Part shown: one piece after another, positions 1-64,000 of the stretch
How positions within the stretch are numbered: position 1 is the first letter of the stretch
How the letters are laid out: every line of letters starts with the position of its first letter
DNA from: Isoetes taiwanensis
Lineage: Eukaryota; Streptophyta; Lycopodiopsida; Isoetales; Isoetaceae
DNA: 64,000 nt
Assembly: GCA_021234155.1 (NCBI GenBank)
Contig: JAJEKV010000063.1
Coordinates: forward strand, 3,070,948 to 3,134,947
Reading direction: 5' to 3'
The notes under the pieces: generated by a model
Databases searched by the model: none
What the model saw: the letters and a program-made list of their open reading frames with translations, nothing else
What the model was told of the DNA's origin: nothing
Translations under genes and position numbers: made by a program

Positions 1-1034
1 GAACGAAGGGCAGCTTCGATTTCTCTCTTGTCTCCTGCGTGGTCTTCTTTGATCTATGTGGCATAGTCTCGACATTCTCATTGACATACAATGTGAATAT
101 GCTATGTGCCAGGTGACTTTAACAATACCCCTACATGGGACCAAAAGATGGGCAAGAAATTGAATATGTCCGAGAAAGAAAGGGACACTTTGGGATGCAC
201 TCATGACACACTTCATGTATATTCCCCCCTCCTTTTCTTGTATATTATCATGAAGTAATAAAAGGAAGGAGGAGGATAGATCATATTGCTTATTAAGTTC
301 AACACTGAGTTACTTAAGAATAAACATTTCTGTGACGCATATAAGGAATTTTATGAATTACTTGCACCAGTAAGCAAGACTGAGTCAATGAAAGCCTTCA
401 TCCAAAAAATGAACTTGATAAAGGATTGGATCAAGAAGTGGGGGAAAGAGTGGGTTAAAAGGAGAAAACTGAAAAAAACAACCCTGTATGAGGAAATAAG
501 GAATGTGAGGAAAAGCTTATTTCAGGATAAACACAATGTAGTTTTATAGGAAAAAGAAGAGATGGAAAACAGGGTTAAATCAGTAGAAGAGAATGAAGCC
601 AAAGCTCTAGCTACCAGATGCAGGTGCAAATACATTAATGCCATAGACAAAGGTAACTCGGCCTTCTTCTTTAGAACAACCAAAAGTAGAATGACCAATA
701 ATGGTATTGTCAAAGTAATAACTGAAGCAGGGGTCCAACTAGATAAACAGTTGCAGATTCAAGAGTTCTTTCACCAACAATATCAAAGACTTTTTGGACA
801 AAATTAGATTGAGAAAACCAAAATTAGGGAATACTTTGAGATGACCCCAAAGGAGCCTGATAATATAAAAGAGGAGGACCTCTTGAATACTCCACAGGAA
901 AAGGAGATTTGGGACACATTTAAATCTATGGCAAAAGGTAAGCGCCCAGGGCCAGATGGACTCCAACCAGAATTTTATCAGGAATTTTGGAATGTAATGA
1001 AGGATGATATGACTATTTTCATTCAAGGTGCCTA
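1..1034 (+). repeat. Direct repeat, copy 1 of a 3,164-bp tandem unit
   Basis: Bases 1-1034 recur at 3165-4198 with a constant offset of 3164. Read by eye, 1-571 and 3165-3735 are identical at every base. From 572 onward substitutions appear at about 6 per 100 bases. The unit holds the first exon of a minus-strand gene (about 1-91), a LINE fragment, and the rest of that gene (2310-3164). The window therefore opens inside copy 1, and the left neighbour should hold the matching remainder of the gene. Confidence 0.95.
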
Positions 1035-1575
1035 GAGGGTTAAGATTCTGAACCCTTCCATCAATGCAGCTCATATTACATTGATTCCTAAGGTTGATGA
1101 CCCCAAATATCTAGCTGATTGAAGACCCATCTCATAAACAAATACCACATACAAAATCCTTGCTAAAATATTGGCCAATAGGTTGAAGAATAGCCTGCAG
1201 CAGTTGTTCAATCCCTGTAAATCAGCCTTTCTTCCTAACAGGAATATTCTAGAGAACTATATTGGGGCAGCTGAAGGTATTTACTGGAATGAAATTTCTG
1301 GACAGAAGTGCATGCTCCTCAAACTGGATTTCAAAAGGGCACATGACACCATTAGCTGGTAATTCTTAGAAAAAGCTCTGGAACATTTAGGATTCCCAGG
1401 AAGTGTATATAAAAAAATCTTGAGCTTCAATGAATTGGCTTCCTCAGCACTTATCATAAATGGGATCCCAACAAAAATGTTCCAGTGTAGGTAGGGAGTT
1501 AGGCAAGGGTGCCCTCTGGTCCTATTCTTATTTCTAATTGTTGCTGAGATTAGGCCAATTTGCAGCCTTAGATAA
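95..1575 (+). mobile_element. Degenerate LINE (non-LTR retrotransposon), copy A: endonuclease tail to reverse transcriptase
   Basis: Plus-strand reading frames, broken by several stops and frameshifts, follow the order of a plant L1-type ORF2. PGDFNNTP at about 109 is the GDFN motif of an apurinic-type endonuclease. The linker at 286-549 contains KFNTELLKNKHFCDAYKEF. GNSAFFFRTTKSR lies at about 652-690 and KGKRPGPDG near 930-960. ITLIPK, ILANRLK and GVRQGCPL (near 1500) mark the reverse transcriptase. The reading stops just after GCPL, at an A-rich run (1574-1585), before the catalytic YADD motif, so the copy is 3'-incomplete and inactive. In-frame TAG codons lie near 547, 805 and 1033. It is embedded in the 3,164-bp tandem unit. 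Confidence 0.88.
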
Positions 1576-1585
1576 AAAAAAAATA

Positions 1586-2309
1586 GGAGTACTTTTAATC
1601 TATGCCTTAACATGGTTACAATATTTAAAATCCAATCAAATTTTCAAGATATAACGAACATTATTCCTTTTTATTAAAATCTCAATGTATTTTCAGAAAT
1701 ATTTAAACATAAACAAACATGTTTTTTTAACATCCGAATTCAAAAGATAAGAATACACCATCTTTTAGTATCATATATGTATGTAATCCATGCCTTCAAT
1801 AGTGCTCAACAGAATTATCTAGGAAAACAAACCAAGGAGCAAGAAATCCCGTTATCTGCAGCAAACCATAGGACAATTAGCCTCAGAAGGGTAAAGCCCT
1901 AAGCATTAGCAGGTAAGCATTGGACTTCTTGGGCTTATTGCCCTTCACCTTGCTTGTTAGCAAGTAAGCAAAGTATACGTTTAATCTAGTGCTGCCTATA
2001 TCTTGCCGCGGTTACCTCTTCTACTAACATCAAAATAACTCAAAATTTATGATCAGCTCCTAACCAACCTTTTGAATTTCAGAGTGCCTGCAGCAAACCC
2101 TATGTGGAAGCAGATTATTTCGTTATGTTTAGAGGCCAACCATCATACTTAAGCCAGTTCTAGTAGCCTATTTATGCTGATAGTACAGTGGCACAAGTCC
2201 TTATCTAGAATTACCTATTAACAAATCTTCATAAGCCACCTATTGCCACGTTCTATTTTTCATTCTTCCATATATTTGTTCATTCTTAAATCAGCTTATA
2301 CAACCTGTA
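1586..2309. other. AT-rich spacer, nothing recognised
   Basis: No long frame on either strand, no tandem repeat and no family motif was seen. It separates the 3' end of LINE copy A from the 3' end of the convergent minus-strand gene remnant. Confidence 0.6.
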
Positions 2310-3255
2310 GTGATTACCACAATGATTGGTTATATCCAACCATCATGGAGCCTAACTTCACTTCATCAAATATACCCTGCCATACAAGGTAAGAAAAGTA
2401 TGAAAACATATATTTGTTTTTGTTTTGGCCAAAGCAATTACCGAACTGACGGTAAAGCCTCCTCAATAGCTTTTTTATTCTTGATATTCCGCTCGGAGGC
2501 ACATCATATGGTTTGTCTAATTTATTGGTCACTTTAGTCTTCAAGGTCTCAGACTCTAAAATTGAAAAAGTCCATGCACATGTGGGTTTAACCGTATCAC
2601 GTACGTGGTCCCAATTATCTTCAACTGAATCTTCCAGTGTCTTCAGTACATTATTGAAAGAACCAACGTGAAAGTTAGAGTCATCCTGTCAAAGCTCAAC
2701 TGAAAAATGGCCTAATGCTTTTGTACCATCAACATGCATCAGAGCTCCAGTGACGCTGACCTTTAGCCACTCCCCTCTCCATACCGACTTGGCTAACTTT
2801 TCAAGCCTAGACACCATAGTCTTATTCTAGTCCATTTTATCATAAATGATTATAAGAGCTTGGTCAAGTGCACGATGCGACAGTGCTCGCCAAGACCAAT
2901 AAAGGCTTCTGCAAGATAGCCGTTCAAATATATGAACCTTTCTTTCCCACGCTAACTCTCTTCTTTTTAATACATCCCGTGCTTTATCTAGCTTCACTTT
3001 GATAACTATACATATATTGCATTTGGAGAAAGCTATGTGCTTGGTTATGCCAACATCCAAATGACTATCCTTCTAAATATGCAAGAAGGAAGAGCATGAC
3101 ACATGCTTACCAGTCAGCACTTGCACAACAATATCAAGTTCTTGATGTACATCCTTCTTGGTCCGAACGAAGGGCAGCTTCGATTTCTCTCTTGTCTCCT
3201 GCGTGGTCTTCTTTGATCTATGTGGCATAGTCTCGACATTCTCATTGACATACAA
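2310..3255 (-). pseudogene. Unidentified spliced minus-strand gene remnant
   Basis: On the minus strand a series of frames reads like one decayed gene. A basic first exon starts at about 3255 or 3228 and includes MPHRSKKTTQETREKSK. It ends at a good donor, ACTG|GTAAGC, near 3109. An acceptor TTTAG near 3073 leads to a lysine/arginine-rich segment (HLDVGITKHIAFSKCNICIV to about 2828). After a TAG, a continuous segment reads RLEKLAKSVWRGEWLKVSV, then ALGHFSVEL, a TGA, and QDDSNFHVGSFNNVLKTLE down to about 2310. I do not recognise the family. Two in-frame stops argue for a pseudogene, though either could lie in an unrecognised intron. The first exon lies inside the duplicated segment, so a second copy of it occurs at 1-91. 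Confidence 0.45.
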
Positions 3256-4198
3256 TGTGAATATGCTATGTGCCAGGTGACTTTAACAATACCCCTACAT
3301 GGGACCAAAAGATGGGCAAGAAATTGAATATGTCCGAGAAAGAAAGGGACACTTTGGGATGCACTCATGACACACTTCATGTATATTCCCCCCTCCTTTT
3401 CTTGTATATTATCATGAAGTAATAAAAGGAAGGAGGAGGATAGATCATATTGCTTATTAAGTTCAACACTGAGTTACTTAAGAATAAACATTTCTGTGAC
3501 GCATATAAGGAATTTTATGAATTACTTGCACCAGTAAGCAAGACTGAGTCAATGAAAGCCTTCATCCAAAAAATGAACTTGATAAAGGATTGGATCAAGA
3601 AGTGGGGGAAAGAGTGGGTTAAAAGGAGAAAACTGAAAAAAACAACCCTGTATGAGGAAATAAGGAATGTGAGGAAAAGCTTATTTCAGGATAAACACAA
3701 TGTAGTTTTATAGGAAAAAGAAGAGATGGAAAACAAGGTTAAATTAGTAGAAGAGAATGAAACCAGAGCTCTATCTATCGGATGCAGGTGAAAATACATT
3801 AATGCCATGGACAAAGGTAACTCGACCTTCTTCTTTAGAACAACCAAAAGTAGAATGACCAATAATGGTATTGTCAAAGTAATAACTGAAGCAGGGGTCC
3901 AACTAGATAAACAATTGCAGATTCAAGAGTTCTTTCGCCAACTATATGGAAGACTTTTTGGACAAAATGAGATTGAGAAAACCAAAATTAGGGAATACTT
4001 TGAGATGATCCCAAAGGAGCCTGATAATATAAAAGAGGAGGACCTCTTGAATACTCCACAGGAAAAGGAGATTTGGGACACATTTAAATCTATGACAAAA
4101 GGTAAGAGCCTAGGGCCGGATGGATTCCAACCAGAATTTTATCTGGAATTTTGGGATTTAATGAAGGAAGATATGACTATTTTCATTCAAGGTGCCTG
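3165..4198 (+). repeat. Direct repeat, copy 2 of the 3,164-bp tandem unit
   Basis: Identical to 1-571 over 3165-3735, then about 94% similar to 572-1034 up to 4198. There homology stops abruptly within the reverse-transcriptase coding region and unrelated DNA follows. Either copy 2 was cut here by an insertion or deletion, or this is the original end of the duplication. Confidence 0.93.
3273..4198 (+). mobile_element. Degenerate LINE, copy B, cut at the palm region
   Basis: Same domain order as copy A: GDFN, the KFNTELLKNKHFCD linker, then GNSTFFFRTTKSR and KGKSLGPDG. From about 3807 the frame is cleaner than in copy A: it stays open to 4198, and the TAG found in copy A near 805 reads GAG here. 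Homology ends at IFIQGAW. What follows (TIFFNANTKRPTLK...) is unrelated, so the open frame reported to 4493 is only partly LINE. No reverse-transcriptase catalytic motif remains. Confidence 0.85.
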
Positions 4199-5166
4199 GG
4201 TGACTATATTTTTTAACGCAAACACAAAGAGACCCACGCTTAAACCCGACACACACACAATCAAAGGCTTATGTTTATTCACATGTATCCAACGGATATG
4301 CTTAACATTAAAATTTGACCGTCACGCCCATCAAGATAGTAACATAACATTCTTCACGAAGCAAAACATGGAAATTTGCGGCATAAACGGCTTCTTTTCT
4401 TCCTATTTATGCTTGATTCTAGCCATTTGGTCCACAACTTCATTTTTTCCTCAAAAATCTCTGCACAATGCAAAAAACGTCTTGATTCATTGATCATTTA
4501 AAACACAGATCTAGGTATGGTGAAGGAATCATTCCCATACGGTGTTTTTGGCAGTCCTGACTTAAAAAAGAAACCAGTTTTTGTCCCAAATGGTAAATCC
4601 CGTATCGTCACAAGGCAAAAGTTCTGCCAGATTGAAAATCATCACCAGCCAAAAGTTGAAACCATGTGGTAAGGCCGTTTATATTTCCCCAAGTGGAGTC
4701 GAATATAAGAGCGTAATCTCTGTTAGAAGGCGAAAAGGAAAATCTACAGGCACCAGGACGAAAATTTGTTTGTTAAGCTTCTTGAAATTTGTGTGTAAGC
4801 TTCTCACCTCTCCTAGCAGCTTGCAAACGTTGGATTCTTCCATGGGGCTTTTGCCCCCTCTGGAATACATATACTGGGAAGGTCGAGTAAGGTAAAGCTT
4901 TTGTTTGTTCAAAAAACTCACCTGCACAGCTCGATGCAGCAACGACTATGAAAGGAACACCACTAGCAGGCGGCGTATTCCAGAGCGCGCCACATCTCCT
5001 GAGCCCATGTAGCTCAGGGAATGACTGAAGCAAAGCTACACCAGAAATGTGTACCCAAAGGTGTCATCAAATAAAGAATTGCCGGAAAATTACCCGATAA
5101 TTTGTAAAAAAAAAAAAAGGATAACTACGTGTCAAAATAATGGAAGAGCCTATAATGTTTATATAG
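4199..5166. other. Unassigned DNA with one possible exon-like frame
   Basis: The plus frame at 4581-4895 contains CGKAVYISPSGVEYKSV followed by a basic stretch. This loosely resembles the core of a methyl-CpG-binding domain (YISPsGk.fRS), but the flanking residues expected of that domain are not evident and no splice structure could be fixed. The rest holds an oligo-A run at 5108-5118 and no other recognisable feature. Confidence 0.3.
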
Positions 5167-5542
5167 GGTGAAGACACAGTTAATCTGGTTTTGGTGATTC
5201 TGTGGTAGAGATATCCCTTCCGGCGAAATCACCAAAATCGCCCCTTAACCATTTTTTTTCTCAGATATTTGAGCTTGAATACCTCGGCCGATAGAGCTCC
5301 AAATCGATTCGGATCACTTCTATGTGGGTCGGAATGAGACGGATTAGAGGAAATCATCCATGCAAACCAAAAATCAGATCGAGCGCCTCCGAATTCAACC
5401 AATTTCAAAAGGGCAAAACATTGCCCTCAAAATGAGCAGTTTGGGCGAGTAATTCTGCGGGAGGAAATTTTTTTGTGGTGATTCCACGGGAAGAGATATC
5501 TCTGCTGCAAAATCACCAAAATTGGGGTAACTTTATTTCACC
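5167..5542. mobile_element. MITE-like inverted-repeat element, probably MULE-derived
   Basis: The left end (5178-5224) and the reverse complement of the right end (5484-5532) align at about three quarters of positions. Both share TTTTGGTGATT and AGAGATATC. Each end also folds on itself, because GGTGATT is followed some 30 bases later by AAATCACC. The right end in reverse complement begins GTTACCCC, like the termini of the two larger elements in this window. GGTGAA is found at both proposed outer borders (5167 and 5542), but no target duplication is convincing, so the borders are approximate. There is no coding capacity. Confidence 0.6.
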
Positions 5543-5564
5543 AGTTAATAATATTTGTGTAATA

Positions 5565-5640
5565 TTTGTGTAGATGGCTTTATGAATGTTTTCGGGTATA
5601 CGTGCCTTTATCAAATTGAAATCATACACGTATAATTAGT
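5565..5640. repeat. Dispersed hairpin repeat, copy 1
   Basis: About 75 bases ending in CAAATTGAAATCATACACG recur at 62505-62592 in the same orientation. The segment contains an inverted pair TATACGTG / CACGTATA about 22 bases apart, giving a potential hairpin. It lies directly upstream of the presumed polyubiquitin promoter. Confidence 0.75.
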
Positions 5641-5760
5641 GACCTCTTTTGGGGAAAGGCAAGTTGAAAATATCCTGCCTTCCAGACGCTTCCGAAGTCA
5701 CCCGATTGGCGGATTCCAAAGTTCTCGTTCAATACGTTACACAAATCCCGCCCTTATAAA
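5641..5760 (+). promoter_or_regulatory. Stranded upstream promoter of the polyubiquitin gene
   Basis: The segment carries an inverted CCAAT box (ATTGG, 5705-5709) and ends in CCTTATAAA (5752-5760), a TATA-type sequence. The same nine bases reappear at 14149-14157, immediately before the polyubiquitin leader. If the MULE and one copy of the duplication are removed, this segment becomes continuous with the ubiquitin 5' leader, with the CCAAT box about 45 bases upstream of TATA. That reconstruction is inference from the target duplication. After insertion the segment lies more than 8 kb from the gene it served. Confidence 0.6.
5752..5760. repeat. Target-site duplication, left copy (CCTTATAAA)
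   Basis: Nine bases directly abut the left terminal repeat and match 14149-14157 exactly. A 9-bp duplication is typical of Mutator-superfamily insertion. Confidence 0.9.
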
Positions 5761-6298
5761 GGCTCAGGATACTTTTACCCTTGATTCGGTGATCCCGGAG
5801 ATAAATTTACCGGCCTCCGGGATCCGGGTCTCCCTCGGCGGGTCCGTTTCGGGAGACCCGCTTACAGGTAAGCGCAGACGCCACGCGTCGGCCCGCACCA
5901 TCCCGCCGTCAAACCCCGTGCAATCCCGGCCGTCCCCTCCGAGATCCCGCCTCCGGGGATCATCCACGCGATCCCCTCCTCCGGGATCCCCGCGGTGGAT
6001 GATGGCTTTTAGGGGGGACGATATCAGCGAGGTGATCCGGGAGGATCCCGGGCACCGGGCGGATCCCCTCCTCGGGGATCACCCCTAATGGCTGATAAGG
6101 GGCGGCTATCCGCCGAGGTGATCCCCCTCCCTCCAGGGATCCCCGCACCCGGGGCCACGGATCCCCTCCTCGGGATCACCCAGCCCAGTGGGCGATAACG
6201 GCCGGGCGCTATCCGCCCGCCGGTGATCCCCTCCTCCCGATCCCCGGCACCCGGACCCGGATCCCCCTCCTCCGGGATCACCCGGTCCGGGCGATAGC
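5761..6298 (+). repeat. Left terminal/subterminal repeat with palindrome array
   Basis: It begins GGCTCAGGATACTTTTACCC. After about 200 bases it becomes a run of imperfect palindromes of the type GATCCCCTCCTCGGGATC, separated by 20-40 bases that include GGCGATA / GGCTGATA segments. Strongly G+C rich and dense in GATC. The inner border is taken as the first ATG of the transposase reading (6299). Confidence 0.8.
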
Positions 6299-8160
6299 AT
6301 GGACCCTATCCGCCAGTCACCACAGGTGAGGGAATGGGTAAGGCAGAAGCTTGTCCAATGGCACACGCCCGCGTAGTGTAATGAACATGCATGAAGAGAG
6401 GTGGAGGTTGAGACTTGAAGTGAATGGACCGAGGGAAAGCATGTGTAGGGATGATGTGTTGAAAATTCGGGACGTGTACAATATTGAAAAGGGAGTTGTT
6501 CGTAACACATGGAAGCTACATGAAGATCTTCCCACTAGCATTGACATGTGGGTTCAACAACATCAAGATTCGGTGTTCATGTATGAGCAAGGAGACTTGT
6601 TTCAATTAGGAGTTATGACTCCAATCCAAAGGGAGTCCATGTTGAAATTTGGCAAGAACAAAGCCATTTGCATGGACTCTACATTCAAAACAAACGACAA
6701 GAGGTGCGGTTCTTCCTCAACTTTTATTGTGTGTTGATTTGATTATTGTGTATGGTTTAATGCAGGTTCTATCTTTTCACACTTCTCGCCTTTGATGAGT
6801 ATTCCAATGGTTTACCATTGGCTTACGTTATTACCAATTCTCAAAAGAGTGGAGCTATAACAAAGTGGATGCAAGCACTAAAGGAGTCCTTATCTTAGAG
6901 ATGATCACGATTGGCGACCTTCTTGCATCATTACAGATGATGCCCATGCTGAGATAAAGGCCGTGAAAAAAGTAACTTGTCAAACTCTAATCCTTGGAAG
7001 CAAATCACAAGTGTACTAACATTGTTTAATTTCATAGGTTTTCCTAGTGTGCCCGTGCAAATTTTGCATATGGCACGTGAGGAGGGCTTGGATCAAGTGG
7101 TTGCGAGAAGAACATCAAGAACAAAGTGGCACGTAACGATCGTTCAAGGAACTTGGTTACATTATGTATACGGACGGAAGGTCCTCTAGGGGGACAATAT
7201 GTAATGCGGTGAAGAGTATAGGGAGGCAGTGGGAGGGAGGCAACTAGGAAATTGGAGGACTTATTGAGGAAGTATCCTCAATACCCCCCAAGTTGGCGGC
7301 TTACATGAGTAAGGAGTGGACCAAAAACATTTGCCAATGGGTATTGGCTACAAGGATGTACCCTCACTCCAACCAAGAGACTAATGCAGCCATAGAGGCA
7401 TGGCATTGTGCCTTGAAAAGGCGCTGGGCATTTCAAAACGAGCACTCAGAGGGCCGGAGGATTGACCGGCTCCTCTACATTCTAACCAACAGCGTGGAGA
7501 CACACATGGCATACATCAGGGTATAACTTCTAATCATCATTTGTAGCCTATTTTGATTTTGCAAGAATATAATTCTCTTGTCATCTAGGTCCATGAAGGA
7601 AGGGGGGTTTGTGGTGAACACCTCCCGGGGAAGAGATAATACAATGTGCCATATTGGGTGCAAGGAAGATTGGCGATGAAACGGTCACATTCACTAACCG
7701 AAGAAGGTGAAGCGAGGTGCAAAGTGAACGACTCTAGGGCAAGGACCATACTTTGTGAGCGGGGGCACACAAGAACCGGGCATCTTTGGATCGGTCCCAG
7801 GGGAGCCAAGGGCAACTTATGTAAGCACCAAGTTAAGGTCATGCAAATGTTGGGCAACTACAGGGATCAAGATCTTTTACGGGTGCTTGGATCTCAATAT
7901 GGGTCAATTTGTGGGGGGCATGGACTACTTGAGGCCATGTGAGGATCATGGGGCCCCTCATGGGAGGAAACCACATCTGAAGATGTGGTTGAGATTGTAA
8001 GCTTGGACGAGTCTCCCTCTCAAAAGGAGGCAAGGATTAACCAGATAAGACAAGGAGATCTTTACAAGAAGTCATTGCTAGAGTGATGTCAAGGGGCGAA
8101 AAAGATCCACGCATGCTAATTGCAAATCGATTCACTCATGAGACAACTTCGACACCTTAG
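6299..8160 (+). pseudogene. MULE transposase with SWIM zinc finger, degenerate
   Basis: The reading starts MDPIRQSPQVREWVRQKL at the inner edge of the left terminal repeat, shifts frame once near 6376, and continues with MNMHEERWRLRLEVNGP. The transposase core has ICMDSTFKTNDKR (first Asp), then YLFTLLAFDEYSNGLPLAYV after an intron (6704-6765), then CIITDDAHAEIKAV (second Asp). A second intron (6972-7037, branch site TACTAAC) precedes FCIWHVRRAWIKWL. ETNAAIEAWHCALKRR supplies the catalytic Glu. A third intron (7521-7588) leads to the SWIM zinc finger (CER...GNLCKHQVKVM, about 7750-7840). In-frame stops occur near 7132, 7245, 7634 and 7940, and frameshifts near 6376, 6885 and 8065. The protein would bind the terminal repeats and cut DNA by a DDE mechanism, but this copy cannot make it. 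Confidence 0.87.
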
Positions 8161-8622
8161 CGGCTTGAAAGAATGGATGATGTTGGCCACCCACCTGGGG
8201 CTCTAACGAACCATAACATGTATCCCCACTAATGCGATGGGAGAGGAGTGTGGTAATAGTTTGGTAAAGAATTTGAAGCCTCTAATAGAAATTGGGAAGA
8301 GGAAAGACAAGGGGAAACCAAGAAGAGTTGGAAGCAAGTTGAGATGGAGGGCTTTGTTGTGAGAATGGCATCGTGAGTTTGTTGTTGTTTAATGCTCATT
8401 GACACCTCATGAGCTTCATTGTCTTGTTAATTGTTCAGGTCAAGTTTAGAGTTTTGTAAGCGGTAGGTATAAATAAATCAATATTCACCTATGTACTTAT
8501 AAATATTGTCAATGTTATCAATGTTTATTGTTAGGAGTTAAATGTTAGGATAATTTAGAACCTTGAGTGCAATGTTTAATGTTTAGAGATTAGACCATAG
8601 GATAAAAACTAATTAAAAAGCG
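8161..8622. other. 3' region of the transposase gene, no clear coding
   Basis: Short frames (for example LVKNLKPLIEIGKRKDKGK near 8260-8320) may be the transposase C-terminus in another frame. From 8380 on the DNA is AT-rich, with GTTTAATGTTTAGA-like motifs, and probably untranslated. Confidence 0.4.
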
Positions 8623-8875
8623 TCGTGGGATCCCCTCCTCCGGGATCCCGTCCGCTATAATGTGATCCCCTCCTCCCGGGATCTCGTCGCCCGACTGGTG
8701 ATCCGTTCTCGGGGGATCCGCGTCGCCAGCAGTGATGATCCCCTCCTCCGGGATCACATCGGGTTATAACGGGATCCCCTCCTCAGGGATCACACATCAA
8801 GTTATAAGAGGATCCCTCCTCAGGGATCCCGCGTCCTTTCACTGGTGATCCCGCCTCCCGGGATCCGCGCGATTG
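8623..8875. repeat. Internal palindrome array I, seven units, at the convergence point
   Basis: Seven imperfect palindromes of the type GATCCCCTCCTCCGGGATC lie about 35-40 bases apart. Flanks alternate between two forms, one with GGGATCCC...GCGTC and one with TGGTGATCCC...GGGATCAC. Consecutive pairs therefore form a higher-order repeat of about 75 bases. The array lies between the 3' ends of the two convergent genes of the MULE. Confidence 0.85.
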
Positions 8876-9875
8876 AATTGTTAGTATATTATTTATAACA
8901 TCCCTTAACCATTGACATATGTCTTGGAATAACCATTGAAATATCCCTTAACCATTACTTTTTAATAAGCTTTGAAACATTGAACTTAATACAATGGCTT
9001 AAAGCCGACATTCCAATTGAATCACTCTGAATCTACCTCTCGCACTTTTGCCATGGCCTCTGCGGGCGTCCTCCTCGATTACATCCGCACACCGGGTAGT
9101 CTCCCCACATCATGTGATGAAAATATGCATACGCGGGGTTGGCTCCGGACCCCTCTAGGACATCCACGATCGAGATCCTTCTTTAGCCGACCTTAGTGCG
9201 GCATACATTTCCCCTCGAAGCGGGCTTTAAGGGTGTTGCCTTCCCGGACAACATCAAGTAGCTAGCAAACGCTTCAAAGCCTTGCCCCGGATAATACACT
9301 TCTTCAATTCCCAAAGCAATGCCCTATGGGTTGGCCTACTAATGGAGAGCATAGTCAAGATGCCTAGGGTCTCCTGAATTCCCCATTCTCCACGGTCTGC
9401 ATGAAGCATGAGGGGATCATGAAAAGATTAATATGAAAGTAGAACATGAATATGAAGCTACTTCGAGCGTTTTGATGCCGGGGTTGGGCGAGCTCTAGGC
9501 CCACATCCTCCTGAATTTCATTCAAGTGGACGAATATCCTCAAGTGTATGGGCATTGATGGCACTTGCTCAACGAACAACTTTGTTGTCGTCCTCACCAT
9601 TTGGCTTGAGCGGTAAGCAATTGAACCGAGATCGCTCTTGAACTCAAGCGAGAGACCCCTTTGAACTCAACTTTCTACCAAGAACAAGGCATGAGTATAT
9701 ATAGACTCATGAGCCAGCCAATTGTACTATAACTTGTTGTACAACGGTTAAATACATAATTCAATTTCTAAAGGTAAGACCATAGGACCATAGGGATAAA
9801 ATGTTTTGAGTTTAGCCAAGTTAAGACCATTGACCCTTGGACCATAGTACCAAAAAGTAATACAAATCGTCACGG

Positions 9876-10135
9876 GGATCCCCTCCTCCTCCGATCCAGC
9901 GTCACTTTACTAGGGTGATCCCGATCCTCCCGGGATCACATATTAATAAAAACGGGATCCCCTCCTGGGGATCCCGGCGTCACTATACTTTGGTCCGTCC
10001 TCCGGGATCACACACAAAGGGAAAATGGGATCCCCTCCTCAGGGATCCCGCGTCATACTTTTGGTGATCCCCTCCTCCCGGATCACACACCCACAAAAAT
10101 AGATCCCATCCTCAGGGATCCCCGTCAGGGATCAC
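9876..10135. repeat. Internal palindrome array II, seven units
   Basis: It has the same palindrome type and the same alternating flanks (GCGTC after one form, CACAC...AAAA after the other) as the array at 8623-8875, in the same orientation, again with about seven units. It lies between coding-like blocks of the minus-strand accessory gene, probably in an intron. The spacers have diverged between arrays while the palindromes are kept. Confidence 0.83.
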
Positions 10136-10470
10136 GGCATTCAACATGTTAATATATATTCAAAGATTCAACAAATTTAACATGTTAATATATGTTAACC
10201 ATTGAAATTATGAATGTATTATTAACCATTGGAATATGTCTAGAACGTTGGCAATAATAAACTTTGATGTTGAAACTATGGTGGAAGCTTTGAAGCATTA
10301 TTCTTTGGTGCATTGAGCCATTGCCAAAAGCCAAAATTACATTCAATTGCTTTGTTTTGACATTGAAGACTTGATGAAGATATTCACATTCAAGATAATT
10401 ACATTCAAGTGTTCGGATATTCACATTCAAGAAAATATTCACATTGGGGAGTTTTTGAGATATTCACATT
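10136..10470. other. AT-rich stretch with short ATTCACATTCAAG repeats
   Basis: ATTCACATTCAAGA-type motifs recur four to five times between 10381 and 10472, and AACATGTTAATATAT occurs twice near 10143-10200. Probably intronic within the accessory gene. No coding signal was seen. Confidence 0.5.
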
Positions 10471-12939
10471 CACAAACTTGTAGATCCTTACCAGCATGTC
10501 AAGGACCATGTACCCAAAAGCAGTGCGGATCCGATCTATCACCCGTGTCACCACAGGGGGGCCAAGTAAAGGTGGACTTCCACGCAGCCAAGCAATCATG
10601 TAGTTTTCACGGGCATTATCTTGAAGCGACCTCATGCAATCTATGTCTTCTTTTTTTTTTGAACCAATCACGGTTAATCGAATGCATTAAAACATGAATT
10701 TAGCCATGAACTGAAAATTTGCCTAAAAAAGAAACAAGAAACATAAAAGCTAGACTCACATTATCCTCCTTTGCCAGCGATGTCTTTAACAAATTTCTTC
10801 ACATAATTTATGACATACACACCACAACCAGAATTATTGTCTTTGTTGGGGAGTTTCTAATGGAATCACGTGGTGCATTATGCAATGCACTTTCCTCATG
10901 CCTCCACCTCTTAAACAAATGCTCGTGAGGAATGCGCAAGTATGAATAAGAAATTAGCTTCAATCATAATGCAAAAGATTAAATATTTCGAAGTTAGAGA
11001 GGAATACTTACGATTGTCACAAATTCTCGGGTAGATGCATGCAAGGGGGCATATGAATCAAGGTCACGAGGAATGCAAGGGCGGGGAGCTTTCAAAAAGA
11101 AGAGCACATGAGCCATCGATCACTAAGATGAAAAAGGCTCCAATGGCCACTAAGAAATAGCAATTTGAAAGGCAATTAGAATAGATTTAAAACTTAAATA
11201 ATCGGGTGATCTGAGTTTACCCAAAGATTGACAGGGAATATAATAGAATTGTCTTTGTCTGGATCTTCCACAGGTGCCCTACCAAGCGGGTTGTCGAGGG
11301 GGGATGAGCTTGGCAAAGCGCTCATAAGCCCTACACAACCCTTTTGCTTCCATTCAAAAACGGCCGAATGCGGCGGGATGCAAGAACACATGATGGCACC
11401 TTTTCGGATTGGAATTGAGTCTTGAAATTACCCTGTACAACCAATTGAGCAATTCGATGCAATGAAAACTGAAATTGAAGAAACTTAAGAACTTAAAACT
11501 TACAGGAGATAAGAACCAATGCAATCCGGAGTCCACATCGCTCTCCCACATCCCAGGGGCGAGGAAAGGGATTGTCATAAATTTTAGGGCCTCGGCTTCT
11601 TGGATGTAAAACTTCGACATTTCTCGACTTCTTGCCCCACCTTGATGAAGGGGCTCTCAACCACCACAGGGGAAATTTAATGTGAAGGGGCCACTGCCAT
11701 CGATCGGCATCAACACCTCTTTGGTAGTCCAAAAGCAGAATCGAGAAAATGTGGATCGACAATTACAAATGATCTGAAGATAATCTTGCTGGGCTTGGGA
11801 ATATTAGCTTCGAGCTCAGGTTTCAGCCAGGATCCGGTTAAGCGCCATGACTTGATGGATTTAGGAGGAGGTTTTGGGGTTTTGGATGCCTGATGCCTCA
11901 GAAATTTTTGGGCACGGCTTTGGCAACCTGAGGTTTAAAACAAGGGGCAGCTTTAGGCAAAGGGGCCCGGTTTGGGCAAAGGGGCCGAATGCTTTCCTGC
12001 TTTGCCAGCACCTCCCCTCGCTCACATCATCGGCCCAATTGGCTTTGCTCTTTTGCTCTTTGGTTAGTGGAGGCCAAAGCTCATCATCGAGATTAAATTT
12101 TTGGTGCTCTTGCTTTTTGATCCAGGTACCTTTATCTCCTCGATCGCAATTGTTGGCTTTCCAATTCACTTGCTTTTTCTTCCTCTCACACTGTAAATTA
12201 ATGAAGGCTTCTCTTTGGCTCTTATCGAGAAGACCCATTTCAATTTAACTCATCGGCCACCACTCGAAATGTCTCGGCCCTACGCAATTTCGGGGTGAGG
12301 TTGTGGGCATATTTATAGTCCGGATCCATGCCGGCCCGCGAAACCTTTGCATAACTCCTCTTCTTCGATTGGCATTTGTCTTGGCGGGCTCTGCATTGGG
12401 CAAATGAATACGGTTTGGGATCCTCCCCCTCGGCGCATCAGGAACCCGCCACCTATCAACCAAGGCATGCACTCGAAACCTGTGATTTTCGAGCTCAACC
12501 TTCCTGGAGTAACTTTTGGTGCAGTCATCAACTAAGCACTTCCATCTCTTTGCCAGCTGATCGTAACTGTAATCAGGGGGCTCTTCGTTCAAGTAACGCG
12601 CATCAGGCTCGTCTATGACAACACCCTCCTTTCACCCGGCCCCCTTCCTCATTTCAAATGCCATGTAAGCCTAGCGGGTTGGCGTCCACGTGGCTTCGTT
12701 CTTTCACCTCCTCCCTTTGTATTTCTTCCCCACGTAGATTTTCCTCCCCTTCATCAATTTTTGTTGCCCCGGCGGCCGGGGACTCCACCTCGGCATCCCA
12801 ATCCGGCTTCCAGTCGCGGGGCGTGCCCGAATCACGGAATGCATATGAAGCAGCGCCGTCAACACAAAGATTCTCGCCAAAACTGGTGTTGAGGCTGACT
12901 TCCAGGTTTAAGGATTCGTCCATCTGCAAGCCACAGTAA

Positions 12940-13379
12940 GATTTAGTAAAGAATAGTAGGAAATAGTAAAAAACTTGATATAGCAGACCGGAAGGGGTCG
13001 ATTTTACCTCCGTAACCCGTTATCACGAGGTAAACGTTAATGTAAACGACAGCGAGGGCTTAATGGTGCCGTCGCCCACAAAACCATTATTGCAAGGGGG
13101 GAACCCTTGGTGATTTCACCGAGAGTTCTCCCCCGGACTTGGACTCTTGAAATCGGTAGTGCTTCTGCGCCCTCCCGATATCCAAAAGGTCCTACGTATG
13201 GACGGGATTGGCCACGATACCGGCAAAGATTAATGGCCCGGTCCAATTTAATTTTAAAATTAAAGTTGCCGGGCCGCTTTATGATCCCGAGGGGCCGGTA
13301 TAAATCCGCCGGATCTAATGGCCGACAAGAAGCCCGGAGTGCATCTAATCTACGGAGAATAGCGCTCCTGCCTCCCGCC
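12940..13379. other. Region between accessory-gene start and right palindrome array
   Basis: Moderately G+C rich. It holds an inverted AT segment (AATTTAATTTTAAAATT, about 13247-13263) and, read on -, TTTATACC near 13300. The latter could be a TATA element for the accessory gene. The overlapping long frames here on both strands are by-products of base composition. Confidence 0.35.
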
Positions 13380-17180
<3,801 letters not shown>

Positions 17181-17189
17181 TCTGTTTGA

Positions 17190-17254
17190 GCAGACTATAA
17201 TATTCAGAAAGAGTCTACCCTCCATCTGGTGTTGCGTCTCCGTGGAGGATTCTA
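17190..17254 (+). pseudogene. Isolated ubiquitin C-terminal fragment
   Basis: The DNA reads as [20 protein letters not shown] and a stop, the last 20 codons of ubiquitin unit 4, without any upstream ubiquitin sequence. It is the left edge of duplication unit B. Confidence 0.88.
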
Positions 17255-17468
17255 AAATGTTCGAAATAGTACTCTTGAAGTGTCTTGTTCTACATGATAC
17301 CATGGTGTGGCTTTGGATTTGAATTCCATTGTATGTGGCTTCCATGATAAATAAATGAAGTACTTTTATCTAGTCCTGCGTTTATACTATTGATTCTTCA
17401 GTTAATTTTTAATCCTTAAATGTTATTATAAATCTTTTTTGTATTGATTGTTTTGTGTTGTATCTTTT

Positions 17469-17750
17469 GTGCCTCTCATATTGTATCTTTTGTATCATAT
17501 TGTATCTTTTGGTATAGACAATTTTTGCTGTGCCGGTCAGTACTATATCAACACGATGGTTGAGTTTTACAAGAACTCTGGAAAATTGAAAGGATTATAG
17601 AAAAGTGATTGTGCCTCTGGTATCGTATCTTTTGTATCATATTGTATCTTTTGGTATAGATAATATTTGATGTGCCGGTCAGTATTATATAGTACCAACA
17701 CGATGGTTGAGTTTTGCAAGAACACTGGACAATTGAAAGGATTATAGAAA
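17469..17750 (+). repeat. 142-bp tandem duplication within unit B
   Basis: GTGCCTCTCATATTG at 17469 and GTGCCTCTGGTATCG at 17611 start two copies that run through CACGATGGTTGAGTTTT to GGATTATAGAAAA. Unit A has a single copy (about 15380-15520). Confidence 0.85.
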
Positions 17751-19852
17751 ATTGAATGTTTATAAGGCTGGACATGGTGAATTAACTGTGAACCAGCAGC
17801 TCATGCGTTCAGTTTTTAGGTTTATGGGTTGGCCTCAAAAGTTCAGCTCATAGAAGGATATCCATCACTAGTATACGGCCCTATATTTTTATCAATTCTA
17901 GAGTATCAATTGAGAATTGGATTGCTCAGACAGTGATTTCAAGGTATGTGCCCAGCAAAATTCCTGTCGCACTGGAGGCTTTTACATATTGGCTTATGAA
18001 GTGGTTATTTGTTGCAGGATCGTGAATGGGATAAAACATATCTACCCGCATTATCTGCTGAATTTTATCATTTTAGAAGTAATATCGTTGTCCAGTTTTA
18101 TCAGGTATGTTTGCCAACATAGTCAAGGAATTGCTGTTTCATTCTTCCCACAATTTACTAGATTTGAGCCCTGTTACCACGGGGTCTTGACTTTATATCT
18201 GATCTTTATAAACTAATTCCAATGCTCTTTGGAACTAAGTTTTAAGTCGACAAATTTCTTTTTCTTTGCACTTCTTTTGGTCCATCTGTTAAGATGATAA
18301 GCAGTGCCGTATACATAGTAGTAAAATAAATTCCACACTACACATCATCTGTATGCTTCAGACGTACGAGCTCTTGCATCTAAGCTTTCCTTGCAGAAAG
18401 TATTGACGACCATCCTTGAATTATAGGTATATTCCAAACAGTAACAGCTGTTGAGCTGCGGGGTACATTTTTGTGAGGAGAAATGGAGCCAGGACCAGGT
18501 GGATGGTTTTTTTTTTGCTCAACAGCGATCCCTTTGCACTGGACTTTTTTACATGTCAGCTTATGGCTGGCATTTGTTTCAGGAACATGAATGGAGATAG
18601 GTAGCCATGGCTAATTTTGGATGCGTCACATTATCTGCTGAATGCTATCTTTTTGGTACATCAGCCATGCTTGATTTAGAATGCATGGTAATAAGTAGCT
18701 CTTTCATTCTGTACAGTAACAACTAGGTTTGAGCCTAAGTTTTCAACTTGCATGATTTGATGCTGCTGTTTAGGAACTAATTCTAATGCTATTATTTCTC
18801 TCTGGGGTGAAGATATGTCATCGAGTTGATCCATCTGTTCATTTAATCCAGAATGCTAGTTTCTTTTTTTGTTGCAGAAGGTATAACCAAAGTTTATTTC
18901 TCATTTTTTATATGTAGCATTTAAAACCTTCTAGTATACACCCTTCAAAAACTTGCTTCATGGAAGTCCAAGATTGCTTGGGATTAGACCACATAGTCTG
19001 ATGTTCTCAAAAGACGCTGATTCAAAAGACGATGACTTTGCTGGTACCTTCTCCCATCTTCTCCGTCTGCATATGTTACACAATTTTGATCAGAGGTGGT
19101 GCATTTATTCTGCCCAAGGATTTTACCCTGTGAACTATTCTTACTGGTAAAGGAGACTCTAGCTTAGAGGTGCGGGAATACCCTATGAGCTTTACTTACT
19201 GGTAAAGGAGACTCTAGCTTAGAGGTGCTGGAATACATCTGAAAATTGCTGTTGGTTTTGAGAAAACATGTTAGCTTCACTCATTAATTTATTACTTGAA
19301 ATGATTCCCTTTTGGAAACTTGTACTCTATATCATGATCATTGTTGCCTCCATACTCAGTATCTAATCCCAAAGTACTACTTCTTTTTGAGCACTGTGAG
19401 TTATTGTCTGTTACTTAAGATCTGAGCCTGAGCCATCCTAATGGCTCCTAAGATGTATGTGCCATGTAGGTATTATTCTTTACCTCATTATTTTGAGATT
19501 AATTGCTGAAAGCTTAAACTGCGAGTGATTGCCTATTACTTAAAGAAGATATGAGCCATCCTAAGATGTATGTGCCATGTATTATTTTTACCTCAGTATA
19601 TGGAGATGCATTGCTGAATCTTTAATTTTTCGCCTTTCCTTGGTTGCAAATATGAGCTCCTGTTGTATCCTGTGCGGGCGCAAGAGGGATGCGCATAACA
19701 GAAGTCACGAACCACCTCCCTCAGATAGCCACACCTTTATTGGCCCTTGCAGCTGCAGTTTCGGTTCCATTAGTGACATCCCAGGCTACCACTTGAACGT
19801 CAACAATGGGCTTCAGGTAATTCTGTTGGAGCCGCCAGACCATATTTGCTAG

Positions 19853-21381
19853 GCTCATATAATGTACCTTTTCTGCTTCTTCTACATGCTCATCTTTGGG
19901 TCCTTCTGGGTAGTCCTGAAGACATTCCTGAGTTCTTGAGACATTTGTGAAGACATTGAAGACATTCCTGAAATGGGATTGCAGTATAAGCGAGGCTTAT
20001 TGGCATTGTCGTGATTGTTAGGTGTTGTTTTTTCTTCTCACATGCCATGGCATGTATAGTCAAAAGATTTTCAGCATGGTATAATGAGTTCTTGTAAGAT
20101 CTTTGGAGTTGGTGGGGGAGTACGGCATATTCTGGTAGATATGTCATTTGTATTGGCTGATTTTATGTGATTTTGCACGTTACGATATGACGTAACATTT
20201 TTTTACTGGGAAAATTTTAAAAATACCCCTCTATTTTGAGGTATCTGTAAAAAGGCCCTTATATTTTGAGATATTATAAAAATGCCCCTGATATGGCCAC
20301 GAAACTACCAGAGATAAGAGAAGAACGACTGGAATGATTTTGGGCAATCGGAAACAAACCCACTTTGAGAAGATGATCCCGGAGTGGTAAATTGGAGCTG
20401 ATGATTTTGGCTTCCGATAAGATATGAAGATCTGGTTATGGAGCTTGCAAATTTTCTAATTTGGAGCAGGGCCAGAAACAACAATCCCAGAAAACCTACA
20501 AAATCTTGAGCCCTTTGTATTTTCTATGGGCAGAGCTACTAATTCCTTTCTAAATTTCTCTTTTCTTTTTTGTAGATTTTGAGCAATAGAGCTGTCAAGT
20601 TCTTTGGCATGCATGCCACAATTATCTTCAAAAAGACGCTGAAGGGAACTTGTTCTTTGGCATGCATGCCACAATTATTTTTAAAAAGATGTTGAAGGGA
20701 ACCTCTGCGGCTTGGGCATATCTTTGTTCTGCCTTTGGATCACTCTTCTTATTTTAAAGCACAGATTGCAAATTCATGGGTCGAGAGTCTGGCATTGCAC
20801 CAACGGACACCAATTTAACCAGTTGTGTGTGAAAATCTCCAAATTTTGAACTGCTGCTGCTAGATTGTTAATTAGATTCAGAGCTAGCATTGTAGGGATC
20901 GCCTGAAGGCTACAGGCTGTGACGAGCCTGCCCGAGTTGACCCTCTTGGCAACTCGGGATCTTGTCAATATTGCACTAATTCTAAGTTGGTGTGACAAAC
21001 AATTGAATATGGTGAAGAATTGAATCTTCCTTTTGCATAGTTGAAATTGACCCATTTATATACAAGAATTTAGCGCTGGCTCCGGCAGGAGACCTGGAAG
21101 ATATGGCATTAAGATTTGGCACACTTTTATGAGCAATCTCTTTCTCTCACACTTTAAATTTGAAATAGTATATGATGGGTATGTTTCCCTATTGATGAGA
21201 TGAAGATGAGATGATATTTGTTATGTCGTCATTAATGCGAGTAAGTTATGTAACATAGGCTACTTATGTCCGCCAGCGCCTTATACACCCTTGGGGGCTG
21301 AATTTAAGTGAAACCATTGGTCAATTATTTGGTGAAGCTCTTAGATAAGCTCTCCCATGTGATATCCTGATGAAGCGTAGT
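19853..21381. other. Unassigned DNA with a 53-bp doublet
   Basis: At 20601-20703 a segment starting TCTTTGGCATGCATGCCAC occurs twice, 53 bases apart. A stretch near 20220-20290 has three related lines of the type TATTTTGAGRTAT...AAAAATGCCC, a degenerate short repeat. No gene was recognised on either strand. Confidence 0.5.
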
Positions 21382-21390
21382 GAAATCGTT
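21382..21390. repeat. Target-site duplication of MULE-2, left (GAAATCGTT)
   Basis: Matches 23606-23614 exactly. The following G is also shared, so 9 or 10 bases are possible. Removing the element and one copy gives AGTGAAATCGTTGGTCAGTT. This aligns with AGTGAAACCATTGGTCAATT about 75 bases upstream (21308), which supports the reconstructed empty site. Confidence 0.82.
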
Positions 21391-21417
21391 GCGTGAAAAT
21401 ATTTTTTACCGGTTATT

Positions 21418-21655
21418 GTGATTCCATCGCAAGATATTCCCTCTGCGAATCACGGACGGACCCTCGAACGGATCCGCCTCGGAGGCTCCGGATTTTCCGT
21501 CGACAACGTCGGTGTACCTTCCGATGGATCCCAACCATCCGGCTCTATAGGGTCCATCCCGGCAGTCCGTTTTATACCTTCCTGGAATCACATCGCCAAA
21601 TACCACCGACGGAATCACCGCTCTGTTCTCCATGCGGCGGAATCACCGCCCGAGA
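21418..21655 (+). repeat. Left subterminal repeat region of MULE-2
   Basis: GTGATTCC and GGAATCAC arms occur several times (21419, 21585, 21620, 21648), separated by G+C-rich DNA. More diverged than the right array. Confidence 0.7.
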
Positions 21656-21719
21656 ATATTCGATAAAATTCAAATTTTTTTGACGTCCTATTCTTTATTC
21701 TTGTGGGAGGTGTTTTCAG

Positions 21720-22014
21720 GTAGTGCCGGCTATGGCCGCTTTGCTCGGCGATGGCGCCTTCAAAATTTGGATCCACGAGAAGATCTCAAGGGAAGAATAC
21801 TCCTGGTTTTTTAACGACTTAGGGAGATATTCCTTGAGCAGTTTCTTGAAATTGCATGCGGGGCTTGGAGTTCCGTGCGGGCTTCCCTTTTTCTTGCGAT
21901 TAGATGGAGGCGCCGACTTTGCCCTCGCCATCAACGCGGCTATGGCCATGGCGCTACCGCCGAGATACATTTCTCTGAGCTCACGATTTTGGGCTGCGGA
22001 AGATCTAAAAAGAT
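21720..22014 (+). CDS. Possible captured host exon inside MULE-2
   Basis: An open frame of about 98 codons begins just after a good acceptor (GTGTTTTCAG, ending 21719). It ends at a good donor (AAAGAT|GTGAGT, 22015). It reads MAALLGDGAFKIWIHEKI, then GRYSLSSFLKLHAGLGVPC, DFALAINAAMAMALPPRYI and WAAEDLKR. The opposite strand is also open, so strand is not certain. I do not recognise the family. MULEs are known to carry host gene pieces (Pack-MULEs); this could be one. Confidence 0.35.
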
Positions 22015-22838
22015 GTGAGTCAATCCGCTTTGTGAAAAAATCCACACGGATTCCTCGAAGGCGGCAAGGATCCCCGTATGGAAACGACAACATGTCTTTA
22101 CCCTGACGGCGAGCTTTGCTCGTATAGCCCTTATGCATGTCTCAGGTTAAAATTCTCGAATCATGCAAATGCGAGATTGTGGTGGTACAGCATGGTTGCC
22201 GTTGAGGGAAGTGGTGGGCAATGTGGCACAACATGGCTGCTTGTTGAGGGAATCGGGCGAAGATCCGAAGTAATAACCTTGCGGTTGTATTGGCCTTCCG
22301 GGCGGGGTTCAAAAGAGCCGCTTTACGTGATTTCGAGGGTTCTCTAGAGCCGTTTTCTCCGCCTTTTAACTTTTACGCTTAGACGAGGGGAAAACGGAAG
22401 GCAAGGTTAGAGGACTCAATTTTCTACGCACAAGAAAGACAAAAGCCTTGATCTCCCGAATCCCAAGTCTTCTTGAAGTTCCCTCTGGTCGGATCTAGAA
22501 GGTTTCAAAATACAAGGGTAGGTTTGATGGAGCCGGATTCAGTAACAGGGAAGCTTGCAGAGGTCTTCTGCTTATCTGATCTGTGATTTCCGGCCTTCCT
22601 TATAGATAATCGACCCTGCTTTCTGATTAAAACATCTGCCCTCCCGGATCAGAGCCATCAGCCTTCATATATCCATTCGACCCTGTTTTTTTTTTCTGTT
22701 TAAAGCCAATCAAACAACACAGAAACAATCCCAACCGAGAAGCAGATGTTCCAGACCTGGATTTTTTTTGTTTTTGCTCATATTGGACTCAAAGGGCAGG
22801 CCTCACATAGAAAGGGCATTGCCGATATTGGCACGGGG

Positions 22839-22976
22839 TTCAAATCCCCAACCAGAAAAATTCCAGGCAGTTTAGAGCATAACACTGGACATACAGAACA
22901 CAAGGGATTCAAATCCCCAACCAGAAAAATTCCAGGCAGTTTAGAGCATAACACTGGACATACAAAACACAGACAA
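22839..22976 (+). repeat. 69-bp tandem doublet inside MULE-2
   Basis: TTCAAATCCCCAACCAGAAA starts at 22839 and again at 22908. The two copies are nearly identical through AACACTGGACATAC. Confidence 0.9.
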
Positions 22977-23077
22977 AATGGAGTGGCCGAGCTTGTGTAT
23001 TTCCAATGGTTCAGTGTTAATTTCATTCATGATCTTCAAGTAAACATAGGCTTCGCTTAAAGCTCGCTTAACGGAGG

Positions 23078-23575
23078 AGTGATTCCATCTTGCGGAATCA
23101 CGGAGGAGTGATTCCATCTGGTGGAATCACGGAGGAGTGATTCCACCGGGCAGAATCCCATGGTGGTGATTCCACCGGGCAGAATCGCATGGTTGTGATT
23201 CCATCTGGCGGAATAGCAATGTTGTGATTCTGTCTGGCGGGATACGTAAGTGGTGATTCCATCTCACGGAATCAGATGTTCGTGATTCCATCTGGCGGAA
23301 TAGCATGGTTGTGATTCCGTCTGGCGGAGTAACACGATTGTGATTCCGTCTCGCGGAATAAATAATACGGTTGTGATTCCGTCTGGTAGAATACATGAGC
23401 GGTGATTCCATCTCGAAGAATCGTAAATTGGTGATTCCATCTGGCGGAATAGCAAAGTTGTGATTCCGCCGGAAGGTATAAATGACCTGAAAGCGACCCT
23501 GTCAGGTACGGATATACAGATAACGGGGTCTCCGGCCTGGTGATTCCGCGGGATGGAATTTTTTGCGATGGAATC
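23078..23575 (+). repeat. Right subterminal palindrome array of MULE-2, about 15 units
   Basis: About fifteen units of the form GTGATTCCATCTGGCGGAAT are spaced 27-39 bases apart. Arms GTGATTCC and GGAATCAC pair across a short CTGG-type loop. The units vary (CATCT, CGTCT, CACCGGG) and spacers are 10-18 bases of unrelated sequence, often GCATGGTT. Confidence 0.9.
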
Positions 23576-23605
23576 ACAATAACTGGGGTAAAAATATTTT
23601 GTTCC

Positions 23606-23614
23606 GAAATCGTT
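23606..23614. repeat. Target-site duplication of MULE-2, right (GAAATCGTT)
   Basis: Exact match to 21382-21390, directly outside the right terminus. Confidence 0.82.
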
Positions 23615-26600
23615 GGTCAGTTATTTGATTAACTCCCTAGGTAAACTACTCCAAACATGTGCAGCGGGAGCATCTGCCTTCATGTATCAAGATATATACG
23701 TGGTAAAAACTTTGACTTGGTATCTCGTGCTTGCTTTTTTTCTTTGTTAGTCAGAACCATTGGTCAATTAGTTGGATGACCCCAGGCAAATTCCTGTTCT
23801 ATATCATCCTCTTGTTTGGTTTTGTATTTTTCAAAGCTAAAGCCAGGACATAGGTCAATATGCGGTCAAACCCCTGTCAACCAGTGATTGAACGTCTGGT
23901 GAAATTCCAAGTCGACTTCAAAATTCCAAGAATCGATTCCTCTAATTACCTCTGCCACAAATTTCTCTACTATTATAGGTTTGATTTTTATGGGGGTCTT
24001 GCAACTTCTTTTGTCTTTTGATGCTTAATGCGCAATATTGTTATGGGTTCTTTTGCAAATGCTTAGTTCTAATGTGGTGGGTGGTAAGATTACGATGTAG
24101 CTTGGCATTTCCTAGGCTAGGGGGCGGTAGTGCTAGATGATATATTTTATGCCTGAAAGCATCGATAATTAGGTTTAAGTCATTGAGGACAATAACACAT
24201 TTAATGCCATGGGGAAAAATATGTTGAGACAATAAAATAATGGTTTATTTAAACTATTCTTTAAACTATTTAAACAATGGCCTTATAGTGCCATATAGTG
24301 CTAGTCAGGCTCTGGGGCTATCTAGATTGCAAACACAAACGAAAAACTGTCTGGATCTTTAACATCAAGAATGAGATTTAGAGTTGAAAATCTTATTGCG
24401 CCTTTAATAGCCGGAATGGATATTATAGGATCTCTAATAGCCAGAATGAGATTTAGAGGTGTATGAGCTAGGAAGATGGCATTGGAAAAGCAAAATTCAA
24501 TTGACTTAGTTTTCACATGAAATGGGTGAGCAAAGAAGAAATAACGGATCCACCTGCATAGAATTACCAAAGATAATTTTCCCATTTAGCTTCGTAGCCA
24601 GAATCTATGCCCAGAGGAATAGGCCCAGATATCCACTTGGGATTTTTTCCTCTTCCCCATTTTTTCCTACCAATTTGTTTGTGCTGGAGATCAATTTTCC
24701 ATGACTTTGTTGCCTTACATGACTTATGGGAGATCTAACCCATCTAACACAGTCTATGTTTGGTTTTATTTGTGCTTCAAAATGATAAGTCCGCTCCAAC
24801 CATTTAAACCAAGTTCGCTCTATAAAGCTGGGCTATCTATTCTAAACTCTGATTGAGCATGGGGCATGTGCTCCCAGAGAAATCTTTTGGACCAAGTCTT
24901 CTGAACCAAATATGCTTAGGCTGGCCACGTTAATGGCGAATAACACATTTTATGCCATATGATTAAATATGTTAAGGCATTAATTATTAAAAGGCAATGT
25001 GTTATGTCATTGGAATTAATGGTTGAAGAACCATTGAGCTTAAATAGGTGAGCACCCCAATAGTGGGGCAACCACCATCGTGGCAGTAGCCACAGATAGA
25101 AAACAGAAAACAGGAAGATGGACACCGCCTGCTGGGTCGGAATTGGCTTCTGCCAATTTGTCCTTTGAGTCTACCGGTGTTGGAGAGGCGCCACATGGTC
25201 TTGCCATGTTGGCAAGTAAATCCACCACAGAGTGGAGGCCGGAAGCATCAGAATTGGCTCGGCTCAGAGATTGAAGCCAGATAACATATGTTTAGATTTG
25301 CATATGTTCCTACAAATCCCCAAAAGCAACAGGATATTTCGCTGGCAAAATCGTTGCAATATTGAAATCAAAGATTTAAACTACTCTTGAGCTGTACCAG
25401 ACCATTTTTTTCTGAAAACCCTGCCCGACATTGTTGTAGGATATTATCAGGGCTCTGCTTCTGCAATTTTGAGCAGAATGGAAATCTTTGCCTTTTGTTT
25501 CAAATCTAGATTGCCATGGCCAGGTCTAAGGCCGTCGTTTTTAAACACAGAGATCTCTCCCAAAATTCGACCCATTTTTTTCCAATCATACTGCAGTGTA
25601 GGTATTTTCTCTTCAATCTGTAGTATGAATTCCTTTGTGGTTTGTCTGTCGTCCCGGTGTTATGAGATAAATACTTATGGGGCCTGATGGAATTGGAATT
25701 GAAATTTCCCTCGTTTCTAAGCTTTGGTCGCCCCAATTAGTGGCGGATCATCAACAAATGACGAGGTGAAAGGAAAATCTGAACCAGATCCAAAGCCAAG
25801 GATTTAGTTTCTGTTTGAGAGCCGGATTAAGCTTGATCAGGGAGCTCAGGCCTAGCTAATCTGATATTTGTCTTCTTGTTCTCGCATGTATCGATAGGTC
25901 CCTAAAACCCAGCTCCAAACCCATGTCGTTTGCCTGTACAAGAGGTTTTGAAGCCCACAAAAAACATGAACCCCTTCTTGCTGTATATGAAAAAACAGGT
26001 GGCTTGTGCCTACCTTGAACCTTCAACTCCGGAAATGTAAATCTGGCTTCTGCCGCTGATTTGTCAAAGAACCTAACCCAGAAAAATTGAATTCTCAGAA
26101 GGTTTACACAGACCCAACCCAAACATAGGTGAACTCTTCATCTTTTGAGTCCGTTTAGGGGCTGAGAAGACTGACTAAAACGGAATTTGTTTAAAGCACA
26201 CTTTTTGACGCATATCTTAGAGGTAGAGGCAAAATAAGCTCTCAAAACCCATAGAGTTATCAAGCTGAAGTTTGAATCATCATCAGGACACAGCTTTTGG
26301 CCATTGGAATCTAAAAACCAATACACCCATCTGTCTTGAAGCATCATTCTTCCCAATCTAGACCTTGGTTGTTCCTTCTTGAAGTCAAATATAGCAGCTC
26401 GGCCATGGGAGAACCACCACAACCACAGGAAGCTCGTTGAAAGGCATGCGTTCGGGCCGGAAACCAACATCCGGTTCCAAAACTGGACATTTTGGAATTC
26501 TTTTTGTTTATTTTTTGAACCGGAAAGGTGGGCCAATAATTTTATATGTAGTAAGATATCAAGTATCCATCATATGCTACAACAATATCTAGAGGAAACA

Positions 26601-28512
26601 ATATTCTCAATACATTCATAATCTAACCCAACAAATAATCTAGAATTCTCAAACTTAACCACGATCCACAGCTGCAATGTCGCCATCCGCCTGACCACCG
26701 CCTTGCTCATTCACTGCACATGCACTTACAGAGGTTAGTCCTCATGACTAAATGGGGATTCTTGGCTGCCACTGCATGCATGGAAATACTCTGGAAATCT
26801 TTGATAAGCACAAACACAGACGAAAAATCCTATGTGCGTACAATTAAGACAATGACAACATAATCCAAAGAAATAACACACCTTAGCATCAGAAGCAAAG
26901 AACATAGCCAAAATATCAAAACAACATAAACATAGCTCCGGGACAATGGGAAGCTCAGTCATCCTACATGCATGCCCAACTAGCTCACATTCCTAGCTCC
27001 GTTGGCGGAGTTGGTGGAGTGAACCTCGTATGTGCATACCCTTCCACAGCCCATTTTTGGCGCTGGAGGACCTTTTATCATGGGTTCCAAGAGTTGACAT
27101 AGCATCCAAGTCAGGAGAACTACGCTTGGTGTCACAGAGTACAAGAATACCACAGAAAATCACAGATGAAACATGAGCATGCCAGCGCAATTTAGGCCAA
27201 CGAACGTAGAAGCCCAACCCGGAGGATCCAAGAGACATCAAAATACCAAGACAACAGTGGAACAATGCAAAGACCAAGTCATGTGACGTTCATTAGAATA
27301 TTTACTATACATATATCTAGATCATGCTCTTCCGATGTTGTCTATACAACCTGTCCATGTTGAAGTAGCTAACTTACTAACGAAGATGATAATCACAATC
27401 CAAACACGTCAAAGAAGTCACAAGCCTAACTATCATTGATGTAGCTCCCCATTTACGTATTTCACTGAGCAAGGAAAGATAGTAACATTTTACACACTGC
27501 AAAACTTACCTCAGAACCATTCTCCCATGAAGATAATACATTAGCTATGATGCCTTTGATAAAATATTGCAACAACTTGGAAACTTACAATTATACACTT
27601 AGACTAGCAGTGCTCACGCCATAGCGCCATAGCCTCATATAAACGCCCTCTTCTGCCTCATAAAGCTCTCTCGGCCCAACTTCTCATGATCTCCAAGGTT
27701 CTACCATGCTTAATTATCTTTAACAATTGTTAGATGTTTTTAATATTCTAATTAAAAACCCACTTTTCCTAGCTAAGGGATCTATTAGTGCATCTAATGT
27801 GAAAACTCCAAAATCTCGCACTTCTGGCTTAAAAACCCACATGACCTCATGACCACAACTACTTATACCACCTGTTAAGTGAATCCTAGGCTAGGCCCCG
27901 TCTTGAGGAGCTAAGAAATTCCAATTCTCAATAGTTCTAGACTTTTTAGTCTTAAAATTATTATCTTCGTTAATACAACAATTCAAAGCAATGCATGTTT
28001 TCTCCAATTGTAATTATTAACCTTATATGTTTGTAGATTTTTCTTACTTGGAATTCTGCCCATCTACTCATCTCAGATCTCCTCTGCTGATTATATTCTT
28101 CTGTTTCCTTAAGTCAAAGTGCGAGCTTATTATCTCTATGGTTTCTTAGTTTTATAGTTTAATATAATATCCCAACAATTGACCAAAAGCAACAAGCTAG
28201 CAACTCCAAATATAAACAACAAGAACAGAAATGAAACTCACAGGTTACAGTTCAATACATGGCAAGATTCTATCTCTTACAAAATACCCCAACGTGCAAG
28301 AATCGACTCAGATCAGGCCATTCCAGCCAATTTCTTACTACTAAGACTCATTTTTAGGAGCTCTCAGGTTGGATTTCTTCTACCATAGTTCTGGCCAACT
28401 TTTGGGCTCTATCCAAAAAGCCTTAATTTGTTCCAAATTGCCTTGATCTTATCAAATCGGGATGCTGAAACCCAAAATCAGCCTTATCAGGTTGTTTCAA
28501 CCTAATTCACTC
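23615..28512. other. Long unassigned stretch with scattered minus-strand frames
   Basis: Two adjacent minus-strand frames, 26536-26138 (132 codons, with RWVYWFLDSNGQKLCPDDDS) and 26122-25856 (88 codons, with FTFPELKVQGRHKPPVFSY), could be parts of one decayed gene; the family is not recognised. ACCATTGGTCAATTA near 23757 repeats the flank motif seen at 21310 and 23604. AATAACACATTT near 24187 and 24940 marks another short dispersed repeat. The rest is AT-rich without coding signal. Confidence 0.35.
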
Positions 28513-28525
28513 AGTTGATTTCATC
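28513..28525. repeat. Target-site duplication of LINE-2, left (AGTTGATTTCATC)
   Basis: Thirteen bases that match 31768-31780 exactly, next to the T-run that is the element's poly(A) on the minus strand. Confidence 0.9.
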
Positions 28526-31500
28526 CTTTTAATTTTTTTTTTTAAAGGACAAAAGCCAAAAAGTTTATTAATCAGATAAAAAGTACAAAATTTACATGTC
28601 GCATCTAACTGTGTAAGCACAAAAAGATGCCACGGAGATACGAGCACGGAGCACAATGTACTAACTCGAGAATAGGAGACTAGCGATAAGAATCAATTTG
28701 AAGATCTTTTGAATCGGATCGTTCCATCATTTTACGATTCAAAGGGGAACATTAAAATGAAAATTTGTCAATATCTTTTTAGGCCACCATAATAACAATG
28801 CGTGCGGATGAATTAATGCCACGAAAGATGTGGTGTCTGCGGCGCTCCCCATATCGACCATAGGAATAGCGGAACCAAAGATGGAATGCCCTTTGTTTAG
28901 GCGCATGCCATGCGTTAGGATAGGCGCCAAGAGGATGCATCGGCGGTCCAATGTCTTGTTAAACAAACCTTTGTAGCGGGGACCCGCGGGTTGAACCTCC
29001 GGGACAATCAAAGAGACAATGCTCAAGAGTCTCAACGTCACGAAAAACCAGCGGCGGATATATCTTGTAGATATCACGAGGATCATACTTGCGATGTCGG
29101 AAGGCATTAACTCCCTTGAGCACATGGATAACACTGCCACCATAGTCGAAGACTTTAGGGTAGAGCAACCTATCCCAAAGCCATTGCCATGTCGACACAA
29201 AGTGGGTTGTGGAATCACGTAGGTGCCACCCATCCAATGCTTGGAGGGCTGTGGTGCTAAAAGAATCACGATATCTTGATCGACAAAGTGCTTGCCTTTG
29301 TGAATATTTTCATGGCAGTCCATGGCACCCACTTCGGCACACCAATTTGCACTATAAGGAGGTAAATTTTCTCGACCTTCTCCCATAGAGATACATCCCG
29401 GTGAGAGGCGGGGAACTTTGCACGAAATTCCAGGCCAAGGCACATTAAGGCGACCCGCTTCATACCATCTTGAATAGAGACAATACACAGAACCCATCGT
29501 CTACGTGTAAGGGGATGGCCCGATCTTGCCAATGGGGGTCTTTGGGGGTCTGGGAGGCGGTGAAGCCCACTACCATGGAGTCTCAATAGGGGTGTGGATA
29601 GAGGGGCATGGCGAGAAAAAGATGTCGGCCCCCATCTTTGTCAGCGAGGTCGCATAAAAATGGAGAAGCACTTGGAAAATCTTTGCAAAGTCTAAAATAA
29701 AGCCAAGGTAGGCTGGTTTAAAAGCCTTCTTGCCTAGGGGAATCACGATGACCAAGAGCTTGTCTAAGAGTGAACTAGGAGAGTCATCCTCACCATCCAA
29801 GAGTCTCCAAATGAACTTTGAAATAAGCACTTTGCTCTGCGATAAAGAAGTCCATCATATCCGGACCACACGCCTATTTTAGAAGGGTGCGCCGACCAAG
29901 CCACCTTAACCCGCGGCACCTTCTTGATGCACGCCCAAATAAAGTTCGAACTATTACAATGAGCTCCGCACTTTGATCTGTGGGGATAGCGTGGGATGCC
30001 ATATAAACATGGGTGCTACTAAGGGTGACTTGGCCCTTTGTGTCGACCCACAAGAGACAACTTTGCGGTGGACCACCCGAGAACAAGTGTTTCTCAAACC
30101 CTAATGATCTCCTCCCATGCAGCTCCCATAGTAACATGGATGCCAAGCTGGAATCCCCAACAATTTGATGGCATGTCCATGTGCAAAGTAATTTCCATGG
30201 ATAATCATGAACACGGTGGGCGGAGTATCCAATGTCCATAAAGTTGTACATACGCCACCCCACAAAGGACACCCGAGCGCCCGATTGAAAAAGTGTCTAA
30301 GAGCATTTTGGCAATAGCAAGATTCTCCGGCATTAGCGACTAGGAAGAGGAATATATGTAGATGCATATTGATTGCGGGGCCTCTTGTGTGCCGTCCTCC
30401 ATTGCAAGACCATGGAGAAGACCTTACGTGGTTCTGCGGCCCGGTGAATAAAAGCTGCGACAAAGCCTGCGCAACAATTGTGAAAAGCAATGGTGCTAAG
30501 GGGCATCCCTGGCGAATACGACAACCAAGTGAGAAGGCATCTGACGGCTCACCATAGAACATAACAGTCGCTCGAGCAGAGATATGCAGCTTCATAATAT
30601 CTGATGTGAATTGTTCCCCAAATTCCAGTCTTAGCATATATATCGACGGGTTGAACTCCGGTGACAACATCATAAGCCTTTGCAAAATCAAGCTTAAGGT
30701 ATACAAGCTGGAAGGTTTAAACTACGTGCCCAATAAATTCCCTAAATTAGCGACAACAATATTGTTCAAAATGCCTTGTTTTGGAAGAAAACATTTGGGT
30801 TGTTGAGATGGACTCTGCCAAGATGTCCTTTACCCTTCGACAAAAGCCTTGGTGAAGATCTTATATACAAATGATAATAAGGTGATGGAGCGCCCGGTCA
30901 CGAAATAGTCGAGGATCCTTGACCTTGGGGATGAGTGAGATGGCACGTGTTTAGAATCGGCTCCGGCCATTCCCAATACTCTGGAAGAACTCAATTAGCA
31001 AACCATCCAAACACGGGCATTTGCCTCTTTTTCAGTTCAAAGACTCACCTAGAACCTAAATCATCGGTTTGTCATAGCGCCTCTATTGACTTCATGGCGC
31101 TCATCGAGAGATAATGGGGCCTAGATAAAATGCATCTCGCATTTACGATTGAAAGGGAAGATGTTTCAATGAAAAAGTAAAGGAAGTGGTTATCGCGGAT
31201 GTTGCTTGAGTTGATTGGCTCTGTTAACCATTAAGAACCATTGGCAAAAGCAATGAGGACATGGTTGGCGTCATCACGGCGTCTCTTACCGCCGCGAAAA
31301 AAAGGCGGCTGCGTACAGCGGTCTCCATGTGAAACCCGCTGCAGACCTGCCTTAGTCTTTGCCCTCTTGAATTTGCTCCTTCTCCATGCTTGGATGCATT
31401 GCCAAAATATCCGCGATCATGAACATCACGGAAGATGTCCCTGTCGAAATGGAAGCGGTCACGATACAAGATGTCGGTAAAAAGCCACGATCTGTTGTTG

Positions 31501-31767
31501 CGGACTCATGACCCACTATTTGGCAAAACCTTTGGCGCCTCAATTGCATCCACTATGCCGGTCATGCCTCCCGTGAAGGCGGTTGTCCAAAAATTCTTGC
31601 AAGCTTCTTGAAAGTCGGCATCCTTTAAGAACTTCGCGTTCAAAGCGAAAACCGTCATACGCCCTTTATTGCGGGGCTCGTTTGAAATGAATTGTGGATG
31701 TTGGTCTTAAACTGAGTTGTCTCTGAGACAGAACCGAAAAAGACCTGGAAATGCCGCAACTGCGTCT
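28526..31767 (-). mobile_element. LINE-2, 5'-truncated non-LTR retrotransposon (3.24 kb)
   Basis: A 13-bp target duplication bounds the element. At the left edge a T-run (28533-28543) is the poly(A) tail of a minus-strand insertion, with AATAAA on - at 28564-28569. The 5' end (31767) begins inside the linker before the reverse transcriptase, so the endonuclease is missing. Such truncation, a tail and a 10-20 bp duplication are the standard outcome of target-primed reverse transcription. Confidence 0.92.
28739..31650 (-). pseudogene. LINE-2 ORF2: linker, reverse transcriptase and C-terminal zinc-binding domain
   Basis: Order on -: FERE.LKDADFQEACKNFW (about 31650-31590), GDRCTQPPFFRGGKRRRDD (about 31320-31260), the palm segment FSLGCRIRQGCPLAPLLF (30530-30470), and a Cys/His segment ETLEHCLFDCPGG (about 29035-28990) typical of the zf-RVT domain at plant LINE C-termini. 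The longest frames are 30706-30101 and 29497-28739. Frameshifts join them, and no intact YADD motif is found. Inactive copy, but less decayed than the LINEs at the window start. Confidence 0.85.
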
Positions 31768-31780
31768 AGTTGATTTCATC
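31768..31780. repeat. Target-site duplication of LINE-2, right (AGTTGATTTCATC)
   Basis: Exact match to 28513-28525. Confidence 0.9.
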
Positions 31781-32150
31781 TTTGGCAGCTAATCCAGTAA
31801 TTCCTCCGATCCATGCATCCCTTGATCAAATCGGTACTCTTCAAACCCAACACTGGATTTCAATAAATTTACAGTTCCTTTCATGCAATTGCTAACCATC
31901 ATTCATTTAAATTAGATTTATGTCTATTCGAAAAGCACACCCTTTTGCATACCCTTTTTTCAATATAGTGTTGTGGTGTGTGATATGCTGTTTTGCAAGG
32001 TTGCAAATTTTTACATTATAGTAGTGGGTGGTTTAACATTTTCTTGTTTTATTGAGAAGAATGTGGTGTTTGATTAGCATTTGTAGATAACAACACATCA
32101 ATATACACAGAACACTTTTTACATTGTATTCACTTGATATGAAGATTACA
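31781..32150. other. AT-rich spacer, nothing recognised
   Basis: No frame, repeat or motif was supported between LINE-2 and the 3' end of the HAD-like gene remnant. Confidence 0.55.
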
Positions 32151-32699
32151 TCATGGAGGGACTAGTCCTTTCTTTGTCAAATAACTCTCAAGATAGGGAT
32201 TCATCTCCTTAGTCCGATCTAGTTCTGGATACGTTTTGACAACATCACGGTGCTTGTTTTTTGGGCCGACCAACCCACTTATGATGGACATGAATAGTAC
32301 TAGAAACTCATCTGTTGAGTAATCTAGTGGAGTATAACTTGGTGGATTTAGAACCTGGCCTTGATTATAAAAGCACTTAAGAGCATCATCATCTACTATT
32401 ATGATGTCCTCTTTCTTTTGAATGCCAAGCTGATCCATCATAGTACCAAGATGTCTAATGAAGACCAGTTTGCCATCCACTTGGATGTGGAAACTTTATA
32501 CACTTAGTTTGGTCCCAAATCGTCACAAAGTCTCTATTCATTCCTGGTAACACCCTATAGCTAAGAACTTCTTCAATATTTCTGCATTCCATTGATGACC
32601 AGATGGCAACTCGAAACAATCTGAACGCCTCATTCATCATATTTTCTGCTTCTTAGGAAACGTTTTACACAGGATACTATTCAGATCGAAGACAATGAT
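32151..32699 (-). pseudogene. FCP1/NIF-like HAD-family domain, decayed
   Basis: Three minus-strand frames give the order of an NLI-interacting-factor/FCP1-like HAD domain. IIVFDLNSILCKTF (about 32699-32655) corresponds to HAD motif I, but with DLN where active phosphatases have DxDx(T/V). FRLFRVAIWSSMECRNIEEV and FVTIWDQTKC (32640-32500) follow. VFIRHLGTMMDQLG and IIIVDDDALKCF (32470-32390, motif IV DD) come next, and the C-terminal part ends GLVPP and TGA at 32151. One-base shifts near 32640 and 32490 separate the blocks. Active members remove phosphate from protein serines, such as those in the RNA polymerase II tail. The DLN variant is probably non-catalytic. Introns instead of frameshifts cannot be fully excluded. 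Confidence 0.72.
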
Positions 32700-33088
32700 T
32701 TATCACAAGCAGGTGGAGCCTGAACCATGGAAAACAAAGAGTTAGCCATACAAAAATTATGCGCAATACCGCCGAAAACCGCGTTTTTGTCAGGTCAGGA
32801 ATTTTACATATTAGCTTAAAACGTGAATTGCCCTCTCTTCTTACGCTTCTTCACCCGCTAACCCCCTCCCTCCCTTCAGCGTACTATTTGTGATTTGGAT
32901 TTTTAGCCATCTTCTTGCCGAAATTTTTTCATGGTGATTCTTCCATAATGCATTTTCCCCTTTTCCCCACGGTTTCCTCACTTTCGTTCCCCTCAACCCA
33001 ACTCCATTGATGGCTTTTCCCCTCTTGGACACACCATCCAGGCCCTTCCCTGCACTGCGTTGCCCCGCCTTTGTCTTCTTGAGCTAAT
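32700..33088. other. Spacer, nothing recognised
   Basis: The minus-strand frame 33032-32841 is short and without family resemblance. Pyrimidine-rich DNA from about 32820 begins the compositional block that continues into the DIRS-like element. Confidence 0.45.
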
Positions 33089-35600
33089 TTGGTTTTTTGT
33101 CTGTTTCTTCACTTTCGTTGTTGTATTTCCTTCTGGTTATCAATAAAAGGATATTGTTTTTTATGGCCGGTCTTTTTCTTGCAGTTGTCAAGTTTAACCT
33201 CCCCTTTACCCCATCTCCCCTTGATCTGTTGTTCTCGATACCCACTATGCCACCTTATCATTGTGTGTGAAGTCTCTTTGGCGTCTTTACCTTTTTGGCT
33301 CTATCTGCGCTTATTCTCTCGTCTTGTCTTGGATCCACCATGGTTATTCTCTCCCTTGGGCTCGGGGACCTCCACCTCAACCCTTTCTTACGGCAGAACC
33401 TTTCCTCTCTCTGGAGTCACATATTCCTTTTGCCGCCATTCCGCGATCTTTTCGCGTTCTTTGGCGTCATGCAAAGTCCCATCTTGTTCTTTTTTCGCTT
33501 TCGCCCCTCGGCGTTGTGCCCCAAAGAGACCACAAGCTCCGGTTTGATTAGTTCGCAGCTATCTTAACTCCCTTTTGCATTTTCCTTCTTTTTAGTTATG
33601 AATCTGCTTTCAGATGCTTTGGCTACGTTCTTCCATTGCCCATGATTTCCTTTTTACTTTTGGTTCAAATCCCGGTTACCATCATGTCCCCATCGGCCTC
33701 CTCATCACACACTATTTTGGATTTTAATTTGACCACCAATTTTTGTCTTTTACTATCTTTGCCTTTTGGCCTGGCCTCTGCTCCCTTTGTCTTTATCAAA
33801 TTGGCCCCGGATTGAGTGCGGCGTTGGCGAGCTTCGGTATTATTTGCACACTTTATATGGATGATTTCCTTTTAACACTCAACATGACCCTGGTTCCTTC
33901 GGCAGCATCATTTTACGGTTGCAATCTGTTTGGATTTCTCATTGTTTGGCCTAAATGTAAACTTCGTTTGTCTCATCGCATCATTTTCCTTGGGTTTCTC
34001 CTTGATGCTTCTGCCATGGTTATTTGCTTATCTTCCAAGAAATTAGCCAAGTTTTTTCAACTCCCTTTTTTCGCTTCTCTCCTCTTCACATCTTACATCA
34101 TGTCACCTCGCCAAATTCTTGGGTTTTCTCCGGTCCCCTTAAGCCTTGTTTTTCGGTTACCTTGTCTCCGGCTTTTTGCGTTCTTTTCCTATCGCCTTAT
34201 TCAACCCTTCCACTGGGATGCCCCTATTTATTTATCCTCTTTAGCCCAGCTGGAAATCGTGTTATAGGAATCCATCGCCTCTTCTTTGAGCTTTTGCCCC
34301 ATTTTTCCACCCCGACATCCTTCCACCATCCTTTGCTTTTTGGCTGGTTCATTTTAGTTGAGTTGGGGGTGCTTTCTCCCGGTCAGATCCGGCTTGGACT
34401 TTGTTGGCCTTTTTTACGAGTCGAACTTTCCAGTTCCTCCACTTGGCGTGAGCTCTTACTTTTCTATCAAGTCTTGCACTTTCGGTCTTGCCTTTTTCTC
34501 CATGCTTGCACAGTCAGCGTTGTTGGGGATAATTTGAATGTTGCCACCATTCTCCAAAAAGGGGGTTCCTCGTCTCCTGATATTCATTTTCTCACCCTAG
34601 AGATTTTCCTCCTTTGTTTTCACTTTTTTCTTTCCTTGGAGCCTGTTTAATTCCTCGCTCTCAAAATGAATGGGCCGATTATCTTTCTCGCCTTCCTCAA
34701 TCAGATGAGTTTGCCCTTGTCTTCGCTATATTGATTCCTTGTGGGGCCCGCATCAGTTGATCGTTTCGCCTCTCCCCTTAACCATAAGCTCCCAGTTTAT
34801 AATACTCGGTTCGCATACTCGCACCGCATTCTCCCTGATGCTTTTACCTATGATTGGCATCTCTTTAACAATTTATGTTTTCCTCCGCCATCCTTAGTTC
34901 CCCATGTTTTACACCATGCGGTCGCGTGTCATGCTCGTATTACTTTGGTGGTTCTTCATTGGCCCTCTGCACCATGGTGGCCCCTGCTCTGGAGGGATTG
35001 GCGTGGGCATCCTTTATTAAGGATTTTATGTTTTTTGATGCATTTTCTATGGCTTTATTGCCCCATATATCGGCGCCCTTTATGGGGTGTCGGCGTCATG
35101 TGGCTCTTTATATTTTTTGTTGTCACTTTAATTAAATTTAGCGATGGTTTATGTTTTGTCTTGTGTGACTACCTCACAAACACTTACCCCCCCGGAAGGT
35201 CCCCTTATTCCTCTCCACTTTACCTTTGGTGTTTTCCTCCGGTGCCCCATCCACCCTCATGGCTTATGTAATTATATTCGGCGTTGTTTGGCTTGTTCTT
35301 AGTCTACATTACGTTTTTATATCTCCTGCTTCCCCTTAGGTCAGCGTGACCTTTTTTAAGCCTCTCTTCATCATCGATATATCTTTCTCCGTCGATTACC
35401 CATTTGTAGCGACAATATCCTTTTCATCAAATTTTCCACCTTCCATTCCACGTGATTTTACCTTCTACAGTCCTTGGCTCGTCAATCTACCTCTCGTCGG
35501 GCCCCCCCCCACCTTTCTTCCCCTCCTTCCCTCGAAGCATATGCGGCTCTATTGTTCTCCATTTCCGCATCCCACGGCCCCATTCCCTCTACGGTGGTAG
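33089..35600 (+). mobile_element. DIRS/Ngaro-type retroelement: reverse transcriptase, RNase H and downstream domain
   Basis: Plus-strand frames, often shifted by one base, follow the DIRS/Ngaro polyprotein. FLFTFGSNPGYHHVPIG (about 33650-33700) and SLPFGLASAPFVFIKL (about 33752-33805) come first. RRWRAS and then LYMDDFLL follow, with an intact catalytic YMDD at 33854-33865. WPKCKLRLSHRIIFLGFLLD comes next (33950-34010). The RNase H part has SSTWREL (34436-34460), DNLNVATILQKGG and NEWADYLSRLPQ (34668-34705). Then come VDRFASPLNHKLP (34753-34790), DAFTYDWHLFNNL.FPPPS and WPSAPWWPLLW. A serine/leucine segment PPSLEAYAALLF (about 35520-35560) may begin the tyrosine-recombinase region, but no catalytic Arg/Tyr is seen. 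DIRS elements integrate with a recombinase instead of an integrase. Frameshifts make this copy inactive. Confidence 0.82.
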
Positions 35601-37690
35601 AAAACAACATGGATCAAACAACAAAAGGGTGAAGGAAGAATGACAAGATAGCTCACGATCACATGAGGGAGGAAAAATGAAGGTCTATGGCGAAGATAAG
35701 ATGAAGGATATAGAAAAGATGGAACCAGAGTGTAAGGATGGAGGTGGAAGGCAAGAAGGTCAGCTGAATGACAAATGATGCTAAAATGGTGACAGACACA
35801 AAATGATGACATAATAGAGATGTAGAACAAGCAAATGAAAAAATCAAGGACATTAAGCATACCCCACAAAATCGAGGAGGTCAAATAAGAGAGTGTCCGA
35901 TGCGAAAAACAAATAGAAAGGAAACTTAACTTAACAATAGAACATATCAATAATTTAGATCAATATAAAAAAGTTAACTAAGTAAAAAAGTGGGAACAAA
36001 CTAAAGATTAACTCTCGAAAAGCTAGATATAAGTGCAAAAAGGTCTCAATAACCCGACTAGAAATGAATTCCATAGAACACAACTAAATTAAAACTGCGG
36101 GGACTAGCACAATGCACAAAATGAAAATTCACCCGGGAAGGGATAATACCGCCGTGCACAACAACTCAATATACTCCACATCTGATATAGAATGAAATCA
36201 AAATGGTGCGATCCAAACCATTATCCCAAAATTTGCAATGGAGTGCCAAATGCCATATTTAGCACATCCAGGATAGAGCTAAATAGCAAATACGCAAATG
36301 ATGTATAATGATAGTGCTGGATAAACTAAACTAATAACTTCAAGAACACAACGCCAAATTGCAACTTGCCAAATATGACATGTGTGCGACGAATAATGCA
36401 ATGCAACGCCTTTTGAAAACAATATGGAAATGTGGAATAAAAGGGAAATGACAGTGTTAAATGAGATGTCAGAAGGAACGAAATACCACATGCCTAGGGC
36501 CATGAATAGATGTCGCAATATGAATAGTACAGTTAAAAAATAAGAGAGGATGTTGATGTAGAAGGGACAGATATGTCAGCAACAATCAAGACGAAGGTCA
36601 AGAAGGGAAGTTAAATTTGGATCACATCGTGGATCAAACAAAAAGGAGGCTGAAGTCTGAAGAAAAGTATGATGGCGATGCACAAGCAGTATAGGTCGAA
36701 TGTGAGGCCGAAGTCAAGGTGAGGTTATGGCCAAGGGAAAAGAGAAAATGAAGGTCAACAGTGTTGAGGTCCCAGTTGAGTGCCAGGAGGTTAGCCATAT
36801 GGTACAATGAGAAAGGAAAAAGACAAGTGAGATATAATAACTACGTAAAATGACGTATCGCTAGTAAAGCTAGTCCCATACAGATGGTCTGCAATAATAC
36901 AGCAAAAGAGATAATGTACATGTGAAATGAAAAGAAAACAAAATGATTAGGTAAAGCGACATCTTGTAAGGAAAGCTATGCACGAAAAGAGGAATGCAAG
37001 CCTATGAAACAAATGCAACAAGAAAATAACCACGTACAAGGTTCCAAAAATATATATGAGCCAAAAAATACCTGTTGGAAATCGTATGGCTTCACCTAAA
37101 AATGAAGAAGGGAGCTGTCTAAGTGTGGTCCCCGCACCAGATAAGAAATGATAGCTCTATGGATCAACATGCTACAAAATGACCATATTCTCCTATATGT
37201 CCAAACAAAATGTCCTTGCAAGAATGCATCTCATGAAAAAGCAATAAGAAATCTAGAACCATGCGAAGCCACCTCACATGTTAAGAATAAAGGCGTCGCC
37301 ATCATCCTAAATAGATTCCAATCCAACTGATGGAAGAGACTCCAACTATGAATTTAGAACCCAACCAAGGCGCCATATAAACGTCATGCCGCACGCATGC
37401 ACATTAATTATCCCAAAAACAATGCATGTTAATCTATGTTAGTTTGAAGCACCACACAATAAACCATTTTAACAGGTATCTTATCTTATAATGTTATATC
37501 GTATTCTTATCTTATAATGTTATATCGTATTGAAATGGATCAAGCCCTAATTTAAATGGTTGAGATAAATGCGATTGAAAATGAAGGCGAAGTTTATCAT
37601 ACGACTTTTCGCTAAAGTGATTAGTCATGATTTGATTTAACTGGGAGAAAGGAAAAGGAAAGGGGAGGTAAGGCATGGGTAAAAGGAAAA
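35601..37690. other. Purine-rich on +, unassigned
   Basis: A-rich, pyrimidine-poor DNA with recurring short motifs such as GGATCAAACAA (35610, 36631) and GAAGGTCAA (36591, 36750). It may be the non-coding remainder of an old retroelement. No coding frame is supported; the long minus-strand frame at 35950-35549 is hydrophobic low-complexity. Confidence 0.35.
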
Positions 37691-37734
37691 GGGAAGAGGA
37701 AAGGGGAACTCCTCAGGCCGAAACGCCATCAAGG

Positions 37735-38225
37735 CTTATCATCGCCAATCAGAATCGGCGCGCCAGGCAGATCGAACGCCAATCGAAAGTCAGGCAGGAT
37801 TTCGATCAGGCTTGCGCTTGCGACCAAAGATCACGATCAGGCATTCGCTCCGGCAGGCATCCACTGCAAAAGCCATCGCGATCAATCGTCAGGCAGATCG
37901 GCGCGAGATCATTCAAAAGATCCATCAGGCGACCCGTCGGCAGATTTCTTTGATCGGCATTTCTCTGCAGATCCTTTCCGCTCGAACAGGATCAGCGATC
38001 GGCATCTTTCTCTTGACGTCCACTCGATCAGGCGCAAAATCCGCCTTCCAGAAATCCTTACGCTTTCCATCACGCCAGATCAGCGCTTCCATCGAGCACA
38101 GGAAAAGGCATCAAACCCGCTGCCCTCAGTCGACAGATCGCTCAATCAGGCGAGTCAGGCATCTTATCAGGCAGATCGAGGCGCCGGATCGCTTTGCGAT
38201 CGAGCACTTTTGGGCAGGCATCGAC
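37735..38225. repeat. GATC- and ATCAGGC-dense segment between purine-rich flanks
   Basis: About 18 GATC tetramers occur in roughly 480 bases, with repeated ATCAGGC, CAGGCAG and CAGATCGGC fragments at irregular spacing. Left (37640-37710) and right (38230-38370) flanks are almost pure purine on +. Both ATG-started frames across it (37675-37953 and 37812-38321) are rich in Arg/Ile/Ser from the repeat itself and are not accepted as genes. Confidence 0.6.
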
Positions 38226-38799
38226 AAACACTTGCTGAAGGAAAAAGAGGAAGAGGCAAAGAAAGAGGGATGGAGTGAAGGGGGAGCTAAAAAGGGGGAG
38301 GGAGGAAGGAAAAAGGAATAAGGTCGCGGGAAAAATAGAACAAAGGGGAAAAAGGAAAAGGGGAAAATTAATGTAGGATAGTAATGGGGAAAAAGAACAG
38401 AATCACAAAGGGAGAATTATTAATTACACAAAAACAACATTCACGCTTAACAGACTTGGTTTCTAATATATTGATTATGAAAAAAAGAAAGGCCAGGTTT
38501 GAATGGGTTTTCCATCCTGGAGGCTCGGCTGGCTGTGAGTGGTCTCTGTCAAGGCTCACATCAACAGGGTCTTTCCTCATAATGAGGGAATCATGGTGTA
38601 GGAATTAGCTGCTTCATAGAAAGGAAGAAGAAGGGAAGGAAGGAAGGTACTTTTATGCGTCCACGAGGAGACAATGCGGTCTATAGGACCCAATACAAAA
38701 AACGTAGCGGATGCGAATTAAAACCCAACTACGAAGGATTTGAGGAAAACCATAGCGGCTGTCGGCTAGCCCGACCTTGTCGTAACATATAAAATGCGA
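38226..38799. other. Purine-rich tract and spacer
   Basis: Contains GGAAGG/AAAAGG runs to about 38370 and again near 38622-38648, and otherwise ordinary spacer. No gene was recognised. Confidence 0.4.
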
Positions 38800-41700
38800 G
38801 AAACGCAAATATACTCTGATCATACCGTGCAGTAGTGCCTAATTAGCGAGGCAGCGGGGAGCAAAGGTGACCTCCCGAGATCAATTACCTCTGAATGTCT
38901 GGACCCAGGGGCAATCTTGGCGGTGTTTCATCGGCAAATGTAAAACCCAAGTCCGTTGGTACTAAGGGGGCGTATCTAACCCAGGGATCGGCCCGAAGCT
39001 TGGCCCAGCAACTCACGAAAGTGTGAGACTCATCCCTCAATGGCACCCGTTTGGCGGCGGGGGCGAGCGTCTGGTGGGAGCTCCCAATCCATCTGCCCGT
39101 CGATCACCGAAGATGGTGGGCACACAATCGCGAATGGAGGCAATGAGTCTGGCGGCTTTTCGTATTTGGGAGCGGGTAGAAGCGTGGGCCCCCAGGGCTA
39201 ACCGCGAGGTTGATGTGCTCCTTGTAATGGAGCGTTTTGACATGCTCTAGGCGGTCAAGTCCCGAACTTGCCAAGGAAACAAAGCGTCTAGGTACTCCAC
39301 ACTGTCACCCATCGGCCATTTGTGTCCACTTTGCCGCGTGCGCTCTGCCCGTTCCATCTGGCGAACTCTTGATCTCTCTTACCCCTCAAACAGGCCCTAA
39401 GCCCTGCGGACCCATTGCCAGAGTGTAAGCCAGTCGCGGGGAGCCGAGAACATCACCCATAGTAACCACTTTACGAAAATAGGCGATGTGTCTATCAAGG
39501 GGCTGCCGTGAAGCCCTAAGAATCGGTTCACAGCGGAGAATCGATAGGGGCCCGAAGGTTTCACCCAAGTGCACGATGCCAAAAATGCCTTACGCACCTT
39601 GCTCCAAGTCATTCAGTTAAGCCAAAGGGCGGCCAGGACCTGAGCCACCGACCTCCGTGCTGGAAAGGGCCGGGCTTTCGACCGGTGCGAGCAGGATGTG
39701 ATGGCCCCAATCATAGAGCTGCGCACGGTGGTTGTTGCATGGCATAAAAGCTTTCCGGCCTGTCACCCGGCGGGATAAGGCGCCTCCCGATGAAGTGAGG
39801 AGGGAACTCCACCCCTAGGTACTTGTAGGTGGGGCGTGGCGTCCGCGGTATCCCGATATATGAGTCGCGGGGAGGCATGGGGTGGCGTGAAGAGGATATG
39901 AGAACCACCACGGTCTTGGCAGTTCGCACCTTTGTACATGTCAGCCCAGCGACAAAATGTGTCTAGGGCATCAGGTGAGGCCTGCATAGCTTTCCCGGGG
40001 TGTGGGCGGCCGACCAACATCGTCGCATAGATAAGGCGGATGACACAGTGCAAAAAATTGTATGCCATCCCCATGCTTTCGATAAGCAGGGGCTCTAAGC
40101 GATCAATGTAGAGGCCAAAAAGTGTTGGCGAAGGGGCAACCTGCTTGGGACCAGATACCCCTCTTGGTGAATGCTTGGCGTCCGGTTTGCATCACGCCAA
40201 AACAACTCTCATACAGCACGTATATGGCATTACGCACGGGCGTGAGGCCCGATTGGCGGAGTCTAGCCCACCCGGCTTTCAGGGGCAGTATCAAAAGCCT
40301 TAGCGAAGTCCACAAGCAGCGACAATACAAGTCCTGGCAGATGATTAAAACTTTCTTCAATCCGGTGCCTTGATGTAAAGATATGGTCAATCGTTGAGTG
40401 GCGAGGTCTAAAAGCACACTTTTGTGTGAGGCTTCGCACTATTTGGCACTCACCGGTGGGTCAAACGCTTGCTCGAGAATGCCGACCTTGATTTGGCAAA
40501 TCTTTAGGCCCGACCATGATACGTCCATTAATTGGTAGGACGGTGTGGGTCCCGCCTTGCTTGGCGAAAGATAGAACAACCCTTGTGGTCCATTGTTGGG
40601 GGAACGCTCAATGCTCTGTTGAACAGGGTAGTGAGGAGGCCGGCACAAGCGGCTGCCACCCCATTTGCGTAACTTTCGGCACGCATACCATCGAGGTGTT
40701 GCCTTCCCATTAACCCGGCCCGTTCACCGAGGGCCCTCCTCAACATCCTCCTCCCACGAGAACCAATGGGGGGAGCCATCGTGAGGGCAGGCGTGGCGTC
40801 CACGGTGGGTCATAGAGCTGCTGCAAAGTCTTGTTCCCCAACTTGCGGGTGTGATGTCCCCACAGCCAATTTTGGGTTGGCCTTGGCATCGCGTAAAGGT
40901 TCGAGGATGAGTGTCCGACAGGCGGAGCATCTCCCAGTGCAGCGAGTCGCAGCACCTTTGTCTCCTTGGATGGGCGCGGTGCGTGGTGATGCCTGGCGGG
41001 TTACACGGATCGAGAATGTAGCGGGCTGCAGCTTTGCGTTCTTTACCTTCGCGTAAACCGCCGGTTTGGCGGGGAATGTTCTGCGACCGGCGGGGAGGGA
41101 GGAATCTGCCAGCTTGCATCGTACATCCGTAATAAGCAGAGTCCCGGTGGTTTGTCACATTTGCTCTAGTGTGGAGGTGCAAAATTGGGAGGCGTCCATG
41201 AGCGGCCGAGCAGTCCCTGCACGCTGTAATCTAGTCTCAGCTGAGGGCGAGGGGCTGGCATAGTGGGGGGTTACGTTACGGCTTGCCAAACCCGAGGTCC
41301 AAATAAGTGGGAGGTGATGGAGTCGACCTCCCTCATCCCGGCTATCACATTACCCACGGAAGCAGCTGATAGGAGATGCATATCTTGCCAACTACAAGCA
41401 CATAGTCCACCACACTAGACCCTCCCCGATTGTCGCATGCATGTGCACTGCGAGGAGTCAGACCCTTTGTGGCCAGAGGCCATTACAAATTATCAAGTCA
41501 AAAAATACCACATAAGCGAACCTTATTTGTCGCCAAAGCGAGTGACACGAGTACGTCATCCGATCCTCGTGGCGGGGTTGCTTAGCGGGCGTAGGCTGCG
41601 GGACATCATCAACGGGGTCAAATGCGCGTAATTTTGCTCTACTCACAATCAGGTGCATTGAAATCTCCAGAAGGGCGACCCTACCCAAGCTAAAGATGTA

Positions 41701-42070
41701 CGTGTATGTCATCATATAGATCGACATAAGGGTCATCCTATCACGCATCGGGATAGGCTGCGATAGAAGGTGCTCTCTGGCATTGGGGAAATAGCGGTGA
41801 CGAAAAAAGAGGGTTGCCGGTATTATGCACCGAACCCACAAGTACGGTTGTATAAATGCGTCTTCGAAGGGTAACGAATGTGCCAAAGGTTGTCCGGTGA
41901 GTAGCAAACCACTCCACCATGACCCCTCTGTCTGTCTGGTGTTGAAGGCAGAAATGTTGGCAACCAGAGATCAGTGCTTTGTACCCGACATGCTCCCCCG
42001 CTGTCTCCATAGAAAGATAAGGATCCATATCACGCCCGCGGGTTGGTGTCCCATACCAAAGGGAAGCCTG
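38800..42070 (-). mobile_element. LINE-3, degenerate non-LTR retrotransposon
   Basis: On -, an endonuclease region runs from about 42070 to 41640 (FATHRTTFGTFVTLRRRIYT region, then GDFNAPDCE at 41667-41641). The reverse transcriptase follows in shifting frames: LDLATQRLTISLHQG (near 40410), QAGCPFANT / SPTLFGLYIDRLEPLL (40150-40080), and a palm box read as LIYATMLVG near 40030, where one lost base destroys YADD. Next come DTFCRWADM, HLQVPRGGVPSSLHRE and a C-terminal region (39600-38850) with CWAKLRADPWVRY. This LINE is more G+C rich than its surroundings and of a different family from the ones at 0-4 kb. Frameshifts occur every 100-300 bases. The 3' border is not defined because no tail or target duplication was found. 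Confidence 0.82.
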
Positions 42071-42078
42071 TGTGACAA

Positions 42079-42084
42079 TATATA

Positions 42085-42120
<36 letters not shown>

Positions 42121-42268
42121 TGTATGTATGTATGTATGTATGTATGTATGTATGTATGTATGTATGTATGTATGTATGTATGTATGTATGTATGTATGTA
42201 TGTATGTATGTATGTATGTATGTATGTATGTATGTATGTATGTATGTATGTATGTATGTATATATATG
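42079..42268. repeat. ATGT microsatellite, about 41 copies
   Basis: A short TA run leads into an uninterrupted ATGT tetranucleotide array from about 42091 to 42258, then TATATATG. It abuts the 5' end of LINE-3. Confidence 0.97.
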
Positions 42269-44912
<2,644 letters not shown>

Positions 44913-45452
44913 TTAGTGAAAATAAATGCGGGCGTTATGCCACCCTCGCAACCTTATGTTTTTAATTCCTAGTTTGGACGAGGCCCTTAGATTCGCAACT
45001 TTATTTGTTTTTATTAATTTCCTGCTTTGCTTCATTAATGGCGTGTCAAAGAGGCCACTATCGCCAAAGATCCGATATTGCATTTCTGCGAGCGTATGGT
45101 TTCTTACATTATGCTCGCCATAGCCACATCGAGATTCTTGTTTGAGGCATTCTATTTCTCCGCTGCGAGATCCTTTAGCTATGCGGCGCCGCTTACCGAA
45201 AATGGTTCGAGATATAGTTTGGGCGGTGGTTTCATGGCGGCTTTTTCTTCTTCTTGAGATCGTTGTTTTGGGAGCAATGCCGATGCTTCTATTTCTCACG
45301 CCGGTGGGAAACTTTTTAGGTATGTAAACGGCGACATGGAATGTGCGGACATAGTCCAGCACGGTTTGCTGAAAATGTTGAGTTTCTTCATAGAACCTAT
45401 TTCTTGATTTTGCGTAGCGGACCTCGGTTTGACTATACTTTGTCGACAACAA
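44913..45452 (-). CDS. Unidentified ORF, 179 codons
   Basis: The longest uninterrupted frame in this part of the window. It reads MLSTKYSQTEVRYAKSRNRF, then a charged, possibly helical stretch, FHVAVYIPKKFPTGVRNRSI, a very basic centre (SRRRKSRHETTAQTISRTIF, GKRRRIAKGSRSG), then YRIFGDSGLFDTPLMKQSRK and a stop. The frame is open upstream to at least 45490 (QVEIFRVERDHLL). The plus strand is also fairly open here, so it may be non-coding. It shares no recognisable domain; a retroelement gag-like remnant is one possibility. Confidence 0.3.
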   Translation of the reverse strand: MLSTKYSQTEVRYAKSRNRFYEETQHFQQTVLDYVRTFHVAVYIPKKFPTGVRNRSIGIAPKTTISRRRKSRHETTAQTISRTIFGKRRRIAKGSRSGEIECLKQESRCGYGEHNVRNHTLAEMQYRIFGDSGLFDTPLMKQSRKLIKTNKVANLRASSKLGIKNIRLRGWHNARIYFH

Positions 45453-48400
45453 ATGATCACGTTCTACGCGAAATATTTCAACTTGTGATGCGGTAATTTG
45501 GAGGCGGTCAGTTCATGTTGTTTGCTGACGAAGCCGTTTATGGTGGAACCGTGAACAGGCGGTTTGATCATTTCGATTTTTTCCGAAATAATGCGGCCCG
45601 ATGATCACGAGGAACTGATGTAGCCGGTACGGTTCTGTAGTTCACCATATGTGGTTGCTGCTGGCGTTTCGCTTTCCTTTAAGTGTCCTGTGTCACTGAA
45701 AGCGCCAAGTAGGAAGTGGAAGTGCATAAGGCATAAGGCAGAAAGAAGAAGACATCAAATTTTATTAATGCGAATTTTCAGATTTTTCTTTTATCCCAGT
45801 GTATGGTCCGGTTACCAGCTTTATAATTATGGCTTTTGCACGGAGAAACAATCAGAACCGGCTTTTTAATTTTCTTGATAAATTAAAAAGGAATGCAAAG
45901 CGGAGCTTTGAATTTTAAAGGTAAACACAACTTTACTGCGTAGCATCCACATTTTAAAGGAAGGTAAACACCGGTTTTGAAGCTGCTATGATCCGCCTTC
46001 AACCTAATGCGGTGTTGTTAGATTGGGTTGAAGTCAATCGGTGGTTTGGAATATTCAGATGGGATTATTTATTCAAGCAACGGTGGAATGGGCGGAGTGC
46101 GTTCTATGTCTTCAAATCGTTGCCGTGTGCGGGGCGAAATGGCTGCTGTTTCCGCATTTGCCACCAGAAGCGGCGCTACCCTGAATCCTCCGGAGAGGTG
46201 CTGGCGATTTGGATTTCAATACCAGGTATAAAGGCTTTGCTTTCTGGCGAAGTCCGAAAATGTTTTTGGCGACTTCTTCGCAGGGTGTTTAGGTTCCTAC
46301 ATTAGCCAGGTTGAGTATTTGATAATTTATGATCATATACAACATTATAATTGTTTCATTCTTTTCACGCACCCATAATGAAAAGCATTCGGGTTTGCGA
46401 CCAAGTAGGTGTGAAATTTTATTTGAACAATGCTGCTTTGCCTTTGCTCCTGCTTGTTACCGCTAGAAACGTAAAGTTTGTACTACAAGATGGATATGAT
46501 TTATTGGGAGGTTTTGTATGCAAGTTGTACTCTATTGTCATAGACAATGGATGTCACTCCAGTAGTCCTTACTTTGCTGCAGATGAATCACGACCCAACA
46601 ATTTTTTTACCATGCTAGTAGGCTCTAGCAATATCGACCACAATAGATTGTTTAACCCAGCAAAATTTAGGCACTAACTTTATGTTTCCCTATACTCACA
46701 ACTGTTTGTTTTTTTGCTCGCTTTTTGCTCTAACATGAAGAATTGTAGTAGCTCTCTTTTGCATTGATTGCCTGTGCACAAGCTGGGTTTTTTCTTGCTT
46801 TGAACTGAGTTGCAGTGATGAATTTTGCTCAGGATCATTGTTTATGCATACATGCGAGTTTCATTATGCAAGTTATATCAACCTTTCATGACACAAAGGG
46901 ACTCTGACATCACTGCATGTTTGCCATATTTGGGATCACGGCCGGTGGCAGTTGTTGACTTTATCGATTGTTGATCACAATCGGAGCGCTTTATATAATT
47001 CTCTCCTCTCCTATGCTGTGGAGTTGTCACAAAAACTAGCAGGTTTGTTCCTTTCAAATGTTAATTCTCTGCTTTCTGGTATTATATTGATTTATTCTAA
47101 CTTCGTCTAACATCCTCGTTTTACAATTATTGCATGTACAAAAAGGTCAGGATATGGTGGCTGTGTTAGTGGCATCCGGCGATTCCTCGAAACAGTTTTG
47201 GTAAGTGAACTTTCTGCTGCCAAAATGCCTCTATTTTGTATTTTCAAGTTCTTTTTTTGCATATGCAGGGGTGTTTCCAGCATTTTTATGGCAGTGTATG
47301 CATGACATGGCTTTGCTTATAGAGATGGAACTCCACGATGCTCAGCTGAGAGTACTCTTGATTCATGGGTCAATTGCAAACAAGCTCCATGCCCATGCAC
47401 ATGCTTTTTGCAAAATTGACTTGCCATTTTTTCTGTCGGCAATGGAATTGGTATGCTTCGAAGCTGTTGGAGTAGCATTTTGATTTTCTTTGTATTGTTG
47501 GATACTGCTTCAATGATGTGCATTTCTTGGAGCTCTTGGTTTCACTTTTGGGAATGATAAAGTTTACCTGGTGAATAAAGCCAACCCTTAAAAATTTCAA
47601 AGGCAATCTGGTTCAAATATTGTCTTCTTTACTTGCCATTATTTACGGCTATGAGATTACCGTGTTCGAGAGAAGATCCCTTGGTGGTGTTACCTCATCC
47701 GGCAACAAACCTTCGATGATTATAGAATGGAGATGGTGGTGGCTGTATAAATGATGACTAGTTTCTTTCTCGGTTAAGAGCTTGCAAGATAATAGCAATA
47801 TTTCATTGCAATGCCATAAATCTTGACTTCTTATTCTTGCATTACAAATGTGGAGATTGTGGAAGTGAATTCTATGAGTGCTGGGTACTCTAGCATATTT
47901 GTATTGGCTTTGTATTGAGTCTGTTCGTGGCATTGAGCTACGTGGAAATCCTAATATTGGATCCCATTGTGAGGCTCAAACCCACTTTTGAAATGGTGCC
48001 AGCTATTTGGTTTGAATTTTCTCTTTCGTTTGCAAGTTATGCATGTGCTCGGAACTTGATCATAAATTATGCAAAACGCAAATGCAACATCGATGCCTTA
48101 TGTTTGTCTTGATCTTCATTGGTGTTAATTTAATTTGTAGTTTGCGACCTGAACTATCGTGTTTGCTAGGAATAATTAATTTCTATTGCAACACCCATTG
48201 ACCATTTTTTCTTTTATAACCCCACAAATATACATAACTAGTGTTACACCAAGCTAGTGCTCTTTTGGGTTAGTTGATCCGTTTTAATGCTAGAAAATAT
48301 TGTTCATCAATATCATGGTGCAACAACTTTACATGCTAGAACGAGTATTTTTTGCTAAGTAAACCATTTGTCCTATATTTAACTTTGTTTATAATATACT

Positions 48401-48959
48401 ATATGGAACAACACCATGCTACTAATGATCATGATGACATACTATATGGAAGAAAATGATGCTACTAATTATCATGATGCCACAATAAATAAGCAAAAGA
48501 TAGATGTGATGTTAGAAAATCGCAACATGCAAACCTTCACCTTTTGCAACTCGAGAATGCTTAATGAACACAAGCGATTTGGCACTGATTGCCTTTCCGT
48601 TTTTCTCACTTGGATGTGCAACAATATAGGTCCGGCGTTGCAATTCGGGATCTTCGAGGGATCTGCGCAGGTGTGTTATTTACATTTGTTTAAAGAATGA
48701 ACATCTACATTGCGGAATCATTTAGAAGACACATCAAAATTAAGTCCAATAATACATTATTCGCTTGATAAGCTTTACAGTTAGAAGTTTCCGCCGCTTT
48801 ATATAATAGTTTTCACTTAGTTTCCACTATTATATTGATTTATTCTAACTTAATTTTTGACACTGATGTTTAGAGATTGATCTATTTAAGCTTGGATTTT
48901 ACTTTCGATCTTCATGAACCATAGGCGACGCACCCATTTTATGGTACAAAGAGCTTGTG

Positions 48960-48961
<2 letters not shown>
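45453..48961. other. Unassigned DNA with short frames
   Basis: Plus frames at 45988-46305 and 46351-46677 are above 100 codons but unrecognised. A segment TTTATATAA...TATTATATTGATTTATTCTA at 46990-47101 recurs at 48795-48848, a diverged dispersed repeat. No RNA gene was found. Confidence 0.35.

Positions 48962-49016
<55 letters not shown>
48962..49016. repeat. TA dinucleotide microsatellite
   Basis: An uninterrupted run of about 27 TA units. Confidence 0.97.
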
Positions 49017-49019
<3 letters not shown>

Positions 49020-52000
49020 CGGCCTAACCAAGACCTTTTGTATTAACTAGACATCAGACTATACCTTCAAATGGGACACTGGTGTGAACCCTAAAGGAAA
49101 CCATTAGAGGTCTGGGATGAAAATTTATAACCATATCACTATATTCAAAATATAAAATTTGCATAAAATTCTATGCAAACCTTTTAATATTTGAAGTAAT
49201 AGCGACTAATGAATGCGCCCATCCATAAATAAAACCATTCAAACCCAACCTATTATGAATAATTCAATACAATAATCTATGAAGAATTTTAGTACAACCA
49301 ATGCCACTTATGGGAGATTTTATTATTTGTATGTATTAATGATTAAGACCACTGAATTTTCAACGGATCTTATAATCCACATTTAGACCAACCATTTGTA
49401 AGAAAAGAATTTTCCATTCTGCTTGAGGATAAGAGTCCATATATATCTATCACCGCGGAAATAACACAGGAAATATATAGTTTGGGTAATTTCTTACCTT
49501 CCAATTATGTAATATAAAACAACTCACATACAATGGTTTTATAAAAATGGTTTAAAGTATTGGGTTACCATCTTCAGTCATCATGCAGAATAGCAATGCG
49601 GAGAGAGGGTCGGTTACTGACAAATAGCATTAATTAGCCAAAAGGGGTAAAAACCTAATGCTAACGGTAAATAATATGAACTTCTCTTGGCATTTACGCC
49701 CTTACCCAGAATAAAGAATATGCTAAATAGTCATGTAGAAAAGGATTAGAGATCAAGGGGTATACAAACCTACTTGATCCAAAGGCAAAACATCTGGAAT
49801 TAACATGGAAATTGCAGTGCTATCATCGGGATATTTAATAATAAATTTAATGCATGATTTGTCAGGAGCTTTTTCAATATTATTACCCATACTAAGTGGA
49901 CCTAGGATCGGTTCATCCAACCATTATAATAAGACACATACAAGTTAGATTCAACCAGTTGTAAAACCCTATATTTCATCAAATCTTTGGGTATACCTAT
50001 TAGGTGTTGAAAAGCAGGGTTATAAAGTGAAAATATATGCTGAATTTAACCAAATGTTAATACATAATTTTACTTGGCCCCTTGATCGGATATACACAAA
50101 ACCTTACTCTATCTCATGGGAATAAGTATTTAGCTGAATTATATGGGAGAATGAAGCTCAAACAATAAGTTAACAAAAGGGATTATCAAGTAACTTGAGG
50201 AAAGGAAAACTAAATTTCAACACCAAATAACCAAAGATGGGAACTTGAGTTAATTTTGAGACTTCATAATCGTATCTTCTTCACTTTGAGATATTTACCC
50301 TCTCACAATCTCTTTGCGGGGAGCATCTGGAATTTTCAAGACATTGGAACAAGGGGAGACGTTCCATAGCATGGATTTAAACTTGGTAGAAACTTCCGCA
50401 AATACCCGAGTCATTCTTGTCCACTGTTGTCCAGACCGACTTGCTGCAAATAATCAATTGTGCTTTGGAAGGTTGAGATATTTGTGCTCAACACCATTTC
50501 TTCTAAAATTCTATAAGTTTGTGCCAATGCGCTTGCCTTTCACGCCCTGGTGCAGCCCTACCTTATTCATATCTCGAGGTTTTAAACTAAAAGGGAGACC
50601 ATATATTTATAGCTCAACATATCAATGCAGTTGGGCCATAGGCTTCAGATAAACCATCCCGGTTTACTATCCATTTACAAGAGACTATTTAGATAAAGCC
50701 AAGATTAGTGAGAAAAACCGTTACTGAGAACCACCCTGTCATGAAAGCTTTGTGGCGAATATTTTGCTATATTGTTGATCATCCGCTTATTTACTTAAAA
50801 TAAATTTGTCGGATCAATCGGTTAGGGGATCAGAATCCCTACTCGTCATCCAGGTAAAAGCAGCCTCAAACTCCATCGTTAGGGTTTGTAGAGCTGGAAA
50901 TGTTAGGGTTTTCCACGATACCAAATACCACAATATAATGAATAAAGATAATAAAATAAAAAGAATAATAAATCACAGTAATATATACAGAGTATTTGAC
51001 CTTTAGAAACTAGCAAATTTACTATCAACCTTAAGCTATGGTTTGTGTATCCAAAATGGTCTACTTTTATTCTACAACCGTTAATGCAATTGGTTCATCT
51101 ACTTATGTCGAATATCACCACCCTCCTACTATCAACCATTACTAATGTTCCATACTTGACCATGTCATTTTATTGGTCTCCAGCCATGACAGTTAAATCC
51201 TGCTTAATTATAAAGAGGCCTCATTTCCAGATCTTATATCCATGTCATGAGTAGGCATATGTCTTAACTTTTATGTAGACAATACACGGTTAACTCCTTC
51301 TCCATGCACTTACATCAAACAACAGCAGCAAACCCTTGGTTTATGTTCCCATTCATTTCCTTAACAAATTGGGATTATTATACCAATTTGTCTAAAAGCG
51401 ATATCAAACTCTATTCTCAAGATGTCACAGTTTGCATATTTTTAATTTCTATGCCAAAGGCTTACATGCTTGATTCCAGCCCTGCATTATTCATATACGA
51501 GGATTTCCAAATGATTTCCGATGGCTATCCCATGGTAAAGGTATGCAACGAAAGAGCAAAAGGCCCAACTTTTTACCCATTCTTGTAATGTTATATTGCA
51601 TGATCATGTTCGACCTATCAACCAACTTTTGATAAAACATACTTTGATGTCTCAAGACTCCAAGGCCGAGAATCCCATAATCATTTGTAAAGATAAACCA
51701 ATCAAGTGGCAAAAACTACCATCACCTAAGTCAATCTAAACCATATTAGTTTTGAGTGTGGGATATGACCATCATATGAAACAAAAACCTCCATCAAGCT
51801 CCAAAACAACATGGGTTAGCTTATTATTTCAAGGGGAGCTAGTTCAAAGCCAACAATTTGTTGCAATGTTCAAAACCATAGAGTAGATTGGTCCTTTATC
51901 ATAGTCAAATTATCCCAGCTTCATATGGTGCTTTTATAGGGCCATGTAATTTGTTCATGGACTATTATTATATATATTAATACCAACACTTAGTTAGGAT

Positions 52001-52203
52001 GGGACATAAACCTTAGGAACTATTGCTAACGATTTGTCTCAATTTCTAAAACCATAGAATGGAGTTAGTCTCCCTTAACTAAAGGGTATCCCGTATTTAT
52101 ATGACCCGATGAATTTGTCCATATACAATTGTACTACCAAGATAATGCAAACACTTGGATTATAAGACTTCTGGGGAACTAAGGCTAATAACTAGATTAA
52201 GAT

Positions 52204-52204
<1 letters not shown>
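49017..52204. other. AT-rich unassigned DNA
   Basis: Short plus frames (50314-50652, 51304-51588) have no recognisable motif. Near 51770-52080 two diverged stretches both contain GGGAYATRA and AAACCATAGARTRGA, suggesting a degenerate duplication of about 190 bases. Confidence 0.35.

Positions 52205-52236
<32 letters not shown>
52205..52236. repeat. TA dinucleotide microsatellite
   Basis: A run of about 15 TA units at the left border of the GC-rich island. Confidence 0.9.
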
Positions 52237-52239
<3 letters not shown>

Positions 52240-53870
52240 GCTAATTACTATTGTCGGCAGGGGATGGGCATGAAGGCTGAGTGTGAGGAGGGCCGAGGCG
52301 GTGAGTGAAAGTAAATCGTGGGAAGCTGACATGTGGGCTGAAGGCGTGGAGTGCGTCAGGGGCTTGAGGAGTGGAGGAAGCGGGGAAGGGGCCGTTGGGA
52401 AAGCGAAGCCGGGCCACGCGTCTGGCCAATGATTTAGGCTGCCGGGGGTCCTGCGGTAAGGGCGTGGGAAAATGTGCATCACTCGAACCAATCTGCAGAA
52501 GAACCCCACAGAACGAGGAATGCCTCGACCACGACAAGCTCTGTCTGGCGTTGTGCCTCACGTTGCCTGCAGTGTGAGGTCGGTCCACGTCACGGGGATG
52601 ACCCCACTTGACAGCCGCACTGGCCTTGATATATGACATCACGCACACAATGCATCCGCAAGTGAATATGACAATGGAGTCCGCGACGGTCGCGAGAGCT
52701 TCCTCGAACGCTTTCGAGAAATGTGGTATTACAGGGTGTCATCACGATGAGAATGTGTTGTTCCGGATGTTGTGGGGCGCTCTCCCTGCTGATTACGGCG
52801 TACCTCTCGAACTTCTGATTGGCCTCTCACTTTGCGCTCCACAGGAGTTCCCGCGGCTTTGCGCGGAGTCAAAAGGTGGTAAGTCTGTCTTTGAGGGTGG
52901 TGGTGGTAGCTAGGATAAGCGTGGAGTGGAAATTTTGATCACCCGGAACATGATCACGGGGAACTGTTTCTTGGTAAGGCTGATAGCGGTGCTTGATTCA
53001 CGAGCCGCGTTCGACCACAATGATCGAGAACCGCGACTCTTGCCGAACTTCTTCAGCAGCCATCTCACGCAGCTGTACTTTGGTGACTATATGAACCTGG
53101 TAGGAACCACGGCTTTGTCTATGGATGGTTGCGCAGCCAGACTCCGGGCTCTGGCGAGTAGCGAGGCGTGCTTTCGAGCCGGCGCTTCTGGCGTCGAAGG
53201 CTGAGACTGGCATTCGATCGCCCTCCCCGAAGATCCGGCGTGTGTAAAGGCATGCGCAGAAGCGTGCGCTCCCGATGCCATGGTGGTGCGTTTGCCTCCA
53301 CCTACGGCGAAGCCAGGGCTGCCGTGACCATAGTCTCTTGCGTGGCGCTCCCTCTCACGTGTCGCCCAGGTGTCGGTGATGAACGGGGAGTCACAGAAAT
53401 GGGGCCGCGTAATGCGGCGACTTCTGCACGGCTGGCGGTATTGCGGTGAGGCCATCCATCTGGCCGTCGCGAGGTCTCAGTTGTGATGCGGTTAGAGAAG
53501 GACCCCACCCACTCTACGTGAGCCGCCCTCTCCCCCCTCCCTCCTCCCCACCTTTCTTCCCTCCTTCCCTCGACGTATTACGCTCTGTGTTTACTCCATT
53601 TACGGCATCCCACAGCCCATATTCCCTCTCACGGCAGTGTTGGCCCTCATCGGCCCTGGCGCGGAGTTCTTTGGCTGGGGGTTCCACATGATCTTTTCGC
53701 CCACGATTGGGTTCCTCTTCCTCCCTCTTGCTGTGCTTTGTGACTGTTCAACACCCAGGTTCCTTGTGGTGGGCTTATAGCTAAGAGTTCTGCGGTAGTC
53801 GGCCGGTTTGTGTCTCTTGTGAGTCGGGAATGCATCGTCAGAGCCTGGGATTGCCATTCTACTTGAGGGC
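52240..53870. other. GC-rich island of unknown identity
   Basis: Base composition rises sharply at about 52245 and falls after about 53870. Plus frames at 52608-52913 (with EKCGITGCHHDENVLF and CAPQEFPRLCAESKGG) and 52926-53204 (with FFSSHLTQLYFGDYMNLVGT) read like diverged protein sequence of no family I recognise. Around 53520-53640 the DNA resembles 35500-35595 in the DIRS-like element (CACCTTTCTTCCC, TTCCCTCGA, GGCATCCCAC). The island may therefore be part of another copy of a related retroelement. Confidence 0.45.
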
Positions 53871-56405
53871 GATCATTATTATAGTGCACTCCACATTGAG
53901 GGGCCGGTTCTCGACATCTTCTCCTGTGACTACTTCTTTAGTTCTCATTGCTTCCCTCCCTTCCGCCCTTCTTTGTTGGAGCGCCGCCTCTTTTTTCACA
54001 TGTGTTTTTTTGTTCATGCACTCTTTTGTTTATCACACCTCGAGATTATTTGCTATATGTATTTTTACACATTTTATACTTGAGCATGAGGTTAGCAGTT
54101 AATTGATAAGAAATAAATTAATACAATTTAGTATAATTATGAGGACCATTAAAGTGATGTTGGGTTGGGAAAATTATATACACATGAGTATGTATTAGGT
54201 ATTTATGCGAAAATCTATAAATACTAAATTGTAGGAATTGGGGTTTTTGGCTCACGAGGCAAAAACCTTAGAGAGGAGTTTGTGTGAGGGAGATTTGGAG
54301 AGTGAGAAGGACAATTGCAAATCTGACAACGGTGGGTGGTTTCGCTTACTTGGGGGATGCTAGAATAGTTAGATGTGATCTAACCTAGGAAATAATAATG
54401 AAGGAAGCTAGAAGGATGTAAATGGTAAGTAATATTTCTTTGGAAAAACCGTTGTAATGCAATAATGTGTGGTGGAAAATATTAGTCGTCTTAAAGAATA
54501 GATAAAGGATACATGTCATATCCGCAGGCAATTGCAAGTTTAAATAATATAAATGTTGGTCGAGATTTCATAAGGGAAAAAGAAGATTACGTGGCTTGGG
54601 TATGGCATGAAGCAAGATATGGTATCAATGGAAATGACACGAAGCTTGGTCGGTTGTACTGGAAATTGGCGAATTGAGTTCGAGAGCGGTTGGGGAAATA
54701 GGGCGTTGGGGAACACGGAAGGAGACCATGGTACGCCATAATGAGAGGTTAGGCCTTTTCTGCAATGAAAATCGCATCAATTCACGGCAAAATTGGCACT
54801 AAGGGATCAGAATCTAGGCCCAAAGGGCTGATTTGCTTGTTTGAGGGCCTATCTAGGCCCGAAGTCAGAGGAATCGAAGGCCTAAACCCTCTATCCAGGC
54901 TGCTGGCCGTGACCCTAACAAGGGTCGTTCCTTAAAGTTATTCGAATTGTTAATAATATATATGAATTGTTAGAATTGTTAGTAATAGAGAGGAGTAGTT
55001 CATGGCATAAAATTACGCTCTAGGACCTATTCACTAGAGGACGTTAGGGTTGCTCTAAAATTAAGCAAAGGCGAGGAGGCAGTCGTGCAGCAGAGGAGAT
55101 CTTGATGAACCATAAGTCCAGAATTAGATGCAGTAATTACAAGGTACTTATGGAGCCGGGGTTGTCTTCATTAAACCAGTAGTAATAAGGAGCTTGAGTA
55201 AGGAGACGAAATATTAATGGAATAGAAGGGAAATGTATCTTATATTTAACAACATTAGTAAGATAACGTAGAAGTCACGATTTTTCTTTATGGGAAGGAA
55301 GAGGTTGGAGAGCATGAATTTGCCAAGGTATGGCATAGAGTTGGAAATGGAACTGAGAAGATTCAATAGTCGCAAAACTAGACTTAAAGCTAGGGAAATC
55401 CATGATCAAAGCTCGTTAGTATGGACCTAAGAGTAAAATTGAGAATGTTATATGGCAATGTTTGTTATACATGTTATATCATTATACCCATCTGAATGTA
55501 TGTGATATGCTAATGTGGCATGGATATGGTCTCTTGTGATGCATATGCAAAAGATAATGCATAGGATCTGCATATGAGCTATTTTAGCTTGGTATTACCA
55601 TCATGCATGACAATGTCTAGGAAATGTGGTTATGATGGCATCTAAAGTATGTGGAAATATTGCATAAGTGCAGAAATCTAAAGTAGGTCCATCTTGTGAT
55701 AGCTTGGACTTGCGGTTGTGTTTGTACATGACATGGGCATTATTATCACGGCTGGATTCTTTGTCGCTACATGGCGAGAAGTAGTCCTCGGTGCTCGAGG
55801 AGTAAACCTTGTATCACGGAAAAGTGCTAATGCATGGAACATGAGGTGTTATTGTGGTATATGTATGCATACTAATCTAGTTGGTTGGATCACGATTCTG
55901 GGACCCTACTTGGTGAGTAGCTTGCATAGATGCTATGTCATAAGTTGTTATGCATGAGTAGTTCCTAGAATGCTCAAACCCCCACTTAGTCTTCGGATTC
56001 TTGAGGTTAGTGTAGCTTGATGGCCCCGGTCTGGAGCGAATCTTGATGCGTAGTAGAGACCCGAGGGTTAGAGGCCCTAGGAGAATGGGATTAGAGAGAG
56101 GCGGAAGCCCGGGTTTCCTCGAGGCCCGGAGTTCAGCGTGAGGAAGTGCTTTCGATTTCGCCGTGGTGGAGGACAAGGCTAGTGTCAAGTGCTAGAATTG
56201 TCGAGCTCGGGAAGAAGAGCCATCCCCGGGTAGAGACTAGTGTGGGATCTACCCAGGTTCTAATGGAACCTTCTTTAGAAGGCAATGAGAATCCACCTAT
56301 ATGCATATGGAAGGGATGACCTCCCATTGGATTGAGAGTCGGAGGCGGCTATAAATGCCAAAAGCCGATGAAGGCGTTGATGAAAGAACCTGCTTGGCGA
56401 GAAGG
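53871..56405. other. Unassigned AT-rich DNA
   Basis: No coding frame is supported. AATTGTTAGAATTGTTAGTAA near 54965 is a minor direct repeat. Confidence 0.4.
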
Positions 56406-56511
56406 CAAATCTCCCAACCCGGAGAAGGCATGCACCCCATGCATGCATACAAGACATACATGCTTTCGCCCCTCTAAATTTCGATTCGAGGCTTTCGGAT
56501 GATAGGATTCT
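56406..56511 (+). repeat. Direct repeat with ATGCATGCAT core, copy 1
   Basis: AATCTCCCAACC, AGAAGGCATGCACC, CATGCATGCATACAAGACAT and the following CGCCC...ATTTCGAT...CGAGG blocks recur in order at 56773-56876. Confidence 0.85.
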
Positions 56512-56772
56512 AGAATGGGACCTACATATGAAAACGAAAAAAACCTCCAGAATAGAAGAGAACTTCACTATCTGGGGTCGAGGGCGAAGGTCAAGGATTA
56601 TGGCTAAAGAAGAGGCAAGAAGTAGAGAGGACATGCCACTATGACATGAAAGAAGCGCCAAATTGGTCAATCCAAAGCGGGGAGAATCCCTCCCTGCATG
56701 GTTTCAAGAAATAGAAGATCTGATGCTTTGCTTGAGAGAAGAGGCTTAGATGAAGAATATAGATCTAATATA

Positions 56773-56876
56773 GCAATCTCCCAACCATAGAAGGCATGCA
56801 CCGCATGCATGCATACAAGACATGCATGCTCGCCCTCTCTAGAATTTCGATCCGAGGGCTCGGATCGATGGGATTA
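56773..56876 (+). repeat. Direct repeat with ATGCATGCAT core, copy 2
   Basis: About 85% similar to 56406-56511 and 367 bases downstream in the same orientation. The DNA between the copies has no coding frame. Confidence 0.85.
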
Positions 56877-57873
56877 TTTGCTTTTGTGATTATTTTTGTT
56901 ATTGAACTTGTCTAATGACAACATTATCAATGTATTAAGGTTGAGTTTTTATTTTTCATTAGAGAAAACAATGCTTTATAAGAAATGTGGAAGGCAGTTA
57001 AATCTGCCTCTAAAGACGAAACTTTGAAAAGACTGTGCTAAAACTTATGCTCAAAATGTCACCCTTATGGACGATAAAATCATATTCTATTCTATTCTAT
57101 TAAAAAAAAAGGGGGTACAAAAATGCAATAGATTTTGCCATAGAAATTTTGGTCCTCTCTCCAATCTATATGTCTATATTCTTTTAGCTTTTGTGAAAGC
57201 TTACCAATTTGAATGTGCTATTGATGTGATCATGTGTGCAGAATACGTTGTGTATAAATTGGAAACTTGTTATATACACGCTCAATGTAAGAATGACTTT
57301 ATGTCCTTAAGAATGCGCTTGAAGTCCCAATCTTGTCTTTTCATGTAACCTCTACTCACGCGTCATCTAACAAATCACATATGTTTATGTTATGTTTATC
57401 CAAATATTTCTTTCTTTCTTTTCTTTTTTTTTTTTTTTATTAAATATTAATATATCTTCTAAGATCTTACTGTGTAATGGTTGGTTGAAGGTAAGGCAAG
57501 TTGAAGTTGCAATATGTGTGAAGGGGGTTTGAAAGCAAGATGGGGCCCTTTAACATTAAACCTAGAAACTATTGTTTGCTTCATATGACTAAAAAATATT
57601 TCGTTATAGGGTTATTGGGATGTGAAACCAACAAATAGTTAGGGTTTACAGCTGGAAAAAAGCATGGACGTTCAGCATAAGGAAAGGGATTTTTGCAAAA
57701 TGCTGCATCTTGCCTCACTATCGGCCGTGTGATCGAAAACCTCAAACCCGGCAGGTATGAAGGGCTCGGAACTTAAGCTCCTGCTATATATTCGTCTGTT
57801 CCTATTTAAGGTTTGTAGTGCATGTTTTTCTTTCAAGATTAGCTAGGCCGGTGACTGCCTCCCGGCTTCAAAC
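56877..57873. other. AT-rich spacer, nothing recognised
   Basis: A plus frame at 57067-57348 has no recognisable motif. A pyrimidine/T-rich tract lies at 57408-57439. Confidence 0.45.
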
Positions 57874-57972
57874 ATGCCTAGAAAGAAGGGCGATCTGAAT
57901 TTAGCCACCAGAAAGAGGATTGCAGAAGAGAAAAGTAAAGTTGGCAACTCAAAAGAAGTTACCCGATTATAG
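57874..57972 (+). CDS. Possible short basic ORF or first exon
   Basis: MPRKKGDLNLATRKRIAEEK followed by SKVGNSKEVTRL and a stop: 32 residues, charged and predicted helical. It could be a first exon or the start of a broken gene. A second frame (58001-58282, ending GVDTNNSLAERSKKVCPAGC) follows 30 bases later and is unrecognised. Confidence 0.25.
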   Translation: MPRKKGDLNLATRKRIAEEKSKVGNSKEVTRL

Positions 57973-59376
57973 AACATGTTGCCAAGATTAGGGTGATGGG
58001 ATGCATCCATTAATGATTAATCAGAATTGGGTATTTCTAATGTGTACCACTCACCGCGGTAATCTTGAAGCCAGGGATCCGGCTTTGGATGGAGCTGCTG
58101 CTAGCTTAGGCCACAATGGTATTAATGCAAAAATTGCTGAGGGGATCTCTGATAGCTTCATTCAAGGTAGCTACGAATCTGCTAAGGATATGGGGAAAGG
58201 AGTTGACACCAATAACAGCCTTGCTGAGCGCTCCAAAAAGGTTTGCCCAGCTGGTTGTGTACAGAAATCTAGTATTGCTTGATGTTGTGTTAATTTGAGG
58301 TTTTTTATATGATATGATTTATGGTGTGATGATCTGGCATTTGTCATCTGATCTATCATATTTAAGCTTTGATTCATTAAGGGGTTTCTGATCTGGCTGG
58401 CATTTGATCTATCAGATTTAAACTTTGATTCATAAAGAGTTTTAGCATTAATGTAGATGCCTCTAGGATTTGGTATGTATCACTTAAGGATTAAGCATTT
58501 GCTTGTAGAAATATAGATCTAAGAGCTTTCTTATTTATCATTTGGGATCTGCAGTTGATTTATGATAGTAATTAATTGTTTCTCGCATTTTTATTGTGGC
58601 ATTGGTTAAAGCCTAATCTAAGGCTTATTCATTATATTTTGGCTGCTGGTAGACAGATCTGTAGCTTTTAACATTACATCATTGGATGGGCAGCTGGTTG
58701 TAATTGTAGAATGCCTAGAAATGAATAGATGGATAACTCTAAACCTGGAAATTACTTTGGGTTATTATTTCTAGGCTATTCTTTCTTACTTTTACCTTGT
58801 ATTCTAATATGGAATGCTAGCAAGGTGAAGGGGGATACCTCAAGAAAGCCTATGACGCCTGCTATCCCTTTCAATCTCAACCATACTAATGCTTGGCTTT
58901 GTCTGTGGGTGCAGGTAACAGGTTTTCTTGCTCTTTGCTATTGTATTTCGTCAAGAGAATGTCTTGCAAATATCTATTACCAAGTTTTGAAGATTCTGAG
59001 AAATTGGTATCTGATTTATGACTATCATAAAATACAGTGACATAGGTAATACATTGGCTGTGTTTATGTGTTAAAGGATGATTCATACCGAGTCGTATTA
59101 GTAAGACATATTGAAGTTGGTTTTAAGAAGTTAACTTTGTAAATGATAAACTTATGATTATCTTCTTGTCTTTGTGATGACCAGACTTGAAAAAAGATGG
59201 CTTATATTGTATTTTGTGCTGGATTAGAAAAGTTTCAATGAAATTACATCATTTCAAATATGTCATTGTATCAAGGCCGAGTCATATAAGTACCTGTGTA
59301 TGATGAGGGCTGCTAATTGTAACCAGTTAGATCCTTGCAAAGGTTTTAAATGGTTAAGGTATCAGGTTTTCTGGTT

Positions 59377-59382
<6 letters not shown>
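57973..59382. other. Unassigned DNA, possible fragments of one gene
   Basis: Frames at 58001-58282 and 58729-59040 have no known motif. CTGATCTGGC...ATTTGATCTATCA near 58330-58420 occurs twice, as a diverged 65-base repeat. Confidence 0.3.

Positions 59383-59414
<32 letters not shown>
59383..59414. repeat. T homopolymer, 32 bases
   Basis: It could be the tail of a minus-strand retroposon whose body would lie to its right, but no body is recognised there. Confidence 0.9.
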
Positions 59415-59415
<1 letters not shown>

Positions 59416-62274
59416 TCACATAGGCACATAAGTAGGGCATGTGGGTATATGGAGCTTCATGTATTAGGGTTGGTACCTTTTTCACTCATGCTAACCCTTA
59501 AATTCAAATCCTTTAAACCCTAAATGGGCAAGATGTCACTTAGTAGAGCGAGCTTGCAAAGATGTTGGTAGGATGCCAAGCAATACGAAATATGTAGGAG
59601 TTAGAATTGTTCTCTAAGATGTTGAAAACAATGTCAAGAATGAATGTTAAGAAGGGAGGATCTTTTTTGTGAAGCACATTGCAGATTTCTCTCAAAATAG
59701 ATGGGCGCTCATTGACTTTTCTTAAAGCTGTCGCAGCTTTGCAAAGGACACATTTATTAATAGTTATTCTTTACTTTCTAGTTATTATCTCATTAAGCAT
59801 CTTCATTAGGAGAAAACGCAAGTGCGGCTGGTCTTTCCAAGCACATTGAGTTCAACTGCCATATAGAAAAAACAAAGATGGAATACCTCATAAGAAGTAA
59901 ATGTAAGGCAGATATTCAGGTAGGCTGGCATGTGCATGGATCTTACGAATACCTCCATTAATTGATCACCGTTTATTTTGACTGCACACTCTGAATAAGA
60001 TTATTAGAAATCCAACCTCTTTGATATCCATCTTAGAAGGCTTAGATAAATATTTGAGATCACAAAGTAGTAGCTCAAAGTATCTTGGAATGCTATATAT
60101 CGGACCATTGGTATTGGTGTGCTACCTTGTATAGCATGACTAAAATCCAACAAAAAGAAGGTATAAAAACAACTCATTCAGAGTAGCATAGAAAAGCACT
60201 CAAATGCCATTTTTTATTCGCACATTGCAAATCTTTCTCAAAATGGATAGATATGTTTGGCCGAAATAGTTCATCTTTTGCTCAGTTATGATGTCCTCAT
60301 TTTATGTCACGCAATAGAAAATGTATAAAATCACGACTATTGTGATTCTTCCCAAGCTTTATTGTCAAATAGAAAGAACAAAAATTGAATACCTCATGAT
60401 TGTGGTATGATATTAAGCTGATTCATCTCATTCTTGTAGCACACTTTTTACATGAATAAGATTATTAAAATGATTAATGCATCTATTTGGGAAGGCAACA
60501 AACAATTAAAAAACATATTGGTATGATGATGGATCAAAAGGTTGAATGACACAACAAAGCATAAAAACAAGAACTATTACTATTGAAGGACCATCAGGAG
60601 TTTCCAAGCACCACCAAACAATCTATAGTTCTGCTGTGACATGATCGGATAAATCGTTAAACTAAATGCAAAGGAAAGAAACGCCAATACCAATTTGATT
60701 ACGGAGAAATCAAATGAGAGAGCAAAACCCAAACTGAGGAAATATCAAAGGTCGAAATGTGAATTGATGTCAATACCCATGTCTCCTTCGATTAAGCGTC
60801 GTCTCGGTTAATCCAGTTAAACCTAATCTTCTCTATGAGCTTTGATCTTCCACGGAGATCAATACAAAACCCTAAGCGTCTTTATGAAAAATGGATTGAT
60901 AAAATTGATTTCCTATTCAATTTATGTCATGACCATGGTACATTCCTCCATTCAATCTGGAAAGCGTAGCACATGAATGAAATGAAATTATGTGCATCTC
61001 GGGCCTGAAAAGTATGAGGTTTTTTGAAAAATAAAAATAAATCGGGCACAAAATTTTCAACTAATTGTTAAAAGGATTAAAGTTAAATCATTCTTCCATT
61101 CGAGGTTTTAAAGTTTGGAATTCCAAAAACAGCAGTGATTCATTTTTTCCCTTTTAGGAGCGGTTCCATTTCCCATCTTTCTTAGCCCCTACATGCAATG
61201 AATGATCCATTGATTCGCCCAGTAGCATGGAGATACGCACATGGCAAATATGAATCCCAGGATATGTAGGTTTTGCGAGCTGGAAGCCGAGAAGGAGGCC
61301 ATCGATGGAAGAAGTGGGATGTCTTTCTCACGGTTTTCTTAGATAATGAAAGGATATACGCACGAGAGTATCTCGGTTCTTTGCATCAGAAATTACACTG
61401 CTTGTTGTGGAGGTGCATGATGCTTGTGCTCACGAAAATTGTGGAGCAACATGAAAATTGTGGTACCTTGTGATGCTCTGACCAAAGTTTCAATAAAATT
61501 TTGATATAGTGTTGTAAATACGGCAGGATGGCCACTCATCCATGTTCTTTAATGGAATTCATAAATTATGTCTTATATTATTGTCTTGCCTTGAAAAAAA
61601 CCAATTGGATCTGCCATTTAGATAAGCCTGCCATTTAGATAAGGCACCGTCATGGGTTTCTGCTTGGATTGCTTGTGTTTGTGCTTGGTTTGTGCTTCGA
61701 TTGCTCTGGCCACGAGTTGAAGACGGAGCAAATATATGCAGGATTCGAAGAACAAAGGGCCCCTTGCTTGCTCGTGGCTGTCGGATGTCACCTCTTGTGC
61801 CATCATGGGCCGGATGATCTTTGTAAATGCTGCCCCTTTCTGGTTGCCTTATATCTGTTTCTTTCGATTCCTCTGTTCAAGCTTAGAGTGGGCAGATTAA
61901 GCAGCACCCAGCTGCCAAATCCTGCTTCCAATCCTTGCAACAACTCTTAAATGACCGACCGGGAAGCTCTTTTCCAAGCCCTACAAAGCATCAAATGGAT
62001 GGGCTTTTTTGAATTTCTTATGGTTTCATTCCTTGAATAAACCGTTCAGAGGTTCAATTGTCATATTGGTGTAGAAATTGAGTGAAGGGTGCATGGCGGT
62101 ATTTTTGCTCTGGGCAAAATGCAATGCGTGTTTTTATCGTGCATGATCTCGTAAATTTGAGCGAGCTCTCTACGATTTGGGTTTTGCCAAGTATGCGATT
62201 GAGACCCTTGTGCATGATGCTATTTGGGGAAATTTGATACCCAACGGTTGATAGCTTTTTAGAAATTTTTTTTG
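59415..62274. other. AT-rich unassigned DNA
   Basis: Small frames at 61273-61473 and 61669-61950 lack recognisable domains. AAATCTTTCTCAAAATGGATAG (near 60229) and CAGATTTCTCTCAAAATAGATG (near 59683) mark two diverged copies of a longer repeat, with CATTCAG/GAATACCTCATRA nearby in both. Confidence 0.35.
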
Positions 62275-62380
62275 TGAACCCATTAGAGTTATGAACCCAT
62301 TAGAGTCCTTTATAGAAATGCAAAATTTATTGTTTATGAACCCATTAGAGTCCTTTATAGAAATGCAAAATTTATTGTTC
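62275..62380 (+). repeat. 45-bp tandem doublet
   Basis: ATGAACCCATTAGAGTCCTT starts at 62291 and 62336; the two 45-base copies are identical. A partial third start (TGAACCCATTAGAG) lies at 62275. Confidence 0.95.
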
Positions 62381-62504
62381 TTGCCGGATTATTGTTTTTC
62401 AATCACAAAATTTCGTTTTTTTCCCGGATTTGAATGTGTAGAGGCGACCGGGAAAAAAAGAGGACACCCACCCCTAAAAAACATTTTAAGTAAGTAGATG
62501 TGTA

Positions 62505-62592
62505 AATGGCTTTCTAAATGTTTTTAGATGTTTTTGGGTGCACGTGTCTTGTCAAATTGAAATCATACACGTATAATTAGGGGAGGGTGACC
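62505..62592. repeat. Dispersed hairpin repeat, copy 2
   Basis: Matches 5565-5640, with an identical 30-base block that contains AAATTGAAATCATACACG and extends to ATAATTAG, and a variable left part. The inverted pair is CACGTG-type / ACACGTAT. Confidence 0.75.
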
Positions 62593-64000
62593 TTCCTCCG
62601 TTAAAAGACCATTATTGGTGTTTTTGACATCTGTTATATGCCATTTTTTTCTCATTTCTGCCTACCATTGAACCTTCATTCGACCAGCTTGTTTCCTTTG
62701 TCGGACGCTCGAGGCGGCTCGAGCTGACGAGAAGTGGGAATCGATTAGAGCGGCTCGGAAAATTGGTCACCTCAACACAATCAAAAACAAGTATTTCGCC
62801 TTCCTTCTTTCTTTCTTTTGAAGCTGATTTGAGTTGCTCCATCTTGATAATCTTGATGGGACATATAATTTAAGTTTAAGCCCAGCAATTTGGTACACTC
62901 CATCTAGGCGAGAGGATATTTAGGAAATCTTTGCCTCCTTGCTTCCCATGTATTCTTATAAAAGGAAGGAATCTAGATAAAAATTTGAAGTTGTCTTGCT
63001 TAAGGAAGAGATGAGCAAAATGCATGATAAGAATGCGATAAGTAGATTCATGCTTTGTGAAATGGAGCTGGACCACAGAATAGGTAGAGTTAGTTGTTTG
63101 TGTTTATAAATGGTTGTTTATATGCAAAATATCTACTTGGATCTTGTTTATAAATGGTTTAGCTCTATGGATGATAATGAAGTCTATTTCTAACAATAAT
63201 TGGGGTCTGATGAAGAGAATTTTGATGATATTAATACTTCTATTATAATTTTATTTTGTCTTGGAAGATAGGAAGTTATCCCTCAGGACTAGAGGCAATT
63301 GATGCGGGTATCATATGAAGCTGTCATTGAGCCAGCATGTTTAGAAGCCCGAGGAAGAGTTTGCCCTTGTTCAGTATGCGTTTTTCCTAGCCTAGTAGCA
63401 ACTACAAAAGATATTAAAATTGATGCAAGTCTTGAAGGCCCAGAGAAGAAAGTTGAAGCTCACCATGCGCAATCTGAGGTTTAGAAACATACTTATATCT
63501 TGAAATCAACTTTATAGCAAAGGTGGCAATGTTTTACTTGGTGAAAAGTTATGGCGAAGAATCACGGCTCAATTGTATTTGGAGGCAAGTGCGATTACAA
63601 AGTGAGAAGAGCATAAGCGAGAATTGTGTATTATCTTCCAAAAGAATTTAAATGATGATGTCGCTACTCTCCTTTTAAGGAAGAAGAACATGGGATGCCC
63701 TCTTGAATTTATAAAGGTTGGCTAGAGTGTGTATGTAGTATTCATGTATGGCGAAGCCTAGTAACTACTCAATTTGTTTCTTGTATGTCGGCACCCCTTT
63801 CAGCGTTAGGTACGCCGACTTCTCACCCATTAGTATGATTCTTATCATTTATTTTGGAGTCTTCAAGAAACACGATGCAGTATTAACCAAATAGCTTTTA
63901 TTTGGAGTCTTTGCACATTAGCCAGTATCTGTTGGATTATAGGCGGGGGCATTAATTGTTTAAAATTATCAACTTCCTGGATTCTTTGTAAAAGTATAGA
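62593..64000. other. Unassigned DNA to the window end
   Basis: Short frames only (for example 63299-63484 on + and 62842-62612 on -), none recognised. TTTATAAATGGTT occurs twice near 63104 and 63148. Confidence 0.4.

Follow-up and report, generated by a model that had tools for sequence, protein, structure and literature searches.

Three inverted-repeat elements lie in the window, a 64,000-nucleotide stretch of the Isoetes taiwanensis genome, and all three are Mutator-superfamily transposons (MULEs) of one large group of related families. In families A and B/C, the repeat arrays that many of these elements carry match the elements' own end site beyond its 8-base core, in a family-specific manner, and at either end most subterminal units face outward. 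Judging from these sequence patterns, the arrays probably serve as docking sites for a protein that the element itself encodes. The transposase is the most likely reader, and the C2H2-ULP1 protein encoded on the opposite strand a less likely one.

A large group of related Mutator families

The initial annotation had recognized three elements with inverted ends and a common core. Inverted repeats are indeed present in all three, and the exact core TTACC-N9-GTGATYCC occurs in 1,089 copies in the 1.66-Gb genome, against 61 for a reversed control; the outcome named at the time as refuting, no further copies with the core, did not occur, as they exist by the hundreds. Element 2, of family A, spans positions 5761-14148 and is delimited by inverted repeats of 68 bp that are 99% complementary (5761..5828 on the plus strand, containing GGTGATCCCGGAG, and 14081..14148 on the minus strand) and by a 9-bp target duplication, CCTTATAAA, at 5752..5760 and 14149..14157. 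Element 3, of family B (21391-23605), has inverted repeats at 21391..21443 (plus strand, arm 21402-21443) and 23552..23605 (minus strand), with inverted arms of 42 nt at 83%, and the 9-bp target duplication GAAATCGTT at 21382..21390 and 23606..23614. As for element 1 (5167..5542), it is MITE-like, with inverted arms at 5178-5237/5473-5532 (60 nt, 77%), no array, no palindrome at up to one mismatch per arm and about 40 related places in the genome among the matches listed. The 9-bp target duplications attributed to the group are exact for elements 2 and 3, but no convincing one was found at the flanks of element 1. Two of its relatives have target duplications identified by eye, exact in L058 (ATATTTATG) and with one mismatch in L059. 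Both are array-free, which indicates that arrays are not strictly required and counts against the explanation that we favour below.

Target duplications were sought across the group by searching offsets. They are exact over 9-10 bp in 17 of 29 elements checked, all 17 sitting 13-14 bases outside TTACC; five others have one mismatch and the remaining seven are worse. The group thus displays the defining features of the Mutator superfamily, namely target duplications of 8-11 bp, terminal inverted repeats and a MULE transposase (DDE) domain. CACTA elements have CACTA ends. Membership of that superfamily is ruled out, as the printed ends lack CACTA and the target duplications are of 9 bp, compared with 3 bp for CACTA elements in the accessible part of PMC2613891.

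The long copies carry a MULE/SWIM transposase gene, a small central gene and an antisense gene for a protein combining a C2H2-like finger and a ULP1 protease, arranged in this way at all 28 loci picked by hand. In element 2, the transposase gene is an interrupted remnant in several pieces (6342..8360, plus strand), assigned by a family match via its relatives; translating 6300-8420 did not reveal the N-terminal part that other copies possess. A portion of the central gene, recognized through relatives, lies at 9364..9666 (minus strand), and a remnant of the C2H2-like and ULP1 (C48) protease gene at 10500..13019 (minus strand), convergent with the transposase gene. The latter copy was matched at contig C1071, 3083267-3083948, and its ULP1 domain was scored in relatives. 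The transposase domain PF10551 was detected at E=1.9e-18 in a composite assembled from fragments of several family A copies, and the SWIM zinc finger at 21.4 bits, versus a cut-off of 19.6, in a single uncombined frame. The ULP1 domain PF02902 was found at 7.5e-7 in joined pieces and at 1.2e-5 in one unjoined family C frame. The C2H2 match is a single finger under the Pfam cut-off, and in the one C element followed in full the antisense gene retains the ULP1 domain while its pieces gave no C2H2 match. The central gene matched nothing in Pfam or the PDB beyond one PDB match at E 0.98.

Array units and their orientation

Element 2 has four arrays, two of them subterminal, at the left (array 1, 5941..6281, minus strand) and right (array 4, 13402..13972, plus strand) ends. 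The two others are internal, in the spacers between the transposase and central genes (array 2, 8627..8852) and between the central and C2H2-ULP1 genes (array 3, 9875..10135). The subterminal placement proposed initially is thus correct for both ends but does not cover all arrays. Internal arrays in two spacers between genes are found in families A and E. Palindromes with up to one mismatch per arm number 14 in element 2 (shuffle mean 0.05) and three in element 3 (shuffle mean 0.00). Genome-wide, the perfect GTGATCCC-N7-GGGATCAC form occurs 1,848 times and GTGATTCC palindromes 161 times, both versus 0 in the controls. Chance or low complexity is ruled out by this absence of control matches and by the excess over shuffles in the window.

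The motif GTGATYCC is repeated in both ends and arrays, and, as initially noticed, this arm frame persists across families that differ in their loops; their spacing differs as well. The form of the unit differs. Full palindromes make up many array units in family A and its relatives D and E, and they are common in GTGATCCC families only. The palindrome arrays ascribed to both larger elements are found in element 2, whereas full palindromes are mostly missing from element 3 and its relatives. Families B and C have arrays built of a directional 29-bp repeat, GTGATTCC-RTCnnGn-GGAAT, in which the half-site has GGAAT as a short partner. Pairs at 29 bp number 4,244, against 157 in the control. With exact half-sites, family A has 21 inverted pairs at 15 bp, B has 3 and C has 0, and direct pairs at 29 bp amount to 54 and 67 in B and C, respectively; on these counts, the label 'palindrome arrays' does not fit B and C. 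Element 3 exemplifies this organization, with a short left array of three half-sites pointing left ('<') at up to one mismatch (21584..21646, minus strand) and a long right array of ~13 units of 29 bp, mostly pointing right ('>'; 23079..23468, plus strand). The repeat is shared by other members, since GGAATCAC is the top subterminal 8-mer in 21 of 23 B/C elements (L013 having just 3 copies); it ranks second in L011 and fourth, with one copy, in element 1.

Outside the core, the arrays differ by family. The word GTGATCCCGGAG is present 50 times inside seven family A elements, twice in one D stretch and 20 times in four E stretches, with 0 occurrences in the B and C elements or stretches (11 and 12, respectively). 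Conversely, GTGATTCCATC is present 57 times in B, 56 times in C, once in E and not at all in A and D. The A and B/C ends contain the same words as their own arrays. Families D and E do not follow this rule, as their end site is GGGATCCC but their arrays hold GTGATCCC, which counts against our explanation. So does the consideration that a single evolutionary event may account for the C/T change at position 6.

In family B, left half-sites point outward in 87 cases and inward in 22, and right half-sites outward in 99 cases and inward in 27, about one fifth being reversed, a further point against our explanation. The corresponding outward-to-inward figures in family C are 109 to 11 at the left and 90 to 10 at the right, and the arrays are mirror-symmetric by majority. 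Family A half-sites are themselves balanced in orientation. Scoring the family A palindromes by their loop (7-base loop, up to one mismatch per arm) gave 30 '<', 0 '>' and one tie at the left, and 19 '>' and 0 '<' at the right. In element 2, both scorable full palindromes of array 1 and the single scorable one of array 4 point outward. Orientation is mixed within the internal arrays of an E element (8 and 8). The idea that the palindrome is a functional unit needs to be modified accordingly: the repeat does look like a protein-binding unit, but an oriented, asymmetric one.

Possible readers of the arrays

Our preferred explanation, in which we would place about half our confidence, is that the terminal inverted repeat had its inner recognition half-site tandemly amplified into arrays, and that one element-encoded protein, with the transposase as first choice, reads the end site and most likely the arrays too. 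Arrays would raise the local occupancy of this protein at the ends and help end recognition and pairing. As they adjoin the places where the gene promoters presumably lie, they could also keep these genes open against silencing. One A copy and one C copy share 57% identity in the transposase N-terminus, in keeping with a conserved core being read by a conserved protein. Against this, no known DNA-binding model in Pfam was matched by the N-terminus, and a profile search of the PDB gave no match. Furthermore, the internal arrays of A and E are far from the ends and unneeded for end pairing, and in the E element their orientation is mixed. As to the clade within the superfamily, PF03108, the MuDR-type N-terminal transposase domain of the MuDR clade, and PF03101, the FAR1 DNA-binding domain of the FAR1/Jittery type, are absent among the Pfam matches of the composite transposase at E<=5.

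It is possible, if rather doubtful, that the arrays are instead landing sites of the antisense C2H2-ULP1 protein, with a VANC-like anti-silencing action on non-coding DNA and only indirect effects on transposition. The ULP1 C48 domain of the antisense gene and the flanking of genes by arrays in A elements and one E element are consistent with such a role. However, the VANC domains DUF1985/DUF287 gave no match at E<=1 or 5 in any piece scanned, and the C2H2 match is the single finger under the cut-off mentioned above. Arrays and ends share one site, which a transposase would presumably have to read, and arrays are kept in 2-kb copies too short for three genes. These 2-kb copies may retain arrays passively or profit from them in trans.

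We consider it unlikely that the arrays are functionless, passive tandem duplications derived from the inverted repeat. Such growth would automatically produce outward orientation at both ends, and the mirror symmetry could be its by-product; array length differs widely among copies, with one end often short, and the two MITE relatives do without arrays. Nevertheless, the arrays conserve a 20-bp unit amid linkers whose positions are for the most part close to random: among the distinct 29-bp intervals listed, the unanchored partner ATTCC is found at one offset exactly in 34 of 82 and with up to one mismatch in 62 of 82, and linker positions 0-8 hold 0.03-0.42 bits. In addition, the 15-bp palindrome spacing is kept in A, D and an E element, and internal arrays lie between the same genes in both A and E. 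Finally, that the palindromes act as hairpins or cruciforms, or as transcribed hairpins feeding silencing, rather than as protein sites is very improbable in spite of the frequent 7-base-loop full palindromes of the GTGATCCC form, as the near absence of 15-bp inverted pairs in B and C, where the half-site is kept, indicates that base pairing is not conserved there, and as loop orientation is kept in A.

Known systems and significance

The initial view that no described MULE group is defined by such arrays needs qualifying, since elements with arrays of this kind have precedents in VANDAL/VANC and in the mosquito Muta1, and also in CACTA/TNPA, as far as the available parts of the sources go. 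VANDAL elements have family-specific tandem repeats bound by VANC, according to the sections of PMC5735166 at hand, and ULP1-bearing VANC proteins are the subject of a 2022 study mentioned in the excerpt of PMC13317346. In the VANDAL/KI-MULE elements of Arabidopsis, with their VANC anti-silencing and ULP1-bearing forms, the ULP1 gene is reverse to the transposase gene, as it is here. Unlike those elements, which have no or degenerate TIRs and DUF1985/DUF287 in VANC, ours have clear TIRs, and their array site is also the end site, with directional and mostly mirror-symmetric units.

CACTA elements (En/Spm, Tam1, soybean Tgm) are described in the same partial text of PMC2613891 as having many short subterminal TNPA sites inside both ends that are palindrome-capable and diversified by subfamily, with one end longer in soybean Tgmt*, all of which resembles our arrays. 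In contrast, the present elements have a MULE transposase, and their array site lies within the end itself. Muta1 and related mosquito MULEs likewise have duplications of 8-9 bp and, in their ends, short tandem repeats in a subterminal position; in the consulted portion of PMC5225508, those repeats are of 9-15 bp (9 copies of a 12-bp repeat in Muta1), located inside the long TIR of Muta1 and Muta5, in elements of ~3 kb. Our elements differ in having 29-38-bp units, internal arrays, a ULP1 gene and, in long copies, sites by the tens. In plants, MULEs with tandem TIRs also repeat end sequences, and more sites were proposed to improve transposase recognition, but they duplicate whole TIRs rather than one short site (PMC3310237, from the part available). 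This MULE group is not described in the available parts of PMC5735166, PMC6446971, PMC10398659, PMC5225508, PMC13317346, PMC2528002, PMC2613891 and PMC3310237, most subscription papers being outside the search.

A bolder reading, which we regard as quite doubtful, is that these MULEs might have merged two functions that are usually separate: the oriented 20-bp site, in tens of copies per element, would act as the end site of the transposase and also provide a platform, for anti-silencing or as a promoter, on both sides of each of the three genes, and its sequence would have diverged in step in ends and arrays so that each family licenses itself only. If one protein does read ends and arrays, this group would offer a natural series of families for following the joint change of a binding protein and its site, and a route to watch self-versus-other specificity arise. 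In that case, a connection would also be made between the TNPA-type and VANC-type array systems, which to date are known from separate groups of transposons. Being short and well defined, the oriented unit lends itself to direct tests.

The elements of the window and their relatives

Elements 1, 2 and 3 were read directly in the window sequence, which belongs to contig C1071 of a genome of 1.66 Gb. Element 2 (5761-14148) has 68-bp inverted repeats and the target duplication CCTTATAAA, and element 3 (21391-23605) has the target duplication GAAATCGTT. Element 1 (5167-5542) also has inverted ends, and comparison of ends and duplications revealed no clear target duplication of its own. A polyubiquitin gene adjoins element 2; its first ATG lies about 85 bp beyond the insertion (14149-14234), and the polyubiquitin repeat array spans 14234-15123. 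Together with the MULE and ULP1 content, this gene points to a probable plant origin of the DNA. The 5' flanks of genes are a kind of insertion site said to be favoured by MULEs. Elsewhere in the window, long simple TATG and TA repeats occupy 42079-42265 and 43395-43550.

The initial annotation had noted a terminal core shared by the three elements, and further copies of it abound in the genome: an exact whole-genome search for TTACC-N9-GTGATYCC yielded 533 + 556 copies, against 24 + 37 for a control read backwards. Among about 100 listed core places, 26 elements for which both ends could be fetched were analysed together with the three of the window. In a search that spanned a range of offsets without random control, the target duplication is exact over 9-10 bp in 17 of the 29 elements, has one mismatch in five and is worse in seven. 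In all 17 exact cases, the element end starts 13-14 bases outside TTACC.

The ends define related MULE families, which we label A (TTACCCTTGATTCGGTGATCCC, including element 2), B (TTACCCCGGTTATTGTGATTCC, including element 3) and C (TTACCCTGGTTTTGGTGATTCC). Families D (L049) and E (L050, L054-L056) came to light in the sequence upstream of related transposases. About 40 places among the matches listed are related to element 1. Two of these relatives were read, and neither has arrays; by eye, the 9-bp duplication is exact in L058 and has a mismatch in L059. As these copies show target duplications without arrays, the ends alone can be enough for short copies, at least, to move.

Composition, direction and placement of the arrays

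The palindrome arrays ascribed earlier to both larger elements hold for element 2, but full palindromes are mostly lacking in the family of element 3. Allowing one mismatch per arm, we counted 14 palindromes in element 2, against a shuffle mean of 0.05, and 11 to 29 in each of six further family A elements, as against 0 to 4 in family B and C elements. Genome-wide, with sites pooled over families, perfect GTGATCCC-N7-GGGATCAC occurs at 1,848 sites and perfect GTGATTCC-N7-GGAATCAC at 161, with none in either control. More array units lie at G000:C92:246280-246687; their loop, AAACCGT, differs from those above and suggests that further families share these arms.

The 8-base half-site GTGATYCC of families B and C recurs in direct orientation every 29 bp, with 54 exact pairs at this distance in B and 67 in C. 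In 21 of the 23 elements of these two families, GGAATCAC leads the subterminal 8-mers, although L013 has only three copies of it; a poly-A word outranks it in L011, and element 1 is the other miss. Among the seven family A elements, the half-site comes first in two, as it has to compete with CTCCTC loop words and shifted half-site words.

Half-sites of B and C mostly point outward, with the reservation that sites of the same array are not independent: outward versus inward counts are 87 and 22 at the left and 99 and 27 at the right in B, and 109 and 11, then 90 and 10, in C. They are balanced in family A (89 and 104 at the left, 70 and 84 at the right). There, palindrome direction was set by the loop, for 7-base loops only, taking as head GGAG, the extension of the end itself. 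By hand tally, the left arrays of A have 30 outward palindromes, none inward and one tie, and the right arrays 19 and none; in its internal arrays, 54 point left and none right. Palindromes are outward 5 to 0 in the left array of D, of which the left end alone was read, and 9 to 0 (left) and 4 to 0 (right) in the E element, whose internal arrays are mixed (8 and 8).

The arrays of element 2 (5941-6281, 8627-8852, 9875-10135 and 13402-13972) occupy four non-coding stretches around three genes. All four are present in five of six other family A copies, the sixth (L020) having one internal array, and in the E element, read in three pieces. In the one fully read family C element, the outermost 1.2 kb contain 23 left-pointing half-sites at the left end and 21 right-pointing ones at the right end, and there is only a small internal group besides. 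In 2-kb B and C copies, one array is often long and the other short.

Genes of the long copies

The transposase exon of L031 has 150 scored matches of 58-100% identity among 1,770 candidates, and a composite transposase matches PF10551 MULE (1.9e-18) and SWIM. In the exon search, the D and E copies read match at 79-86%; the transposases of A, D and E are similar. The strand opposite the transposase carries a second gene, with 151 matches in the genome. Its product has a C2H2-like finger scoring below Pfam's cut-off and a ULP1/C48 protease domain, which scores 7.5e-7 on joined pieces and has SENP7 (E 3.1e-5) as the nearest relative of solved structure. Between the two genes lies a central one of about 130 aa, with 150 scored matches in the genome, no match in a Pfam search and no credible one in a PDB search. 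The order transposase forward, central gene reverse, C2H2-ULP1 gene reverse holds in 28 of 28 loci, chosen because all three genes were listed there. Of 61 C2H2-ULP1 matches in a partly selected subset, 52 have a transposase match at most 25 kb away. The pair is convergent in 50 of these cases; the two exceptions lie on contigs C1039 and C1029.

The genes of element 2 are interrupted remnants. In family C, one element was read as a full copy (L051+L053): it contains a frame for the transposase and, antisense to it, one for ULP1 (1.2e-5), with no C2H2 match in the pieces scanned. Between the transposase and ULP1 genes of family C lie short tandem repeats with several frames open on both strands (L053:1780-2705 and L015:4109-4844). 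By eye, a 906-aa open frame within another family C element (L013:4067-6784) resembles a LINE reverse transcriptase, apparently a nested insertion, and two frames within a family A element (L043:6600-9330) resemble a copia-type retrotransposon.

A site common to ends and arrays, and its putative reader

GTGATCCCGGAG, found in A ends, has 50 copies inside seven A elements, two in the D stretch, 20 in E stretches and none in the B and C elements and stretches examined. GTGATTCCATC, found in B and C ends, has 57 copies inside B, 56 inside C, one in E and none in the A and D elements and stretches examined. D and E are an exception, with GGGATCCC in their ends and GTGATCCC in their arrays. As the A, D and E transposases are similar, the C-for-T difference between family sites may be one event.

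The B and C consensus around the half-site is GTGATTCC-RTCnnGn-GGAAT. Among 82 distinct spacers, from the first places among the 29-bp pair matches listed and including related, hence not independent, copies of one insertion family, the ATTCC partner at offset 9, left unanchored, is exact in 34 and within one mismatch in 62. Information content is 0.03-0.42 bits at linker positions 0-8, as against 0.79-1.46 bits at positions 9-13. Retention of the 20-bp unit while linkers decayed argues for selection acting on that unit.

On the simplest account, the inner half-site of the inverted repeat would have been amplified in tandem, so that ends and arrays share sequence and units point outward. Transposases in general must read their own ends, and a single protein reading both end and array would most simply be the transposase. 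The main rival is that the antisense C2H2-ULP1 protein might read the arrays, for which VANC offers a precedent. VANC proteins of VANDAL elements bind short motifs of tandem repeats in non-coding DNA, with motifs that differ by family and binding that leads to methylation loss (PMC5735166, PMC10398659), and some VANC genes include ULP1 (PMC13317346). Other precedents are a ULP domain in reverse orientation in KI-MULEs (PMC2528002), TNPA binding to subterminal repeats that vary by subfamily in CACTA (PMC2613891) and subterminal tandem repeats in mosquito Muta1 (PMC5225508). The present group stands apart in that its inverted repeats themselves hold the array site and in that no VANC domains were detectable in the pieces scanned.
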